Below are positions 1-64,000 of a DNA stretch of 64,000 nucleotides, piece by piece. A program made the translations under genes and the position numbers. The DNA comes from an uncultured Gemmatimonadales bacterium. Lineage in GTDB: Bacteria > Gemmatimonadota > Gemmatimonadetes > JACCXV01 > JAHWKZ01. The notes beneath the pieces were generated by a model, which saw only the letters and a program-made list of their open reading frames with translations, was not told where the DNA came from and did not search any database. Within the stretch, counting starts at the first letter, position 1. Every line of letters starts with the position of its first letter. The stretch is taken from NCBI GenBank assembly GCA_947259315.1, contig CAMYLR010000006.1, forward strand, positions 180,452 through 244,451. The letters are read 5' to 3'.

Positions 1-1187
1 TGACATCACCGTTGGGAGTGAAGATGAAGATCTCGTCTTTGTAGAGATCGATATGCAGGTATTCGAGAAACTCTTCGGGATCCGTCATGTCCTGTTGCCA
101 ATCCAGAATCTGACTGAACCACGCCAGCTGCTCGTCGAGCTGGGTCCCCGTCCGACCCTCCTTGTACTTCCAGTGCGCCGCGATTCCAACCTCTGCTGTC
201 CGATGCATGTCCCAAGTCCGGATCTGTATCTCGTACAGTGTTCCGCCTGGACCGAACACGGTCGTATGTAGTGACTGGTACATATTGGACTTCGGCGTGG
301 CGATATAGTCCTTGAAACGCTCGTGGACGGGCGTCCACAGCGTGTGAATCAATCCTAAGACGTGGTAGCAGTCGCGGACTGTCCTGGTAAGCACGCGAAT
401 AGCCAGGAGGTCGTAGATCCCCTCGTATGGTTTCTGTCGAGAGACCATCTTCTTTTGAATCGACCAGAGGTGCTTGGGCCGACCCGTCATCTCGGCCTCG
501 ATGCCGGCCTTCTCGAGCTCTTCCTCAAGCGGCTTTGCGATAGCGGCAATCATCCGTTCGCGTTCTTTCCGCTTCGCCTTGACCTGCTTGACCAACGAGC
601 GGTACGCGTCCGGCTCCAGGAATTTGAAAGAAAGGTCCTCCAACTCCCACCGGATCTTTGCCATTCCGAATCGATGGGCGAGCGGCGCATAGATGTCGCG
701 GGTCTCACCAGCGATTCTGAGCCTTTTCTCGGCTGGTAAGAACTCCAGCGTCCGCATGTTGTGCAGGCGATCCGCGAGCTTGATCATGATGATTCGGAAG
801 TCGCGAGCCATCGAGAGCAAGAGCTTGCGGTAATTCTCGACCTGGCGCTCTTCACGAGATCTGAACTTCAGGTGGCCGATCTTGGTCACGCCGTCGACGA
901 GCTGCGCGACATCATCACCGAAATCGGATTGGATCTCTTCGATCGTTGTGTCGGTGTCCTCGACGACATCGTGCAGCAGCGCGGCTGCGATCGTATGCGA
1001 GTCGACCAGATTCAGGTCGATGAGGATGCCCGCTATCTCTGTGGAGTGTGAGATGAAAGGATCGCCAGAAAGGCGCTTCTGACCACCGTGGGCGCACTCT
1101 CCAAAATCGTAGGCGCGCTCGATCAGCTGGAGATCTAGTCGCTCCGCATGTGGTTCGAGGGACTCAAGGAAGGAGTCTTTATCCATG
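1..1187 (-). CDS. rel: Bifunctional (p)ppGpp synthetase/hydrolase (RelA/SpoT family), C-terminus cut by window edge
   Basis: Makes and degrades the alarmone (p)ppGpp in the stringent response. The minus-strand reading frame is open from ATG at 1185-1187 to the window edge, about 395 codons. The HD hydrolase domain has HD at residues 72-73 followed by VVEDT, and the distal ADRLHNMRTL motif, so hydrolysis looks intact. The synthetase domain follows, with YDLLAIRV (metal-binding Asp), RFKDYIATPK and EIQIRT (catalytic Glu). The RFKD form (not EFDD of monofunctional RelA) is typical of bifunctional Rel/SpoT enzymes. The TGS and ACT domains lie outside the window. A small unknown gene ends 18 bases upstream on the same strand and may be cotranscribed. 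No strong Shine-Dalgarno is visible. Confidence 0.95.
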
Positions 1188-1205
1188 GTAGCAGCGTGCC
1201 CGTTC

Positions 1206-1559
1206 TCATTTCACCGAGAACTCGACCAGTTTCTCTTGTTCGTTCCATTGCGCCTCGTGGTTTCTGGCCTTCCTGATCTTGATTCCACAGGCATCCAGAA
1301 ACTGAGCCCCAGAAACGTAGAAGCGTCGGCCCCCCTGAGGGGACGGTCTCAGCTTGTATGTGGCGCGGGTCGCCCTGACGCGTGGTCTGATCCCCACCTT
1401 GCCGCCTTGTCGGTCGTAGAGAAGCTCGACGAACCCGGCTTTGCCCAACCAGCGATTGCGCACGCCCGGGCTAATCGACAGGTCACCGTTTCTGAGAATC
1501 CGAACGGTCGTTTTCCCGGAGGATGGGCCTCGCTGCGGGAAGTAAGTCTTGAATCCCAT
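1206..1559 (-). CDS. Conserved small protein of unknown function (117 aa)
   Basis: A basic 117-residue protein with no signal peptide or membrane segment. The middle (SISPGVRNRWLGKAGFVELLYD then KVGIRPRV) is a compact beta-rich stretch of the kind found in short uncharacterised bacterial proteins whose C-terminal half ends with a phrase like FLDACGI; I recognise the pattern but no function. A GGGAG ribosome site lies about six bases before the ATG, and an AT-rich promoter lies upstream, so it looks like a real first gene of a unit with rel. Its role could be regulatory, but that is a guess from position only. Confidence 0.7.
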   Translation of the reverse strand: MGFKTYFPQRGPSSGKTTVRILRNGDLSISPGVRNRWLGKAGFVELLYDRQGGKVGIRPRVRATRATYKLRPSPQGGRRFYVSGAQFLDACGIKIRKARNHEAQWNEQEKLVEFSVK

Positions 1560-1614
1560 ACCAGACTCCCAAGCGTATGACGTAAAGGACCATTGAATAA
1601 AACGTAACCTTATT

Positions 1615-1642
1615 AATATAACCAGATTCAGCCGCTGACCAA
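1615..1642 (-). promoter_or_regulatory. Probable sigma70-type promoter for the 117-aa gene and rel
   Basis: On the minus strand, TTGGTC at 1637-1642 and TATATT at 1615-1620 are separated by 16 bases. The stretch between radC and the small gene is strikingly AT-rich against its surroundings. It includes the self-complementary TATTAATA next to the -10. The distance to the ATG at 1559 would give a leader of about 45-50 bases. Confidence 0.45.
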
Positions 1643-1652
1643 AGTACCGGGT

Positions 1653-2342
1653 CTAGATGAGACCAGCGTCCTTGAATGAGAAATAGGAATCAGCTCCTAC
1701 AATCACATGATCATGGAGAGGGATATCGAGCAACTGGCCGGCCTCGGCGAGAACGCGCGTGACCTCACGATCTTCGCGACTCGGCGATGGGTCCCCGGAT
1801 GGGTGATTGTGAGCGATGACCAAACTCGCCGCCGAGCATGCCATTGCTGGCTTGAACACCTCTCGCGGGTGGACGATGCTCGCGCTCAAGGAGCCCACCG
1901 ATACCGTCACTTCACTCAGTAGCTCGTTGCGCGTGTTTAGACACAGTGCCACGAACCGCTCGCGCTCGCGATCCCTGAGCTCGAGCGCCAGGTGACGCCA
2001 AACCGCGCGTGGCGTGGCCAACATGGGACATCGTGCCCGTCGCTCACGCTGAAACCGGCGTCCTATCTCGAGCGCCGCGATCACCCGCGAGGCGGTGGCA
2101 GCACCGATGCCCGGCGTGGTCGCCAGCTCGACCATCGTCTTTGACGCCAGCTGCCTTAGGCTGGGGCACGAGGCGACGATGTGCCGGGCGACGGCATCTG
2201 CCGGTCTCCCGCGGCCACCACTTCCGACCAAGAGCGTCAGCAGCTCGACGGTGGATAGCGCCGGAGCGCCCAACCGCTCGAGCCGTTCGCGAGGCCTATC
2301 CTCGGCTGGCCAATCTTTTATCGAGAGCAGGTCCGCTGTCAC
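1653..2342 (-). CDS. radC: RadC family JAMM/MPN-domain protein
   Basis: A 229-residue member of the RadC family, historically called a DNA repair protein; the biochemical role is unsettled. The N-terminal half contains a helix-hairpin-helix-like segment (ATTPGIGAATASRVIAALEIG, split here by sense). The C-terminal half carries the JAMM metalloprotease-type signature HNHPSGDPSPSRED. Length is usual for the family. The frame starts with GTG. It lies 41 bases downstream of rho on the same strand. Confidence 0.93.
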   Translation of the reverse strand: MTADLLSIKDWPAEDRPRERLERLGAPALSTVELLTLLVGSGGRGRPADAVARHIVASCPSLRQLASKTMVELATTPGIGAATASRVIAALEIGRRFQRERRARCPMLATPRAVWRHLALELRDRERERFVALCLNTRNELLSEVTVSVGSLSASIVHPREVFKPAMACSAASLVIAHNHPSGDPSPSREDREVTRVLAEAGQLLDIPLHDHVIVGADSYFSFKDAGLI

Positions 2343-2383
2343 GCGGACAGGTCTTGCAAGGCGGGGGCCGGGCTAAACGGGGT

Positions 2384-3526
2384 TCAGCCCGACATGCTGG
2401 CGATCAGCTCGGCGTTCGAATCGGTGTTCCGGATCTTGTCGATCAAGAACTCCGCCGCTTCGGTCGTGCGCATCTCTGATAGGAACCGTCGCAACATCTG
2501 TAGCCGCTCGAGATTCTCTTTGGCGTACAGCAACTCTTCCTTGCGAGTACCGCTGGCCGTAACGTCTATCGCTGGCCAAATGCGTTGGTCAGCGAGCTCC
2601 CTCGACAGGACAATCTCCGCGTTGCCTGTGCCTTTGAACTCCTCGAATATGACTTCGTCTGCACGGCTGCCCGTGTCGATCAGAGCAGTCGCTACGATCG
2701 TCAGACTTCCACCGCGATCACCGACTACCTTTCTGGCCGAGCCAAAAAACCGCTTCGGCGCGTCGAGCGCGCCAGCTTCGATACCACCTGAAAGAGTGCG
2801 CCCGCTTGAACGCTCAATCGAGTTGTGCGCCCTGGCCAAACGGGTGATCGAGTCCAACACCAAGACGACGTCCTTTCCTGATTCGACCAATCGCCGGGCG
2901 CGCTCCAAAGCCATCTCGGCCACCTGCACGTGGCGATTCGGCGGAAAATCGAACGAGGAAGCCACCGTCTCTCCCCTCCCTAGGGATTCGACCATGCGCT
3001 CCATCTCAGTCACCTCTTCAGGCCGCTCATCCACGAGCAACACGATCAGCTCCGCGTCCGGATCGTTCGTCACCACTCCGCGCATAACCGCCTGCAACAG
3101 CATCGTTTTTCCGGCTTTGGACGGCGCCACGATGAGCGCTCGCTGGCCCTTACCGAGCGGAACGATGAGATCGAGGATGCGGTTTGTGATTCCGGCGCCA
3201 TTCTGAAGACTGTCATAGGATTTGTCCGAGAGCTCCAACCGCAGTCTTTCATCAGGATGCGAGGCGCGTAGCTTCTTGAAGTGAGGCCTTGAGCGTGCTT
3301 GATCTGGCGGTTCACCGTTCACCGAGGTGACCGTCGTAAGTGGTGGGAGTTTTCCTTTGCCAGGAGGCTTGCCGATCTCCCCGTCCACGGCGTCACCTTT
3401 GCGCAAGCCATACCGTTCGATCAGGCGAGCTGGCACGTAAACGTCATCGTCTCCGGGTAGATAGGAGTTCCCGAAACGACGCAGGACTCCGGCCCCCCCC
3501 GAAAGACGCTCGAGCACTCCGATCAT
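2384..3526 (-). CDS. rho: Transcription termination factor Rho, short form without the N-terminal helix bundle
   Basis: Hexameric RNA-dependent ATPase that ends transcription. Residues 1 to about 75 form the cold-shock-like primary RNA-binding domain, beginning at VLERLSGGAGVLR. The ATPase core has Walker A APSKAGKT near residues 134-141 and Walker B LIVLLVDERPEEVTEM. The start is chosen at the ATG at 3526, not at upstream in-frame codons, because CGGAGG sits six to seven bases before it. This gives 380 residues, shorter than the usual 415-420, with no Rho_N helical domain ahead of the RNA-binding fold. secA ends 58 bases upstream. Confidence 0.95.
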   Translation of the reverse strand: MIGVLERLSGGAGVLRRFGNSYLPGDDDVYVPARLIERYGLRKGDAVDGEIGKPPGKGKLPPLTTVTSVNGEPPDQARSRPHFKKLRASHPDERLRLELSDKSYDSLQNGAGITNRILDLIVPLGKGQRALIVAPSKAGKTMLLQAVMRGVVTNDPDAELIVLLVDERPEEVTEMERMVESLGRGETVASSFDFPPNRHVQVAEMALERARRLVESGKDVVLVLDSITRLARAHNSIERSSGRTLSGGIEAGALDAPKRFFGSARKVVGDRGGSLTIVATALIDTGSRADEVIFEEFKGTGNAEIVLSRELADQRIWPAIDVTASGTRKEELLYAKENLERLQMLRRFLSEMRTTEAAEFLIDKIRNTDSNAELIASMSG

Positions 3527-3584
3527 CGTTGTCCTCCGATTGGAAATGGCGCGCGGTGCTGGCCGCACACGGCTGACCGCGTAA

Positions 3585-6500
3585 TCACCGTCCGTGACAC
3601 TTCTTGAATTTCTTTCCGCTACCGCACGGACACGGATCGTTGCGCCCTACTTTTTCGCCGTCCCGCACGTATTGGGCAGCAACGGGCTGGCCTTCAGCCG
3701 TCTCCACACCTGCCGACGTCCGCGTCGCCGGCGAGACCGCGGCTGCAGTCTCAGCCATTGCCGGGGCAGCAGCATGGAGTGCCACCTGCTGTCGCTGAAG
3801 CCGCTCGCGCCGGCGCCGGTCCTCCGCTGACATCTGGCCCGGCTCGACGAGCTGTACCCGATATAGAAGCGCCGAAGCGCTGCTTCTCAGGTCGTCCATC
3901 ATCTCGACGAACATCTCGAATGCTTCTTTCTTGTACTCGATCAACGGGTCGCGTTGCCCCCACGCCCGATATCCGATCCCGGTGCGAAGCTGATCGAGTT
4001 CGTACAGATGATCGCGCCACTTCTCATCGATCGTTCGCAAAAGGATCTGTCGGACGATCATCTCGGCGCGCTCAGGTTCCCAGTCTTCGACTCGTCGGTC
4101 GAACGCGACGTCCAAGTCGGATTGTATTCGCTCTAGCAGATCATCGTAGGTAGTCGGTAGCGAGGTATCTTCGTTTTCGTCCGGGGGCTCCGAACCATCA
4201 ACCAGCGCATCGATCCACTCGAAGGGCAGCAGGAACGTACGCATCAGGTCTTCCTTGAGTCCTGGCAAGTCCCATGCCTCAGCATACCCGTCGGGGTCCA
4301 CGTACTCGTGGAGTTTCTCCTCTGCGGCCCCGGCGACGATTTCGCGCGCCTCCTCAAAAACCGTTTCCCGATCGCCGTCGAGCGCGCGTAGCCGCATATC
4401 GTAGATGACCTCGCGCTGCTTGTTCATTACATCATCGTAATCGAGCAACCGCTTGCGGATCTCAAAGTTGTTTATCTCGACCTTCTTCTGAGCCCGCTCG
4501 ATCGATTTGGTAACCAACGAGTGAGTGATCACCTCGCCTTCTTCGGCGCCGAGCTTGTCCATCACGGACGCGATTCGCTCAGAGCTGAAGAGCCTCATCA
4601 GGTCGTCTTCCAAGGAGAGAAAGAAACGGCTAGACCCAGGATCGCCCTGACGACCGGACCGGCCCCGGAGCTGCCGGTCGATGCGCCGTGCCTCGTGCCG
4701 CTCGGTACCAACGATGTAAAGCCCCCAAGGCATGTCTTCGGTCATTACGCGATCCAGCTCATCGTGAGAGACACCCTCGGGGAGCTCATCTTCGTGCACT
4801 TCTGGCCAGTCCCGAGGGACTATCCCCGGCCCGAGTTTGATGTCGGTGCCGCGTCCGGCCATGTTCGTGGCGATTGTAACCGCTCCCGGCTGGCCTGCTC
4901 TGGCCACGATCTCTGCTTCTCGCTGGTGGTGTTTGGCATTCAACACGCTGTGCGGCAGGTTGCGTCGTTTTAGCAGTCTCGAGAGGGTCTCCGATACTTC
5001 GACCGATGTCGTGCCAACGAGAACCGGCCGCCCGCGTTGGTGTTCGCGCTGGACCTCATCAACTATGGCGTTGTATTTCTCCCGCCGCGTCCGGTATACC
5101 AAGTCATCCGAATCTACCCGGCGCACTGGCTTATTCGTCGGGATCACGACCACATCCATCTTGTAGATCTCGTAGAACTCTCCCTCTTCTGTTTCGGCCG
5201 TCCCGGTCATTCCCGCCAGTTTGTCGTACATCCGGTAGTAGTTCTGAATGGTGACCGTAGCCAAGGTCTGGGTCTCGCCCTCGATCTTGACTCCCTCCTT
5301 GGCCTCGATCGCCTGATGCATTCCGTCTGAGTAACGCCGGCCCGGCATGAGCCTGCCCGTGAACGTGTCGACGATGACGACCTTGTCGTCCTGTACGACG
5401 TACTCGACATCCTTCTCGTAGAGAGCGTACGCCTTCAGGAGCTGGGCAATATTGTGAATCGTCTCGCTTTTTTCGGCGTAATCGCGCTCGAGCGCCACCC
5501 GGCGCTCATTCTTCGCTTGCTCGGAGAGTGAGATGTCTTCATCCACCTCATGCATCAACTGTGACAAATCCGGGACGATAAACAACTCAGGATCATTTGG
5601 GGCGACCTTTTCTCGACCCGCGTCGGTCAGGTGGGCGTCATGTCCCTTCTCATCCATCGCAAACAAGAGCGCTTCGTCGAGCTCGTGCACCCGCTTGTCA
5701 CGCATGAAGTCGTTTTCGACTCGCTGGACGAGCTTCTTGACCCCGGTCTCGTTGAGGACCTTCATCAACCGACGGTGTTTGGGCATGCCTCGTTGTGCTT
5801 GAAACAGTTTGATACCCGCTTCGTAAGCAGGGTCTTCATCACCATCCTCGTCGCCATCTCCATCGAGCAATCGCTCGGCGTCCGCAACCAGTTCGCTCAC
5901 CACACGTGTCTGATCACGAACGAGTCTCTCGACCATTGGCTTTAGCTTACCGAAAGTCGACGACGTGTCTTGTTGTGTGGGTCCGGAAATAATGAGCGGC
6001 GTGCGTGCCTCGTCGATGAGCACCGAGTCAACTTCATCGATGATCGCAAAGTGATGACCACGCTGGACGCGCCCCTCGGGGGTAACAGCCATGTTATCGC
6101 GCAGGTAGTCGAAGCCAAACTGGTTGTTCGTGCCGTAGGTAACATCACATTGATAGGCTGCGCGGCGATCTTCTTGGTCCATACCGTCCTGGATCACCCC
6201 AACGGTAAGCCCCAACCAGCGGAGGATTTCCGCCACCCAATCAGAGTCACGGCGAGCTAGATAGTCGTTGACAGTTACTAGATGTGCGCCCTTACCCTCG
6301 AGAGCGTTTAGGTACAGCGGCAAGACTGCAACCAACGTCTTGCCCTCGCCGGTCGCCATCTCGGCGATTTTCCCTTCGTGAAGCACGACGCCACCGAATA
6401 ACTGGACGTCATACGGCACCATGTCCCACTCGAACTCTTGGCCAGTCACTTCCCAGGTTCGACCCAGGTTCCGGCGACACGCCTCCTTGACGACCGCAAA

Positions 6501-6707
6501 TGCCTCGGTCAGTATGTCATCGAGCTCCTCGCCTTCATCAAGCCGGCGGCGAAACTCGTCGGTTTTTGCTTGAACTTGTTCGTCGGAGAGCGACGCCAGC
6601 GATTCGGCGAGCTCGTTTGTCTCTTCGATAATCGGCCATAGCCGTTTTCGCTCGCGGGCATGCTTATCCCCGACGAACATCTTTAGCATCGATTGTAGAA
6701 CCACCAA
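3585..6707 (-). CDS. secA: Preprotein translocase ATPase SecA
   Basis: Motor of the Sec export pathway, driving proteins through SecYEG. About 1,040 residues. Walker A MATGEGKT lies near residues 117-124. Also visible are the DEVDSVLIDEARTPLIISG motif, AGMTGTAETEE, ATNMAGRGTDIKLG and RGRSGRQGDPGSSRFFLSL. The C-terminus ends in the zinc-binding SEC-C motif GRNDPCPCGSGKKFKKCHGR (SecB/ribosome contact in other bacteria). The open frame starts at a TTG; an ATG six codons later (6689), preceded by GGTGG, is an equally likely start. secD and secF are also in this window at 37.9-40.6 kb. Confidence 0.97.
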   Translation of the reverse strand: MVVLQSMLKMFVGDKHARERKRLWPIIEETNELAESLASLSDEQVQAKTDEFRRRLDEGEELDDILTEAFAVVKEACRRNLGRTWEVTGQEFEWDMVPYDVQLFGGVVLHEGKIAEMATGEGKTLVAVLPLYLNALEGKGAHLVTVNDYLARRDSDWVAEILRWLGLTVGVIQDGMDQEDRRAAYQCDVTYGTNNQFGFDYLRDNMAVTPEGRVQRGHHFAIIDEVDSVLIDEARTPLIISGPTQQDTSSTFGKLKPMVERLVRDQTRVVSELVADAERLLDGDGDEDGDEDPAYEAGIKLFQAQRGMPKHRRLMKVLNETGVKKLVQRVENDFMRDKRVHELDEALLFAMDEKGHDAHLTDAGREKVAPNDPELFIVPDLSQLMHEVDEDISLSEQAKNERRVALERDYAEKSETIHNIAQLLKAYALYEKDVEYVVQDDKVVIVDTFTGRLMPGRRYSDGMHQAIEAKEGVKIEGETQTLATVTIQNYYRMYDKLAGMTGTAETEEGEFYEIYKMDVVVIPTNKPVRRVDSDDLVYRTRREKYNAIVDEVQREHQRGRPVLVGTTSVEVSETLSRLLKRRNLPHSVLNAKHHQREAEIVARAGQPGAVTIATNMAGRGTDIKLGPGIVPRDWPEVHEDELPEGVSHDELDRVMTEDMPWGLYIVGTERHEARRIDRQLRGRSGRQGDPGSSRFFLSLEDDLMRLFSSERIASVMDKLGAEEGEVITHSLVTKSIERAQKKVEINNFEIRKRLLDYDDVMNKQREVIYDMRLRALDGDRETVFEEAREIVAGAAEEKLHEYVDPDGYAEAWDLPGLKEDLMRTFLLPFEWIDALVDGSEPPDENEDTSLPTTYDDLLERIQSDLDVAFDRRVEDWEPERAEMIVRQILLRTIDEKWRDHLYELDQLRTGIGYRAWGQRDPLIEYKKEAFEMFVEMMDDLRSSASALLYRVQLVEPGQMSAEDRRRRERLQRQQVALHAAAPAMAETAAAVSPATRTSAGVETAEGQPVAAQYVRDGEKVGRNDPCPCGSGKKFKKCHGR

Positions 6708-6838
6708 AAACCTCTTTGTGCTACGAAGCCTTGCGCGACGAATCTGCCAAGCAGGCGATAAAGACCTGGCCTTGGCGCCCGGCGCGCGGTTTACCTAGAG
6801 CTTCGGTTGGGCGGGGTATTGCCGGTAGAAAAATCAAT
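6708..6838. other. 131-base gap between nadD and secA
   Basis: Both flanking genes read leftward. I see a GC-rich imperfect hairpin (GCGCG/CGCGC-like) and an AGAGG ribosome-site candidate close to the secA start, but no convincing promoter or terminator. Three-frame reading gives nothing recognisable. Confidence 0.4.
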
Positions 6839-7486
6839 CTAGGCCTTTTCCGTCCCAGGATCAACGTGAACCGGGCCTTCGCTCCGGTAGAGGCCATGTT
6901 CCAGGATGTAAGCCTCAACAGCTGGTGGCACCCAGTAACGAATCGATCGTCCACGCCTTACCCGGTCTCGAATCTGGCTCGACGAGATTTCGAGGGCCGG
7001 CACCGTCACCGGAGTGTACCCGTCCGCTAGCGGGGAGTCCGGTAAAGGACCCGGTACCGCCGAACCACCTCGCGATGTCACGACTACCTGTGCTAGCCCG
7101 GGAAGCAGCTCGATTCTATCCCACGCCGCCAACTCGGCCAGATTGTCGAGACCCATTATCACGTGCCACCGGGTGTCCGGCTCGCGCTCCTTGAGCGCCA
7201 TCAACGTATCAACCGTGTACGAGACACCGCCGCGGTCGATCTCAATTCGATCGGCAACCAACCTGGCATCTCCAGCTACTGCCAATTCGGTCATCGTCGC
7301 TCGATCCCTCGGGCTCGCCTCGGCGTCTCCCTTGAATGCGTGCTGGAAGCTCGGCGTTAGCAGCACCTGGTCGAGGTCAAGCGACTCGCGCACGACATGG
7401 GCAACAATGAGATGCGCGACGTGCGGTGGGTTGAACGTACCCCCGAGGATTCCCTTTTGCTCTCCAGCGCCGGCGCTGTGACTCAC
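6839..7486 (-). CDS. nadD: Nicotinate-nucleotide adenylyltransferase
   Basis: Converts nicotinate mononucleotide plus ATP to deamido-NAD in NAD synthesis. The nucleotidyltransferase signature GGTFNPPHVAH occupies about residues 15-25. The second signature, SSSQIRDRVRRGRSIRYWVP, lies near the C-terminus. Length (215 aa) is normal. It overlaps the end of bamD by four bases, so the two are translationally coupled. Confidence 0.95.
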   Translation of the reverse strand: MSHSAGAGEQKGILGGTFNPPHVAHLIVAHVVRESLDLDQVLLTPSFQHAFKGDAEASPRDRATMTELAVAGDARLVADRIEIDRGGVSYTVDTLMALKEREPDTRWHVIMGLDNLAELAAWDRIELLPGLAQVVVTSRGGSAVPGPLPDSPLADGYTPVTVPALEISSSQIRDRVRRGRSIRYWVPPAVEAYILEHGLYRSEGPVHVDPGTEKA

Positions 7487-8283
7487 CGGCCGTTGGTTTC
7501 CGTTTCGAGTTGTGCGGCTGACAACTCAGCCCCCCGGCACCCCGATGGGAGTCGATCATCGATCTCGGTCGCGGCGTCTGAATCCGGAAACGTGTCGAAC
7601 AGGAGGTCGTGCAGCTCGGACGCGCGGTCGCGGAGTCCCTGCTTGCAGAACGTCTCCGCCAGTAGTGCGTAGCTGGCGGGTAACCAATCCGAGTCGGGAT
7701 ATTTCTCAATCAAGTCTATGAGGTAGATCTCCGCTGCTTCATACCTCTTGTTGTCAAAGTAAAACTCGGCGTTCAAGTAGGTTTTCTCCGCTAGCTTGTT
7801 GCGCAGGCGTCGCCGTTTCTCTCTCGCCTCTTCGTCGAAGTCGCTACCCGGGTATTCGGTCATCAGGCGCTCGTACATATTGATCGCACGTTCCGTATCG
7901 CGCTGGTCGAGCTCCGGCCTCAGCGAAAGTCGCTCGTAGGATCTGCCAGCTTGGTACAGTGCCGCCGGCGCTTGGTCGCTACGCGGAAAATCGCGCTGGA
8001 AGCCGAGATACTCTTGGGCCGCGGTGACCCAGTCGTCGGTCCCATAGTACGCCTCCGCCGTAAGCCAGCGGGCATCCTCCACGCGCGAATCTTGAGGATA
8101 GTTGAAGCTAAAGGCCTGCAGCGCCGAGACAGCTTCGATGTAGTTCTGACGCTCGTAAAGATCGAGCGCTTGTGCGTATTGCTCGTCAGCCGACAGTACC
8201 CGATTCTCGTCGGTGGAAGCACAACCGTAGACAACAAGTATGAGGGCTACGCCAACCAGCCAACGTCGAGCGAGTGTGATCAC
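7483..8283 (-). CDS. bamD: BamD-like outer-membrane assembly lipoprotein
   Basis: Lipoprotein of the BAM complex, which inserts beta-barrels in the outer membrane. A signal peptide ends at VVYGC, with the lipidated Cys at 21. TPR-like repeats follow (AQALDLYERQNYIEAVSAL; YAEAEFYF-like; RYEAAEIYLIDLIEKYPDSD). Length of 266 residues fits BamD/YfiO. The flanking TPR lipoprotein overlaps its start by four bases and nadD overlaps its end by four. A generic TPR lipoprotein (YbgF/CpoB type) is possible but less likely. Confidence 0.82.
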   Translation of the reverse strand: MITLARRWLVGVALILVVYGCASTDENRVLSADEQYAQALDLYERQNYIEAVSALQAFSFNYPQDSRVEDARWLTAEAYYGTDDWVTAAQEYLGFQRDFPRSDQAPAALYQAGRSYERLSLRPELDQRDTERAINMYERLMTEYPGSDFDEEAREKRRRLRNKLAEKTYLNAEFYFDNKRYEAAEIYLIDLIEKYPDSDWLPASYALLAETFCKQGLRDRASELHDLLFDTFPDSDAATEIDDRLPSGCRGAELSAAQLETETNGR

Positions 8284-9251
8284 TCCCGACCTTCTTCTTC
8301 ATCGAGTACCGACTCTGTATCGGATTCCAGGGGCATGCCAAATTCGAGTTGCTTGAGCCTGCGGTATGCGTCTATCGCAGGCCGTGACCGTAGGTCCTCA
8401 TCGTTATCCACAACTCGTCGATAGTACTCTATCGCGGCCTCCCGATTGCCAAACCGCTCGTGGAGCCGACCCGTCAAAAGCCGGGCTTCTCCGAGCCGGC
8501 TCGCCGGCTCACCCGTCTTGATCATCCTCTGCACGTTATCCATGGCGCGCACATAGTCCCCGTTCTCGAAAGCGCTTTGCGCCAGCCTCAGCGCGCATGC
8601 ACCAAGTCGGTAGCGCGCATCCTCGGACAGGGCGCCATCATCGCCGGCCTCTGACAGATAAGTCTCGAAATACGTGACTGCGGCAACGCAATTGCGCTTT
8701 CTGTCGAAAGCATCCCCCAGCCGGACGTACACGTCCGTTGGCGCACCGCCGGGGTCGAGCGACAGCCCAAGCAGGTAAGCGATCATCGCACGATCATAGT
8801 CGGGACGTAGGAAGGCAACGTCGCCGAGTACGTAGTGTAACCGACCGAGACTCATTGTCGGGTATTGCGCCTGGAGCCAGCCGATCGCTTGCAGTGCCGC
8901 AAAAGTGTCCCCGGTGGCGAGCCATCTCTCAGCGTGCAGATGGTACAGTGCCGCGATCGCGTCCCCGTAGTCGGATCGGCGTTCGATCAGATCGCGAAAC
9001 CGCTCGTCCGCACCATCGAAATCCTTTGCGGCCAGCGTCAACTCGGCTGCCTTGAGTCGCAACCCGAACGGTGCATCTGCTCCGGACTCGCTCAGTGCAA
9101 GCTCATACTCGACCCGCGCGTCGAGGTGCTCACCGAGAGCACTGTACCGATCGCCACGGGTCTCATATCGCTGGCCCTCATGCCCGCAGGCGGCAAGACA
9201 CACCGCCAACCAAACTCCAAGGCTCGCTACCTGCAGGCTGCCGGATCGCAT
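8280..9251 (-). CDS. Lipoprotein with tetratricopeptide repeats
   Basis: A 323-residue protein with a lipobox at LAAC (Cys22), so it is probably anchored in the outer membrane facing the periplasm. The mature part is a run of TPR-like helices (YSALGEHLDARVEYELALSE; YDRAMIAYLLGLSLDPGG; NREAAIEYYRRVVDNDED). It sits in a coupled cluster, starting one base after the DUF4254 stop and overlapping bamD by four bases. A role in envelope assembly is inferred from that context; no specific function is recognised. Confidence 0.72.
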   Translation of the reverse strand: MRSGSLQVASLGVWLAVCLAACGHEGQRYETRGDRYSALGEHLDARVEYELALSESGADAPFGLRLKAAELTLAAKDFDGADERFRDLIERRSDYGDAIAALYHLHAERWLATGDTFAALQAIGWLQAQYPTMSLGRLHYVLGDVAFLRPDYDRAMIAYLLGLSLDPGGAPTDVYVRLGDAFDRKRNCVAAVTYFETYLSEAGDDGALSEDARYRLGACALRLAQSAFENGDYVRAMDNVQRMIKTGEPASRLGEARLLTGRLHERFGNREAAIEYYRRVVDNDEDLRSRPAIDAYRRLKQLEFGMPLESDTESVLDEEEGRE

Positions 9252-9252
9252 C

Positions 9253-9915
9253 TTACTCTCCCTCGCGCTGCATTGCGGATCGGATCGCCGGGTTCATCTC
9301 GGGGTCGTTGTACATCTTGAACTGCCGATAGCGCTGAAATCGTTTGTTACCAGCTGCTAAGTCGATTGCCAGCGCATCAAGACACGCGGCAAGATCGTCT
9401 CGCTGCTGCTCGAGAACCTCCAACCGCTGCAGGCACAGGTGGCGATGCGCCTCCGGCGCACCCGATCGATCGGCTTCTTCACGCATGTGATACACCTTGA
9501 GGGCCAAAACCGACAGTCGATCGATGATCGCGCCCGGTGTCTCCGAATGGAGCGGTGCCGTTGGGGATGGCAGATCAGACTCGGCAAGGAGAGCCAGCAG
9601 CAAAGAGTCGATACTCTCAATCAGATCGTTCCGCTGTTGATTCAGCACATCGATCTGTCGCTTGGTCGCGGCTACAACATGGTCGTCGACGTTCGGCCTT
9701 CGAGCTTCGTCTTCTTCGTGCCACAGTTGGATGTTAACGAGATGCTCCTCGCTGATCGCCCGATCGAGCTCAGGCGCTCGACTCGTCGCTGGTGGGGCTT
9801 CTAGAACGGAGCGTTCAACCGTGGCCTCGTCGCTGTGCCACGCGTCGACCATCTCCGCCTGCCAATCGACTAGTCTTTGTGTTGACAACACTGGGTCCTT
9901 GGTGCTACCCCTCAC
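9253..9915 (-). CDS. DUF4254 family protein
   Basis: Soluble helical protein of 220 residues matching the DUF4254 pattern: LWHEEDEARRP, then KRQIDVLNQQRNDLIESID, then IDRLSVLALKVYHMREEADR, and a C-terminal RYRQFKMYNDPEMNPAIRS. The family is commonest in Bacteroidota and relatives and has no known biochemical role. Here it stands first in a coupled group with the TPR lipoprotein, bamD and nadD, which suggests an envelope-related job (inference). Confidence 0.82.
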   Translation of the reverse strand: MRGSTKDPVLSTQRLVDWQAEMVDAWHSDEATVERSVLEAPPATSRAPELDRAISEEHLVNIQLWHEEDEARRPNVDDHVVAATKRQIDVLNQQRNDLIESIDSLLLALLAESDLPSPTAPLHSETPGAIIDRLSVLALKVYHMREEADRSGAPEAHRHLCLQRLEVLEQQRDDLAACLDALAIDLAAGNKRFQRYRQFKMYNDPEMNPAIRSAMQREGE

Positions 9916-9960
9916 GACCGCTCTCTTTGCGCGCCATGCTGGCTGCGTCCCGCATCTCGG

Positions 9961-10584
9961 TCATATCGGCACGCCTCGAAGCAGCCGAATGCGACTGGCA
10001 ACCATGTCAATGGCGATGTCGTTGTACCCTCCCTCGGGGATGATCACATCTGCATGCCGCTTGGATGGTTCTACGAACTCCTCATGCATTGGCCGCACCG
10101 TCTCGAGGTACTGCTGTGTCACGCTGTCCAAGGTTCGCCCTCGTTCATGAATATCCCGGGTAATGCGGCGCAGCAGGCGGATATCCGACGGCGTGTCGAC
10201 GAAGATCTTGATATCCAGTAGATCCCGAGCCTCAGGAAAGTGAAACAGAAGGATACCCTCTACGATCAAGACATCGCGCGGAGTCGTCGAGACGGTCTCC
10301 TTGGTTCGTGCATGGGCGATGAAATCGTACACCGGTCGTTCGATCTCTTGGCCTGCCTTTAGGGCTCGTATGTGCTCAACGAACAGGCCTACTTCGATCG
10401 AGTCGGGGTGATCGAAGTTACACCGGTCTCGTTGGGCCGGCGCGAGATCAACCAGGTCGCAATAATATGCATCCTGTTCCAATATCGTGACCGAGTCGAG
10501 ATCCAACCGCTGCATGATGTTCGTCGCCACGGTCGTCTTCCCGGACCCGGTGCCTCCGGCGATTCCTATGACCAACCGATTCAA
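9961..10584 (-). CDS. udk: Uridine kinase
   Basis: Phosphorylates uridine and cytidine in pyrimidine salvage. The P-loop GIAGGTGSGKTTV is at residues 7-19, and the family motifs CNFDHPDS, ERPVYDFIAHART and VEGILLF follow. The 207-residue length is standard. The frame begins with TTG four bases after the UDP-glucose dehydrogenase stop, so the two are probably cotranscribed. Confidence 0.93.
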   Translation of the reverse strand: MNRLVIGIAGGTGSGKTTVATNIMQRLDLDSVTILEQDAYYCDLVDLAPAQRDRCNFDHPDSIEVGLFVEHIRALKAGQEIERPVYDFIAHARTKETVSTTPRDVLIVEGILLFHFPEARDLLDIKIFVDTPSDIRLLRRITRDIHERGRTLDSVTQQYLETVRPMHEEFVEPSKRHADVIIPEGGYNDIAIDMVASRIRLLRGVPI

Positions 10585-10587
10585 GTT

Positions 10588-11913
10588 CTAGCCTTCGCGT
10601 CCAATCGTTCGTCTGCCGATCGAGTAGTACGAGAATCCGTGCGTTGCCATCGTATCGAGATCAAAAACGTTTCGACCATCGAACACCACCGGTTCTCTCA
10701 GCGCCTGCTTGATGCGCTCGAAATCTGGGAATCGGAACTCGTTCCACTCGGTGACTATGATCAGGGCATCCGCGTCATCGAGCGCCTTGTATGCGTCAGA
10801 AACGTATTCGATTTGATCGCCGAGCACGCGCCGAGCGGACTCCATCGCCACCGGATCGAACGCGACAACCTCTGCCCCACTCGTCAATAGCTCCTCGATG
10901 ATCGTCAGGGCCGGCGCTTCCCGTACGTCGTCGGTCTGAGGCTTGAAAGCCAACCCCCAGAGGGCGAAACGACGACCGCTGAGTTCCCCGCCGTAGTGGG
11001 AGCGCACTTTCTCGACCAGTCTTTGCCGCTGCCTTTGATTGACTCGATGCACGGCGTCGATCATGGTGAATTCATAGTCGACCTCGTCCGCCAAGTGTCG
11101 AAGCGCTTGAACGTCCTTTGGGAAGCAGGACCCACCGAAACCGACACCAGCAAACAGAAACGAAGCCCCCAAACGTCGATCGGTTCCAACACCGGCGCGT
11201 ACTTGGTCGACGTCCGCGCCCACCTCCTCACAGAGATTCGCGATCTCGTTCATGAATGTGATACGACTCGCCAGCATCGCGTTGGCAGCATACTTCGTCA
11301 TCTCGGCCGAGCGTGTATCCATAAACAGGACCGGTTTGCCAGTACGAACGAATGGCGCGTACAGGGCTCGCATAACCTCCTCGTCAACCTCGTCCTCGGC
11401 CCCCACGATCACGCGATCGGGCTTCAAGAAATCGTCAACCGCCGTGCCTTCCTTCAGAAACTCGGGGTTCGAGATCACCGAACAGCGGTGCGGATTGGCT
11501 TTTGCCAACTCAGTGCGCATGCGATCCGCGGTTCCCACCGGAACCGTGCTCTTGTTGACCAAGAGCTTTGGCCCGTTCGCATGCTGACCGATCATCTTTG
11601 CGACTTCGATGACTCCACTGATGTCGGGTGAGCCGTCCTCGTGCGAGGGCGTGCCAACGGCGATGAACAAGACTTCGTTGGCTTCCACCGTCGCTATCGG
11701 ATCAGTCGTGAAGCTGAGGCGACCCTCGGCGACGTTACGCGCCACCAGCTCCTTCAATCCAGGCTCGTAGAAGGGAATCTTCCCGCCTTTTAACGTCTCG
11801 ATCTTGCTGGCATCGATATCGCAGCACACGACCTGATTGCCCATCTCGGCAAAACAGGTACCCGTTACTAGCCCGACGTACCCCACGCCGAACACTCCCA
11901 GGTTCATGTCCAC
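10588..11913 (-). CDS. ugd: UDP-glucose 6-dehydrogenase
   Basis: Oxidises UDP-glucose to UDP-glucuronate with NAD for surface polysaccharide. The N-terminal Rossmann motif is GVFGVGYVGLVTG, with FAEMGNQVVCCDID behind it. The active-site region GVGFGGSCFPKDVQAL supplies the catalytic Cys. The C-terminal domain includes LWGLAFKPQTDDVREAPALTI. The ATG giving MNLGVFGVG is probably the true start, two codons inside the longest frame. A second enzyme of this superfamily lies at 16.3-17.6 kb with different specificity motifs. Confidence 0.93.
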   Translation of the reverse strand: MDMNLGVFGVGYVGLVTGTCFAEMGNQVVCCDIDASKIETLKGGKIPFYEPGLKELVARNVAEGRLSFTTDPIATVEANEVLFIAVGTPSHEDGSPDISGVIEVAKMIGQHANGPKLLVNKSTVPVGTADRMRTELAKANPHRCSVISNPEFLKEGTAVDDFLKPDRVIVGAEDEVDEEVMRALYAPFVRTGKPVLFMDTRSAEMTKYAANAMLASRITFMNEIANLCEEVGADVDQVRAGVGTDRRLGASFLFAGVGFGGSCFPKDVQALRHLADEVDYEFTMIDAVHRVNQRQRQRLVEKVRSHYGGELSGRRFALWGLAFKPQTDDVREAPALTIIEELLTSGAEVVAFDPVAMESARRVLGDQIEYVSDAYKALDDADALIIVTEWNEFRFPDFERIKQALREPVVFDGRNVFDLDTMATHGFSYYSIGRRTIGREG

Positions 11914-12048
11914 CCCCTCCGATCGCGGCTGTGCGGGTCTATCATGATGATTTGCGGGACGGTCGATCTTGGTGTGTCACTACCGACCGACCAAGCTATT
12001 TTTGATCCGTTCGTCATTCAAGTGCGCAAACCGGCAACCGGAGTCGGA
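11914..12048. other. Divergent intergenic region between ugd and nfuA
   Basis: Must contain promoters for ugd (minus) and nfuA (plus). I could not pick out convincing -35/-10 pairs. A CTTGGT...ACCAAG inverted pair separated by 16 bases is present, and GGAGTCGGA directly precedes the nfuA ATG. Confidence 0.35.
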
Positions 12049-12642
12049 ATGATCAAGCTGACCGAAGAAGCCCGGAGCAAGATCTCAGACGCCCTCAGCA
12101 GGGCCACCCCCCCGCGGCGACATCTGAGGATTCATGCCAGCGTCGAAGCGGGGACCTTCGCCTATCACCTCGAAGCCCTGACCGACGAGATGGTTACGCC
12201 AGACGACACCCTGGTCGACTGTGGCGAATTCGACCTCGTGTTGGACCCCGAGAGCGCTGAGCGCCTCGCGGGCACCCGAATCGACTATCGGGAGACGCTG
12301 GTGGAGAACGGGTTCCGGTTCGATAATCCGAACCGACCCGCCAGCCCAACACTCCCCTCCGGAGAGCGAACTGACCTCGAGGGTCCGGTGCCAGATCGCG
12401 TTCGGATGTTGCTCGATACCGAGATAAACCCGGCCATCGCCGCGCACGGCGGGATGGTCCAGCTCGTCGACGTCCAAGACAACCGTGTTTATTTGGCGTT
12501 TGGCGGCGGGTGTCATGGCTGCGGAATGGTAGACGTGACCCTCAAGCAGGGCATCGAGACACGGATCAGGGAAGCGGTGCCAGAAGTAGCTGAAGTGATC
12601 GACACGACCGACCACTCAACGGGAGCCAACCCGTACTATTAG
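12049..12642 (+). CDS. nfuA: NfuA-type iron-sulfur cluster carrier
   Basis: Carries Fe-S clusters to client enzymes. The N-terminal part (about residues 1-100) has the A-type (IscA-like) fold order but lacks its conserved cysteines, as in known NfuA proteins. The C-terminal NifU domain has GGCHGCGMVDVTLKQGIE, whose CxxC binds the cluster. The start is placed at the ATG at 12049, where the family alignment begins and where a purine-rich GGAGTCGGA lies just upstream. It converges on a radical SAM gene that needs Fe-S clusters, which fits a shared theme of iron metabolism. Confidence 0.88.
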   Translation: MIKLTEEARSKISDALSRATPPRRHLRIHASVEAGTFAYHLEALTDEMVTPDDTLVDCGEFDLVLDPESAERLAGTRIDYRETLVENGFRFDNPNRPASPTLPSGERTDLEGPVPDRVRMLLDTEINPAIAAHGGMVQLVDVQDNRVYLAFGGGCHGCGMVDVTLKQGIETRIREAVPEVAEVIDTTDHSTGANPYY

Positions 12643-12681
12643 CCGTAGAGCGAACTAGCACGTCTGCCGTGAAGTGAAGAA

Positions 12682-12714
12682 CCGGTCGCGGGAATCATCC
12701 CGCGACCGGCTTTT
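12682..12714 (+). terminator. Intrinsic terminator of nfuA
   Basis: A perfect 12-base-pair stem, CCGGTCGCGGGA pairing with TCCCGCGACCGG around a 4-base loop, is followed by CTTTTCT. It lies 40 bases after the nfuA stop. Read on the minus strand the stem is followed by TTCTTC, so it may also stop the convergent radical SAM transcript. Confidence 0.9.
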
Positions 12715-12721
12715 CTGATTG

Positions 12722-14905
12722 CTACAGGTCTATCTGTACCAACTTGTCGTCGGCAGCAGGCTTTTTCTTGAGCACCATCTGTTCATAGTACTCACGCACC
12801 ATCGCCGCCTCCCGAGCCGCCTTCTTCGACGCGAGCCGTTCCTCGTGCGCGTTCTGAGGGCCGTCACCGCGATCACGCACGCGCGAAGCGTCTGCCTCGT
12901 GCACATCGAGCGCGTGCTCGTAGTTCTCGAGCGGGACTTCTTTCCCACCGGCGAAGATCTCGTGCCGACCGTGCTCCTTGTACCACTCGGCGACGGTGGC
13001 GTTCTTGTGCATGTGCTCGATGATGTTCCGCCATCCGTGTCCGGTGTTGTAGGCGCAGAACGAGATCTCGCCTTCCTGCGTGGCGTAAGGGATGATGCAC
13101 ATCTCGGTGCGCCGGAAGTCATAGTTGAACAGATCCTGGAACCACATTCCGGCCACAAACAGGAAGTTCCAAGGATCCTTGCGGCGCTCCCAAGCGCCCT
13201 CAGCATCGAGGGATCCGTAGTCCTTCCCTGTCAGACCGTACGACTTGTCGAACTTCTTCAGCAGCTCCTTGAGATTGAGGCTGGGGGGAGCCTCGAACGG
13301 CTTGTAGTTCTTCAGCAGTGCCAGCGCGATCATTGTGTTCGACAACCACTTCCCACGCGCTGCGTCGGTGACCTTCGAGAAATCGGACGCCAGTCCCGGG
13401 ATGTCCAAGAACTGAGGCACAGGAGCGAACTCCTTGGTCTCCTTGTTGAGCATGAACGCCGTCCCGACACCGCAGTTGGGATGGCAGCCGCAGCTCACCT
13501 GGCCCCATTCGGCACCCGGCCCGTGCACTACGTCGGCCAAATCCGAGAACGTCCCCATCAACGACAGCGGGAACCAATCCCGAAGTGGCTCGGTCACGTT
13601 GAGCTGCTTCTTCACGTCGTGCGCCATGTGGCTCAGCGTGTAGCGCTGCCGCATCCGCCGCTCGTCGGTGATCTCCTCATCGCGACCGGTGAACGAAACC
13701 GGCTGGAAAGCGATAAAGGCGATCTTCTTGGGGTTGTCGAGCGCGAACCGCACGATCGGACCGACCTGATCGTTGTTGACGCTGTTTACCAGAGTCGTGA
13801 CCAGGATCACCTGAACGCCGGCCGCGTACAAGTTGTCGATCGCCTTCAACTTGACGTCGAACAAGTTGCCGACTTTCCGGTGGGCATTGGCGTCGTTGCC
13901 GATGCCGTCGAATTGCAGGTAGGCGAATCGCAACCCCGCCTCGGCAGCCTCCTTCGTGAACTCTAGGCTCTTAGCGAACTCGATCCCGTTCGTCGCCGCC
14001 TGTACCGAGTTGTAGCCGATGTCGCGGCAGTACTTGACCGCCCGCAAGAAATGCGGCGAGAGCGTCGGCTCGCCACCCGAGAACTGAACCGACATCTGAC
14101 GCTTAGGCTTGATCTGGAGCGCGTTGTCGAGAACTTCCTTGATCTCATCCCACTCCAGCTCATGTACGAAACCAACCTGATTGGCGTCCATGAAGCACGG
14201 ATCGCACATCATGTTGCAGCGGTTTGTCAGATCAACCGTCATCACCGCGCCGCGACCATGTTTGATCGTGGAGCTGCCATGGTTGTGCAGATCTCCGTCG
14301 TTGTGGGACCGCAAATCACGCCCCGGGAAGTTCGACTCGATCCACTCGAGGAACTCCGAGTCGATCGCCATCAAGTCCTCGAAGCGACCGTGATCCGGGC
14401 ACTCCTTGACCATCCAGATCTGACCGTCCCGTTCCACGATCTGAGCCTTGATCTCGCCAACCTTGTCGTTGATCAGGACTGTGTAATCCTCTTCGCCATC
14501 GATGATCCGTTGACGGGCCTCGACCACGCACTTGGGGCACAACGAGTCCGTTTCGCGCGGCCAACCCAGCTTCGGTTTTGACTTCTCCCACGACTTGAGC
14601 AGCGGTTTATCGGACCATTTGGGCGTGAACGATGGGTTCGGACGGTATTGGTTGAAGAGCTGGATTCCACGGAAGAGTCCCGAGGCGACCTTGGTGACAC
14701 TCCAGTCGAGTGTTTTCGCGAGTCGCTTGCCCACTCCGAACTTGGCGTTCCCACGTGGATCCAGGTGCCGATCGGGGACCGTGAACGAACTCGTATCGAA
14801 CTCGCCGGCAGCCCCGTCGCCGTTATCATCCACACCGGCGGCTTCGAGCGCTCGGCGCTGGGCCTCAGTGGCCGGGTCGGCGACCTGCGTGTTCACCTTG
14901 ATCAT
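12722..14905 (-). CDS. Radical SAM protein resembling archaeal tetraether synthase (Tes)
   Basis: About 727 residues. The order of motifs follows the Tes family, whose archaeal members join lipid tails into membrane-spanning tetraethers: CPKC near 123-126, ECPDHG near 169, the radical SAM CNMMCDPC (Cys 230, 234, 237), FSGGEPT, YLQFDG, FQPVSFTGRD, CGCHPNCGVG near 473-480, and a C-terminal MCIIPYAT...FCAYN segment. It lacks the extra cysteine cluster that Tes has between ECPDHG and the radical SAM motif, and has an N-terminal extension of about 115 residues and a charged tail. The ATG at 14905 is preceded by GGAGGAGG with six-base spacing. It has its own promoter. Substrate is unproven; lipid-tail coupling is an inference from family resemblance. 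Confidence 0.72.
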   Translation of the reverse strand: MIKVNTQVADPATEAQRRALEAAGVDDNGDGAAGEFDTSSFTVPDRHLDPRGNAKFGVGKRLAKTLDWSVTKVASGLFRGIQLFNQYRPNPSFTPKWSDKPLLKSWEKSKPKLGWPRETDSLCPKCVVEARQRIIDGEEDYTVLINDKVGEIKAQIVERDGQIWMVKECPDHGRFEDLMAIDSEFLEWIESNFPGRDLRSHNDGDLHNHGSSTIKHGRGAVMTVDLTNRCNMMCDPCFMDANQVGFVHELEWDEIKEVLDNALQIKPKRQMSVQFSGGEPTLSPHFLRAVKYCRDIGYNSVQAATNGIEFAKSLEFTKEAAEAGLRFAYLQFDGIGNDANAHRKVGNLFDVKLKAIDNLYAAGVQVILVTTLVNSVNNDQVGPIVRFALDNPKKIAFIAFQPVSFTGRDEEITDERRMRQRYTLSHMAHDVKKQLNVTEPLRDWFPLSLMGTFSDLADVVHGPGAEWGQVSCGCHPNCGVGTAFMLNKETKEFAPVPQFLDIPGLASDFSKVTDAARGKWLSNTMIALALLKNYKPFEAPPSLNLKELLKKFDKSYGLTGKDYGSLDAEGAWERRKDPWNFLFVAGMWFQDLFNYDFRRTEMCIIPYATQEGEISFCAYNTGHGWRNIIEHMHKNATVAEWYKEHGRHEIFAGGKEVPLENYEHALDVHEADASRVRDRGDGPQNAHEERLASKKAAREAAMVREYYEQMVLKKKPAADDKLVQIDL

Positions 14906-14964
14906 CAACGTCCTCCTCCATATCGGTGAGGGATAGACTTAAGCTGGAATCTGGTCAATCCTAC

Positions 14965-14983
14965 TTATCTTAGCCTAAGCCAA
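14965..14983 (-). promoter_or_regulatory. DtxR/IdeR-like iron box overlapping the promoter of the Tes-like gene
   Basis: On the minus strand the 19-mer TTGGCTTAGGCTAAGATAA matches 15 of 19 positions of the IdeR/DtxR operator consensus (TTAGGTTAGGCTAACCTAA), including the central TTAGGCTAA. It covers the -10 hexamer, the expected place for an iron-loaded repressor. The regulator itself is not in the window. Confidence 0.5.
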
Positions 14984-14995
14984 CCTCAGTGTAAA
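14967..14995 (-). promoter_or_regulatory. Sigma70-type promoter of the Tes-like radical SAM gene
   Basis: TTTACA (14990-14995) and TAAGAT (14967-14972) on the minus strand are spaced by exactly 17 bases. The start of transcription would fall near 14960, giving a leader of about 55 bases before a strong GGAGGAGG ribosome site. Confidence 0.65.
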
Positions 14996-15025
14996 GCCTC
15001 GGAGATTCACTGTTCTACCGCTCAA

Positions 15026-16195
15026 CTAAGCCTGAGCCCCCCGACTCTGCCACAGCAGGCTCGGCAACGAGTGAGCAAAGCCGCTGGCGGTGTAGAGCAC
15101 CTCGACTTCGCCGCGGCACGAATACCAGCACGCCGTGCAGGTGTTTTTGGCGTGAGCTTCGTGGAGCTGGTCCACCACGTGATCGACGTCATCGGTGCGC
15201 AGGTTCCCGCACGGCTCGCTCTTGTTGAACTCGACACATTTGGAAACCACCATCTGGTTGTCGATGTTGAACATCGCCTTTCCGGCGATACAGCCCTCGA
15301 TCCCGTCGTTCGCCGCCACATCGAACTTCTCGAGGTACTTCTTGTTGGCGTGGAACGTCTCTGGATAACGCCGCTTCAAATCGAGCAGCACCTCGGTGGC
15401 GCCATCGAGATGACGCTGGCCCTCGTTCCCCGTTTTCATAACCGAGTAGGGCTGTACTTGCCAGTAGACACCCAACTCGCGAGCCAGCTCACACAGCGCC
15501 CCCATTTGATCCAGGTTGTCGTCGGTCAGCACCGAGATGATCTGAACCCGCTGGTAGGAGCGGTCGACGCGATTGTCGCGGAGCTGTTCGATCGCTTTTA
15601 TGGCGCGTTCGAACGCGAACTTGACGCCGCGGTGCCTGGCGTGCTTCTCCGGGTCTGCGTAATCGATCGACACCGAGCAACCCCACAGACCGGCCTCCCA
15701 CAGCTGGCGAGCCCGTTTGGGCGTCATCCCTGACCCGGAGGTCGTCAAATACGGGAAATGATCCCGTGACAGTACTTCGATGATGGTGTGGATGTCGCGC
15801 CGGAGCATCGGCTCGCCGCCGGCCAGCGAGACGATCACCGAACCCAAGCTGGACAGCTTCTTGGCTCCGACTACGAAGTCCTCAAGCGAGCACTCTTCGT
15901 GCGGCTTGAAGTCGTTCTCCCAGTAGGTGCAAAAAGAGCAACCATAGTTGCAGTTATACGTGACTTGCCACGTCACCCAGACCGGCTGTCCGGTGGCGTA
16001 CGCCTTTACGAGGCGATACTTCTTGCCCCATCGAGGTCGCCTATCGTCGGCCAAGTACTCATCGACAGACACCGGTGGACCAATCGGAATTTCGATGACC
16101 TCGCTCGACCCGTTCACCCACTCCGCCCCAGGCTTAGGGCGGCTGGTGGGAGTTGTTTCGGGGAGCAGGGTTTCAAGCGGTATGGGCCTGATCAT
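15026..16195 (-). CDS. Radical SAM protein with C-terminal SPASM-like cysteine cluster
   Basis: A 389-residue radical SAM enzyme of unknown substrate. The cluster motif CNYGCSFC lies at residues 82-89, followed by LAGGEPML and the family-typical strand order. The C-terminal third has at least six cysteines (CIAGKAMFNID, SKCVEF, EPCGNL, CTACWYSCRGE) that could bind one or two auxiliary Fe-S clusters as in SPASM domains. It lies 120 bases upstream of the Tes-like radical SAM gene on the same strand but the latter has its own promoter. Joint action on one substrate is possible but not shown. Confidence 0.8.
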   Translation of the reverse strand: MIRPIPLETLLPETTPTSRPKPGAEWVNGSSEVIEIPIGPPVSVDEYLADDRRPRWGKKYRLVKAYATGQPVWVTWQVTYNCNYGCSFCTYWENDFKPHEECSLEDFVVGAKKLSSLGSVIVSLAGGEPMLRRDIHTIIEVLSRDHFPYLTTSGSGMTPKRARQLWEAGLWGCSVSIDYADPEKHARHRGVKFAFERAIKAIEQLRDNRVDRSYQRVQIISVLTDDNLDQMGALCELARELGVYWQVQPYSVMKTGNEGQRHLDGATEVLLDLKRRYPETFHANKKYLEKFDVAANDGIEGCIAGKAMFNIDNQMVVSKCVEFNKSEPCGNLRTDDVDHVVDQLHEAHAKNTCTACWYSCRGEVEVLYTASGFAHSLPSLLWQSRGAQA

Positions 16196-16255
16196 GCACT
16201 CGTCCGCAAAGGGGTAGAGATCGATCGAGCTCCGCAGTTGATTAGCTGATCGGAA

Positions 16256-16285
16256 AGTCTAACCGCGCTGTTTTAGTCCTGTCAA
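16256..16285 (-). promoter_or_regulatory. Probable promoter of the 389-aa radical SAM gene
   Basis: TTGACA (16280-16285) is perfect; TAGACT (16256-16261) follows after 18 bases. It lies in the 98-base gap after the nucleotide-sugar dehydrogenase and would separate the radical SAM gene from that upstream gene. Confidence 0.5.
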
Positions 16286-16293
16286 ATGGTTCG

Positions 16294-17625
16294 TCATGCC
16301 GGCCAGATCCGGGCCGCCGATTCCGCGTCTCGTGGCACCGCCCTTCGGGTGTCGACAACGGCCGGCGCCCAACGCGCCAGGGCACCGTAGTCGACCTCGT
16401 CATGGTCGGTCGCGATGACGACCAAATCGAACCCGCCGACCGTCTCTTGATTGATTTCAATTGACGTCATTCCTTCCCATTTAGCATGTTGCCGGCCGGC
16501 TCGAATCACCGGGATGTGTGGGTCGAAATACGCGACTTCGGCGCCCTGGCGCTCGAACTCCTCCATCAGCCGATAGCTGGGGGACTCCCGGTCATCGGCC
16601 ACATTCGGCTTAAACGCCAGGCCGACGATCAACACCCGGCTGCCGCCAATGTCCTTGCCTTGGGCGGCAAGCGCCTCGACCGAGCGCTCGAGCACGTATT
16701 CCGGCATCCACCGGTTGACCTCCCCCGCGAGCTCGACAAACCGCGCGCGCTGCCCGAGTTGATTCGCCTTCCACGCCAGATAATACGGATCGATCGGTAT
16801 GCAATGCCCCCCCCATCCAGGTCCAGGATCGAAGCGCATGAAACCGAACGGCTTCGTGGACGCCGCGTCGAGCACCTCCCACACATCGATGTCCATCGCT
16901 CGGAGGACGACCTTTAATTCGTTGACAAATGCGATGTTGACCGCCCGAAAGACGTTCTCGGCGAGTTTTGTCGCCTCGGCTGTCCGGGCCGATGAAACTC
17001 GAACCGTGGACACGACGACTTGGTCGTAGAGCGATTCAGCCAGGTCGCCTGATATTCGATCCACCCCACCCACGACTTTGGGAATCGTACGGGTGGTGAA
17101 CTCGGTGTTGCCGGGATCCTCGCGCTCTGGCGAAAAGGCCAGGAAGAAATCACGTCCCAAAACCAGACCGGATTCCTCGAGCTTGGCACGCAGGAGCTCG
17201 TCGGTCGTGCCAGGGTAGGTGGTCGACTCCAGCACCACCAGCTGTCCTGGCCTCAACCGCGTCGCGATGCGCTCGGCCGTACCGACGATGAACCGCATGT
17301 CTGGCTCGAGGCTCGACGTCAGCGGAGTAGGCACGCAAATCAGCAGAGCGTCGGGTTCGGACAGGCGCTCGAAATCGGCCGTGGCCGCAAAGCGCTGCTC
17401 CCTCATTGCACCCTCGATCCGACTTTCGGCGAGGTGCCCGATGTAGCTCTCGCCTCGCTCGAGCTGTTCGATCTTTTCGTTGTCGACATCGAAGCCGAGA
17501 ACCGAAAAGCCGCGTTCAGCGAACGTCAGCGAAAGTGGCAACCCCACATAGCCCAGGCCGATCACACCGACCAAGGCGGTGCGCTCTTCGATACGCTGCT
17601 GGAGGGTGCTCGCCGGCGTCGTCAC
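16294..17625 (-). CDS. UDP-N-acetylhexosamine 6-dehydrogenase (WbpA/TviB/WecC group)
   Basis: NAD-dependent dehydrogenase making a UDP-N-acetylhexosaminuronate for surface polysaccharide. The N-terminus has VGVIGLGYVGLPLSLTF. The middle has ESTTYPGTTDELL and FSPEREDPGN, both typical of the UDP-GlcNAc/ManNAc dehydrogenases and absent from the window's other enzyme (ugd). The cofactor-side motif GPGWGGHCIPIDPYYL carries the catalytic Cys. The C-terminal domain has LGLAFKPNV-like VGLAFKPNVADDRESP. Exact sugar specificity cannot be read from sequence. Confidence 0.88.
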   Translation of the reverse strand: MTTPASTLQQRIEERTALVGVIGLGYVGLPLSLTFAERGFSVLGFDVDNEKIEQLERGESYIGHLAESRIEGAMREQRFAATADFERLSEPDALLICVPTPLTSSLEPDMRFIVGTAERIATRLRPGQLVVLESTTYPGTTDELLRAKLEESGLVLGRDFFLAFSPEREDPGNTEFTTRTIPKVVGGVDRISGDLAESLYDQVVVSTVRVSSARTAEATKLAENVFRAVNIAFVNELKVVLRAMDIDVWEVLDAASTKPFGFMRFDPGPGWGGHCIPIDPYYLAWKANQLGQRARFVELAGEVNRWMPEYVLERSVEALAAQGKDIGGSRVLIVGLAFKPNVADDRESPSYRLMEEFERQGAEVAYFDPHIPVIRAGRQHAKWEGMTSIEINQETVGGFDLVVIATDHDEVDYGALARWAPAVVDTRRAVPRDAESAARIWPA

Positions 17626-17675
17626 CGGTCGAGCGTCAAGGATGCGCGCACCTTCACGCGAGGTTCCCCGGGGAC

Positions 17676-19940
17676 CTAGGCGGTATCGCGCTCAAGAGGC
17701 TCCAAATCCTCGGCCGTCACCAGGACGCGCCGCGGCTTTGTACCGTCCGGCGGGCCAACGATGTTCGCTCGTTCCAGCTGATCGAGGATTCGCGCCGCGC
17801 GGGAGTAGCCCACTTTGAGACGGCGCTGCAGCAGGCTGGTGGAGCCCTGTTCGTAGTCGACTACGATCCTCGCAGCCGACAGGAACAACTCGTCGCGCTC
17901 GTCGAGAGCGGCCATCTCGAGCTCCGAAGCCTCGGCTATGATGTCGATCGGCGGTGCGATCTCCTCGGCGCCGAGCGCCTCCCCCGCAGCGCGCAAGTAC
18001 TCGACGATTCTCGTCGTTTCCTCAGTCGATACGAACGCCCCTTGAATCCGTACCGGCTCAGCACGGTCAGCCGGCAAGTAGAGCATGTCGCCGTCTCCGA
18101 GCAGCTGCTCCGCCCCGTTCGCATCGAGAATGGTGCGACTGTCGATCTTCGAGGACACCTGAAATGAAATACGAGACGGGAAATTGGCCTTTATCACGCC
18201 GGTGATGACGTTGACCGAAGGTCGCTGGGTAGCCAGCACGAGATGAAGGCCCACTGCACGCGCCATCTGCGCAAGGCGAGCGAGCGGCTCTTCGATTTCG
18301 TTCTGAACGGTCAGCATGAGGTCGGCCAACTCATCGATGACGACTACGATGAACGGCAGCGGATTTGACGGCCCATCGTCATCGTCAATGCCGCGCAAGT
18401 CCTCGCCTCGACGTGCGCGCGTGTTGTAGTCATCCAAGCTGCGGACCCCGTTGGCAGCCAGCAAACGGTAGCGGCGCTCCATCTCCGCCACCGACCACTT
18501 GAGCGCTTTGGCCGACTCTCGGTGCTCTACGACCACGGGGTGCAAGAGGTGCGGAATGTCGTTATAGGAGATGAGCTCGAGCATCTTTGGGTCGATCATG
18601 ATGAGTCGCACCTGGTCGGGTCCGTAGCGATACAGCAGGCTCGTCACGATCGCGTTGATGCAGACCGATTTTCCCGATCCCGTCGCACCGGCAATCAACA
18701 GGTGTGGCATCCGTGCGAGATCGGTCACCACCGGTGCTCCGGCGATCTCACGGCCGAGCACCAATGGGAGGCGGCCACGAAACTCGCTCCAAGCATCGGT
18801 CTCTAGCATCTCTCGAATCGTGACCACCCTCGGCTCGGGGTTGGGGACCTCGATCCCGACCGCGCCACGACCGGGGATCGGAGCCACGATCCGGATCCGC
18901 TGGGCGCGCATCGCCAGAGCCAGATCGTTGGAGAGGTTGGCGATCCGGTTCACCTTGACGCCGGGCGCCGGCTTTACTTCGAACCGGGTGAGCACTGGCC
19001 CCGAGTGGATCGCGACCACTTCGCCTTCGACGTTGAACGAGTGGAGCTTCTCGACTACGAGCTGCGCCATCGCTTCGAGATCCTCGCGGCTGCGCTCAGC
19101 ACTGCCATCTTCTGAAACCGCTAGCAAGTCGATCGGCGGCAGGAATCCTTCCGGTTCGATCATCGGTCTCGCAGCGACGGCTCCAGTGCGCGCTGGGCGC
19201 TTACTCTTGCGGTTTGCGGGCTCGGTGGCTGGACGCGGAGCTTCGCTGGGTGTGGACAACGGTTCCGGTCCTGGTTCCGGTGTCAGTGTGATATCGGTCG
19301 CGATCTCCGGTGGAACCACCTCTTCGGCCTCCTCAAAGCGTTCTTCTCGCCAGCGCGACATGGTATCGCCCAGCGCTTCGATTCCCGCTCGTGCCTGACG
19401 ACCTCCGGCACGCCCTATCTCGACTCCGGCTTCCACCCCACCCGCCAGAGAAACGCGGAAAACCGCCACGACCAGCAGCGCGAGCGTCACCGTGCAAACC
19501 AAAAACGCCCCGGTAACACCAACCACGTCGACCAACGCGCCCGCAGTCACGTTGCCCACCCAGCCCGCCCGCATCGATCCCGGCGCCCCCTGCCAAGCAG
19601 CAACCACACCCATGAGCGTCAGGCCGAACACGGTACCCACGATAGCGGCGGCCGAAATCGCCCCCGTGCGACGACTTGCTCGCCCAAAGAACAACGACCC
19701 GCCCCAAACGAGCAGCAGCCCGCCGATCAGAAGCGCACCGTATCCAAACACACTGTACAGGTAGTAGGCGCTGTAAGCGCCCACGATGCCGACCCGGTTG
19801 AGCGTCGTCAGCGTGCGCTCAGCAGCCGGATCGTAAGGCCACAAAGCGACGAGCACGAACGCCCCAGTCGCACCCATCAACAGACCCAGGACCTCAATGC
19901 GTAGCCGCGCGGCCCTCGATTTCTTGCTCCTGCTCGCCAC
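17676..19940 (-). CDS. ftsK: DNA translocase FtsK/SpoIIIE
   Basis: Membrane-anchored hexameric motor that clears chromosome ends from the division septum. The first 170 or so residues contain about four membrane segments. A variable Pro/Glu-rich linker follows, then the motor with Walker A AGATGSGKS and the VVIDELADLM Walker B. The C-terminal gamma domain (LKVGYSRAARILDQLERANIVGP) is a winged helix that reads KOPS sequences. 754 residues with a GTG start. accC ends 10 bases upstream. Confidence 0.95.
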   Translation of the reverse strand: MASRSKKSRAARLRIEVLGLLMGATGAFVLVALWPYDPAAERTLTTLNRVGIVGAYSAYYLYSVFGYGALLIGGLLLVWGGSLFFGRASRRTGAISAAAIVGTVFGLTLMGVVAAWQGAPGSMRAGWVGNVTAGALVDVVGVTGAFLVCTVTLALLVVAVFRVSLAGGVEAGVEIGRAGGRQARAGIEALGDTMSRWREERFEEAEEVVPPEIATDITLTPEPGPEPLSTPSEAPRPATEPANRKSKRPARTGAVAARPMIEPEGFLPPIDLLAVSEDGSAERSREDLEAMAQLVVEKLHSFNVEGEVVAIHSGPVLTRFEVKPAPGVKVNRIANLSNDLALAMRAQRIRIVAPIPGRGAVGIEVPNPEPRVVTIREMLETDAWSEFRGRLPLVLGREIAGAPVVTDLARMPHLLIAGATGSGKSVCINAIVTSLLYRYGPDQVRLIMIDPKMLELISYNDIPHLLHPVVVEHRESAKALKWSVAEMERRYRLLAANGVRSLDDYNTRARRGEDLRGIDDDDGPSNPLPFIVVVIDELADLMLTVQNEIEEPLARLAQMARAVGLHLVLATQRPSVNVITGVIKANFPSRISFQVSSKIDSRTILDANGAEQLLGDGDMLYLPADRAEPVRIQGAFVSTEETTRIVEYLRAAGEALGAEEIAPPIDIIAEASELEMAALDERDELFLSAARIVVDYEQGSTSLLQRRLKVGYSRAARILDQLERANIVGPPDGTKPRRVLVTAEDLEPLERDTA

Positions 19941-19949
19941 TTCCGTCGC

Positions 19950-21305
19950 CTAGGCGAGCGCCGGAGCGCTCAGCCACTCCTCGACAAACCGCGTATGCAG
20001 TTGGCCGTTGGTGAACGCCGGCTCTTCGATGAGCCGTCGATGGAGCGAAATGGTAGTTGGAATGCCCTCGATTATGAACTCCTCAAGGGCGACCCGCATA
20101 CGGGCAATCGCCTGACCGCGATCGGCACCGTGGGTCAGCAGCTTGGCGATCAGGGAATCGTAGTGAGGCGGAATCCGGTACGATTGGTACGCGGCTGTGT
20201 CGACTCTGACGCCTGGTCCACCGGGCTGGTGAAAGCTGGTGATCGTGCCCGGCGACGGCATGAACTCTCGATCTGGATCCTCGGCGTTGATCCGGCACTC
20301 GATCGCGTGGCCACGAAACTTGATCTCGTCCTGGCGAAGCCCGATCCGCTCGCCGGCCGCAGTCCGGATTTGCTCGATGACCAGATCCACCCCGGTGAGC
20401 ATCTCCGTCACCGGATGCTCAACCTGAATCCGTGTATTCATCTCCATGAAGTAGAACTCGCCATCGTCGGTCAGCAGAAACTCGATCGTACCCGCGCCGA
20501 CGTAGTCGATTCGCTTCGCTCCCTGCACCGCGGCCTCTCCCATCCGTGCCCGCAGCGTCTCGTCTACGGCCGGTGACGGGGCCTCCTCGAGCAGCTTCTG
20601 GTGTCTGCGCTGGGCCGAACAATCTCGCTCGCCGAGATGCACGACGTTGCCATGCTGATCACCCAAGACTTGAATCTCGATGTGCCGTGGCTGCTGGAGG
20701 TATCTCTCGATGTACAATCGTCCGTCCCCAAAATTCGCTTCCGCCTCGCGTTGGGCTTGCGGGAGCACGCGCTCGACCTCGGTGGCGTCGTGTGCTACTC
20801 GCATCCCCTTGCCCCCACCACCAGCCGTCGCCTTGATCAACACCGGGAAACCAACCTCCCGGGCCGCGGTGAGTGCTTGGCCCATGTCGTCCGTCAACTG
20901 TGGTGATCCTGGCACAACCGGCACGCCGGCCGCAGCCATCACTCGCCGGGCCTCAGCCTTATCCCCCATCTGGCGGATCTGCTCCGGGGTGGGCCCAATA
21001 AACAACAATTGCGAGTCGTGGCAGATTTCCGCAAACTCGGCGTTCTCGGCGAGAAAGCCATAACCTGGGTGGACCGCGTCGGCGCCGGTGATCTCGGCGG
21101 CCGCGATCAAGCGCGGGATGTTGAGGTACGACTGTGTGGCCGGGCCGGGTCCGACGCAGACCGCTTCGTCGGCGAACCGCACGTGCAGAGCATCGTCGTC
21201 GGCATCAGAATGTACCGCCACCGACTTGAGCCCCAGCAGCTTGCAGGCGCGAATGATCCGGAGGGCGATCTCCCCCCGGTTGGCGATCAGGACTTTGCTA
21301 GGCAA
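19950..21305 (-). CDS. accC: Acetyl-CoA carboxylase, biotin carboxylase subunit
   Basis: ATP-grasp enzyme that carboxylates the biotin on AccB, the first step to malonyl-CoA. Visible are the N-terminal [33 protein letters not shown], the glycine-rich ATP loop [12 protein letters not shown], and [16 protein letters not shown]. 451 residues is standard. The frame starts with TTG immediately after the accB stop codon. Gene order efp-accB-accC is common in bacteria. Confidence 0.96.
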
Positions 21306-21764
21306 TTAGGCCGTGTCGATCTCGAAGAGAACTTGACCGTACTCCACCGGTTGGCCGTTCTCAACGAGGATCTTTCGAATCACGCCTCCGACCTCGGCTT
21401 CCAGCTCGTTCATGAGCTTCATGGCCTCGAGAATACAGAGCGTCTGCCCCGGGCGAACGGAATCACCGACCTCAACGAACGCCGGTGCTTCGGGTGCCGG
21501 CGAACGGTAGAAGGTACCAACCATCGGTGAGGTGACCTGGTGGCCGGTGCCCACGGAAGCGTCGTCTCCGGCGACGCTTGGAGCGTCACTCGTCGGTGGT
21601 GGCACAGGGGCTGAACCAACGGTATGAACCTCGACGTCACCGCTTCGTTCAGCTCGATGGTTCTTGACGATCCGCACCGCGTGGCCCCAACGGCGAATCT
21701 CGAGCTCATCGATGTCACTCTCCTCGACGAGCCGAATCAACTTGAGGAGCTTCTCCTTCTTCAC
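21306..21764 (-). CDS. accB: Acetyl-CoA carboxylase, biotin carboxyl carrier protein
   Basis: Carries biotin between AccC and the carboxyltransferase. The C-terminal biotinyl domain has the acceptor lysine in LEAMKLMNELEAEVGG. The N-terminal helical region (LLKLIRLVEESDIDELEIRRWG) and a Pro/Ala/Ser/Thr-rich linker precede it. The GTG start overlaps the efp stop as GTGA. Confidence 0.95.
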   Translation of the reverse strand: MKKEKLLKLIRLVEESDIDELEIRRWGHAVRIVKNHRAERSGDVEVHTVGSAPVPPPTSDAPSVAGDDASVGTGHQVTSPMVGTFYRSPAPEAPAFVEVGDSVRPGQTLCILEAMKLMNELEAEVGGVIRKILVENGQPVEYGQVLFEIDTA

Positions 21765-22321
21765 GTCACTCGCTCCAGGTATTCGCGACTTCTCGTGTCA
21801 ATCCGCACCTTCTGACCGCGATTGACAAACAAAGGTACCTGAATGGTGGCTCCAGTCACCAATCGGGCTGGCTTGGTACCACCGGTGGCCGTATCGCCAC
21901 GCACCCCGGGCTCGGTCTCCACTATTTCAACCTCGATGAAGTTGGGCAGCTCGACACCGATGATCCCGCCATCATGCATCAGTACGTCGCAGACGGTGTT
22001 CTCTACCAAAAACGCTTTCTGGTCGTCGAGCATGGCCTCGCTCACAGCGTGCTGCTCGTAAGTCTCCAAATCCATGAAGTACGCGTGGTGATCGCTCGAA
22101 TACAGGTATTGCATACTCCGTCGTTCGAGCCTCACCTCCTCGACCCGCTCCCCGGCGCGAAATGTCCGGTCGACCACCTGGCCGGTATCGACCCGCTTCA
22201 GCTTGGTGCGCACGAAGGCGCCGCCCTTGCCGGGCTTGACGTGCTGAAAGAAAGTGACCTGCCACAGGTCACCTTCAATCCTAAGCACCATGCCGTTGCG
22301 AAAGTCTGCGGTGGTTGCCAT
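21761..22321 (-). CDS. efp: Translation elongation factor P
   Basis: Relieves ribosome stalling at proline runs. 186 residues with three beta domains. The tip of domain I reads VKPGKGGAF, so the modified position is a lysine, not the arginine of the EarP group. No modifying enzyme is in the window. The C-terminal signature KVRIDTRSREYLERV is present. It stands between pepP and accB on the same strand, overlapping accB by four bases. No clear Shine-Dalgarno precedes its ATG. Confidence 0.96.
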   Translation of the reverse strand: MATTADFRNGMVLRIEGDLWQVTFFQHVKPGKGGAFVRTKLKRVDTGQVVDRTFRAGERVEEVRLERRSMQYLYSSDHHAYFMDLETYEQHAVSEAMLDDQKAFLVENTVCDVLMHDGGIIGVELPNFIEVEIVETEPGVRGDTATGGTKPARLVTGATIQVPLFVNRGQKVRIDTRSREYLERVT

Positions 22322-22339
22322 GTCTGAGAAAGGGGGAAA

Positions 22340-23458
22340 CTAGAGGACGATGAACTCGTCTTTGGGCGCGCTCGTGAGAATCTCAATGGCCGAACACCCT
22401 ACCCGTACGACGTCCTCTATGCGCACGCCACCCAATCCTTCAATATAGATCCCGGGTTCGACCGTTACCACCGTATCGGCCTCCAGACGCCACTCGCTAA
22501 GTCGCGACATGCCGGGGGGTTCGTGCACCTCGAGCCCGATGCCATGACCGAGTGAATGCCCGAACTGAGGTCCGTACCCGGCCGCCTCGATGACGTCTCG
22601 CCCAAGCGCATCGGCGTCTCGGCCCGACATTCCGGCGCACAGACCATCGAGCGCCGTTCGTTGAGCCTCGAGCACGATCCGATAAACAGACTCGATCTCG
22701 GGATCGGGTCGACCGCAGGCGACGGTGCGGGACATGTCGCTGGCATAACCATCCACGATGGCTCCAAAATCGAACAGCACGACTTCGCCGCGGGCCAACT
22801 TCCGGTGGGTCGGGCGCGCGTGAGGTCGGGCCGAGTGTTCACCAAACTGAACGATCGTCTCGAAGGCCGATCCCTCGCCGCCCTGTTCGATCACCGCCAT
22901 GTCGAGCCGCGCAGCCAACTCGAGCTCAGTCACACCTGGCCGAATCATGCCCATGACCTCGGCCAGCGCTCCGTCCGCCACCGCTGCAGCTCGTCTGAGC
23001 GCGATCAGCTCCGGCTCGGACTTCCGCATCCTGAGCGCCACCACCCACCCGGTGACGGCTTCCAACTGTGGGCCGTCGCTGGATTTCCAATCCATCCACT
23101 CGGCTACCGACATGTACCGACTCTCGAACACCACTTTGGCGTGATTCTCACGCGTCAACCACTTCCGGGCGGCCGACATCGCGTTCTCGTTATGGATCTC
23201 GCTCTCGATGCTGGGATCGACCTCCTCGCGGACTTGGCCCGCGTAGCGGAAGTCAGTCACCAGGCTGTCGGGGCCCTGAGCGGTCACGATGAGCGCACCG
23301 GACGAGCCCGAAAAGCCGCTCAGGTAGCGGATGTTGGGGAAACCCGTGATGAGCATCGCGGTGGCCTCCGCCGACTCGAGCCGGGAGCGCAGTGCGTCTC
23401 GCCGCGCGGCCGGCGTGGCCAGCGGGTCGCTCTGCGCCTCTACCGGCGGCTCAGCCAC
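22340..23458 (-). CDS. pepP: M24-family aminopeptidase (Xaa-Pro type)
   Basis: Metallopeptidase removing N-terminal residues before proline. The creatinase-like N-terminal domain (residues 20-150) is followed by the pita-bread catalytic fold. The five metal ligands are visible: both Asp in FDFGAIVDGYASDMSRT, His in GHGIGLEVHE, Glu in VEPGIYI, and Glu in GVRIEDVV. It may equally be called PepQ; substrate specificity is not decided by these motifs. Its start overlaps the end of the TPR gene by 19 bases. Confidence 0.88.
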   Translation of the reverse strand: MAEPPVEAQSDPLATPAARRDALRSRLESAEATAMLITGFPNIRYLSGFSGSSGALIVTAQGPDSLVTDFRYAGQVREEVDPSIESEIHNENAMSAARKWLTRENHAKVVFESRYMSVAEWMDWKSSDGPQLEAVTGWVVALRMRKSEPELIALRRAAAVADGALAEVMGMIRPGVTELELAARLDMAVIEQGGEGSAFETIVQFGEHSARPHARPTHRKLARGEVVLFDFGAIVDGYASDMSRTVACGRPDPEIESVYRIVLEAQRTALDGLCAGMSGRDADALGRDVIEAAGYGPQFGHSLGHGIGLEVHEPPGMSRLSEWRLEADTVVTVEPGIYIEGLGGVRIEDVVRVGCSAIEILTSAPKDEFIVL

Positions 23459-23697
23459 TGCTCGAACTCCGGATCCGGTGACGCACCGGCCGGCTCTTCC
23501 CCGGCCTGACTGCGCTCCATCTCCGCCAGCAGCGTCGCGATTCGTTGTGCCACTTCGACGTCATCGGGCGCTCGGGTCGCTAGCCGTTGATAGATAGCGA
23601 CAGCGCGTTCGTACAGACCTTGCTGCACGTAGATCTCGGCCAACGTCGTGCTGGCGAGATCTCCCTCGGCGGGGTCCTCGGTCGGGCGCATTACCAT
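23440..23697 (-). CDS. Small protein with a single tetratricopeptide-like repeat
   Basis: About 85 residues if started at one of the two ATG codons at 23697 or 23691; the longer frame upstream is unlikely because it runs into the divergent promoter region. The body reads LAEIYVQQGLYERAVAIYQRLA, one TPR, followed by ERSQAGEEPAGASPDPEFEQ, an acidic tail. It is coupled to pepP. Role unknown, probably a protein-protein contact. Confidence 0.62.
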   Translation of the reverse strand: MVMRPTEDPAEGDLASTTLAEIYVQQGLYERAVAIYQRLATRAPDDVEVAQRIATLLAEMERSQAGEEPAGASPDPEFEQWLSRR

Positions 23698-23828
23698 GCG
23701 GAACAGCAGTATACGGGGCGGGTATGGGCCATGCAACGGGCACCGGATCCTCGACGCGATAACCAGGTGGCGGTATTTTTGATTCTCACATCTAGTTCTG
23801 ATTCCGCTTTTCAAGGACGATACATCTC

Positions 23829-25655
23829 ATGATGCAACAGCTCCGCGAGTCGACCAAGATCATCATGATCCTGGTGACCATTTCCTTCGTCGGCTTGATG
23901 GTGTTCGAGTGGGGTATGGACTTCTCGGGCCGTGGGCCTGGCGGCAGCGGATCACCAACCCGATTGGGCTCGGTGAACGGTGCCGAGATCTCGATCGACG
24001 AGTACCAGCGGCAGTATCGCCTGCTCTACGAACAAGCCCAGCAGCAAGCCCCTGACGGGACGCTCTCGGCCGAACAACAGTCTCAACTCGAGGAGGAGGC
24101 GTGGGAGGCGGTCGTAGATTTCGCGCTGTTACAGCGGGAAGCTACGCGCCGCGACCTCAGTGTGACCGACACTGAGTTGATTGAGTTCATCCGCTCCAAC
24201 CCACCCCGGGACCTCGTCAGTCTTCCGGCTTTCCAAACCGACGGTCAGTTCGACATTGAGAAGTACCGACGTGCGCTCGCAGACCCCGCGCTGGCGCCAA
24301 CCTGGGCCGAGTACGAGGCCCAGCTTCGGGTCAACCTGCCGCTGCAAAAGCTCCAGGAGCAAGTCGTCGCCGGCGTGAACGTGACTGACGCCGAACTGCT
24401 CGAGACGTATCGATCGCAGAACGAGCGAGCTCGCATTCAGTACCTGTTTCTCGATCCCGATCGGCTCGTCGGCGACGACGAGGTCAGCGTCAGCGACGAC
24501 GAGGTTCAGCAAGCCTACGAGTCGAACCGAGAGGAATACTATCGCGACCCGAGTGCGCGGATCCGCCACGTCAGTTTTCGACCGGCGGTTTCGGCTGCCG
24601 ACTCGGCACGGGTGAAGAGTCGGGCTGACAGCTTGGCCCTCGCAGCAGCGCTGCCAGATGCCGATTTTCCGGCCCTCGCGCGCGCTGAGTCAGACGACGC
24701 GCTTACCCGCGACAACGGTGGTGAGCTGGGTTGGTTCGCGCCGACGTCGATGGCGCCGACCTTTCAGCGCGCCGTGGAGGGTCTCGAAAAGGGTCAGGTC
24801 TCCCCGGCCGTATTGACCGAGTTCGGGTATCACATCATCAAGCTCGAGGACCGGCTCGACGAGGACGGTGACACGCGGCTCCGGGCCCGCCATATCCTGT
24901 TGCAGATCGAGGCCTCAGCGTCAGCTCGAGAGGCGGCTCGAGAAGCGGCTCGTGCGTTCGCCGAAGAAGCCAGCGCAGATGGGGCTGATTTCTCGGCCGT
25001 TGCCGCCGAGCACGGCGTCGAACCGACCCAATCGCCGCTGTTCGAAGACGGGCTGGTCATCCCAGGCATCGGCCCTGCAAGAGAGCTCGCCGAGTTTGCG
25101 TTTGCCAACGATCCCGGAGCGGTAAGCGGCGCTCTGGAACACGACGACGCGTTCTATGTTCTTCGGGTCGACGACCGATATCCTGCCGGCTACGTGGCTC
25201 TAGAGCAGGTCGCGGAATCGCTCCGCGCCGACCTGATCAGTGAAAAGAAGCAAGCCGCCGTGAGAGAGATGGTGCCCAGGATTCAAGCCGCGGTCCAAAG
25301 TGGTGGGCTCGATGCCGCAGCCCAACAGTTCGGTCTGGAGGTCGAGGCATCCAACTCATTCACGCGGCTCAACAACATCACCGGCATAGGCAGCGGTACC
25401 GCGGTGGCCGGGGCGGCGTTCGGGCTGGCACAGGGACAGCTTGCGGGCCCAATCGAGGCCACACGCGGTCTATACTTCATTCGCTTGCTGGAGAAGCAGC
25501 CGTACGATTCGGAGGCGTTTGCGCGGGAGCGCGAGTCGCTACTGAGTCAACTGCGCGTGGCCAAGATGCGGGAGGTTTTCGAAACCTGGTTTGATGACCT
25601 CCGTGAGCGCGCCGAGGTCGAAGACAACCGGGCCCAGATTCTAGGAACTACGTAG
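23829..25655 (+). CDS. ppiD: PpiD-like membrane-anchored periplasmic peptidyl-prolyl isomerase
   Basis: Periplasmic chaperone and foldase. One N-terminal membrane segment (MILVTISFVGLMVFEWG) anchors a SurA-like N domain with LGSVNGAEISIDEYQRQY. At least one parvulin domain is clear: RIRHVSFRP... to GGELGWFAPTSMAPTFQRAV... to FGYHIIKLEDR. A second copy follows (LRARHILLQIE to FAFANDPGAVSG). 608 residues, in line with PpiD. The start is one of two adjacent ATGs after AAGGA. It is divergent from the pepP cluster. Confidence 0.88.
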   Translation: MMQQLRESTKIIMILVTISFVGLMVFEWGMDFSGRGPGGSGSPTRLGSVNGAEISIDEYQRQYRLLYEQAQQQAPDGTLSAEQQSQLEEEAWEAVVDFALLQREATRRDLSVTDTELIEFIRSNPPRDLVSLPAFQTDGQFDIEKYRRALADPALAPTWAEYEAQLRVNLPLQKLQEQVVAGVNVTDAELLETYRSQNERARIQYLFLDPDRLVGDDEVSVSDDEVQQAYESNREEYYRDPSARIRHVSFRPAVSAADSARVKSRADSLALAAALPDADFPALARAESDDALTRDNGGELGWFAPTSMAPTFQRAVEGLEKGQVSPAVLTEFGYHIIKLEDRLDEDGDTRLRARHILLQIEASASAREAAREAARAFAEEASADGADFSAVAAEHGVEPTQSPLFEDGLVIPGIGPARELAEFAFANDPGAVSGALEHDDAFYVLRVDDRYPAGYVALEQVAESLRADLISEKKQAAVREMVPRIQAAVQSGGLDAAAQQFGLEVEASNSFTRLNNITGIGSGTAVAGAAFGLAQGQLAGPIEATRGLYFIRLLEKQPYDSEAFARERESLLSQLRVAKMREVFETWFDDLRERAEVEDNRAQILGTT

Positions 25656-25658
25656 TTA

Positions 25659-25841
25659 TCAGCCGCCCTTCGGTTGGTCGTCCGATTCGATATCCTCCTT
25701 GATCTCGCTGACCCCGCGTTTGAACTCACGGATGCCCTTGCCCAAGGACTCGCCCAACTCCGGCAACCGCTTAGCTCCGAACAGCAGTAGCAAGATAAAG
25801 AGGATAAGTACGATTTCTTGCATTCCAATTGATCCAAACAT
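25659..25841 (-). CDS. tatA: Twin-arginine translocase subunit TatA
   Basis: 60 residues: a short N-terminal membrane helix (EIVLILFILLLLFGAKRLPELGESLGKGIREFK), containing the conserved FG hinge, then an amphipathic helix and an acidic tail. A strong GGAGGGAG ribosome site precedes the ATG. TatC is not in the window. It ends 3 bases from the convergent ppiD. Confidence 0.93.
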   Translation of the reverse strand: MFGSIGMQEIVLILFILLLLFGAKRLPELGESLGKGIREFKRGVSEIKEDIESDDQPKGG

Positions 25842-25879
25842 GATTCTCCCTCCACGTAACCGACTGCTAAGCCCGCCGG

Positions 25880-26146
25880 CTAGAAAAACGCCCGGTACAG
25901 ATACGCCGCACTAGCGACCCCTACTAAGCTCATAATATTAACAGATATAGTCAGCGGCCCCAGCGTCAGAGCTACCGCCGCCAGATCGATCGATAGCGGC
26001 CCGAACACTCCATTGAGAGATGTCGTAAAGAATCCCTTGGCGACGCCGTCGGGCAGAAACCGACCCAGCAACTCGCCGACCAGGGTACCAGCCAGCAACC
26101 CCGACGTGAGAATCACCGTGTACACCTTGAAGTTTTTTCTGTGCAC
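25880..26146 (-). CDS. DUF4321 family small membrane protein
   Basis: 88 residues with at least two hydrophobic segments, LTSGLLAGTLVGELLGRFLP and ISVNIMSLVGVASAAYLYRAF. The pattern LLAGTLVGELLG and the tail match the uncharacterised DUF4321 family. The start is GTG. A 6-base-pair hairpin (CTGGAG/CTCCAG, 26146-26162) sits immediately before and touching the start codon. Function unknown. Confidence 0.78.
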   Translation of the reverse strand: MHRKNFKVYTVILTSGLLAGTLVGELLGRFLPDGVAKGFFTTSLNGVFGPLSIDLAAVALTLGPLTISVNIMSLVGVASAAYLYRAFF

Positions 26147-26190
26147 TGGAGCCCTACTCCAGATGGCCGGTAGAAGCTAGGCGCACGCCT

Positions 26191-27204
26191 CTAGCGATCC
26201 CTGGCCAACACATAGTCAACCGCGGCATCCATGACTTCTCGGGCCGGTGTGGATGGCAGTCCCACAAGCGCTTCACGCGCTCGATCGGCGTATTCGCGGG
26301 CGACACGACGAGTAGCTTCGATACCGCCCCGTTCGCGTACCACATCGACGATGCGTTGGATGTCATCCGACGTAGCTTGCTCCTGTGGATCGAAGACCGC
26401 GTTCACACAACGCCTCTCCGCGGGCGACAAGTGTGGGAGCACCGCCAGCAGCGGAAAAGTGACCTGCCCCTCCCGCAAGTCCGTCCCCACCGGCTTACCC
26501 ATCACCGCCTGCTCGCCACCGTAGTCCATCAAGTCATCGATCAACTGAAACGCCATGCCAAGCCGGCGGCCGTACTCCTTGAGGGGTTCACGTTGCTCAC
26601 GCGCACCGATCACCGCCCCCATCTCACACGCCGTCGAGATCAAACTCGCGGTCTTCTTCTCGATCAAGAAAAAGTACTGCCGCGGGTCTTCGACCAACTG
26701 GCCGTGGTGCGCGATCTCGACCATCTCCCCGATCGTGAGATCGTTCGTGACTCGGGCCGCTAACTCGATGAGCTCGAGATCACCGATGCGGGTGATTTCG
26801 GTCATCGCTCGCGAATACAGGTAATCGCCCATGATGACCGAGACCTTGTGACCCCAGCGGCTGTTGAGCGTAGGTCGGCCACGCCGCATCGACGATCGAT
26901 CGATCGAGTCGTCGTGGACCAACGTGGCCATATGGATGATCTCGATGACCGCGCCGAGGGCTACTTCGCGGTCATCCGGTCTTTCCTCTGTTCGGTTGGC
27001 GAGTGCCAGCAGCGCGGGGCGAAACAGCTTCCCCCGCATTCGCTGCAGGTGGAATGAGACCTCGTTAATGAACGGTACATCCGCCTCGAGCACCGCACCC
27101 ATGTGAGCCAGCACGCTGTCCAGCACATCGTGGACGAGCCCCTGGATCGCGGTCAGCGACGGTCGGGTGCGGTCGACTTCTTGCTGAGCGGCGCCGCGAC
27201 GCAT
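26191..27204 (-). CDS. Trans-polyprenyl diphosphate synthase
   Basis: Condenses isopentenyl diphosphate with an allylic diphosphate to make the side chain of quinones or similar. The first Asp-rich motif is HDDSIDRSSMRRGRPT and the second is FQLIDDLMDYGG; GDYLYSRA and KTASLISTACEMGA are also family hallmarks. The start is placed at ATG 27204, which gives about 337 residues and falls after the PHP gene stop; the longer frame would run through that gene. Chain length cannot be read off with confidence. dxr, uppS and cdsA elsewhere in the window belong to the same lipid supply network. Confidence 0.9.
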   Translation of the reverse strand: MRRGAAQQEVDRTRPSLTAIQGLVHDVLDSVLAHMGAVLEADVPFINEVSFHLQRMRGKLFRPALLALANRTEERPDDREVALGAVIEIIHMATLVHDDSIDRSSMRRGRPTLNSRWGHKVSVIMGDYLYSRAMTEITRIGDLELIELAARVTNDLTIGEMVEIAHHGQLVEDPRQYFFLIEKKTASLISTACEMGAVIGAREQREPLKEYGRRLGMAFQLIDDLMDYGGEQAVMGKPVGTDLREGQVTFPLLAVLPHLSPAERRCVNAVFDPQEQATSDDIQRIVDVVRERGGIEATRRVAREYADRAREALVGLPSTPAREVMDAAVDYVLARDR

Positions 27205-27214
27205 GTTGGCCAGC

Positions 27215-28033
27215 TTAACGCCGCTGCTGCACGCGGGCAATGAGCGCCTCATACCACGCATATGGAACGGTGGGCCGGCCCAGCCTTCCGTGATGACCCG
27301 GGGTGCCATGAAAGTCCGAACCCCCAGTGACCAGAAGCCCAAGCGATGCCGCCATTTGCTCGTAGTGTCGAGTCTTGGCAGCGGAGTGCTCGGTGTGTCG
27401 GGCCTCGATCCCGTCGAGGCCCGCCTCGACCAAGACGGGGATCAAGTCGTCGCGTCTAAAGGTGCCCGGATGCGCCAGCACGGAGACCCCGCCCGCCGCG
27501 CGGACCAGATCAAACGCAACCGCCGGGTCGAGCGCTGGCTTGGCTACAAAAGCCGGCCGGTGCCGGCCCAGATAGCGCTGAAACGCCTCGTCTACGGACG
27601 CCGCATGGCCGCGCCGAACCAGTGCCATCGCCACGTGTGGGCGAGCGATCGTGCCGGTCTCGCTCTCGGCCTCCACGTCCGACATTTCGATGCAGAGTCC
27701 GAGGTCTCTCAATCTCTTGACGATCCCCGCCGCGCGCTCCTCGCGGTCAGCGGCGAACCGCGCCAGTGCAGCGCTCAGGTTTGGCTCTTCGAGATCAAAA
27801 CCGTAGGCCAGAATGTGAGCCTCACGACCGCCGACCTGACACGTCAACTCGGTTCCGACCAGCACCTCTAAACCGGATGGTGCAGCGGCGCGAGCCAGTG
27901 GAATAGCGGCCACCGCGTCGTGATCGGTCACCGCGATCACGGAGAGCCCCACGTCCACGGCTGCCGCCACCAAGTCGGCTGGCGAGTACTCCCCATCGGA
28001 CACGGTCGTGTGCGTGTGAAGGTCAACGCTCAT
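27215..28033 (-). CDS. PHP-domain phosphoesterase (RNase AM / YciV group)
   Basis: Metal-dependent phosphoesterase. The N-terminal VDLHTHTTVSDGEYSP and VTDHDAV are the first PHP metal-binding motifs; AHPGTFRR and GGSDFHG are later ones. The group includes enzymes acting on 3',5'-nucleotides and RNA 5' ends. The start at 28033 (ATG, MSVDLHTH) follows the metH/metF stop by four bases, which excludes the longer frames. About 272 residues. Confidence 0.88.
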   Translation of the reverse strand: MSVDLHTHTTVSDGEYSPADLVAAAVDVGLSVIAVTDHDAVAAIPLARAAAPSGLEVLVGTELTCQVGGREAHILAYGFDLEEPNLSAALARFAADREERAAGIVKRLRDLGLCIEMSDVEAESETGTIARPHVAMALVRRGHAASVDEAFQRYLGRHRPAFVAKPALDPAVAFDLVRAAGGVSVLAHPGTFRRDDLIPVLVEAGLDGIEARHTEHSAAKTRHYEQMAASLGLLVTGGSDFHGTPGHHGRLGRPTVPYAWYEALIARVQQRR

Positions 28034-28037
28034 TGAA

Positions 28038-29921
28038 TCAGAGGAGTCCATCCAACACCTGAAGTGCCAACTCGTACCGGCCAAACGGAGGCATCAGGTA
28101 GGCCCCGCCGACACCGGTCATGGTACGCACACCAGCCAACGCCTCGCGTGCGATAGCAACGCCCTCGGCCATCCCCTCTTCGCGGCTTTGGGTAGCCCGC
28201 ATCCGTTCGCGGATCGGCTCGGGAATGTTCATCCCCGGAATCTCGTTGTGGAGAAACTCGGCGTTGCGAAACGAGAATAGCGGCAGGATGCCAACCAGCA
28301 TCGGAATCGGGGGTCGACCCAGCTGTTCGATAAAGCGCTCCAAGTGACGTGGATCGAACACCGGTTGTGACATCGCGAACTCGGCGCCCGCGGCGATCTT
28401 GCGCTCGAACCGATCGATTTCGTGCTCGAGATCGATGGCGCCCGGGTTCACGCCGACGCCGAGGTGCAGATCAAGTGGGATACCGGTTGGCTTGCCGGCC
28501 GCGTCGACGCCGCGACTCAAGCCCCGGGCGACGCGTACCAACCCGATCGCGTCGACATCGAATACGGCCGTCGGCACCGCGTACTCTCCGGCCTTTGGCG
28601 GATCGCCGGTTATGATCAGCACGTTGCGCACATCCAGTGCACGGGCAGCCATGAGATCGGCTTGCATGCCGTAGAGGTTCCTGTCCCGACAGCAATAGTG
28701 GATGATCGTCTCGATGCCGATCCGCTCTTGGAGCACGCGGGCGATCGCCAGCGGTGTCACCCGCGGCGAGATGCGGGCGTACTCGGGGATGTTGACGGCA
28801 TCCACACCGGCGGCTTCGAGCTTACTCACCGCGTCGATAACCGGCTCCAGATCGGCGCTTGTCGGTGGTGTCAACTCAACCGACGTGACGAACTCTTCGC
28901 CCTCGACCAACAGCTTCGCCAAGCCAGACTTCCCAGCTGTATCGACCGGTGCAGGCCCAGATCCGGTGGGCTCTTCCCACAGCTCCACGGTCTCGATCGT
29001 GCGCGCCCCCGGCACAAACCCCGAAACGGCCAGCTTCATCTGCCGGACGTGAGCCGGGGTCGTCCCACAGCACCCACCCAACAAACGGACTCCGGCACGA
29101 ACGAAACGCTTGGCGTACTTGCCGAAGTACTCGGGGCTGGCCATGTACATCAAGCGCCCCTCGACGGATTGCGGCAATCCCGCGTTCGGCATCGCCGCCA
29201 GCTTGACCGCGTGCCCGTTCTGCATACGGATCACGCAGTCGAGCATCGGCTTTGGACCGACGCTGCAGTTGGCACCCACGAGATTGGCTCCACCGGTCAC
29301 CAGCCGATCCACGAGCTCTTCCGGTGACTGACCCGACTGGACGCGACCGCCTTCGTCGAACGTCATCAGCGCTACCACCGGCACGTCGCCGTCGAGGCCG
29401 CGGATCGCCGCCAACGCGGCCTCCATCTCGTTGATCGCGGGAATCGTCTCGACAACCAACAGGTCGGCTCCCGCTTCGAGCAGCGCTTGGGCCTGCTCGG
29501 CGAAGATCGCCCGCATATCATCGATGCTGTAATCGCCCGCCACCTGGCCCCTCACGCCGATCGGGCCGATGGAACCCCCCACAAACGCCTGATTCCGGCT
29601 CGCCTCACGAGCCAGGTGCACGCCAGCGTGGTTGATCTCGGCGACCCGATCCTCGAGCCCGTGACCCAGCAGCCGGGCCCGATTGGCACCGAAAGTGTTC
29701 GTCTCCAGCAAATCGGCACCGGCTTCGACGTACGACGCGTGGACTTCCCGAATCATGTCAGGACGGCTGAGCGATAGTGCGTCGAAGCACTGGTTGATGA
29801 ACACGCCTCGGTCGTAGATCTGCGTGCCCATCGCTCCGTCCGCGACCAATACGCCGGCCTCCAACCGCTCGAGGAACTCTTCTCCCCGTGCGCGGGGTGC
29901 GGTGTGTTCAAGTTGAGTCAT
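28038..29921 (-). CDS. Bifunctional homocysteine S-methyltransferase / methylenetetrahydrofolate reductase
   Basis: A two-domain protein of about 627 residues. The N-terminal half is a zinc homocysteine methyltransferase: VADGAMGTQIYD, NTFGANRARL, GANCSVGPKP and LGGCCGTTPAHV (zinc cysteines). The C-terminal half is an MTHFR/MetF barrel: FVTSVELTPP, DAVNIPEYAR, IHYCCRDRN, ITGDPPK, FAMSQPVFDP. The fusion occurs in other bacteria and joins one-carbon units to methionine recycling. The start at 29921 follows the TPR stop. Confidence 0.92.
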   Translation of the reverse strand: MTQLEHTAPRARGEEFLERLEAGVLVADGAMGTQIYDRGVFINQCFDALSLSRPDMIREVHASYVEAGADLLETNTFGANRARLLGHGLEDRVAEINHAGVHLAREASRNQAFVGGSIGPIGVRGQVAGDYSIDDMRAIFAEQAQALLEAGADLLVVETIPAINEMEAALAAIRGLDGDVPVVALMTFDEGGRVQSGQSPEELVDRLVTGGANLVGANCSVGPKPMLDCVIRMQNGHAVKLAAMPNAGLPQSVEGRLMYMASPEYFGKYAKRFVRAGVRLLGGCCGTTPAHVRQMKLAVSGFVPGARTIETVELWEEPTGSGPAPVDTAGKSGLAKLLVEGEEFVTSVELTPPTSADLEPVIDAVSKLEAAGVDAVNIPEYARISPRVTPLAIARVLQERIGIETIIHYCCRDRNLYGMQADLMAARALDVRNVLIITGDPPKAGEYAVPTAVFDVDAIGLVRVARGLSRGVDAAGKPTGIPLDLHLGVGVNPGAIDLEHEIDRFERKIAAGAEFAMSQPVFDPRHLERFIEQLGRPPIPMLVGILPLFSFRNAEFLHNEIPGMNIPEPIRERMRATQSREEGMAEGVAIAREALAGVRTMTGVGGAYLMPPFGRYELALQVLDGLL

Positions 29922-29934
29922 GTGCGGCCGGAAG

Positions 29935-30909
29935 CTACCGTGAGGGACGATCTTCCCCAACCCACTCGAGGATCTCGGCGGCGGTTTCGTTGGTCGGATC
30001 TATGAGCAGCATCTCTTCGGCCGAGCGCCGGGCGGCCTCGGTATTACCAGCGTCCAGATGCCACCGTGAACCCGCCGACAGCGATTCGAGGACGTTTGCC
30101 GCACGACCGCTCTGCCGGGCGCACTCCGACCACCCGTCGAAGTCCGAGCCCCTGATCTGGCCGCTCTCCTTCAAACGGCGGTAAGCCTCGATAGCTTCAA
30201 TCCAGCGGCCTTCCGAGTGATACTGTTCGGCTTCAGCTCTCAGGCCTTTAGCCTGCGCTGGCGGTTTGACCGCATTGGGAGGTGTCTCGGGAGCGGTGAA
30301 ACCACTCGACTGTTTCAAATCTTCGAGCCGCCGCCGAACACGGTGCGCGGCAGCCTCTTCGCCAGTCGTCTCATATCGATCGAGCGCTGCTGCGAGCGCC
30401 TCGCTGGCGGCTGCCCCATCACCCTCGGCGAGGCTCAAATCTGCCAGGCGTTCATGATGTTCGGGGTGATCCGGCTCGAGCGTCACGATCTCACGCATCC
30501 CCTCCAGCGCCAATCTCGTGTTGCCCGCACCCTTCTGTCGCTCAACGAGGTTTTTGAGCTCGACGAGGGCATCGGCCACCAACCCCTTGATGCCGTAGTA
30601 CCGACCCAGAAGCAACCCCACCTGGATGTCGTCGGGCGCATAGCGACGAATCTTCTGGCAACATGCGATCGCGTGATCGAGGCGCCCGTCCTCGGCATAC
30701 GCTTCGGCCGCCTGACGGTAGTACTCGACCGCCGAGGCAACGTCCTCGGTGTCGAGATGGGCATCACCGAGACCGTTCAAAGCCCCTGCTGGAGGGCGGG
30801 TTCCGCTGACGTCTGCCTGCCGCAACTGCTCGAGATACTCAGCGATCGCGGCATCCGGATCCGCATGCCGTGAAGGGCGATCGTGTTTGTCTTTCCAGGC
30901 CGCACTCAT
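29935..30909 (-). CDS. Tetratricopeptide-repeat protein of unknown role
   Basis: About 324 residues, cytoplasmic by lack of a signal peptide. TPR-like helices run from LEQLRQADV onward: LNGLGDAHLDTEDVASAVEYY, AYAEDGRLDHAIACCQKI, LRAEAEQYHSEGRWIEAIEAY. The ATG overlaps the hutI stop as ATGA, which decides the start. It is embedded in the hut/met series, but nothing links it to that chemistry beyond position. Confidence 0.75.
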   Translation of the reverse strand: MSAAWKDKHDRPSRHADPDAAIAEYLEQLRQADVSGTRPPAGALNGLGDAHLDTEDVASAVEYYRQAAEAYAEDGRLDHAIACCQKIRRYAPDDIQVGLLLGRYYGIKGLVADALVELKNLVERQKGAGNTRLALEGMREIVTLEPDHPEHHERLADLSLAEGDGAAASEALAAALDRYETTGEEAAAHRVRRRLEDLKQSSGFTAPETPPNAVKPPAQAKGLRAEAEQYHSEGRWIEAIEAYRRLKESGQIRGSDFDGWSECARQSGRAANVLESLSAGSRWHLDAGNTEAARRSAEEMLLIDPTNETAAEILEWVGEDRPSR

Positions 30910-32183
30910 GCTGGAAATCTGGATCCGGGCTCGTCTTGCCGCCAGATGACTTCCCCGCTCTTGATCGTAGCCGCGCAATGACCCATCCCATAGTGATAGG
31001 CCAGGTGGCGATAGTCTGGCACTCCGAACAGGGCGACGTCGCCTCCGGCACCCGGTATCAGAGTACCAAGGTCCGAGCGTCGAAGCGCCATCGCTCCGCC
31101 GCGGGTCACAGCGCGCAGCGCTTCTCCGACGGTAAGACCCAAAAAACAACACCCAAACGTCACCATCAACAGCAGATTCTGGGTCATCGATGTGCCCGGG
31201 TTGAAGTCAGTCGCCAACGCCAGGTTGGCGCCACGGTTAGCCAGCTCACGAGCAGGAGCATGGCGATCGAGACGCAGGAAGAACGAGGTTCCAGGCAACA
31301 GCGTGGCCACCGTATCGCTGCCCGCAAGAGCGTCGATGCCAGCTTCGTCGACCGCTACCAGATGATCGACGCTGGCGGCTCCCAACTCGACCGCCAGTTG
31401 CGTGCCACCCAGCGGTACGAACTCGTCGGCGTGGATCTTCAGCCCAAACCCGAGCTTGGCAGCCTGCCTCAAGATCGTTTCTGCCTCGTCCCGGGTGAAA
31501 GCTCCACGATCGCAGAACACGTCGCAGAACTCGGCCAGCGACTCAGTGGCTACCGCCGGCAACATTTCGTCAACGATCAATCGCACGAACGCCGCCCGGT
31601 CGTTGGCGAACTCGGCCGGTAGAGCGTGTGCACCAAGGAATGTCGGCACGAGCCGCGGCAGCTTGGGCTCCGCCGCCAGGCGCGCCACCACTCGCAGCAT
31701 CTTGAGCTCTTGCTCTGTGGCCAGTCCATACCCCGATTTCACCTCCACAGTGGTGACCCCGAAGTGAGCCGCGGCGGCTAGGCGCGGCCGCGATAAGAGT
31801 ACGAGTTCGTCCTCGCTTCGAGTTCGCAGATCGCGCACGCTGAACCCGATGCCGCCTCCTTGCTCGGCGATCTCCTCATAGCTGGCACCAGCCAACCGTT
31901 GCTCGAACTCGTGCTCTCGGGTGGCGCCAAAGACGGCGTGCGTGTGCGAGTCGACGAGTCCCGGCAGTGCTACCTGGCCGCCAGCGTCGAACACCGGTGT
32001 GCCGGTCGCATCGCCAGGCAGATCCACCATCGGGCCGGTGGCGGCGACCCGACCGTGCCGTATCCACACAAACGCGTCACCTACGACCTCGAGCGGCGCC
32101 GAGAAGGCACCCTTACCCGGGTCCACGAGTTGTCCGATATCGGTGATCAGAAGATCGCCGCCGCTGGCGGCGGCGTCGGTCAT
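30906..32183 (-). CDS. hutI: Imidazolonepropionase
   Basis: Third step of histidine breakdown: hydrolyses imidazolonepropionate to formiminoglutamate. The metal site starts with [50 protein letters not shown] and [11 protein letters not shown] follow, all typical. 425 residues. Its start overlaps the hutU stop by four bases. hutH and a formiminoglutamase are not in the window. Confidence 0.96.
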
Positions 32184-33853
32184 TGCTGCGGGTCGATCAT
32201 CGGAATCTGAACACCACGCGCCGCAGCCGCGGAGCGAGCCTCAGGGTAGCCGGCGTCGACATGTCGCGCGATCCCGATGCCGGGATCGTTGGTCAACACG
32301 CGCTCGAGTCGCGCTCCACCCTCGGCTGTCCCATCGGCGACCGTGACCTGACCGGCATGCAAACTGTTGCCGATCCCGACCCCACCACCGTGGTGGACCG
32401 AGACCCACGACGCTCCGCTAGCGGTGTTCAGCAACGCGTTGAGGATGGGCCAATCGGCGATCGCATCGGAGCCGTCAGCCATTCCTTCGGTCTCGCGGAA
32501 CGGCGACGCCACCGATCCAGTGTCCAAGTGATCGCGACCGATGACCACTGGCGCTGTCACCGCGCCGCTCGAAACCAGGTCGTTGATGCGCTCACCCAGC
32601 TTCCAGCGGTCTCCATATCCGAGCCAACAGATACGAGCCGGCAAGCCTTGAAAGGCGACTCGCTCGGCGGCTAGCCGGATCCAGCGCTGGAGGGGCGCAT
32701 CGGTCGGAAACAACTCGGCGATCGCACGGTCGATGACGTGTATGTCGGCCGGGTCACCGGAGAGAGCGGCCCATCGGAACGGTCCCTTGCCCTCGCAGAA
32801 CAGTGGCCGGATGTACTCCGGCACAAAGCCTGGGATCTCGAACGCATTCTCGACACCCGCATCGAGCGCCTGGCCACGTAGGTTGTTGCCATAGTCGAAC
32901 ACGACCGCGCCAGAAGTTTTGAGATCGAGCAGGCCGCGGCAGTGAATCGCCATCGACTCCATGGCCCGGCTGACATAATCCTCGGGATCTTGAACCCGTA
33001 ACGTGGCCGCCTCAGCCAGCGTCAGACCGGCTGGGACGTACCCCTCGAGTGCATCGTGCGCGCTGGTCTGATCGGTGACTACGTCGGGTACGACCCCGCG
33101 GCGAACGATCTCGGGCACGATCTCGGCGCAGTTTCCAATCAGGCCGATCGAACGCGCCTCCCCCCGAGCGGTCGCGGCCAGCACCCGATCGAGCGCGGTG
33201 TCGAGATCGTCGGTGATCTCATCCAGATACCGCGTCGCCACCCGGCGCTCCAACCGTTTGGGGTCGACCTCCACGATAAGACAGGCGGCCCCGTTCATCG
33301 TCGCCGCGAGGGGTTGTGCACCCCCCATTCCACCGCAACCACCGGTCAGCACCCAACGACCTTCGAGCGCCCCGCTGAAGTGATGCTCGCCGACCGCGGC
33401 AAAGGTCTCGTACGTCCCTTGTACGATGCCTTGGGTGCCGATATAGATCCACGATCCAGCGGTCATCTGACCGTACATCGTGAGACCTAGAGCCTCGAGG
33501 CGGCGGAACTCGTCGGCTGTCGCCCAGCGCGGTACCAGGTTGGCGTTGGCGATGATCACCCGTGGGGCCCACGGGTGGGTCTGAAACACGCCGACGGGCT
33601 TCCCGGATTGAACGCACAGCGTCTCGTCGTCGGCGAGTCCCTCGAGCGATCGGACGATGGCCTCAAAACACGTCCAATCACGGGCTGCGCGACCCGATCC
33701 GCCGTACACGACCAACCGATCGGGATCCTCGGCGACCTCCGGGTCGAGGTTGTTCATGAGCATCCGCATGGCCGCTTCCTGGTGCCAACCGCGGCAACGA
33801 AGCGTGGTGCCACGCGGCGCTCGAACGGCTCGCGACTGGGTAACCGGTGTCAT
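32180..33853 (-). CDS. hutU: Urocanate hydratase
   Basis: Second step of histidine breakdown: urocanate to imidazolonepropionate, using tightly bound NAD. Visible are [20 protein letters not shown] near the N-terminus, [20 protein letters not shown] (NAD-binding) and [16 protein letters not shown], plus [18 protein letters not shown] near the C-terminus. 557 residues, full length. The ATG overlaps the selD stop as ATGA. Confidence 0.97.
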
Positions 33854-34905
33854 CTCACCACCACCGCTGGTTCATCACGCGTTACGACAACCCCAACGTG
33901 GCGAGCCGCCTCGCAATCAACGGCTTGAAGCGCTGCGATCACTGAATCCGTGTCCTCTCCGGGGATCGCAAGCAGCAAACCACCACTGGTCTGCGGATCA
34001 AACACGACCTTCATCACGCCGTCGGACACAGTTGAAGCGACATCGACTCGTGGTCGATAGTACCGCTCATTCGCTTCTCCACCACCGGGAATGCAACCGG
34101 CCAGAGCGAGTTTTTCGGCGTCCGCGAAGAGTGGCAACTGGGCGGCCTCGAACTGGAGTGTCACCCCGCTCGCGTCGGCCAGTTGAACGGCGTGGCCCGC
34201 GAGCCCAAACCCGGTGATGTCAGTCGCCGCGGTGACGCCAAAATCGAGCGCCACCGCCATCGCCGGTCCGTTTAAAGCTTTCATGGCTACAACCGCTGCT
34301 TCGATCTCGACCGCCGAGCGCTGACCCTGTTTTAGCGCGGTCGTCAAGATGCCGGTTCCGAGTGGCTTGGTGAGGTAAAGCTGGTCACCAACTCCGGCCG
34401 TGGCGTTGGTGACGATTCGATCCGGGTGCGCGGTGCCAGTCACCGCGAGCCCGTACTTGAGCTCCTCGTCCTGAATCGAGTGACCGCCAACCAGCGCGCA
34501 ACCCGCCTCGTGCGCCTTATCGGCACCACCCGTCAGGATGGCGCCCAAGATCTTGGTGTCCAACTCACCGGGCCAACACACCAGATTAAGCGCCGTCTTT
34601 GGTGTGCCCCCCATGGCGTAAACATCCGAAAACGCGTTGGCGGCCGCGATCTGCCCGAATTCGTACCCGTCATCGACGATCGGAGTGAAGAAGTCGACCG
34701 TCTGGATCAGCGCCAAATCAGGTCGAACTCGATACACGCCGGCGTCGTCCAGTGTGTCGTGACCCACCAGCACGTCTGGATCGGTCGGGGGTCGGGGCAG
34801 CATATCGAGCGCATCGCGAAGGTCCTCCGGACTCAACTTGGACGCTCAACCCGCGCACCGGACCTTCTCGGTCAGCTTGGTGATCTCTTCGCTGGTCAGG
34901 TTCAT
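33850..34905 (-). CDS. selD: Selenide, water dikinase SelD, itself a selenoprotein (in-frame TGA at 34846-34848)
   Basis: Makes selenophosphate, the selenium donor for selenocysteine and selenouridine. An ordinary open frame from 34836 lacks the N-terminal catalytic segment. Reading on upstream through an in-frame TGA gives MNLTSEE...[17 protein letters not shown], where U at residue 20 aligns with catalytic Cys17 of E. coli SelD and Lys23 with its Lys20. The upstream ATG at 34905 overlaps the ridA stop as ATGA, matching the junction style of the operon. A hairpin follows the TGA. Later motifs are standard: [52 protein letters not shown]. 351 residues. Confidence 0.93.
34816..34845 (-). promoter_or_regulatory. 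Probable bacterial SECIS element in selD
   Basis: Directly after the TGA codon the mRNA can fold as GCG/CGC, AAG/CTT and GTCC/GGAC stems separated by left-side bulges TCC and TTGA, with apical loop GGA. The loop lies 18-20 bases after the TGA, close to the spacing in E. coli fdhF, and the bulge contains U next to the upper stem. Bacterial SECIS sequences vary greatly, so this is judged from position and shape only. Confidence 0.55.
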
Positions 34906-35282
34906 CTGCTCAGGCGTGCGATGGCATCGATCTCGACGAGGGCGTCCTTTGGGAGGCGCGGGACTTGTACCGTCGAGCGCGCCGGCAGTGGCTCCTCCAC
35001 GACTTCAGCGTAGACCGCGTTGAAGGCTTCAAAGTCCGCCAGATCGGTCAGGTACACGGTCGTCTTGACGACGTCCCGCCAACCGCCACCGGCGGCTGCC
35101 AGTACCGCAGCCAGGTTCTGCAGTGCCTGGAGCGTCTGGGCCTCGATCGTCTCCTTTAGCGTTCCGTCGCTGGTCAAACCGATCTGACCCGCGGTGAACA
35201 CCCACTCTCCGGCGACGATGGCTTGACTGTAGGGGCCAAGCGCCGCCGGCGCTGTTGGAGCCGTTATGGTCGTGTTGGGCAT
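34902..35282 (-). CDS. ridA: RidA/YjgF-type enamine/imine deaminase
   Basis: Hydrolyses reactive enamine and imine intermediates such as 2-aminoacrylate. 126 residues. Family motifs are GPYSQAIVAGEWVFTAGQIGL, the LAVLAAAGGGWRDVVKTTVYL stretch, and the C-terminal PARSTVQVPRLPKDALVEIDAIA with the catalytic Arg. GGAGGGAG precedes the ATG. It opens the selD-hut series, 25 bases after fhs. Confidence 0.95.
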   Translation of the reverse strand: MPNTTITAPTAPAALGPYSQAIVAGEWVFTAGQIGLTSDGTLKETIEAQTLQALQNLAAVLAAAGGGWRDVVKTTVYLTDLADFEAFNAVYAEVVEEPLPARSTVQVPRLPKDALVEIDAIARLSR

Positions 35283-35306
35283 GAGCTCCCTCCTCGCGAG
35301 GATCGA

Positions 35307-36971
35307 TCAGAAAAGGCCGTGAACGGTGCCATCCGCGTCCACCCGCATCGCCTCGGCAGCCGGGCGTCGAGGCAGGCCGGGCATGATCATGATGTCACCC
35401 GTCGCGACGACCAAGAATCCGGCCCCCGCCGATGGTCGTACGTCAGTTACCGAGATGTTGAAGTGACTGGGTCGACCGAGCAACGTCGGGTTGTCGGAGA
35501 GCGAGTACTGGGTCTTGGCGATACACACCGGCAGATCACCGAGTCCCACCTCTTCCAACCGTTTGATGCTGCGCGCTGCCGCCCGGCTGTACTCGACACC
35601 ATCCGCGCCGTAGACACGTTTGGCGATCGTCTCGATCTTCCGCCTGATCGGCCATTCAACCGGATACAACGGCTCGAACTGAGCCTTGCCGCTCTCGGCC
35701 GTCTCAATCACCCGAGCAGCCAGATCGAGACCGCCGTCACCGCCGTCCGCATGGATGGTGGCGCGAGCGGCGGGAACACGCTGGTGATCGCAGAACGCCT
35801 CCACCCGGGCCAGCTCGTTCTCGGTATCGGTGGTGAACACGTTGATGGCTACGACGGCGGGAACCTTGAACCGGGCCACAATATCGAGGTGCGCAGCCAA
35901 ATTGGTGAGTCCGACCTCGAGCGCGCCGAGGTCCTCTTCGGCAAGCGAATCGATCGCCGCTCCACCACTGCGTTTTAACGCCCGGATCGTAGTTACGACC
36001 ACCACCGTGTCGGGCTTGAGCTCTCCATACCGACACTTGATGTCGAAGAACTTCTCAGCCCCCAAATCGGATCCAAAACCTGCCTCGGTCACGCAATACT
36101 CCCCGAGCGCGAGACCCATGCGCGTCGCCAGCAACGAATTGCATCCATGCGCGATGTTGGCGAACGGTCCTCCGTGGATGAAGGCCGGCGTCCCCTCGAG
36201 TGTCTGCACCAGATTCGGACTGAGCGCCTGGCTCAGGAGCAGGGTCATCGCACCGGCTGCGTTGAGGCTCCGCGCGCGCACCGGCTCGCCGTCGTACGTG
36301 TATCCGACGACGATATCGCCCACTCGACGTTCCAGGTCCTCGAGACTGTCGGCCAGGCAGAGGATCGCCATGATCTCGCTGGCGACTGTAATCAGGAACC
36401 CATCCTCACGCGGCACTCCGTGAGCTCGGCCGCCCAGCCCGACGATGATCCCGCGCAAAGCTCGGTCGTTCATGTCCACCGCTCGGCGCCACAAGATCTG
36501 TCGCGGGTCCAAGCCGAGCGCGTTCCCGAAGTGGAGGTGATTGTCGATCATCGCGGCCAACAGATTGTTGGCCGCACCGACAGCGTGGATGTCGCCGGTG
36601 AAGTGGAGGTTGATCTCCTCCATCGGAACCACCTGCGAGTATCCGCCGCCCGCCGCTCCACCCTTGATCCCCATACACGGCCCCAAGGACGGCTCGCGCA
36701 GGCACAGAACGGTCTTTTTCTGTAACCGGTTCATGGCTTGCGCCAGCCCGACCGCGACCGTCGACTTGCCCTCCCCGGCCGCCGTCGGCGAGATACCGGT
36801 CAGCAAAACCAGTCGACCTCTGGCCGGCCGCTTCGCTAGCGCTTCAAGCCTCACCTTTGCGATATGATGGCCATAGGGCTCGATCTCAGTGGGAACGAGC
36901 CCCAGCTCCGAGGCCACGTCGGTAATCGGCCTGAGCTTGGCCGCCTGGGCGATCTCGATATCCGACTTCAT
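35307..36971 (-). CDS. fhs: Formate-tetrahydrofolate ligase
   Basis: Activates formate with ATP onto tetrahydrofolate. The P-loop-like TGISPTAAGEGKSTVAVGL and REPSLGPCMGIKGGAAGGGYSQV are characteristic, as is FHINLHFTGDIHAVGAANNLLAA-like INLHFTGDIHAVGAANNLLA. 554 residues from the ATG at 36971, which has GGTGAGGTGAGG just ahead. It heads the one-carbon and hut series on this strand and follows a decayed gene fragment. Confidence 0.96.
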   Translation of the reverse strand: MKSDIEIAQAAKLRPITDVASELGLVPTEIEPYGHHIAKVRLEALAKRPARGRLVLLTGISPTAAGEGKSTVAVGLAQAMNRLQKKTVLCLREPSLGPCMGIKGGAAGGGYSQVVPMEEINLHFTGDIHAVGAANNLLAAMIDNHLHFGNALGLDPRQILWRRAVDMNDRALRGIIVGLGGRAHGVPREDGFLITVASEIMAILCLADSLEDLERRVGDIVVGYTYDGEPVRARSLNAAGAMTLLLSQALSPNLVQTLEGTPAFIHGGPFANIAHGCNSLLATRMGLALGEYCVTEAGFGSDLGAEKFFDIKCRYGELKPDTVVVVTTIRALKRSGGAAIDSLAEEDLGALEVGLTNLAAHLDIVARFKVPAVVAINVFTTDTENELARVEAFCDHQRVPAARATIHADGGDGGLDLAARVIETAESGKAQFEPLYPVEWPIRRKIETIAKRVYGADGVEYSRAAARSIKRLEEVGLGDLPVCIAKTQYSLSDNPTLLGRPSHFNISVTDVRPSAGAGFLVVATGDIMIMPGLPRRPAAEAMRVDADGTVHGLF

Positions 36972-36978
36972 CCTCACC

Positions 36979-37151
36979 TCACCCGAATAGGGATTTCAGA
37001 GCTGGAAGGCGACCACGGAAATCAGCCTGCGGCTGGAATCGTGATAACCCAGCTCGTCACTGTGTTGCGAATCACACGCAGATTAAGTGCTGCCGGCCCG
37101 CGGGCAAACCCCGCATGACCGATCAGGATGACCGCAGCCCATACAAGCTCG
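36979..37151 (-). pseudogene. Relic of the C-terminus of a PiT-family phosphate transporter
   Basis: The gap between tatD and fhs reads, in one frame, GFARGPAALNLRVIRNTVTSWVITIPAAG then stop. This matches the last transmembrane pair of PiT phosphate transporters. After that stop a shifted frame gives LISVVAFQ and a further shift gives LKSLFG then TGA at 36979-36981, plausibly the rest of the same tail. There is no start codon in place and the body of the gene is absent; tatD abuts directly. It looks like a frame-broken remnant left by deletion. Confidence 0.55.
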
Positions 37152-37940
37152 CTAATCCGGCTCCCCGAGGCGATAAAAGACGAGCCCATTGCGTCGTGTC
37201 CGATCCGCCAATTCACGGGCGTCGATCCCGCGCAAAGCGGCCAACGCGGTCACCGTCTCGACCACGTACGATGGTTCGTTCCGGCGACCCCGATGCGGGA
37301 TAGGCGCCAGGTATGGAGCGTCGGTTTCGGCCAGCAGCCGATTCTCGGGAACACGCGGAACGAGATCTGCGGCCGGGAATGACCGAAACGTGATCATACC
37401 TGAGAATGAAACGTAATACCCCCGCTCGACCCCGTGATCGAGCATCCGCCGGGAGCTGCTGAAACAATGCAAGACCACGCGGTTCGGAGCGATACTCGAC
37501 TTGGCGAGCACGGCCAAGGTGTCGTCCTCGGCATCACGCGAGTGGATCACCACGGGAAGATCCCGCTCGCTAGCCAACGCGAGTTGTTCACCAAACACAT
37601 GGCGCTGCACATCCCGTGGGCTGTTGTCGTAATGGTAGTCGAGCCCGATCTCACCCACGGCAACCGCACCCGCGTCAAGCATCCGCTCGATCGCTTCGCT
37701 CGTGCCGCTCTTCCAAGCCGAAGCTTCGTGCGGATGCAGCCCGGCGGTAAACCACACGCGCGGATCGGCAGATCCTTCGGCCAGTACCTTCGCTTTCGCG
37801 GCGTCGGCTGGATTTGAGGCTATGGCGACGATCTCAGAGACCCCGGCCACACGCGCGCGAGAGAGAACCGCAGGCCGATCCTCCGCGAAGGCCTCATCCT
37901 GGAGATGGCAGTGAGTGTCGAAGTAGCGTGGCGCGGTCAC
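37152..37940 (-). CDS. tatD: TatD-family metal-dependent deoxyribonuclease
   Basis: TatD DNase of 262 residues. Family motifs: YFDTHCHLQDEAF, GLHPHEA, VGEIGLDYHYD, LPVVIHSRDAE, VLHCFS and LAETDAPYLAP. The start is the GTG at 37940, which overlaps the secF stop as GTGA; the longer frame to 38021 would run inside secF. Roles proposed for the family include DNA repair and 3'-5' exonuclease activity. Confidence 0.93.
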   Translation of the reverse strand: MTAPRYFDTHCHLQDEAFAEDRPAVLSRARVAGVSEIVAIASNPADAAKAKVLAEGSADPRVWFTAGLHPHEASAWKSGTSEAIERMLDAGAVAVGEIGLDYHYDNSPRDVQRHVFGEQLALASERDLPVVIHSRDAEDDTLAVLAKSSIAPNRVVLHCFSSSRRMLDHGVERGYYVSFSGMITFRSFPAADLVPRVPENRLLAETDAPYLAPIPHRGRRNEPSYVVETVTALAALRGIDARELADRTRRNGLVFYRLGEPD

Positions 37941-38902
37941 GCCCGCGATGGGGCCTGAGCCTTCTTCTTGTTCTTGGCTCGCGGAGTCGTTCCTCCCCGA
38001 TCCTCGATGCGACGCTTCCACTCGATCAGCAGCGGCGCACCGACGAAGATCGACGAGTACGTTCCAATGATGATCCCGATCAGCAACGCGAATGCAAAGT
38101 CGTGGATCACACCCCCGCCCATAAAGAACAGGAACAGAACCACGACCAGGGTCGTACCCGAGGTGATGACCGTGCGCGACAATGTCTGGTTGACGGCCGC
38201 GTTGACAACCGACACGTAACGTTCGCGTCGCATCGATCGAAGGTCCTCCCGGATACGGTCGAATACGACGATGGTATCGTTGAGCGAGTAACCGATGATC
38301 GTCAGGAAAGCGGCTACCACGGCGAGTGAGATTTCTTTGTCCAGCAGGGAGAACAAACCGATCGACAGAATCACGTCGTGGAGTGTCGCGATGACGGCCG
38401 CGACGCCGAACTTCGGCTCGAATCGAACGGCGATGTAGATCAAGATCAGAATCAGCGCGTACAGGATCGCGCGTGCCGACTGGCCTTTGAGCTCGGCCCC
38501 GATCTTGGGCCCCACCGCTTCAGTGCGGACGACGGTGAACGTTTGGCCCTGTAGCTCGGGAGCCTGTCTAAGATGGGCCTCAATCCGGCGGCCGAAACCC
38601 TCCTCTTCTCCAACCGGGACCTGGGCCCGGATTACGACATCGGACGGATCGCCAAAACGTTGAACTTCGCTCGAGGTGAGTCCCGGCAGCGACTCGAGCA
38701 CGCTGCGCAACGTCCCGACCTCCACGGGTTGTTCGAAGTCGAGTTGTATCAGCGTCCCACCAGTGAAATCGATCGAGTACCGGAGCCCGCCACGAATCGC
38801 GATCGACGCTAATACCAGCAAGATCGCGATGGACGAGATCGCGAACGCGATCCGACGCCATCGCATGAAGGGGTAGTTCGCGTTTTGGAACAACCAGAAC
38901 AT
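37937..38902 (-). CDS. secF: Protein translocase subunit SecF
   Basis: Partner of SecD in the proton-driven step of Sec export. 321 residues with six membrane segments. Visible are the RGGLRYSIDFTGGTLIQLDFEQ first periplasmic segment, KIGAELKGQSARAILYAL, and the conserved GYSLNDTIVVFDRIREDL. A basic tail ends the protein. It follows secD by two bases. Confidence 0.96.
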   Translation of the reverse strand: MFWLFQNANYPFMRWRRIAFAISSIAILLVLASIAIRGGLRYSIDFTGGTLIQLDFEQPVEVGTLRSVLESLPGLTSSEVQRFGDPSDVVIRAQVPVGEEEGFGRRIEAHLRQAPELQGQTFTVVRTEAVGPKIGAELKGQSARAILYALILILIYIAVRFEPKFGVAAVIATLHDVILSIGLFSLLDKEISLAVVAAFLTIIGYSLNDTIVVFDRIREDLRSMRRERYVSVVNAAVNQTLSRTVITSGTTLVVVLFLFFMGGGVIHDFAFALLIGIIIGTYSSIFVGAPLLIEWKRRIEDRGGTTPRAKNKKKAQAPSRA

Positions 38903-38904
38903 AG

Positions 38905-40620
38905 TCAGATGCTCAGGCGACTCGCTGTCGCCCGTTGGGTCCAGGTTTCAAACAACGTCCGTGTCACGAATACGGCGGTGAAGATCGATGACAGGATTCC
39001 GATCGAGAGGACGACCGCGAAACCCTTGATCGGCCCGGTACCGAACTGAAACAGAACCGCGGCTGCAATCAACGTCGTGATCTGCGCATCGAGAATCGTC
39101 ACCAATGCGCGTTGGTAGCCGGCATCTATGGCGGCTCGAACGGACTTCCCCAAGTCGAGCTCCTCTCGGATCCGCTCGAACACGAGCACGTTTGCGTCGA
39201 CCGCCATACCCACGGTGAGGATCAAACCGGCGATTCCAGGCAGCGTCAACGTGGCACCAAAGGCCGCCAGGGCCGCCAGGATAATGACGATGTTGAACAC
39301 CAACGCCAGGTTCGCTATGAGCCCCGACGCCCGGTAGTAGATAATCATGAACACCGCCACAACCGCGAGGCCGAGCAACCCGGCGCGGCGTCCACGTTCG
39401 ATCGAGTCCGCACCCAACGACGGCCCCACGGTGCGCTCCTCGATGATCTGGAGCGGAGCCGGCAGCGCCCCCGCTCGGAGCACGATTGCTATGTCGCGAG
39501 CCTCTTCGATCGAGTCGAAACCCTCGATCTGAGCCCGCCCACCGCTGATTCGCTGTCGAATGTTGGGCGCCATCCGGACCACGTTGTCGAGAACGATTCC
39601 CAACCGTTCGTTGACGTGACGGCCGGTGACATCTCCAAACGTCGACGCCCCCTCACCGGTCATCTCGAGCGTCACGATGGGCTGGCTAACGAACTGAGGA
39701 TCGAAGCCTGCAGCGGCGGTAGAAATCGCCTCACCCGTCATTTCGGGCTCTTTCACCACCAGGAACAGGGTCCGGTAGCTACGACCGTCGGCGAACGTTC
39801 TCGATTGACCCGACCACAGCCACTCGTAGCGATCATCGACTCCCGCCAGCGCTGCCGAGTCGGCGAGCAACGCGCGCACAGTCGGCACGTCGTCTTCCGC
39901 GACCAGCAGATTGAACTTATCAGCACCTACTTGCTCGGTCTGCAGAAGCGCTGAGAATCGCCCATCGTCGATGCCGGCCTGAGCATCAGTCGCGGCGGGT
40001 TCGTCCTCTCCGAAGAACTCCTCCAACGTTTGGGCAGCCTCAGACTCGCTGGACGTGGTGTCTGAGACGACGGCCTCGGTCGCCGACGCGGTATCGGCGA
40101 CGGCCTCGGTTTCTTGCGACGGTGTCCGACCGGCGAGCCCTCGATCGACGGCGCGAATCTGATCCGTCACCAGGGCACCTTCAGCGACCAGCTGGAACTC
40201 CAAGAACGCGGTCCGCTGAACGAGGTCTTTGGCCCGTCTTTCATCTTGGATCCCAGGCAGCTCGACGATGATGCGATCGTCTCCGATCTTCTGGATCAGC
40301 GGCTCCGAGACACCGAACTGGTCGACTCGATTGCGGATGATCTCGAGCGCCCGGTCAACAGCGTCGCGACGCTCATCACCGGTGAACGCACGCTCGCTGT
40401 CGTCGAGCTCGAGAACGAGGTGCATCCCACCCTGCAGGTCGAGGCCGAGCTTGATCGCAGCGCTTTTGAGCCTCTCGAAACCGCTTGGGTCCTCCTGCTT
40501 GAGCTGCTGGCGCTCTTGTGCCGGCATCGAGTAGAAACGGAAGCTGGGCCACAGGTACCAGAGCCCCGCCAGCACGGCGAACCCAACGATCGCCCACCGG
40601 ATCTTGAGCCTATGCCGCAT
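38905..40620 (-). CDS. secD: Protein translocase subunit SecD
   Basis: 571 residues. LGLDLQGGMHLVLELDDSE is the conserved N-terminal motif, RIIVELPGIQDERRAKDLV follows, and GMAVDANVLVFERIREEL lies in the membrane domain. Between about residues 165 and 215 there is a Glu/Ala/Ser/Thr-rich low-complexity insertion (TPSQETEAVADTAS and on) not usual in E. coli-type SecD, probably an exposed periplasmic loop. A GGGAC ribosome-site candidate precedes the ATG. Confidence 0.96.
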   Translation of the reverse strand: MRHRLKIRWAIVGFAVLAGLWYLWPSFRFYSMPAQERQQLKQEDPSGFERLKSAAIKLGLDLQGGMHLVLELDDSERAFTGDERRDAVDRALEIIRNRVDQFGVSEPLIQKIGDDRIIVELPGIQDERRAKDLVQRTAFLEFQLVAEGALVTDQIRAVDRGLAGRTPSQETEAVADTASATEAVVSDTTSSESEAAQTLEEFFGEDEPAATDAQAGIDDGRFSALLQTEQVGADKFNLLVAEDDVPTVRALLADSAALAGVDDRYEWLWSGQSRTFADGRSYRTLFLVVKEPEMTGEAISTAAAGFDPQFVSQPIVTLEMTGEGASTFGDVTGRHVNERLGIVLDNVVRMAPNIRQRISGGRAQIEGFDSIEEARDIAIVLRAGALPAPLQIIEERTVGPSLGADSIERGRRAGLLGLAVVAVFMIIYYRASGLIANLALVFNIVIILAALAAFGATLTLPGIAGLILTVGMAVDANVLVFERIREELDLGKSVRAAIDAGYQRALVTILDAQITTLIAAAVLFQFGTGPIKGFAVVLSIGILSSIFTAVFVTRTLFETWTQRATASRLSI

Positions 40621-40705
40621 TGTCCCTTCTGTGCCCCGTTCGCAGGGTCATGACACTCGCAGAATTGATGTTGGTAAAGTGGAGAACGAAGGGCTCAAGA
40701 CTAGG

Positions 40706-41923
40706 CTACGAACGCCGCCGCCGCCACTGCTCGAATGCGCTGATTCCAAATCCCAGCCGCATGTAGCGCTCCGTCAGTTCGATATCGTCGAGCGAACCGC
40801 GGCGCCCGTACTCAAACAGCAGGTCAACCCGACTCCGATCTCCGAATCGTCGGCTGTGGCCAAAGCTAAACGCCCACTCGTTCACGTTTTGATCGTTGAT
40901 GATTATCGGCAGCTGCCGCCAGCGCATACCGAAACGTATCGGGGCTCGCGGCCCGATGAGTAACTTCCGTTGGTCGGGCGTATACTCGAGCCCGCCCCCG
41001 TACTCGACGAAGTCAGCCACATCCGATTGCGGCACGCCGTCGATCTCAAAGTCCTCCCAACCCGAACGGCGAAGAACACCGGCGACCCGGACCTGGTTGC
41101 CGAGGCTGGTCGATACACCCAACGAGAACGCATTCGGCAGATTGAATTCCGTCTCGCGCTCGGCCTCCACCGCACGGAGCTCCGCAGTGATTCCGCTCGA
41201 AACCGTCGGCCGCAATCGGTACCCGAGGCCAACGTGAGTACCCTGACCAAACCGATGCTCGATGCCGAGAGTGACGCCCAAACCGTCAAAGTCACGCGAC
41301 AAGCTATCGCTAGTGGTCGCCAGCACGCCCCCTAAGTCGGGCCGTTGGACCGAGCGAAATACTCCCCTCGAACCCAGATAGATATCGAACGACGCGCCAA
41401 CGCCGGTCCTCTCATCGATCGCGTACGACAGTCCGGGCGACAGGACGAAAACCCCGCCCTCCGAGTCGAGCGTGACGGGCAGGGTATCGCCCTCAAAAGT
41501 GACCGTGGACTCCAGCGCTGCGTCGAAGTCGATTGGTTGATAGTAGCCGATCGAAAACACGGTGTTGTACCAAGCAGGAAACACAGCCTGACCCATGGGA
41601 AAGACAACGTCATCGAAGCTGTGCGACAGCTCGAGATTCTCGACCTTGGAATCCTGACCTAAGAGCGAAAGATAGAAACCGGCCCGGCCGGCGCGCGCCA
41701 ACAGAGCCGGGTTCTCCAGCGAAAAGAGATCTTCGGGGAGCCCCACCGTGACCCCGCCCATCGCCCGAGCGCGCATGCTTTCACCACTGGCGGGCAAACC
41801 AAAAGCGCTCAGGTTAAAAACGCTCTCTTGCGCCGCCAGCGGTGACGTCACAGAGATGCTCGCAAGCGCAAACGCGACCAGACACGGTCGCAGACGGAGG
41901 CGCCGACTCAACACGTGCTTCAC
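40706..41923 (-). CDS. FadL/OmpP1- or PorV-like outer-membrane beta-barrel protein
   Basis: 405 residues with a signal peptide ending near LAAQES. ARAMGGVTVGLPEDLFSLENPALLA is the N-terminal plug-like motif shared by PorV and FadL-type barrels, followed by alternating strands such as GLSYAIDERTGVGASFDIYLG and a C-terminal aromatic residue near FEQ. It starts with GTG overlapping the lipoprotein stop (GTGA), so the two are made together. Confidence 0.72.
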   Translation of the reverse strand: MKHVLSRRLRLRPCLVAFALASISVTSPLAAQESVFNLSAFGLPASGESMRARAMGGVTVGLPEDLFSLENPALLARAGRAGFYLSLLGQDSKVENLELSHSFDDVVFPMGQAVFPAWYNTVFSIGYYQPIDFDAALESTVTFEGDTLPVTLDSEGGVFVLSPGLSYAIDERTGVGASFDIYLGSRGVFRSVQRPDLGGVLATTSDSLSRDFDGLGVTLGIEHRFGQGTHVGLGYRLRPTVSSGITAELRAVEAERETEFNLPNAFSLGVSTSLGNQVRVAGVLRRSGWEDFEIDGVPQSDVADFVEYGGGLEYTPDQRKLLIGPRAPIRFGMRWRQLPIIINDQNVNEWAFSFGHSRRFGDRSRVDLLFEYGRRGSLDDIELTERYMRLGFGISAFEQWRRRRS

Positions 41924-43152
41924 GGGTTCGATGAGGGCAGCACGACCAACCTCAGACGGGGTCGTAGCTCTGCTGCCGCCGAGGGGTCAAAGAGTCTGAC
42001 TTTGCCGAAGCCACTCGCCTCGTCGAGCACAGTTAGCGCAAAACCTTGGTTCGTTTCCGGTTCACGCAACCAGAGTCTGACCAACTCCCTCAACCGGTTC
42101 GATTGAAAGACCAATGAGTCGACCGGCAACGAGTCGCGACTCAGCGTGGTCAGTCCAAGGATGCTCGTCGCTGTTGCTGGCTCCAGGATCGTTTTCTCGC
42201 CGAGAAAGTCACTCAGCACCCGATTGGCCAAAAACCGCAACGAATCACCGGGGATCTGTGCCTGGTCAATCGATACGATGAACTTCACATCGACAATCGC
42301 CGTGTCTATCGGTACTTGATCGAAGTTTGGAATGAAAACCGCCCGCGAAACCGGCTCACCCGCGCCAACCGCCAAACCCCCGGCCTCAAATGGGTCACGA
42401 TCAACGGGAAGAAAAGTATCCTCCGCAGATCGGGTTACAGTCAGCTCCACCGGGCTACCGGGGTCACCCAGCTGGGTCTCGACTTCGAGTCGCGGGCCGA
42501 GCAGATTGTTGCCAGCGAACCCCCTTGAAACGAACTGTACTGCACTCCCAGCTGTTTGCTGGACTAGCAGCAGTCCCTCGTTCGCGATAACCCCCGACAA
42601 CCAGTCCTCTATCAGCGATGTTGGAAGCGGTACGCTGATCGAGTCTGAGTCCGCTTCCCCCGCGGTGATCGTAAACTCGGCCACCGGATCGGGATCAAAG
42701 TCACCACCAGGCGTGTTCCAATCGAGACCGAGATCACGGCGATCCCAATCGGCTGCAGCCTCATCCCACTCACTCGTCACCCGATGCACCACAAAAGACA
42801 CCGGTACTGCAGGCGCCGGTGCGAAGACCAGTTTCAGGTTGGCGCTCAGAATAACGGACTCGGCTGGTAACGAATCGAACGCCGCCAGCGAGAATCGCAC
42901 AATCGGCCGGCTCTCGAACCCTGGCGCCTCGGACCATTCGAACGCCGAGATCAAACGATCCACTTCGGCCCGATCGGATGGGAAGATCGGGTAGTCGACG
43001 GCGAGATCCCAATCCGTTACGACGACAAGCTCGAGCTCGCCGTCGAGGACGCCCTCCGGGAGGAGCTCCTCTCCAACCGGGCTGCGACTAATGTCGGTAC
43101 AGGCAAGAGCCGCGACGAGCAGCCCTATCGCGGACGCCAGTTTGAGATTCAT
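41920..43152 (-). CDS. DNRLRE-like domain lipoprotein
   Basis: 410 residues with a lipobox VAALAC (Cys18). The phrase RPIVRFSLAAFDSLPAESVILSA, then HRVTSEWDEAAADWDRR, then WLSGVIANEGLLLVQQ resembles the DNRLRE beta-sandwich found in secreted proteins. A second copy may follow (PVDSLVFQSNRLRELVRLWL). It starts right after the eutN stop and overlaps the barrel gene. Partnership with that barrel is inferred from coupling. Confidence 0.7.
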   Translation of the reverse strand: MNLKLASAIGLLVAALACTDISRSPVGEELLPEGVLDGELELVVVTDWDLAVDYPIFPSDRAEVDRLISAFEWSEAPGFESRPIVRFSLAAFDSLPAESVILSANLKLVFAPAPAVPVSFVVHRVTSEWDEAAADWDRRDLGLDWNTPGGDFDPDPVAEFTITAGEADSDSISVPLPTSLIEDWLSGVIANEGLLLVQQTAGSAVQFVSRGFAGNNLLGPRLEVETQLGDPGSPVELTVTRSAEDTFLPVDRDPFEAGGLAVGAGEPVSRAVFIPNFDQVPIDTAIVDVKFIVSIDQAQIPGDSLRFLANRVLSDFLGEKTILEPATATSILGLTTLSRDSLPVDSLVFQSNRLRELVRLWLREPETNQGFALTVLDEASGFGKVRLFDPSAAAELRPRLRLVVLPSSNP

Positions 43153-43437
43153 TCAGACTCGAGTGATATCCCCGTCGATATCGTACTCGTCGACAATCGC
43201 CATGATTACGGCATCCACCGGTCGCGCTTCCGTGAGCGTTGTCTGACGCGCGGACGATCCCGTCGCGTACAGCACGACTTCCCCGGCTCCCGCGCCGACC
43301 GAGTCAGCAGCGACGACATATCCGGACTCGAATTCGAGATCGACATCGAGGTCGCGAACCAATAGCAGTTTAAGCCCACCCAGCTTTTCGTCTTTTCGCG
43401 AGGCCACTACGGCCCCCACAACGCGACCCATCTTCAT
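43153..43437 (-). CDS. EutN/CcmL-type microcompartment vertex protein
   Basis: 94 residues matching the pentameric BMC vertex family: [52 protein letters not shown] and [15 protein letters not shown]. These proteins close the corners of bacterial microcompartments or carboxysomes. No BMC-H or BMC-T shell genes and no encapsulated enzyme cluster are in the window. It overlaps cdd by four bases and abuts the lipoprotein. Confidence 0.85.
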
Positions 43438-43826
43438 GCCGACTCGCCTCCGAACAAGAACGGATGCGGCAGAAGCCCGCCGAGCGTGAACTCGTGCTTC
43501 TCGCCATCGTCATTGACCACTGTGATTGGTAACCCCGGGGCGAACTCGCTCAAGGCTTGGCGGCACGCCCCACACGGATAGGGCGTGCGACCATTGGCGC
43601 TGACTACCAGGCGTTTGAAGGCTCGTGCGCCTTCCGTAACCGCCGCGAAAAGCGCCACCCGCTCTGCACAGCAAGTGACCGAAAACGACGAGTTCTCCAC
43701 GTTGCACCCTTGGAACACGCGACCGTCGTCGGTTTCCAGAGCGGCACCGACTTGGTAGCCCGAGTACGGAGCGTAGGCCTTATCCTGCGCCTCCCTGGCG
43801 GCTTGTTCTAGGCGTCTTAGTTCCAC
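43434..43826 (-). CDS. cdd: Cytidine deaminase
   Basis: Zinc enzyme converting cytidine to uridine in salvage. 130 residues. The active site is visible as [19 protein letters not shown] and [13 protein letters not shown], supplying Cys, Glu and two Cys. An early [10 protein letters not shown] loop is present. It stands just before eutN in the alr series. Confidence 0.93.
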
Positions 43827-43834
43827 TCGGGTCT

Positions 43835-44227
43835 TCAGGGGCTGAGTTGGAGAAAGCGGACTCGAAGGTCGGCGAGGAGTTGCTCGAGGATCTGAGATTC
43901 CTCGCCCGAGAGATTGCCCTCTGTACGTTGGTGGAGGATCTCGAGCAGGTCAATGAAGTGCTTGGCCTGATCAGGTAATACTCGTCGCTCCGCTTCAGCA
44001 CCAATCGGCACATCGCCCATAAACTGCATCGCCTGGAGAGCCAAATACTGAACGATTTCCAGGAACGACGGCTCCGGCAACTCGATGTGCTCGATTGCAT
44101 CCCGGGAGGAGATCTCGTCTTCAGCTGGTTCGGGCGGAGTCTCCCGAACTTCACCTGGCGTCTCCGCTCCTGACACCCGTTCGTCACTGAACGCTGACCG
44201 TCGCTCTCGGAACTTACCGTTCGTCAT
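43835..44227 (-). CDS. DUF1844 family protein
   Basis: 130 residues. The C-terminal part, FLEIVQYLALQAMQFMGD followed by DQAKHFIDLLEILHQRTEGNLSGEES, is the DUF1844 signature; the N-terminal third is acidic and disordered. The family is small, widespread and uncharacterised. It overlaps the alr stop by 14 bases. Confidence 0.85.
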   Translation of the reverse strand: MTNGKFRERRSAFSDERVSGAETPGEVRETPPEPAEDEISSRDAIEHIELPEPSFLEIVQYLALQAMQFMGDVPIGAEAERRVLPDQAKHFIDLLEILHQRTEGNLSGEESQILEQLLADLRVRFLQLSP

Positions 44228-45413
44228 CTTGTGACCCCCGGCTATAGCATCGACGTACGCGCTGGGATATTCCGGTAAAAACCGCGTAGCTCATCAGATT
44301 GGCCTCACTACCCACAGTCGCCACCGTTTGGACCTCGTCGCCTTGGCGGCCAATCAGCGTGGCGATCTCTCCAACCTCGAGATCCGGGAACGGCGTGGCA
44401 TCAACCATGGTGAGGTCCATGCACACCGCACCGCGAATTGGCACTCGTCGACCACGCAGCAAAACGTGGCCACGATCCGACAACGAAAACGGCCAGCCGT
44501 CACCGTACCCTACCCCCAGAACGGCTATCCGTTCGGAGCCACGGGCGATATACCTTCGGTGGTAGCTGACCGACTCTCCCGCGGCGAGTGACTTGACCGC
44601 CATTACGCGGGCGTGCCAGCTGAGCGCGGGCCCGAATGCCTGCGCGTCGAACGCTCGACCATCATTCCCTGACTCAAAGTCGGTGTCGGGAGCGATCTCC
44701 TCCGCCGACCCATAAACGACTATGCCGGGTCGTACGAGCGTCCTCGTCGCGCGTCTGAACCGCAGCGCAGCGGCGCTGTTGGCAGCATGAATCCAAGGCG
44801 GACGAATCCCCCTCTTTGCCAACTGTTCGAGCATCGCGTCAAACCGATCGAGCTGCCGGTCAGTTGGCGCGCGCTCTCGCTCATCGGCACTTGCAAAGTG
44901 TGTAAAGATACCCTCGACCTCAATGGTGGGCAATTTCTGAGCGCTCTCAACCAACTCTATGACGTCGCGATCCCACGCGCCCGAACGACCCATCCCGGTG
45001 TCGACTTCGACGTGAACCGGAGCGACCTTTCCGGCTGCTGCCGCCGCGGCGGCCAGGGCTTCTACCTGCGGCCAATCCGTTATCGCGGCCGTCACTTCGA
45101 GCGCAATCGCGCGCTCGGCTTCAGCCGGCAGTATCGGCATCAGACAAACAACTGGGCCACCGATATCCGCTGCGCGCAACGCTGCGGCTTCGTCCAGCGA
45201 AGCGACACCCAACCCCCACACGCCGGCGCTCTTGGCCGCCACGGCTACCGGAACCAATCCGTGACCATAGGCGTTCGCCTTGACCGGCATCAGGATCTCG
45301 GCCGCCACCGGCAGCTGGGCCCGGAGGGTGCCCAGGTTAGCCACGATTCGGTCGAGATCGATGTCCGCCCAGGTCCGCGCTGTTTCTTCGGTGGTTGGGG
45401 CCTTGTGCGTCAT
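44214..45413 (-). CDS. alr: Alanine racemase
   Basis: PLP enzyme making D-alanine for peptidoglycan. 399 residues from ATG 45413. The PLP lysine is in LMPVKANAYGHG; GIFTHFASAD, PGIVVYG, YIARGSERIAVLGVGYGDGW and RGRRVPIRGAVCMDLTMVD follow. The much longer frame upstream is antisense to mazG. An ATG at 45476 would add 21 residues and is a less likely alternative start. Confidence 0.94.
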   Translation of the reverse strand: MTHKAPTTEETARTWADIDLDRIVANLGTLRAQLPVAAEILMPVKANAYGHGLVPVAVAAKSAGVWGLGVASLDEAAALRAADIGGPVVCLMPILPAEAERAIALEVTAAITDWPQVEALAAAAAAAGKVAPVHVEVDTGMGRSGAWDRDVIELVESAQKLPTIEVEGIFTHFASADERERAPTDRQLDRFDAMLEQLAKRGIRPPWIHAANSAAALRFRRATRTLVRPGIVVYGSAEEIAPDTDFESGNDGRAFDAQAFGPALSWHARVMAVKSLAAGESVSYHRRYIARGSERIAVLGVGYGDGWPFSLSDRGHVLLRGRRVPIRGAVCMDLTMVDATPFPDLEVGEIATLIGRQGDEVQTVATVGSEANLMSYAVFTGISQRVRRCYSRGSQDDER

Positions 45414-45474
45414 CGGCAAGCTAGGATACGGGGCGGGCTCGCCCACATCAAGCACCGTCCGTAACTTGGCGTTC

Positions 45475-46281
45475 ATGACGCGAGAGTCTGAATACCCAGC
45501 CGGTTTCACCGGCGTCTTGGCGCTCCTGCGGAGGCTCAGGGACCCTGAACGCGGTTGTCCCTGGGATATCGAGCAAACCCCTCGGAGTCTGGTGCCGCAT
45601 CTGATCGAGGAAGCGCACGAAGCGGCGGAGGCGATCGAATCGGGTGACCGCGAGGCGATCGTGGACGAGCTGGGTGATCTACTGCTGCACCTCGCCTTCC
45701 AGATCGTAATCGCCGAGGAGGAGGGCTCGTTTGATCTCGCCGACGTGGCCGCCAAGATCATCGACAAGATGGTTCGCCGGCATCCGCATGTGTTCGGCGA
45801 TGCCAAGTATGCGGGCGAGGCTCACCAAGCGGTGTGGGAGACCCTCAAACGACGCGAGCGTGACCCCGCGGACGAGCGCCGGAACAGTGTGATTGGAACG
45901 CTTCCGGAGGGCCTACCGGCGCTGGTTCGTGCCTACCGAATACAACAGAAGGTGGCGACCATCGGGTTTGACTGGCGGACCCCCGATGGCGCTCGCGCCA
46001 AGGTCGACGAGGAACTCGCAGAGACGAACGCCGCCGCTGAGAAGGGGCTGCCAGAGCCACTCGAGGAGGAGTTTGGCGACCTGCTTTTCGCGTTGGTCAA
46101 CTGGGGTCGACTTCTCGACGTCCACCCACACACAGCCCTCCAGTACGCCAACCGCAAGTTCGAGACGCGATTTCAGCGGCTCGAAGCGTTGGCTGCCGAG
46201 CGTGGTGTGGTGCTCGAAGATCAGTCGCTGGACGAGCTCGATCAGCTCTGGGACGAGGTCAAACGGGAGGAGACTCTCTAG
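45475..46281 (+). CDS. mazG: Nucleoside triphosphate pyrophosphohydrolase MazG
   Basis: House-cleaning hydrolase of NTPs, also able to lower (p)ppGpp in some bacteria. 268 residues with two MazG domains: the first has CPWDIEQTPRSLVPHLIEEAHEAAEAI and ELGDLLLHLAFQ, the second KVDEELAETNAA and EEFGDLLFALVNWGR. The start at 45475 (MTRESEYPAGF) excludes the non-homologous upstream extension. It is divergent from alr and overlaps asnS tail to tail by four bases. Confidence 0.94.
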   Translation: MTRESEYPAGFTGVLALLRRLRDPERGCPWDIEQTPRSLVPHLIEEAHEAAEAIESGDREAIVDELGDLLLHLAFQIVIAEEEGSFDLADVAAKIIDKMVRRHPHVFGDAKYAGEAHQAVWETLKRRERDPADERRNSVIGTLPEGLPALVRAYRIQQKVATIGFDWRTPDGARAKVDEELAETNAAAEKGLPEPLEEEFGDLLFALVNWGRLLDVHPHTALQYANRKFETRFQRLEALAAERGVVLEDQSLDELDQLWDEVKREETL

Positions 46282-47585
46282 GGCGAGAGTCGATTGATCA
46301 GGCGCGGGAACGGAATCGCCTCCCTCAGGTGCGGCAAACCGCAAATCCAGGCAACCGTTCGCTCGAGACCCAACCCGAATCCCGAGTGGGGTACCGAACC
46401 GAACTTTCTGAGTTCCAGGTACCAATCGTAGGCCGCCAGCGGCAGGGACTCCTCACGTATGCACTCGATCAACCGGTCATGATCGTCCTCGCGCTGAGAC
46501 CCGCCGATGATCTCGCCAAACCCTTCGGGCGCGAACAGATCGTTGCACAACACCAAATCGGAGCGGTCCGGGTGCTGCTTCATGTAGAACGCCTTGGCCA
46601 CTCTGGGGAATGAGTGCACGAATACCGGTCGGTCAAACTCCGCGGTCAGAAGCGTCTGGTCCTCGCCGCCGAAATCCTGACCCCACTCGATGCCGGATCC
46701 GGCTGATCGCAGCACGTCAACCGCCTCATCGTAGCTGAGTCGTGGGAATGGCGGCTTGACCGCCTCCAAGCTCGCTAGATCACGCTCCAGGGCTTCCAGA
46801 TCATCGCCGTGATTGGCGAGTGCGTACTCGATCAGGTGAACGACCAGCTCCTCTTGCAAGCTGATGTTGTCCTCCCAGTCGTACCAAGCCATCTCCGGTT
46901 CGAGCATCCAGAACTCGGTCAGGTGGCGTCGCGTCTTCGACTTCTCGGCCCGAAACGTGGGCCCAAAACAGTACACCTTGCCGAACGCCATGCATCCGGC
47001 CTCGACGTAGAGCTGCCCGGTCTGCGCAAGACTCGCGGTTCCCAAGTCGAAGTACTCGGTTTCGAACAATGTCCCCGCTTCCTCGCCGACCGCCTGAGTC
47101 AGGATCGGGGAGTCGAGACACAGGAATCCGCGCCCGTGAAGGAACTCACGGATGGCGAAGATCAGGCCATCCCGGACTCGAAGCACGTGCCATGGTCGCT
47201 TGGAGCGAAGCCAGAGGTGCCGGTGATCGAGCAAGAAAGCGCTGCCATGCTCCTTGGGTCCGATCGGGTAGTCGGTGGAGATCTGTACGGGGGTTACCGC
47301 ATGCAGCGTTAGCTCGACGCCGCCGGGTGAACGCGCATCCTCGCGCACGGTGCCCTCAACGATGAGCGACGACTCCTGGGTCAGCACATCGTACGTTTCC
47401 CACGCCGCATCGGGGACCTCGCCACGAACCATGACACCCTGCACGACACCGGTCCCGTCCCGGACGATCAAGAACGAGATCTTCCCGCTCGACCTGCGGT
47501 TGTACAACCAGCCGCGGATTTCAACCGTTTCTCCGACGTGGCGACCGAGGTCGGCTATCGCTACCCTTTTTGGGGCCTCGCCCAT
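46278..47585 (-). CDS. asnS: Asparaginyl-tRNA synthetase
   Basis: Class IIb synthetase, about 435 residues. The N-terminal OB-fold anticodon domain has VEIRGWLYNRRSSGKISFLIVRDGTG. The catalytic core has FRAEKSKTRRHLTEFWMLEPEMAW, typical of AsnRS rather than AspRS, and ends with the class II motif 3 FGLGLERTVAWICG. The ATG at 47585 is the only credible start. A direct AsnRS implies Asn-tRNA is charged without the amidotransferase route. Confidence 0.95.
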   Translation of the reverse strand: MGEAPKRVAIADLGRHVGETVEIRGWLYNRRSSGKISFLIVRDGTGVVQGVMVRGEVPDAAWETYDVLTQESSLIVEGTVREDARSPGGVELTLHAVTPVQISTDYPIGPKEHGSAFLLDHRHLWLRSKRPWHVLRVRDGLIFAIREFLHGRGFLCLDSPILTQAVGEEAGTLFETEYFDLGTASLAQTGQLYVEAGCMAFGKVYCFGPTFRAEKSKTRRHLTEFWMLEPEMAWYDWEDNISLQEELVVHLIEYALANHGDDLEALERDLASLEAVKPPFPRLSYDEAVDVLRSAGSGIEWGQDFGGEDQTLLTAEFDRPVFVHSFPRVAKAFYMKQHPDRSDLVLCNDLFAPEGFGEIIGGSQREDDHDRLIECIREESLPLAAYDWYLELRKFGSVPHSGFGLGLERTVAWICGLPHLREAIPFPRLINRLSP

Positions 47586-47593
47586 GCGCCCCC

Positions 47594-47621
47594 AACATAG
47601 TCCGGAGGTCTTATTTGTCAA
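47594..47621 (-). promoter_or_regulatory. Promoter of asnS
   Basis: TTGACA (47616-47621) and TATGTT (47594-47599) with a 16-base spacer on the minus strand. The predicted transcription start falls at about 47587, one or two bases before the asnS ATG, so the message may be leaderless. No Shine-Dalgarno is visible. Confidence 0.5.
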
Positions 47622-47644
47622 CGACTTACGAGCCTGCAGTTAAG

Positions 47645-48736
47645 ATGGTCCTGAGCTTCGCGGTAGCCTGGCTGGTGGCCTCCCCCGCGAATCCTCTCGA
47701 AGCCCAGGAACCAAATCTCCGGATCGTCATGAGCCCCGCCACCCAAGAGTGGCGCGAAGTTTGGCGGCTCGACGTCTCGCGCGGGGCTTCGGCCGAGCTC
47801 GTGTGGGCCGACTCGACACTCATCGTGGCGAGCCTCGACCGCAACGTACATATCGTGGCGCCGCGGTCAGAGCCCGCCATCGTCTGGAAGAAGAACTTCA
47901 AGGGTGGTTTCGAGGCCAAGCCCATCGTCGACGAGGACAGAATTTATCTTGCCGAAACGCTAAAGGGCGGGCGGTTGGTCGCTGTCGACCGCCGCACGAA
48001 GATGATCCTCTGGACCGCTGACGCCGGGGACATGGTCGCCGCGCCCGTTGTGACAGCTGAGCGGATCTACACCGTCTCTTCGATCGGCGTCGTCAAGGCG
48101 TTCAACCACTCAGGTCTCGAGATGTGGTCGACCGAGCTCGAAACACGCGTCGTGACCACACCCGTGCTGCTGACCGACCGGCTCGTCATCGCGGCGTCCG
48201 ACGGAACCTTGTACTCAGTCGACTCGACGGGAGGAGAGGTCGCCGAGTCGGTCGACGCAGAGGCCGGGCTCATCTGGGGCCAACCAGTGGTCCGATCCCA
48301 GGGGGCCGACGAGACCGTGCTCTACGCCACACTCGGTGGTCAGGTGATTGAAGTGTCCGCCGACCTCACTGTCGTCCAGCGTCGGTCGTTTCCATCACGC
48401 TTCTACACTGGACCTGAAGTAGCCGGAGATCGACTGTTCCTGATCGGTCACGAGGGAACGCTGTGGGCCTACGACTGGTCGACCGCTGAGATCGCGTGGC
48501 AACGCGACCTGGAGGGGACGTTTCGCGCTGCACCTCGGGTCGGTGCCGGGTTCGTCTCGGTGGGGAACCTCTCGAAGACGCTCTACTTGATCGACTCAGG
48601 GAGTGGCGAATTGATATGGAGCACTGACGTCGACGGCGCCATCACGTCGCGTCCCTTGTTTCACGATAACAACCTCTACGTGATGACGGAACGTGGGACG
48701 GTGTTCGCTTTTCAGCCCGTCGGATCTACACCTTAG
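47645..48736 (+). CDS. BamB-like PQQ-type beta-propeller protein
   Basis: 363 residues from ATG 47645. The signal peptide reads MVLSFAVAWLVASPANPLEAQ and the protein is probably periplasmic. Repeats of the PQQ propeller type are clear, each with an A/GxxxxxxDxxTG-like turn: LVAVDRRTKMILWTADAGD, VKAFNHSGLEMWSTELETR, LYSVDSTGGEV, LYLIDSGSGELIWSTDVDG. It may be a BAM accessory or a generic scaffold. Its end overlaps the convergent fusion gene by four bases. Confidence 0.75.
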   Translation: MVLSFAVAWLVASPANPLEAQEPNLRIVMSPATQEWREVWRLDVSRGASAELVWADSTLIVASLDRNVHIVAPRSEPAIVWKKNFKGGFEAKPIVDEDRIYLAETLKGGRLVAVDRRTKMILWTADAGDMVAAPVVTAERIYTVSSIGVVKAFNHSGLEMWSTELETRVVTTPVLLTDRLVIAASDGTLYSVDSTGGEVAESVDAEAGLIWGQPVVRSQGADETVLYATLGGQVIEVSADLTVVQRRSFPSRFYTGPEVAGDRLFLIGHEGTLWAYDWSTAEIAWQRDLEGTFRAAPRVGAGFVSVGNLSKTLYLIDSGSGELIWSTDVDGAITSRPLFHDNNLYVMTERGTVFAFQPVGSTP

Positions 48737-51714
48737 TAGTTATACCCGATAAAGAACGAGTAGTGATTCTCCTCGTCTTCGTTGGGGAATAAATCACGCT
48801 TCTCGTCGATCTCGAACCGACGCGCCCAGTCGACACGCAAGATGAACGCACCAAAGAGTGGATACCGTACCGAGGCCCCATACGATCCGAACAGGCCCGG
48901 CCATCCGAGGTCTTCGATCTCTCCGTCATCGTTTCGCACGACCTCGCCCTCCGACCAGGCGTTGCCCAGATCCACGAAGAGACCACCCCAGATCCCCTGA
49001 GCCAGCAGCCCCGCCATTCCGCTCCTGAAGCGGTTCGGCCGCAGGATGGGGAACCGCCACTCCTGGTTTACTAGCAGCGTGTGACTCCCGTTCAGGATGG
49101 AGGTCGGGTAGCCGCGCAACGAAAGCGGCCCACCCAGGAAATAGAACGTCGGTATGTCGCCGCTGGAATACCGAGCGCGACCGCGCACGGCGAATGTCGT
49201 GTTGACTGACGTACGCAAATACTTTCGCGCATCGACCAGAACGTTGGTCGTCTCAAGCGCTCCCTCACTCAGATTAAAAACCGGTGCAACGGTCACATTG
49301 ATCCGCTCGCCGTCGACGGGCCCGACTGGACCCCACAACGAGTTGTCGAATACGTAGCCGATCAGCCCAGTCAACAACCATGCATCGCGGAAGAAGAACG
49401 GATCGTCGAACTCGTCGGGACCGTTTGGCAACTCGGTCAAGTCGTTGCGCTCGAAGCCAAGACCGAGCTCGAGACGTTGGAACTTGGACATCGGATACAT
49501 GGCGATGCCCGAAACACCCCATCGCTCCTCGAAAAAGTCGTTGCGCACACCGATGCCGGGTTCATCAAAACCGCCCCGCTCGAACTCCTGGCCCAGCAAC
49601 GAATCAAAAAAGGAGCGTAATCGATAAGCGGTGACACCCCAGTTGAACCGCCGTTTGAGATTGACATAGGTCAGCGCGCCGGTAAAACCGGAGAACAGGT
49701 TTGTGCGTCCGGACTGTGAATTCACCAGCGCCGCTACCAGATGATCACCGAGCATGTCAGAGAAGAAAACCGTAGCCCCCTCACCACGACCACCATCTTC
49801 GCTGAAGGCCAACGCCGCTGTCGCGAAGTCAAGGCCGAACTCGCGATCGTACTCACGCTGCACGTACTCCTCTGGCTCAGCCATGCTCTTCTCCCACCCC
49901 CACCCCACAGCTTCTCCGTCGACCGCAAGTGAGAATGACTCCGGTGCGTCTTGTGCGATGGGTACACGGTAGATCCCATAGGCGATGTCTTCATACGATG
50001 TGAAGACGACACCGTCTTCACCCTTCTCCCGGTACCAACGGGGGTGCATCGCACCCGCTGTTAGGGCGGTAACACGGTGGCCGTTCCCGTCGCGATCGAC
50101 GACATGAACGTCGAGCGTTCCCGCTCGATCAGACGAGAAGACAAGCCGTTCACCATCCGGCGACCAATCCGGGTCACGGTCAACCCACCGTCCGAACGTC
50201 AGCGGCCGGATCTCCCGCGTAACCACGTCAATGAGATAGAGGTTTCGTGCACCTTCATTCCCAAACGGAGTTCGATCACTGCTAAACGCGATCACGTCCC
50301 CGGTTGGTGACCAGCTAGGCGTCGAGTCGAGGTACCGATCTTCCGTCAGCCGTTCGAGTTGATCGGTGACCGTGTCCCAGACGTAGAGATCGGCGTAGCC
50401 GTCGGCCATCTGACCAATAAACGCCAGCCGGCGCCCATCCGGAGCCCAGGTCGGCGACACGATCACCACGAGGTGTTTCCATTGGCCCTTCAGCTTCCGC
50501 TTGCCTGACTCTAGATCGTGCACATAGACGGCGTCTCGGGCACCAGCTTTGGCGACAAAAGCGAGCTGACCGCGGTCGCTAACGTCGAGCAGGCTCAGGA
50601 GTGGGTGTATGGTTTCCAGATCCCCCGACCGGCCTCCAGTGATCTTGTTGTCGACGTGATGGTTCTCTTCGAACAAGTCGGCCGTATTAATGTTGGTGTA
50701 GCCAGACTTGATCGAGACATATACTAGACCGTGCTTCTCCGTTCGGATCGGCTCCGGGACAACTGCCGGCGTGAAGTTGAGTCGGCCTTCCGTGATTACC
50801 GGAATCGCACTAGTAGCAGCGGGTTTCTCGACCGCCAATGTCGGGAAATACTGCTGCCGCATATGACGGTGCCACATCTCGGTCAGCTCGTTGAGGCGCA
50901 CCCCGTAGATCTTTCTAAAAGCAGTGGAGAAATTAGGATACTTCCACTCGCTCTCCATCAGCTCGACCAGGCGCTCTTCGCCGAACTCCTGACCCAAGAA
51001 CTCCATCAGATTCTGCCCCAACTTGTACGCCGCAAATGACCCAGCGAACTGATCCAAGCCTGAAACTGAGGGAACACGCCCGTTCAGCAGTAGATCGCGA
51101 ACCACCAAGTCTCCCTCTGGAGTCCAAGGCCCCGACCAGTACTCGGCCAGGCCTTCGACGAACCAGAACGGAGATCGCCACTCGTAGCCACCCGGGTGGA
51201 GTCGCTTGTAGTGGGCCCCTTTGCGGGCCTGGAACACGTGCACCAGCTCGTGCCTTATCACGCGTCGAAAGTCTGCGTACGAGCCATTGAAGGGCAGTGC
51301 CACTCGACCCTTCAGAAACTCGGTAAAACCAGCCACGCCCTCGGGAATGAAGAACGGCACGATGTTGGTCTGCTCGAAGTGCTGATGACTCGCGTACACC
51401 ACCAGCGGGATACGGTCCTTGGGGCTGTAAGAGAATCTCCGTTCTAGCACACCGAACGACTCCTCGGCGTAGTCGAGCGCTACAAGCGCCAGCTCTCGCT
51501 CCTCGGGGTAGTAGTAGAGGTCGACGTGCTCGCCGGTCAGCATCTCCCATTTGAAGTCATCGTATTGGATCTTGTTCTTGCCGAAACGAGAGTACTGGGC
51601 CTCGGCGGGATTCGCAGCCAGAAGTATCAGCGCGAAAAGAACGGTCAGACATGAGGCGACAACGAGGGGGCGTCGACCCGAGCGAGATTGAGTCAAGAAC
51701 AGCCTCCTAACCAT
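48733..51714 (-). CDS. Three-part protein: MA-type metallopeptidase, PD40-like propeller and Omp85-like outer-membrane barrel
   Basis: 993 residues from ATG 51714 (the longer frame runs into sequence antisense to nothing known). A signal peptide ends at NPAEAQ (about residue 40). Residues 60-300 look like a peptidase MA-type zinc domain with RHELVHVFQ at 154-162 and FVEGLAEYWSGPW as the third-ligand region. Residues about 360-650 hold PD40/TolB-like propeller motifs (SPTWAPDGRRLAFIGQ; SWSPTGDVIAFSSDRT; DWSPDGERLVFSSDRA). The last 300 residues end in a BamA-like barrel (LGGPLSLRGYPTS; a final FFIGYNY). The combination suggests a surface or outer-membrane protease of unknown target. Confidence 0.8.
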   Translation of the reverse strand: MVRRLFLTQSRSGRRPLVVASCLTVLFALILLAANPAEAQYSRFGKNKIQYDDFKWEMLTGEHVDLYYYPEERELALVALDYAEESFGVLERRFSYSPKDRIPLVVYASHQHFEQTNIVPFFIPEGVAGFTEFLKGRVALPFNGSYADFRRVIRHELVHVFQARKGAHYKRLHPGGYEWRSPFWFVEGLAEYWSGPWTPEGDLVVRDLLLNGRVPSVSGLDQFAGSFAAYKLGQNLMEFLGQEFGEERLVELMESEWKYPNFSTAFRKIYGVRLNELTEMWHRHMRQQYFPTLAVEKPAATSAIPVITEGRLNFTPAVVPEPIRTEKHGLVYVSIKSGYTNINTADLFEENHHVDNKITGGRSGDLETIHPLLSLLDVSDRGQLAFVAKAGARDAVYVHDLESGKRKLKGQWKHLVVIVSPTWAPDGRRLAFIGQMADGYADLYVWDTVTDQLERLTEDRYLDSTPSWSPTGDVIAFSSDRTPFGNEGARNLYLIDVVTREIRPLTFGRWVDRDPDWSPDGERLVFSSDRAGTLDVHVVDRDGNGHRVTALTAGAMHPRWYREKGEDGVVFTSYEDIAYGIYRVPIAQDAPESFSLAVDGEAVGWGWEKSMAEPEEYVQREYDREFGLDFATAALAFSEDGGRGEGATVFFSDMLGDHLVAALVNSQSGRTNLFSGFTGALTYVNLKRRFNWGVTAYRLRSFFDSLLGQEFERGGFDEPGIGVRNDFFEERWGVSGIAMYPMSKFQRLELGLGFERNDLTELPNGPDEFDDPFFFRDAWLLTGLIGYVFDNSLWGPVGPVDGERINVTVAPVFNLSEGALETTNVLVDARKYLRTSVNTTFAVRGRARYSSGDIPTFYFLGGPLSLRGYPTSILNGSHTLLVNQEWRFPILRPNRFRSGMAGLLAQGIWGGLFVDLGNAWSEGEVVRNDDGEIEDLGWPGLFGSYGASVRYPLFGAFILRVDWARRFEIDEKRDLFPNEDEENHYSFFIGYNY

Positions 51715-51799
51715 GGGTACGGGGCGGTTTACCCGGACCTCCCGGCTGGCAAGCGAGACCGAGTTCCTCCCTAAACGTTCGATCTCGGTCTCCGGTTGG

Positions 51800-52201
51800 T
51801 CAAGCCTCGCCGCCGAGGGCACCTGCCACGTCCTCCGGGATCCGGCGCGGTCGGCGGGCGCCATCGAGTGCCACGAGCGTGGTCTCGCCCTGCGCGATCG
51901 ATCGTCCCTCGACCGCCAGATGGTAGCTAAAGACGACCGTTCGGCTCCTGAGATTCCTGACCGACGTGGAGATTTCGACCTCGTCATCGTATCGCGCGGC
52001 GCCTATGTACCGGCACTTGGCCTCTGCCACCGAAAAAAACACTCCTTCCTGCTCCAGCCGGCGGTATGGAAAGCCGGCCGCCGCGAGCAGATCCGTTCGG
52101 GCGACCTCCATCCACACCAGGTAGTTGGCATGGTACGCGACCCCTTGTTGATCCGTCTCCGCGTATCGAACACGAACGCGGGTCACGGCGGCTAGGCTCA
52201 T
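51800..52201 (-). CDS. Acyl-CoA thioesterase of the hotdog-fold YbgC/FadM type
   Basis: 133 residues from ATG 52201. VRVRYAETDQQGVAYHANYLVWMEVARTDLL contains the hotdog active-site Asp (YAETDQQG). The start overlaps the upstream gene as ATGA, and the longer frame is antisense or non-coding. Substrate unknown; members hydrolyse acyl-CoA or 4-hydroxybenzoyl-CoA. Confidence 0.88.
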   Translation of the reverse strand: MSLAAVTRVRVRYAETDQQGVAYHANYLVWMEVARTDLLAAAGFPYRRLEQEGVFFSVAEAKCRYIGAARYDDEVEISTSVRNLRSRTVVFSYHLAVEGRSIAQGETTLVALDGARRPRRIPEDVAGALGGEA

Positions 52202-52803
52202 ATCAGGCCGACGTCGGCGAGCAAACGCTCGACGCGTTCCTCTTGCCCCCACTCCAACGCGGCCTCTCTGGCGGCCGCAATCACAACCTCGGCCGAGACG
52301 CCGGTGTTGATCGCGCCTCGCAAATGGGCCGCCAGTTGTCGGTCCGCGGCCACCGCTATAAGCGCGCCAATCGCTGCCAACTCTCTGCGTGGCGGGTCGG
52401 GGCCGGGCCTGCCCAGCACTTTTCCGTAGCCTTCGACCAGCGTCCAATCTGCGAGTGCCGGGTGTAGCCGGCTCAACCGGCGCTGCAGTGGCTCGAAGTT
52501 CTGTCCGTACACGAGCCGGCAGAGTTGCTCGCCACGGGCGCGCCATTCAGCCGGTTGGTCGGTCTCGGGTCCAAAGGGCGCGTCGCGCCCCCCGGCCTCG
52601 GATGCCCACGCCTGCCACGTAAAGAACGCGTTGATCGTGCTCGGAAAACCAGCAAACAGATAGGTCTGTAGCAAGTACTCTTCGATATCGGACGGCGACA
52701 CCAACCCCTTCGCTCGCTCGAGTGCTTCGCGAAGTCTTTCACGATCACCTCGAGCCGCAGCCGCGCCCAGCCCCACGATCGCTATGGCTTCGACGGTCTT
52801 CAT
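52198..52803 (-). CDS. Carboxymuconolactone-decarboxylase-fold protein
   Basis: About 201 residues from ATG 52803. The fold's hallmark RQLAAHLRGAINTGVSAEVVIAAA appears near the C-terminus; an N-terminal helical stretch with LLQTYLFAGFPSTINAFF is also typical. No CxxC redox pair is present, so it is unlikely to be an AhpD peroxidase partner. The ATG overlaps the asparaginase stop. Function unknown. Confidence 0.75.
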   Translation of the reverse strand: MKTVEAIAIVGLGAAAARGDRERLREALERAKGLVSPSDIEEYLLQTYLFAGFPSTINAFFTWQAWASEAGGRDAPFGPETDQPAEWRARGEQLCRLVYGQNFEPLQRRLSRLHPALADWTLVEGYGKVLGRPGPDPPRRELAAIGALIAVAADRQLAAHLRGAINTGVSAEVVIAAAREAALEWGQEERVERLLADVGLI

Positions 52804-53864
52804 TGGTTGTCCGCGACCGGGAACTTGGCGTCGAGGTGACCGACCACCTCGCCGGACCAATTCGTCACCGGCGGCCGCTCAAACGCATCCAAACCCTCCC
52901 CGTCGATCGCTCCGAATTCAACGAGCATCGCCACCAGCGCTACATCCTGCGCTCGGCGCGCGCCGTCGACGATCTTCAGTGCCAGACCACGACCCTCGTT
53001 GCGCAAAGCACCACAGTACACGCCTTCAGCTCCGGTCTTCACGATCACTCGTTCCCCATGCGCAGTCATGATCGCCGTACACAACCGATCGGTCCCGGCG
53101 ACGTAGTCCGGATGCGCCGCCATCGCATCAAAGGCGATTCCGACTGCGCGCGCCAGGTCCGTGTCGCGTGCTTCATCGGCCGCAGCCAATCGCGCGTACG
53201 CGGTCGCCATCGAGCGAATCGAGAGCGCGAACGTCGGTAGCCCACAACCATCGACCGCAACCCCGATGGATGGTCCACCGACACCCGCCAGTTCGGCCAC
53301 CAGCGAGCGAATCCGGCGCTGTAGCGGGTGCTCCGGGTCACAGTACGTGTCGATTGGCCAGCCCTCCGCCTTGCACACCGCGAGCATCCCTGCGTGTTTG
53401 CCACTACAGTTGTTGTGTAACCGCGAGGGCTCTTCACCAAGCTGACGCAGGGCCTTTGCCGACGGCGGGTGTAGCGGCTCGTGCGGGCCACATTGGAGCG
53501 ATTCGGTATCGATCTGGGCTTTGGCCAAGATCGTTTTTACCGCATCGAGGTGAAATGGCTCTCCACTGTGGGAGGCCACCATAACCGCGATTTCTGCCGA
53601 CGTGAATCCAAATCGGTCGACCAGTCCCCGCTCGATCAACGGCAACACTTGGATCGGTTTCGCCGAGGAGCGCAGGTAGGCACGGCTACCAGGGTCACCG
53701 TACAGCGCAAGTGTGGAGCCATCAGCGTCCACAAACGCTGCGTCCAGTGCGTGGACCGACTCGATCTCCGCACCCCGCCAGACCCGTACGCTGGCACCGC
53801 CATGCGCGTCCGTTTTCGTGATTACAGCCCGACGAGTCGGAGAATATCTGCGGTAAACGCCCAC
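52800..53864 (-). CDS. Class 3 (Rhizobium etli-type) L-asparaginase
   Basis: 354 residues. SSAKPIQVLPL holds the Ser-x-x-Lys of the serine-lysine active site, and HNNCSGKHAGML plus AVDGCGLPTF hold the zinc Cys/Lys/Cys cluster known in this family. It hydrolyses asparagine to aspartate and ammonia. The frame opens at 53864 and overlaps rseP by 43 bases, so a later start is likely; no clear alternative ATG is visible near the rseP stop. Confidence 0.86.
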   Translation of the reverse strand: MGVYRRYSPTRRAVITKTDAHGGASVRVWRGAEIESVHALDAAFVDADGSTLALYGDPGSRAYLRSSAKPIQVLPLIERGLVDRFGFTSAEIAVMVASHSGEPFHLDAVKTILAKAQIDTESLQCGPHEPLHPPSAKALRQLGEEPSRLHNNCSGKHAGMLAVCKAEGWPIDTYCDPEHPLQRRIRSLVAELAGVGGPSIGVAVDGCGLPTFALSIRSMATAYARLAAADEARDTDLARAVGIAFDAMAAHPDYVAGTDRLCTAIMTAHGERVIVKTGAEGVYCGALRNEGRGLALKIVDGARRAQDVALVAMLVEFGAIDGEGLDAFERPPVTNWSGEVVGHLDAKFPVADNQ

Positions 53865-55192
53865 GCCATCAGCACGAGCAAGAATACGAGACCGAGCTGC
53901 GAGAGGCGGAGTTTCTGACTCGACGACAGCGGTCGGCCGCGCATCCCCTCGATCCCGAGAAAGAGCACGTGCCCGCCGTCAAGCACGGGTATCGGAAGCA
54001 AGTTGAGGATCGCCAGATTGATTGAGAAAAGAGCGATCCAACCCAGCAAGCTGCTGAATCCTCGACGTGCGAAGTGGCCGGTCATCTGGCCGATCGCCAC
54101 CGGGCCCCCGAGAGCGCGGAGACTGACCCCGCCGGAGACCAATTGATACAGGCCGTTAGTAATGAGCGAGCCGGCACGCCAAGTCGATTGGGTGCCGGCC
54201 ACGATCGCCTCGCCGAACCCGAGGTCGATATTCCCTACCGCCGCGGTTACACCGAGCCACCCCATGTCCACGAACTTCCCGTCGCTTGGACGCGGGTTCT
54301 TCTCAGCGCCAGTGCGGACGTCCAGCGTCACCAAGCTCCCGCTGCCGGCCGGGCGTTCGACGACCACCGAGATGTTCTGGTCGGGACGCTCACGAACGAG
54401 CCGTGTAACGTCGACGAAGGCCGCAGTTCCGGTCCCATCGATCGACACGATTCGGTCGCCAACCTGGACGCCCGAGCGCGCGGCTGGTCCATCAGCTTGG
54501 AGCTCCGCTACCAAGGGCTCGACGCGTGCGATCAGCCCATTCGACAGCGCTCGTCGGTCACCATCATCGCGGATCGGCACAGAAACGGTTTCACCGGATG
54601 CCAATGCGAGATCGACGACACCATCTCGACCACCGACAATCGCGGCATCAATCTCGTACCAATTTGTCACGACTTGCCCTTCGACTTTGACGATCGTTGC
54701 GCCGCGTGACAAAGCAGTTAGTGGGGCGAATTGTTGGACTGCGAGGCTATCCACTTCTTCGATCGTGGTGCCCAAGACGGTAGGCCTACCTTCGCTGAAC
54801 GCTAACGTGACAAAAATCACCCATCCCAACGCGAAATTCATCAGCACACCAGCGCTGACGACCAACAGCCGCACGGGGATCGATTTGCTATCGAACCGTT
54901 GTTCTGGTGGAACGTTCACCTCGTCATCGATCGTTTCCTCGACGGGGCCGCCTTCGAGCTGTTCGAACGCTTCTTCGCCCTCCATACCAGCCATCTTGAC
55001 GTACCCGCCGAACGGTACCGCCGATAAGCAATAATCCGTTTCGCCGTATCGGATCCCAGCCACTCGCGGTCCGAGGCCGATCGAGAATCGAGGCACGGCG
55101 ATACCAGCCCACTTGGCGGTCAGGAAGTGGCCCAGCTCGTGGATAAAAACCAGCAAGCCGAGAACGAGGATCGTGAGGATGAGGGTCTGCAT
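53822..55192 (-). CDS. rseP: Site-2 intramembrane protease RseP
   Basis: Zinc protease in the inner membrane that releases envelope-stress sigma factors. The HExxH in FIHELGHFLTAKWAG lies in the first membrane helix. The third ligand is in LLPIPVLDGGHVLF. PDZ domains are in the middle (RSGVQVGDRIVSIDGTGTAAF). About 456 residues. It is 11 bases downstream of dxr, a conserved pairing. Confidence 0.95.
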   Translation of the reverse strand: MQTLILTILVLGLLVFIHELGHFLTAKWAGIAVPRFSIGLGPRVAGIRYGETDYCLSAVPFGGYVKMAGMEGEEAFEQLEGGPVEETIDDEVNVPPEQRFDSKSIPVRLLVVSAGVLMNFALGWVIFVTLAFSEGRPTVLGTTIEEVDSLAVQQFAPLTALSRGATIVKVEGQVVTNWYEIDAAIVGGRDGVVDLALASGETVSVPIRDDGDRRALSNGLIARVEPLVAELQADGPAARSGVQVGDRIVSIDGTGTAAFVDVTRLVRERPDQNISVVVERPAGSGSLVTLDVRTGAEKNPRPSDGKFVDMGWLGVTAAVGNIDLGFGEAIVAGTQSTWRAGSLITNGLYQLVSGGVSLRALGGPVAIGQMTGHFARRGFSSLLGWIALFSINLAILNLLPIPVLDGGHVLFLGIEGMRGRPLSSSQKLRLSQLGLVFLLVLMAWAFTADILRLVGL

Positions 55193-55203
55193 TTCGCTCC
55201 CGT

Positions 55204-56385
55204 CTACCCCGCCGTCGCGGTCGGGGTCCGTTCAATGCCCGCCCACACGGACACCCGCTGGCGCGCCCAGGCGTCAGCTGCCATCAAGGCCTCGACCGAG
55301 CTCGCGTTCTCTACGTGGTGCTCGCTGAGAACGCGATCGCACAACGAGGCGATCTCTAGAAAACCGATCCGGTTCGCAAGGAATGCGTCGACCGCTACCT
55401 CGTTCGCCGCGTTCAAGACGGCCGGTGCTGTCCCGCCGGCCTCGCCCGCTGCTCGAGCCAGGCCCAGTGCGGGAAACCGCTTCTCATCAGGAGCTTCAAA
55501 TGTGAGTCCGCTCAACCGAGTGATGTCGGCTCGCCTCCCGGAAGGCACGTGATCGGGATACGTGAGCGCAGCTCGTATCGGGGACCGCATGTCGGGCTCA
55601 CTGAGCTCCGCGAAGAGCGCACCGTCCGGCCACTCCACCATCCCGTGCACGATCGACTGCGGGTGCACGACGACGTCGATCTCATCGTACCCGACGCCAA
55701 AAAAGTGATGCGCCTCGATGATCTCGAGACCTTTGTTAGCCAGCGTCGCTGAGTCGACGGTGATCTTGGGTCCCATCGACCAAGTCGGATGAGCAAGCGC
55801 GTCGAGCGCGTCGACTGCAGCGAGTTGTTCAGTCCCCATGCCTCGGAACGGACCCCCGCTCGCGGTGAGCACAATCCGCTGCGGCCGTTCCCCCGGACGA
55901 AGCGAAAGGAGCTGCCAGATCGCACTGTGCTCGCTGTCGACAGGCAACAACTGGTCTGGCTCCGCTGTGGCCATCACCAAGTCCCCGCCGACGACCAGCG
56001 ATTCCTTGTTTGCTAACGCTACTCGCTTACCAGCCTCAAGAGCCGCCAGTGTGGCCGGTAGCCCTGCTGCTCCCACAACGCCATTCAGCACAAAATCGGC
56101 GCAGTCCCAGGTCGCGAGCTCCGCCACTCCTTCGGAACCGGCAAGACACCGGACACCCGGACCGAACGCGGCGGCTTCGACTGCCTCGTTGTACGCCGTC
56201 AAGTCTGCGATCGCCACCGCTTGGGGTTGCACGTCAACGGCAATCGCGGCCAACTCGCGCCACTTCGTTTCGCACGACAGCCCGACGATATCGAACCGGT
56301 CATCGAGTTCAGCGATCACGTCGAGTGTGCTGGCACCGATCGAACCACTGGCGCCGAGAACGACTATCTGAGTTCGCTCGCTCAC
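55204..56385 (-). CDS. dxr: 1-deoxy-D-xylulose 5-phosphate reductoisomerase
   Basis: Second step of the methylerythritol phosphate route to isoprenoids. 393 residues. GSTGSIG-like VLGASGSIGASTLDVI binds NADPH; ANKESLVV, LPVDSEHSAIWQLL and LTASGGPFR form the active site; NKGLEIIEAHHFFG is conserved. The GTG start overlaps the cdsA stop as GTGA. It supplies precursors used by the polyprenyl synthetase and uppS in the window. Confidence 0.96.
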   Translation of the reverse strand: MSERTQIVVLGASGSIGASTLDVIAELDDRFDIVGLSCETKWRELAAIAVDVQPQAVAIADLTAYNEAVEAAAFGPGVRCLAGSEGVAELATWDCADFVLNGVVGAAGLPATLAALEAGKRVALANKESLVVGGDLVMATAEPDQLLPVDSEHSAIWQLLSLRPGERPQRIVLTASGGPFRGMGTEQLAAVDALDALAHPTWSMGPKITVDSATLANKGLEIIEAHHFFGVGYDEIDVVVHPQSIVHGMVEWPDGALFAELSEPDMRSPIRAALTYPDHVPSGRRADITRLSGLTFEAPDEKRFPALGLARAAGEAGGTAPAVLNAANEVAVDAFLANRIGFLEIASLCDRVLSEHHVENASSVEALMAADAWARQRVSVWAGIERTPTATAG

Positions 56386-57275
56386 AGCACCACCCCAACC
56401 AGGTAGTAGTAGAAAAGCGGTACGGTAATCAACACACCATCGAATCGATCAAGCACGCCACCGTGCCCCGGAACCATCTGCGAGGCGTCCTTGACACCTG
56501 CATCGCGCTTGAATGCCGATTCGATCAAGTCGCCGCACGGGGCAGCCACACCAACCAGAGCACCGATCACCAAACCGTGCCCGGGTCCAAGTGGTGGGAA
56601 CCACCGTTCGACCACACCCCCGACGACGACACCCGCGATGATCGTTGCGATCAGTGCGACCACAGCGCCCTCAACCGACTTGCCTGGACTGACCCTGGGT
56701 AGCAGGCGTCTCTTTCCCCACCGAAGCCCGGCAAAGTAGGCAACCGTGTCATTTGTCCACGTCAGCAGCAACGGCACCGCCAGTAGAATCGCTCCCAACC
56801 AGTACGGTGCCCCGGCGATCTCACGGCTGATCTCGCGGACCAAGACCTGGTGACCAAACAACAAGCCGGTGTAGAGCGAACCCAGTAGCGTGAAAGCCAC
56901 CGCCGCAATCGCCTCGTGACCCCGTGGGTCGAGCATCTGCGCCGTGGCCACACCGATCACGCCCGCGGTGAGCACGACGATCAACAACGCGGAGTCTCCT
57001 GGGGCGCGGTAAAAGAAGAGTGGGAATACCATTCCCAGCACGAGCCCAGGGGCGAGTCGGGCCCGATACGGCTTCTCTTCTGCCATACCAAAGAATTCGA
57101 TCCCGCCAGCCACCGTCAACACGATCACGGCGAGCAGGAACAGCTCTCGCCCAACGACCATAGTGAGCACAAACGCAGGCACCAAGACCGCTGCTGTAGC
57201 GAGTCGAAGACCCAGTTTGCGGTCCAATCGACGGCCGGTCGTAGTCGACTCGATCGGTGCACTCGCGGTCCTCAA
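56382..57275 (-). CDS. cdsA: CDP-diacylglycerol synthase
   Basis: Makes CDP-diacylglycerol for phospholipids. 297 residues, about eight membrane segments. The signature SAFKRDAGVKDASQMVPGHGG followed by VLDRFDG is complete. The TTG start overlaps the uppS stop as TTGA. Confidence 0.95.
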   Translation of the reverse strand: MRTASAPIESTTTGRRLDRKLGLRLATAAVLVPAFVLTMVVGRELFLLAVIVLTVAGGIEFFGMAEEKPYRARLAPGLVLGMVFPLFFYRAPGDSALLIVVLTAGVIGVATAQMLDPRGHEAIAAVAFTLLGSLYTGLLFGHQVLVREISREIAGAPYWLGAILLAVPLLLTWTNDTVAYFAGLRWGKRRLLPRVSPGKSVEGAVVALIATIIAGVVVGGVVERWFPPLGPGHGLVIGALVGVAAPCGDLIESAFKRDAGVKDASQMVPGHGGVLDRFDGVLITVPLFYYYLVGVVL

Positions 57276-57997
57276 GTGAGGACCGTGCCAAACCGCCGTT
57301 CACGATTCTGGAACGCAATGATCGCATCCACGAACGCCTGGCGATCGAAGTCTGGCCACAGAACGTCCGTCACGTACAGTTCTGTGTAGGCGAGTTGCCA
57401 CAACAAGAAATTCGATATCCGAAGTTCGCCGCTAGTACGAATCAGCAAATCGGGATCCGGAAGATCCGGCTTGTAAAGGAGCGACTTGAACAACGTTTCG
57501 TCGACATCGTCCGGATCGAGATCTCCATCCGCCACCCGCTTTGCTATCTGTCGCGCCACCTCGACGATCTCCGCTCGCCCGCCGTAGGACAAGGCTAGAG
57601 TGACAATCAACTGATCGTTGTCAGCGGTTTGGGCGATCAGATTATCGAGTTCGGCCCGGGATGACGGGGACAATCGATCGAGTTCCCCTATGGCACAAAC
57701 CCTGATGCCCTTTTCGATCAGCTTCTTGCTCTCGGAACGGATGTAACGCTGAAGGAGCTTCATGAGCGCGTCGACCTCAGCCCGCGGACGCTTCCAATTC
57801 TCCTGTGAGAACGCATACAACGTCAGGTAGGGTATTTGAAGATCGGCTGCGGTCTCGATCACTTCGCGTACCGCTTTCATGCCCGCCTCGTGTCCAAAGA
57901 GACGTGGCTTGTGACGGCGTTCGGCCCAACGACCGTTGCCATCCATGATGATCGCCACGTGGCGCGGCAGATCCTCTTGCGCCAACAGGTGGCTCAC
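57272..57997 (-). CDS. uppS: Undecaprenyl diphosphate synthase
   Basis: Makes the C55 carrier lipid for cell wall synthesis. 241 residues. HVAIIMDGNGRWAERR is the catalytic Asp motif; the hydrophobic TLYAFSQENWKRP and the C-terminal DLLIRTSGELRISNFLLWQ are typical. GTG start overlaps the frr stop as GTGA. Confidence 0.96.
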   Translation of the reverse strand: MSHLLAQEDLPRHVAIIMDGNGRWAERRHKPRLFGHEAGMKAVREVIETAADLQIPYLTLYAFSQENWKRPRAEVDALMKLLQRYIRSESKKLIEKGIRVCAIGELDRLSPSSRAELDNLIAQTADNDQLIVTLALSYGGRAEIVEVARQIAKRVADGDLDPDDVDETLFKSLLYKPDLPDPDLLIRTSGELRISNFLLWQLAYTELYVTDVLWPDFDRQAFVDAIIAFQNRERRFGTVLT

Positions 57998-58551
57998 ACT
58001 TCCATGACCTCCTTTTCCTTTCGTTCCAGCATCTCGTCGATAGTCTTGATATGCTGATCGGTGAGGTCCTGCACCTGCTTGAGTTGACGGTGCATCTCAT
58101 CCTCGCTCATATCCCCCGCTTTTTGTGACACATGAATCTTCTTGTTGGCGTCGTGACGTATGTTACGCACGGCGACACGACCCTCCTCGGCGATCTTATG
58201 CGTCACCCGGACCAAGTCCTTGCGTCGTTCTTCCGTGAGCGGCGGTATCGGCAGTCGAATCACTTTGCCATCATTGGCTGGTGTCAGACCCAGATCGCTT
58301 GCGAGCAAGGCCTTTTCGATCGCCGGCATCTGTGTCGGGTCAAAAGGCGAGATCACCAGTAAGCGCGGTTCGGGAGCCGTTACGGACGCCAACTGATTCA
58401 GCGGCATCTGCTGTCCGTAGGCATCCACTTTAACGAGGTCCAGCAAACTCGGCGCCGCTTTACCAGTGCGCACCATTGCCAACTCGTTTCGGATCGCCTG
58501 CACGGATTTGTCCATGTGGGTGCTGACGTCTTTGATCTCCGTTTTGTCCAT
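57994..58551 (-). CDS. frr: Ribosome recycling factor
   Basis: Splits post-termination ribosomes with EF-G. 185 residues. LVKVDAYGQQMPLNQLASVTAPEPR and IRLPIPPLTEERRKDLVR are conserved, with the usual coiled three-helix bundle. It follows pyrH by two bases and overlaps uppS. Confidence 0.96.
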   Translation of the reverse strand: MDKTEIKDVSTHMDKSVQAIRNELAMVRTGKAAPSLLDLVKVDAYGQQMPLNQLASVTAPEPRLLVISPFDPTQMPAIEKALLASDLGLTPANDGKVIRLPIPPLTEERRKDLVRVTHKIAEEGRVAVRNIRHDANKKIHVSQKAGDMSEDEMHRQLKQVQDLTDQHIKTIDEMLERKEKEVMEV

Positions 58552-58553
58552 AA

Positions 58554-59273
58554 CTATCCCTCGACGATCGAACCAACGCGTTCGCCCGCCAGGATACCCT
58601 GTACGGCGCCGGCGCGATGGATGTTAAACACTAGGATTGGCAAGTTGTTCTCCCTGGCCATTGTGACCGCGGTGCTGTCCATGACACGCAAGTCTTGTTC
58701 GAGAACGTCGCGGTACGAAATCTGCTCGATAAACTCAGCGTCTGACTCTTCCCGTGGGTCAGCCGTATAGATGCCATCGACCTTGGTGGCTTTGAGAATC
58801 GCCTCGGCCCCGATCTCGATGGCCCGCAGAACTGCCGTTGTATCCGTGCTGAAGTAGGGGTTACCGGTCCCACCGGCCAACAGGATCACCCGGCCGCGTT
58901 CCAGGTGTCGCATGGCGCGGCGGCGGATGTACGGCTCGGCCACTTGGTCCATTCGGATCGCCGTCAACAGTCGAGTCTCCAACCCTCTGCGCTCTAGCTG
59001 ATCTTGAAGCGCCATAGCGTTGATTACCGTTGACAGCATTCCCATGTAATCGGCAGCAACGCGGTCGGTGCCCTGCTCGCTTGCGGTCGCTCCGCGGAGG
59101 ATGTTTCCGCCGCCAACCACCAACCCTAGCTCAACGCCTGTCCCGCAGATCGCCAGAATCTCATCGCTCAACGCCTCGAGGACAGGCGGGTTGATCCCAA
59201 ACCCGCGCTCGCCGGCTAACACCTCGCCTGAGAGTTTTAGAACGATCCGTCGATAGCGTAGAGGTGGGCTCAC
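58554..59273 (-). CDS. pyrH: Uridylate kinase
   Basis: Phosphorylates UMP to UDP. 239 residues. LKLSGEVLAGERGFGI, VVGGGNILRGA, GTGNPYFSTDTTAVLRAIEIGAE and KATKVDGIYTADPRE are present. It stands between tsf and frr as in many bacteria. Confidence 0.96.
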   Translation of the reverse strand: MSPPLRYRRIVLKLSGEVLAGERGFGINPPVLEALSDEILAICGTGVELGLVVGGGNILRGATASEQGTDRVAADYMGMLSTVINAMALQDQLERRGLETRLLTAIRMDQVAEPYIRRRAMRHLERGRVILLAGGTGNPYFSTDTTAVLRAIEIGAEAILKATKVDGIYTADPREESDAEFIEQISYRDVLEQDLRVMDSTAVTMARENNLPILVFNIHRAGAVQGILAGERVGSIVEG

Positions 59274-59285
59274 CGTAACGTGCGC

Positions 59286-59882
59286 CTAGACGCCGATCTC
59301 GTAACGTGTGAACCGTCGCACAACGATGTTCTCTCCGAGTCGCTGAATCGCTTCCGTGATGACATCCGACACCTTCTGATCCGGGTCCTTGACGAAAGCC
59401 TGTTCGAGCAAGCAGATCTCGGCATACCACTTCTCAAGCCGGCCAGTCGCGATTTTCTCAACGATATCGGCCGGCTTACCCGATTCCTCCGCCTGTTGAC
59501 GGTAAATCGCCGCCTCACGCTCGACCACTTCAGGATCGAGCCCTTCGCGGTCCACAGCCAGCGGCCTCGCAGCCGCAACTTGCATCGCCAACGACCGCAC
59601 CAGCGCCTGAAAGTCATCGGTCTTGGCCACAAAATCGGTTTCGCAATTCACCTCGATCAGCACACCGATCTTGCCACCCAGGTGGACATACGACCCGACC
59701 AACCCTTCATCGGCCGTTCGCGCCGCCTTGGTGGCCGCCTTCGCCTGCCCACGAGTCCGCAATAAATCGATCGCCCGCTCCAAGTCGCCCCCGGCTTCTT
59801 GGAGCGCCTTCTTGCAATCCATCATCCCGACCCCGGTTCGATGCCGGAGTTCCTGAACCTGCGACGCGGTAACAGTTGCCAT
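59286..59882 (-). CDS. tsf: Translation elongation factor Ts (short form)
   Basis: Nucleotide exchange factor for EF-Tu. VQELRHRTGVGMMDCKKALQEAGGDLERAIDLLR is the N-terminal domain; IEVNCETDFVAKT is the core. About 198 residues, which is the short type lacking a full coiled-coil dimer arm. The ATG at 59882 is chosen because an AGAGGTG site stands just ahead. Confidence 0.95.
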   Translation of the reverse strand: MATVTASQVQELRHRTGVGMMDCKKALQEAGGDLERAIDLLRTRGQAKAATKAARTADEGLVGSYVHLGGKIGVLIEVNCETDFVAKTDDFQALVRSLAMQVAAARPLAVDREGLDPEVVEREAAIYRQQAEESGKPADIVEKIATGRLEKWYAEICLLEQAFVKDPDQKVSDVITEAIQRLGENIVVRRFTRYEIGV

Positions 59883-59900
59883 AATCACCTCTTCGTATGT

Positions 59901-60734
59901 TTATTCACTCGCCGACGGGATGTTCTCGCCCTCGACTGGTAGTCGCGCCCGCGGGCGCGCTGGATGCTTGATCGGTGGTGGCGTCGCAGGCTCCTCCTTT
60001 TTCTCCGGTGGAGCCTCCGCCTGCTGCTCGACCTCCTCCTCCTTGACCAGTCGCTGTTGAGCATCGATGATCGCGTCAGCAATCTGTCCGGTGATGAGTC
60101 GAACCGATTTGATCGCGTCGTCATTCCCAGCGATTGGGATCGTAACCTGATCCGGATCGGCGTTCGTATCGACGATTGCCATCAGCGGCAGACCGAGCTT
60201 ATTGGCTTCGTTCACCGCGATACGCTCCTTCTTCGCATCGACGACGAACACCGCTCCCGGCAGCTCTTCCATATCCGCGATCCCGCCCAAGTTACGGTAC
60301 AGCTTATCGTATTCGCGCTCGATTGAAATGACTTCCTTCTTCGGCAAGAGATCGAACGTACCGTCCTCCCGCTGCCGCTCGATGTCCTTTAACCGTTTCA
60401 GGTTCTTCTTAATCGTCCGGAAGTTCGTCAGGGTTCCTCCAAGCCAACGGTTGGTCACATAGAATTGCCCGCTTCGCTCAGCTTCTTCCCGTACGATGTG
60501 TTTCAACTGACGCTTGGTACAGACAAACAAGATCTTCTTACCCTGTCCAACCAGTTCCGTCGAAAGCTCTTTGGCACGATTGAGCTGCCGCAGGGTCTTG
60601 TTGAGATCAATGATGTAGATGCCATTTCGTTCGGCGAAGATGAATTTTCTCATCTTGGGGTTCCAACGACGCGTCTGGTGGCCGAAGTGAACCCCCGCCT
60701 CGAGTAGCACACGCAACTCTGTGGGGACCGCCAT
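59901..60734 (-). CDS. rpsB: 30S ribosomal protein S2
   Basis: 277 residues. VHFGHQTRRWNPKMRKFIFAERNGIYIIDL and FVTNRWLGGTLTNF-like YVTNRWLGGTLTNF are conserved; the C-terminal 60 residues are Glu/Lys/Pro-rich and probably disordered. GGAGG lies upstream of the ATG. It begins the rpsB-tsf-pyrH-frr series. Confidence 0.97.
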   Translation of the reverse strand: MAVPTELRVLLEAGVHFGHQTRRWNPKMRKFIFAERNGIYIIDLNKTLRQLNRAKELSTELVGQGKKILFVCTKRQLKHIVREEAERSGQFYVTNRWLGGTLTNFRTIKKNLKRLKDIERQREDGTFDLLPKKEVISIEREYDKLYRNLGGIADMEELPGAVFVVDAKKERIAVNEANKLGLPLMAIVDTNADPDQVTIPIAGNDDAIKSVRLITGQIADAIIDAQQRLVKEEEVEQQAEAPPEKKEEPATPPPIKHPARPRARLPVEGENIPSASE

Positions 60735-60911
60735 GGGTGGGTATGCCTCCTGTTCGGGTTATCCCTCCACCGGGTTCATCAGAGTCCGCCTATCCGGCTG
60801 CCGCCGAACACCCCGCGGACCCCTCGTCCGGTGTGTGGTTTTTGTACGCCATTCCTCAAACCGTGCAGACGCGTTCCTGTTACGGCGAGAAAACCCGCCG
60901 CTCCCGCGCAA
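60735..60911. other. 177-base leader region between rpsI and rpsB
   Basis: Both genes read leftward. A 7-base-pair hairpin with a TTTT loop (60883-60900) follows rpsI but has no T-tract on the minus strand, so it is not a typical terminator. Several smaller GC stems lie closer to rpsB and could be an autoregulatory leader, but none is recognised. No clear promoter was seen. Confidence 0.35.
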
Positions 60912-61301
60912 CTACCGCTTTGAGAACTGGAACCGTTTCCGCGCCTTCGGGCGGCCGTACTTCTTCCGCTCCACCATGCGCGGATCTCGCGTCAACAATC
61001 CCGCCGCTTTCAGCGGACCTCTCAGTTCTTCATCTGAGACTACGAGCGCGCGAGCAAGACCCAACTGGATCGCCTCGGCCTGACCCGTCGGCCCACCACC
61101 GCGAACGTTGACCACGATATCGAAACTGTCCTCTGCCTTACCGACCTCGAGCGGCTGGCGGCAGCGTTGTGCGTGCAGTGGCCGCGGGAAGTACGTATCG
61201 AGAGTTCGCCCGTTGATTTGCCACCCGCCCTTACCGGGTCGCAGATAAACGCGCGCCACGGCTGTCTTCCTTCGACCTACACCAACTGATTGCTTCACCA
61301 T
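60912..61301 (-). CDS. rpsI: 30S ribosomal protein S9
   Basis: 129 residues. [17 protein letters not shown] is the N-terminal signature and [14 protein letters not shown] the P-site-contacting tail. It follows rplM by three bases in the usual rplM-rpsI order. Confidence 0.97.
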
Positions 61302-61304
61302 CTG

Positions 61305-61769
61305 TTATCCGCCTGTGATCTGCGTCTGTGGCGGCCACTTATCGAGGTCAATAGCCACCGGTTGCTGAGCTGCATGTTGATGGCCCGAACCGGCGTACAC
61401 GCGCAGCTTCTTATACATCGCCCGCCCAAGTTTGCCCTTTGGCAACATCCCCCGGACAGCGTCCTCGATCACACGTTCCGGGTGCCTTCTCAGGACCCGC
61501 CTGATCGGTTCTTCCTTGAGCCCTCCCGGGTATCCGGAATGGTGATAATACATCTTCTGGTCCATCTTTCGACCGGTCAGCGCGACCTTCTCGGCGTTGA
61601 TGACCACGACGTGGTCACCGGTGTCGAGGTGTGGCGTGTATATCGGCTTGTGCTTGCCGCGGAGGATCTGCGCCACCCGGCTCGCGAGCCGGCCGAGCGT
61701 CTGATCCTCGGCGTCTACCAAGTACCATCGCCTGGTAATCTGATCAGGTGTTACGACGTGTGTGCTCAT
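61305..61769 (-). CDS. rplM: 50S ribosomal protein L13
   Basis: About 154 residues from ATG 61769. [40 protein letters not shown] and [11 protein letters not shown] are conserved, with [19 protein letters not shown] later. GGAGA precedes the ATG; a longer frame to 61817 has no family support. A C5/G5 stem (61781-61785 with 61800-61804) next to the ribosome site could be part of a leader. Confidence 0.96.
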
Positions 61770-61833
61770 GGCTTCTCCAACCCCCGCTGGAGATCCGTTG
61801 GGGGAGCGCGAATGCATATGAATACAGCTTATT

Positions 61834-61862
61834 AACTTACAGAACTCCTACTATTCAGTCAA
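61834..61862 (-). promoter_or_regulatory. Possible promoter of rplM-rpsI
   Basis: TTGACT (61857-61862) and TAAGTT (61834-61839) on the minus strand with a 17-base spacer, overlapping the mtnA stop. The -35 is good and the -10 is weak. The stretch is AT-rich compared with its surroundings. Confidence 0.4.
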
Positions 61863-62896
61863 GATCGGAGCGCGTTCAGTGACGTCTCGTAAGGCGGCTC
61901 CAGAAACCCTGCATCGGTGAAGAAGCCGGCCACGTACCTGGCAGGCGTCACATCGAACGCCGGGCTGTAGACCTTGACCCCGGCGGGTGCCGTCGTGGGA
62001 CCAAACCCGTGCGTCACCTCCTCGGAGGCCCGCTCTTCGATCGGAATCCCCGCGCCCGTAGGGGTATCGAAGTCAAACGTCGTTCTCGGCGCCGCCACGT
62101 AGAAAGGAATCCCATGCTCCTTCGCCAGGATCGCCACGCCGTAGGTGCCGATCTTGTTGGCCGTGTCACCGTTCGCGGCGATCCGATCGGCGCCAACGAT
62201 CACCATATCGACATCACCCTTAGCCATCGTCGCCGCCGTCATATCATCGCAGATCAGCGTCACGTCGACTCCGCTCTCCATCAACTCCCAGGTCGTAAGC
62301 CGACTGCCCTGCAGAAGCGGGCGTGTCTCATCGGCGAATACCCGGACGTTCTTCCCTTGCTCGTGCGCGACGTAGGCACACGCCAGCGCAGTACCGTATC
62401 CCGAGGTCGCGAGACCACCAGCGTTGCAGTGCGTCAGAATGCCCGCGTTCTCGAGGATCACCTGCTGCGCAGACTCACCGATCTTGCGACACATCTCGCG
62501 ATCCTCATCCAGAATCTCGAGCGCCTCTTGCTCGAGTCGCTCCCACAAGGCTTGCGTCGCCATTTCGCGGTGCTGATCGGCCACTTGACGCATCCGGTCG
62601 ATCGCCCACTTCAGATTGACCGCCGTGGGACGCGCGACCTCCAAAGCGCCGGCGTACTCGTCAAATCGTTCGCGAAACGTGTTTGGAGGATCATCCCGAT
62701 GTGGTGTCAACGCGGCGACTAACCCTAACGCCCCGGCGATCCCGAGCGCCGGCGCACCTCGGATTCTCAAGCTCTGTATCGCCTCGACCATCTCGGGAAC
62801 GGTCCGGATCTCGATCTCGACCTTCGCCCCGGGCAAGAGGGTTTGGTCGATCATCCGGACGTGGCTTCCCTCCCAGGCGATTGTCTCCACCGGCAT
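61859..62896 (-). CDS. mtnA: S-methyl-5-thioribose-1-phosphate isomerase
   Basis: Methionine salvage enzyme converting the aldose phosphate to the ketose. 345 residues. IRGAPALGIAGALGL, HCNAGGLATSGYGTAL, FADETRPLLQGSRLTTWEL and VGADRIAANGDTANKIGTYG are diagnostic; the Cys in HCNAGG and Asp in VGADRI are catalytic. AGGAAG precedes the ATG. Distinct from the eIF2B-type paralogs by these motifs. Confidence 0.94.
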   Translation of the reverse strand: MPVETIAWEGSHVRMIDQTLLPGAKVEIEIRTVPEMVEAIQSLRIRGAPALGIAGALGLVAALTPHRDDPPNTFRERFDEYAGALEVARPTAVNLKWAIDRMRQVADQHREMATQALWERLEQEALEILDEDREMCRKIGESAQQVILENAGILTHCNAGGLATSGYGTALACAYVAHEQGKNVRVFADETRPLLQGSRLTTWELMESGVDVTLICDDMTAATMAKGDVDMVIVGADRIAANGDTANKIGTYGVAILAKEHGIPFYVAAPRTTFDFDTPTGAGIPIEERASEEVTHGFGPTTAPAGVKVYSPAFDVTPARYVAGFFTDAGFLEPPYETSLNALRS

Positions 62897-62923
62897 GATT
62901 CGCTTCCTGGATTGAAGAAAAGA

Positions 62924-63583
62924 TCAGCGTGAGCGGGTGGGCGCGCCTACTGGGCGCAACAACCCGGGCGCTCGGTACTCCCAGCCGGCCTCCTCGAGGA
63001 GGTCCAAAAACCGGGCCACCGGTAGCCCCATCACATTAAAGTAGCAACCGTTTACTCGCCTCACCAGCGCAGCTCCGAACCCCTGGATCCCGTAAGCGCC
63101 GGCCTTGTCCAATGGCTCACCGGTGGCGACATAGTCCGCGATTTCCGCGTCGTCGAGGTCCCGAAACTCAACCTGGGTGATTTCTACACCGCTTACGGAT
63201 TCGCCTGATGGCACCACCACCGCGACGCCCGTGCATACTGCATGATCCCGGCATGCTAGACGAGCCAGCATGGCTCGCGCATCGTCTGCATCCACCGGCT
63301 TCTCGAGCACGACACCTTCGAGAATAACGACCGTGTCCGCGGCGATGACCAGCGCGTCCGGCCGGGTCGCTGCAACCTGGTCACGCTTGGCGCATGCGGT
63401 GTGCTCGGCAAACGCCACCGGGTCTTGACCGAGCCGCCACGGCCGCTCGACCCCCGGCGCCGCTGCCACGACCTCGAACTGGAAGCCGAGCGTGTTCAGG
63501 ATTTGCTTGCGCCGCGGACTGGACGAAGCCAAGACCAATGGGGGCACGGCGAATCGGTTCTTTTCCGTCAACGCTCCAGCCAC
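62924..63583 (-). CDS. maf: Maf-type nucleoside triphosphate pyrophosphatase
   Basis: Hydrolyses non-canonical or dTTP/UTP nucleotides. 219 residues. LVLASSSPRRKQILNTLGF is the N-terminal motif; IAADTVVILEGVVLEKP and the C-terminal GYYNVMGLP-like GCYFNVMGLPVARFL are conserved. The GTG start overlaps the dtd stop region by 16 bases. Confidence 0.94.
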   Translation of the reverse strand: MAGALTEKNRFAVPPLVLASSSPRRKQILNTLGFQFEVVAAAPGVERPWRLGQDPVAFAEHTACAKRDQVAATRPDALVIAADTVVILEGVVLEKPVDADDARAMLARLACRDHAVCTGVAVVVPSGESVSGVEITQVEFRDLDDAEIADYVATGEPLDKAGAYGIQGFGAALVRRVNGCYFNVMGLPVARFLDLLEEAGWEYRAPGLLRPVGAPTRSR

Positions 63584-64000
63584 AGTGTCACGGGTCCATC
63601 ATTGATCAGCCGGACTCGCATTCGGGCACCAAACTGACCGGTCGCAACGCACCCAGGAAGCTCCTCCTCGCAACGGTCGCAGAAACGCTGGTACAGCGCT
63701 TGAGCCTCGCTGTAGGACGCAGCGCCTGTGAAGTCCGGGCGACGCCCCTTCCGGGTGTCGGCGTACAACGTGAACTGACTGACAACGAGTAAGCCGTCTG
63801 TGGTCTCTCGAAGTGACCGGTCCATCTCGCCGCCATCACCGGGGAATACGCGGAGATTGGCGATCTTGGCCGCCATCCAATCGACGGCGGCGAGCGTTTC
63901 AGCTGGCGCAAAACCGACCAGTGCGACCAGTCCTGGACCGATCCGACCGGATTCGTGGACGTCACCGACCTCGTCGATGACCTCAACCGATGCTTCCGAC
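63568..64000 (-). CDS. dtd: D-aminoacyl-tRNA deacylase, N-terminus beyond the window
   Basis: Removes D-amino acids from tRNA. The frame runs off the right edge, with about 143 codons visible. GPGLVALVGFAPAET, MAAKIANLRVFPGDGGEMDRSL, LVVSQFTLYADTRKGRRPDFTGAA (SQFTLYAD active-site region) and the C-terminal MRVRLINDGPVTLWLE (NDGPVT) are diagnostic. Only the first few residues should be missing. Confidence 0.95.
   Translation of the reverse strand, partial: SEASVEVIDEVGDVHESGRIGPGLVALVGFAPAETLAAVDWMAAKIANLRVFPGDGGEMDRSLRETTDGLLVVSQFTLYADTRKGRRPDFTGAASYSEAQALYQRFCDRCEEELPGCVATGQFGARMRVRLINDGPVTLWLER

Follow-up and report, generated by a model that had tools for sequence, protein, structure and literature searches.

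In the 64-kb stretch of DNA analysed here (the window), which comes from a Gemmatimonadota MAG of 2.4 Mb and 95.8% completeness, positions 33850–34905 on the minus strand almost certainly hold a complete, standard selenocysteine (Sec)-type selD, whose in-frame TGA would be read as Sec to give an active selenide, water dikinase. Support for this comes from the gene itself, from the codon and its conservation, from the Sec machinery of the genome and from a comparative SECIS signal. The first-pass annotation had proposed a selD hidden by the TGA at 34846–34848, and reading through this codon does restore a full SelD, in which it is the single internal TGA. The features of the locus are:

33850–34905, minus strand: selD (selenide, water dikinase), 351 residues, predicted Sec at position 20 (TIGR00476, PRK00943, AIRS and AIRS_C, 3u0o)
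34846–34848, minus strand: in-frame TGA, predicted Sec codon, aligned with Cys17 of E. coli SelD; TGA in 4/4 covered family genomes
34822–34832, minus strand: putative bSECIS core GUCC-GGA-GGAC, kept in Sec-type and mostly lost in Cys-type orthologues
34806–34847, minus strand: wider hairpin enclosing the core, MFE −14.6 kcal/mol, z −1.04 (not significant by itself)
34902–35282, minus strand: ridA (Rid family), upstream of selD, named by sequence resemblance
35307–36977, minus strand: fhs, formate-tetrahydrofolate ligase-like, upstream in the same run, named by sequence resemblance
32180–33853, minus strand: hutU, urocanate hydratase-like, downstream of selD, named by sequence resemblance

Without read-through, the ORF caller placed selD at 33850–34836 (minus strand) with a TTG start and 328 aa. 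Gene calling with table 11 therefore loses SelD residues 1–23 and with them the catalytic N-terminus, as had been claimed from the sequence. In profile searches, the protein scored 372.4 bits against TIGR00476 (curated equivalog cut-off 125) and 321.8 bits against PRK00943 (cut-off 299), and it carries the Pfam domains AIRS and AIRS_C. It is also similar to solved SelD structures, namely 2yye and the E. coli enzyme 3u0o (E 3e-64). In the alignment with 3u0o, residue 20 falls on Cys17 and Lys23 on Lys20, in agreement with the earlier placement of U at Cys17 and a Lys three residues further on. A SelD catalytic site calls for Cys or Sec at Cys17 together with Lys20, and U20 and K23 are predicted to supply both. 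The likeness to the Cys-type E. coli protein extends over the whole length and includes Lys20 and AIRS/AIRS_C, but its Cys17 is Sec20 here and its Cys19 is Ser22.

The gene sits in a fhs-ridA-selD-hutU-hutI run that is probably co-transcribed; the neighbours are named by sequence resemblance. The restored selD ATG (34905–34903) and the ridA TGA (34904–34902) share the bases ATGA, which confirms the four-base overlap noted in the first-pass annotation, and the selD stop overlaps hutU by four bases as well. The ridA/selD overlap recurs in the sister species L016 (ridA 434..817, selD from 814), where the order of the run is also conserved (with the C-terminal part of fhs), and at the family level the fhs-ridA-selD order is kept, for example in L017. 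By protein, the named relatives found are Gemmatimonadota MAGs (84% identity for L016; 66% and 69% for two others).

Next to the sister species, the 19 codons 5′ of the TGA differ by two synonymous and no non-synonymous changes. The TGA itself is present at the same codon in all four family genomes whose match covers it, so related strains do not show the TGC that the first-pass annotation had named as a sign of sequencing error. Of 395 genomes searched across the phylum, 282 have SelD, and the best 150 SelD genes listed comprise 113 with one TGA and 37 with none (Cys). When 96 loci were read directly, a set that includes a few loci from other phyla, the codon was TGA in 59, TGC or TGT in 37, and never any other. 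A chance TGA is excluded, because no non-synonymous change precedes it and it is conserved across the phylum. A conserved in-frame UGA that alternates with Cys among homologues is the pattern that marks a selenoprotein, and on sequence grounds SelD is predicted to be one.

These data bear on two other explanations of the TGA. Translation could stop there and restart at TTG 34836 (or Met 34801), producing a truncated SelD without the catalytic loop and with another function. The downstream frame is indeed open for 328 codons and the hairpin in the window is statistically weak by itself, but we regard a restart as very unlikely: conservation at the protein level covers the 19 pre-TGA codons and the ATG/ridA overlap, Cys occupies the site in 37/37 non-TGA orthologues and the genome has complete Sec machinery (see below). 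On these grounds restart after the TGA was rejected. An error of sequencing or assembly that hides a TGC or TGT, or decay of the gene to a pseudogene, is extremely unlikely. The sequence is from a MAG, TGA is one base away from TGC and TGT, and a Cys codon does occur in 37 orthologues; against this, the same TGA is found in independent assemblies at genus, family, order and phylum level, selD has no other stop or frameshift, and the pre-TGA codons change only synonymously relative to the sister species. Conservation of the TGA among relatives refutes this explanation.

For the Sec-type reading, the first-pass annotation had implied a Sec decoding system in the organism. Indeed, the source genome encodes a tRNA-Sec with a TCA anticodon (UCA; 75.3 bits, above the cut-off), SelA (472 bits) and SelB (372 bits, both above curated cut-offs), on three different contigs. 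Two further genes with a TGA, both from classic selenoprotein families, were found in the same genome. One is a formate dehydrogenase gene, FdhA, at L061:1501–3516 (plus strand), with an in-frame TGA in the context NCSRAUHAPTVAGL; the alignment has Sec (X) at this position in 9t1s and Cys in 7qv7. The other is a SelW-like gene with the motif CAAU (L124, minus strand, ∼1425–1710 of the reversed sequence). Since both were found, SelD has clients besides itself. In FdhA, the TGA is followed by a hairpin with the loop GGUCU. The selenoproteome of the genome was sampled through family searches only, and a family search found no homologue of the selenouridine synthase (ybbB/selU); Sec synthesis is thus the one known use of selenophosphate that turned up. 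Within the 64-kb window, a codon-usage scan judged by eye gave no second TGA-interrupted gene, its top matches looking like ordinary gene ends with another start soon after, or shadow frames. Genome-wide reassignment of TGA to a sense codon (as in codes 4 or 25) would also leave a conserved gene with an in-frame TGA, but it is vanishingly unlikely and is refuted by the use of TGA as a normal stop and by the presence of release factor 2 (prfB/RF2, 488 bits): TGA is the commonest stop (24 of 50 long ORFs in the window) and ends both ridA and selD, the in-frame TGAs among the families searched are confined to known selenoprotein families, and tRNA-Sec is the only UGA-reading tRNA found.

Under the Sec-type reading, a ribosome translating the fhs-ridA-selD-hutU-hutI run would reach the UGA at codon 20, where SelB, carrying GTP and the Sec-tRNA-Sec produced by SelA, would bind the stem-loop just 3′ of it. 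This complex would insert selenocysteine and so avoid termination by RF2. In the finished enzyme, Sec20 with Lys23 would convert selenide and ATP to selenophosphate, which SelA would use to charge further tRNA-Sec; the product would supply at least FdhA, the SelW-like protein and SelD itself.

The stem-loop in this scheme is a putative bSECIS core with a 4 bp stem and the apical loop GGA 17 nt 3′ of the UGA. The published bSECIS model (PMC13188914) specifies a loop of 3–9 nt with G in the first two positions, a stem of at least 4 bp, a distance of 16–37 nt from the UGA and an MFE of −7.5 or lower, and the hairpin fits it, the extended fold having an MFE of −14.6 kcal/mol. A SECIS check had been suggested in the first-pass annotation and its outcome was divided. 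The window's extended hairpin, taken as a single sequence, does not stand out from shuffles (z −1.04; 26/200 fold equally well). Across genes, a G[G/U]-loop hairpin occurs in 59/59 Sec-type and 7/37 Cys-type genes at a stem energy threshold of −2.5 or lower, which was chosen after the window's own stem had scored −2.5. When no threshold is applied, the median stem energy is −10.2 for Sec-type and 0.0 for Cys-type genes (p 3e-14, a value that ignores relatedness). Within the RCAG subgroup, 23/28 Sec-type and 3/27 Cys-type genes keep the proximal stem, and the Gly codon whose third base lies in the stem is GGT in 19/19 and 5/27, respectively, a synonymous-site difference. A tree-based test placed about five of seven independent pairs in the expected direction and none in the opposite one (median p 0.06). 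The signal of this putative element is therefore weak in the single sequence but convincing by comparison across genes.

Across the 395 Gemmatimonadota genomes, 282 had a SelA match. Both SelD and SelA are present in 259, each occurs alone in 23 and neither is found in 90 (Fisher p 1e-44, ignoring relatedness). SelA is present in 101/113 TGA-type genomes; among the 12 with no SelA match, eight have SelB and the remaining four are 80–85% complete. SelA is likewise present in 36/37 Cys-type genomes, lineages that presumably retained the Sec machinery for other proteins. The earlier view that the enzyme must contain selenium in order to supply selenium was therefore overstated: the Cys and Sec forms of SelD are regarded as equivalent in function (PMC4561486), and with Cys versions filling that role the circularity is not strict.

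With residue 20 masked, the tree of 96 SelD proteins implies a minimum of 11 Sec/Cys changes, of which seven are forced by well-supported branches. Sec-to-Cys conversions of SelD, along with Cys homologues in which SECIS remnants persist, have already been described (PMC1794560), and this phylum is similar in mixing both types and in having some Cys-type genes that keep the stem; what differs is the larger number of changes inside a single phylum. Cys-type L048 lies next to Sec-type L047. A SECIS-like stem is retained at the proximal position in the Cys-type genes L048, L058 and L077, and a retained stem in some Cys-type genes suggests a recent Sec-to-Cys change. Two SECIS placements occur in the phylum: proximal, with the loop ∼17 nt after the UGA (f1, f2, f4 and f10), and distal, with an AGGUC-type loop at about +31 to +33 nt (f3, f6 and f8). 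Although the f10 SelD groups with f3, f6 and f8 in the protein tree, its SECIS is of the proximal form. We tentatively propose, at slightly less than an even chance, that the SECIS moved to another place within the coding sequence, with the UGA remaining in use throughout; alternatively, a new SECIS element may have arisen, or selD may have been transferred. The loci that contrast in placement are L093–L097 (f10) and L100–L123 (f3, f6, f8).

Among selenoproteins, Sec-type SelD is both common and well known (PMC4561486, PMC13188914), and it makes up 19% of prokaryotic SelD genes in a reference set, with Sec always at the same position (PMC4561486). The Gemmatimonadota gene resembles the Sec-SelD/SPS2 of many bacteria and archaea in its family, its Sec position, the bSECIS-like hairpin after the UGA and the accompanying selA, selB and tRNA-Sec, and it differs in nothing essential. 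What differs is the host, an uncultured Gemmatimonadota lineage, and the setting, as selD lies in the fhs-ridA-selD-hutU-hutI run and does not adjoin selA/selB or ybbB. The gene is thus an ordinary one that adds a case to a long-known, common enzyme form. In the literature searched, we found no paper on Sec decoding in Gemmatimonadota. These results show widespread Sec decoding in Gemmatimonadota, with SelA in 282 of the 395 genomes searched, and in many of these genomes table-11 gene calling would truncate SelD and remove its catalytic residue.
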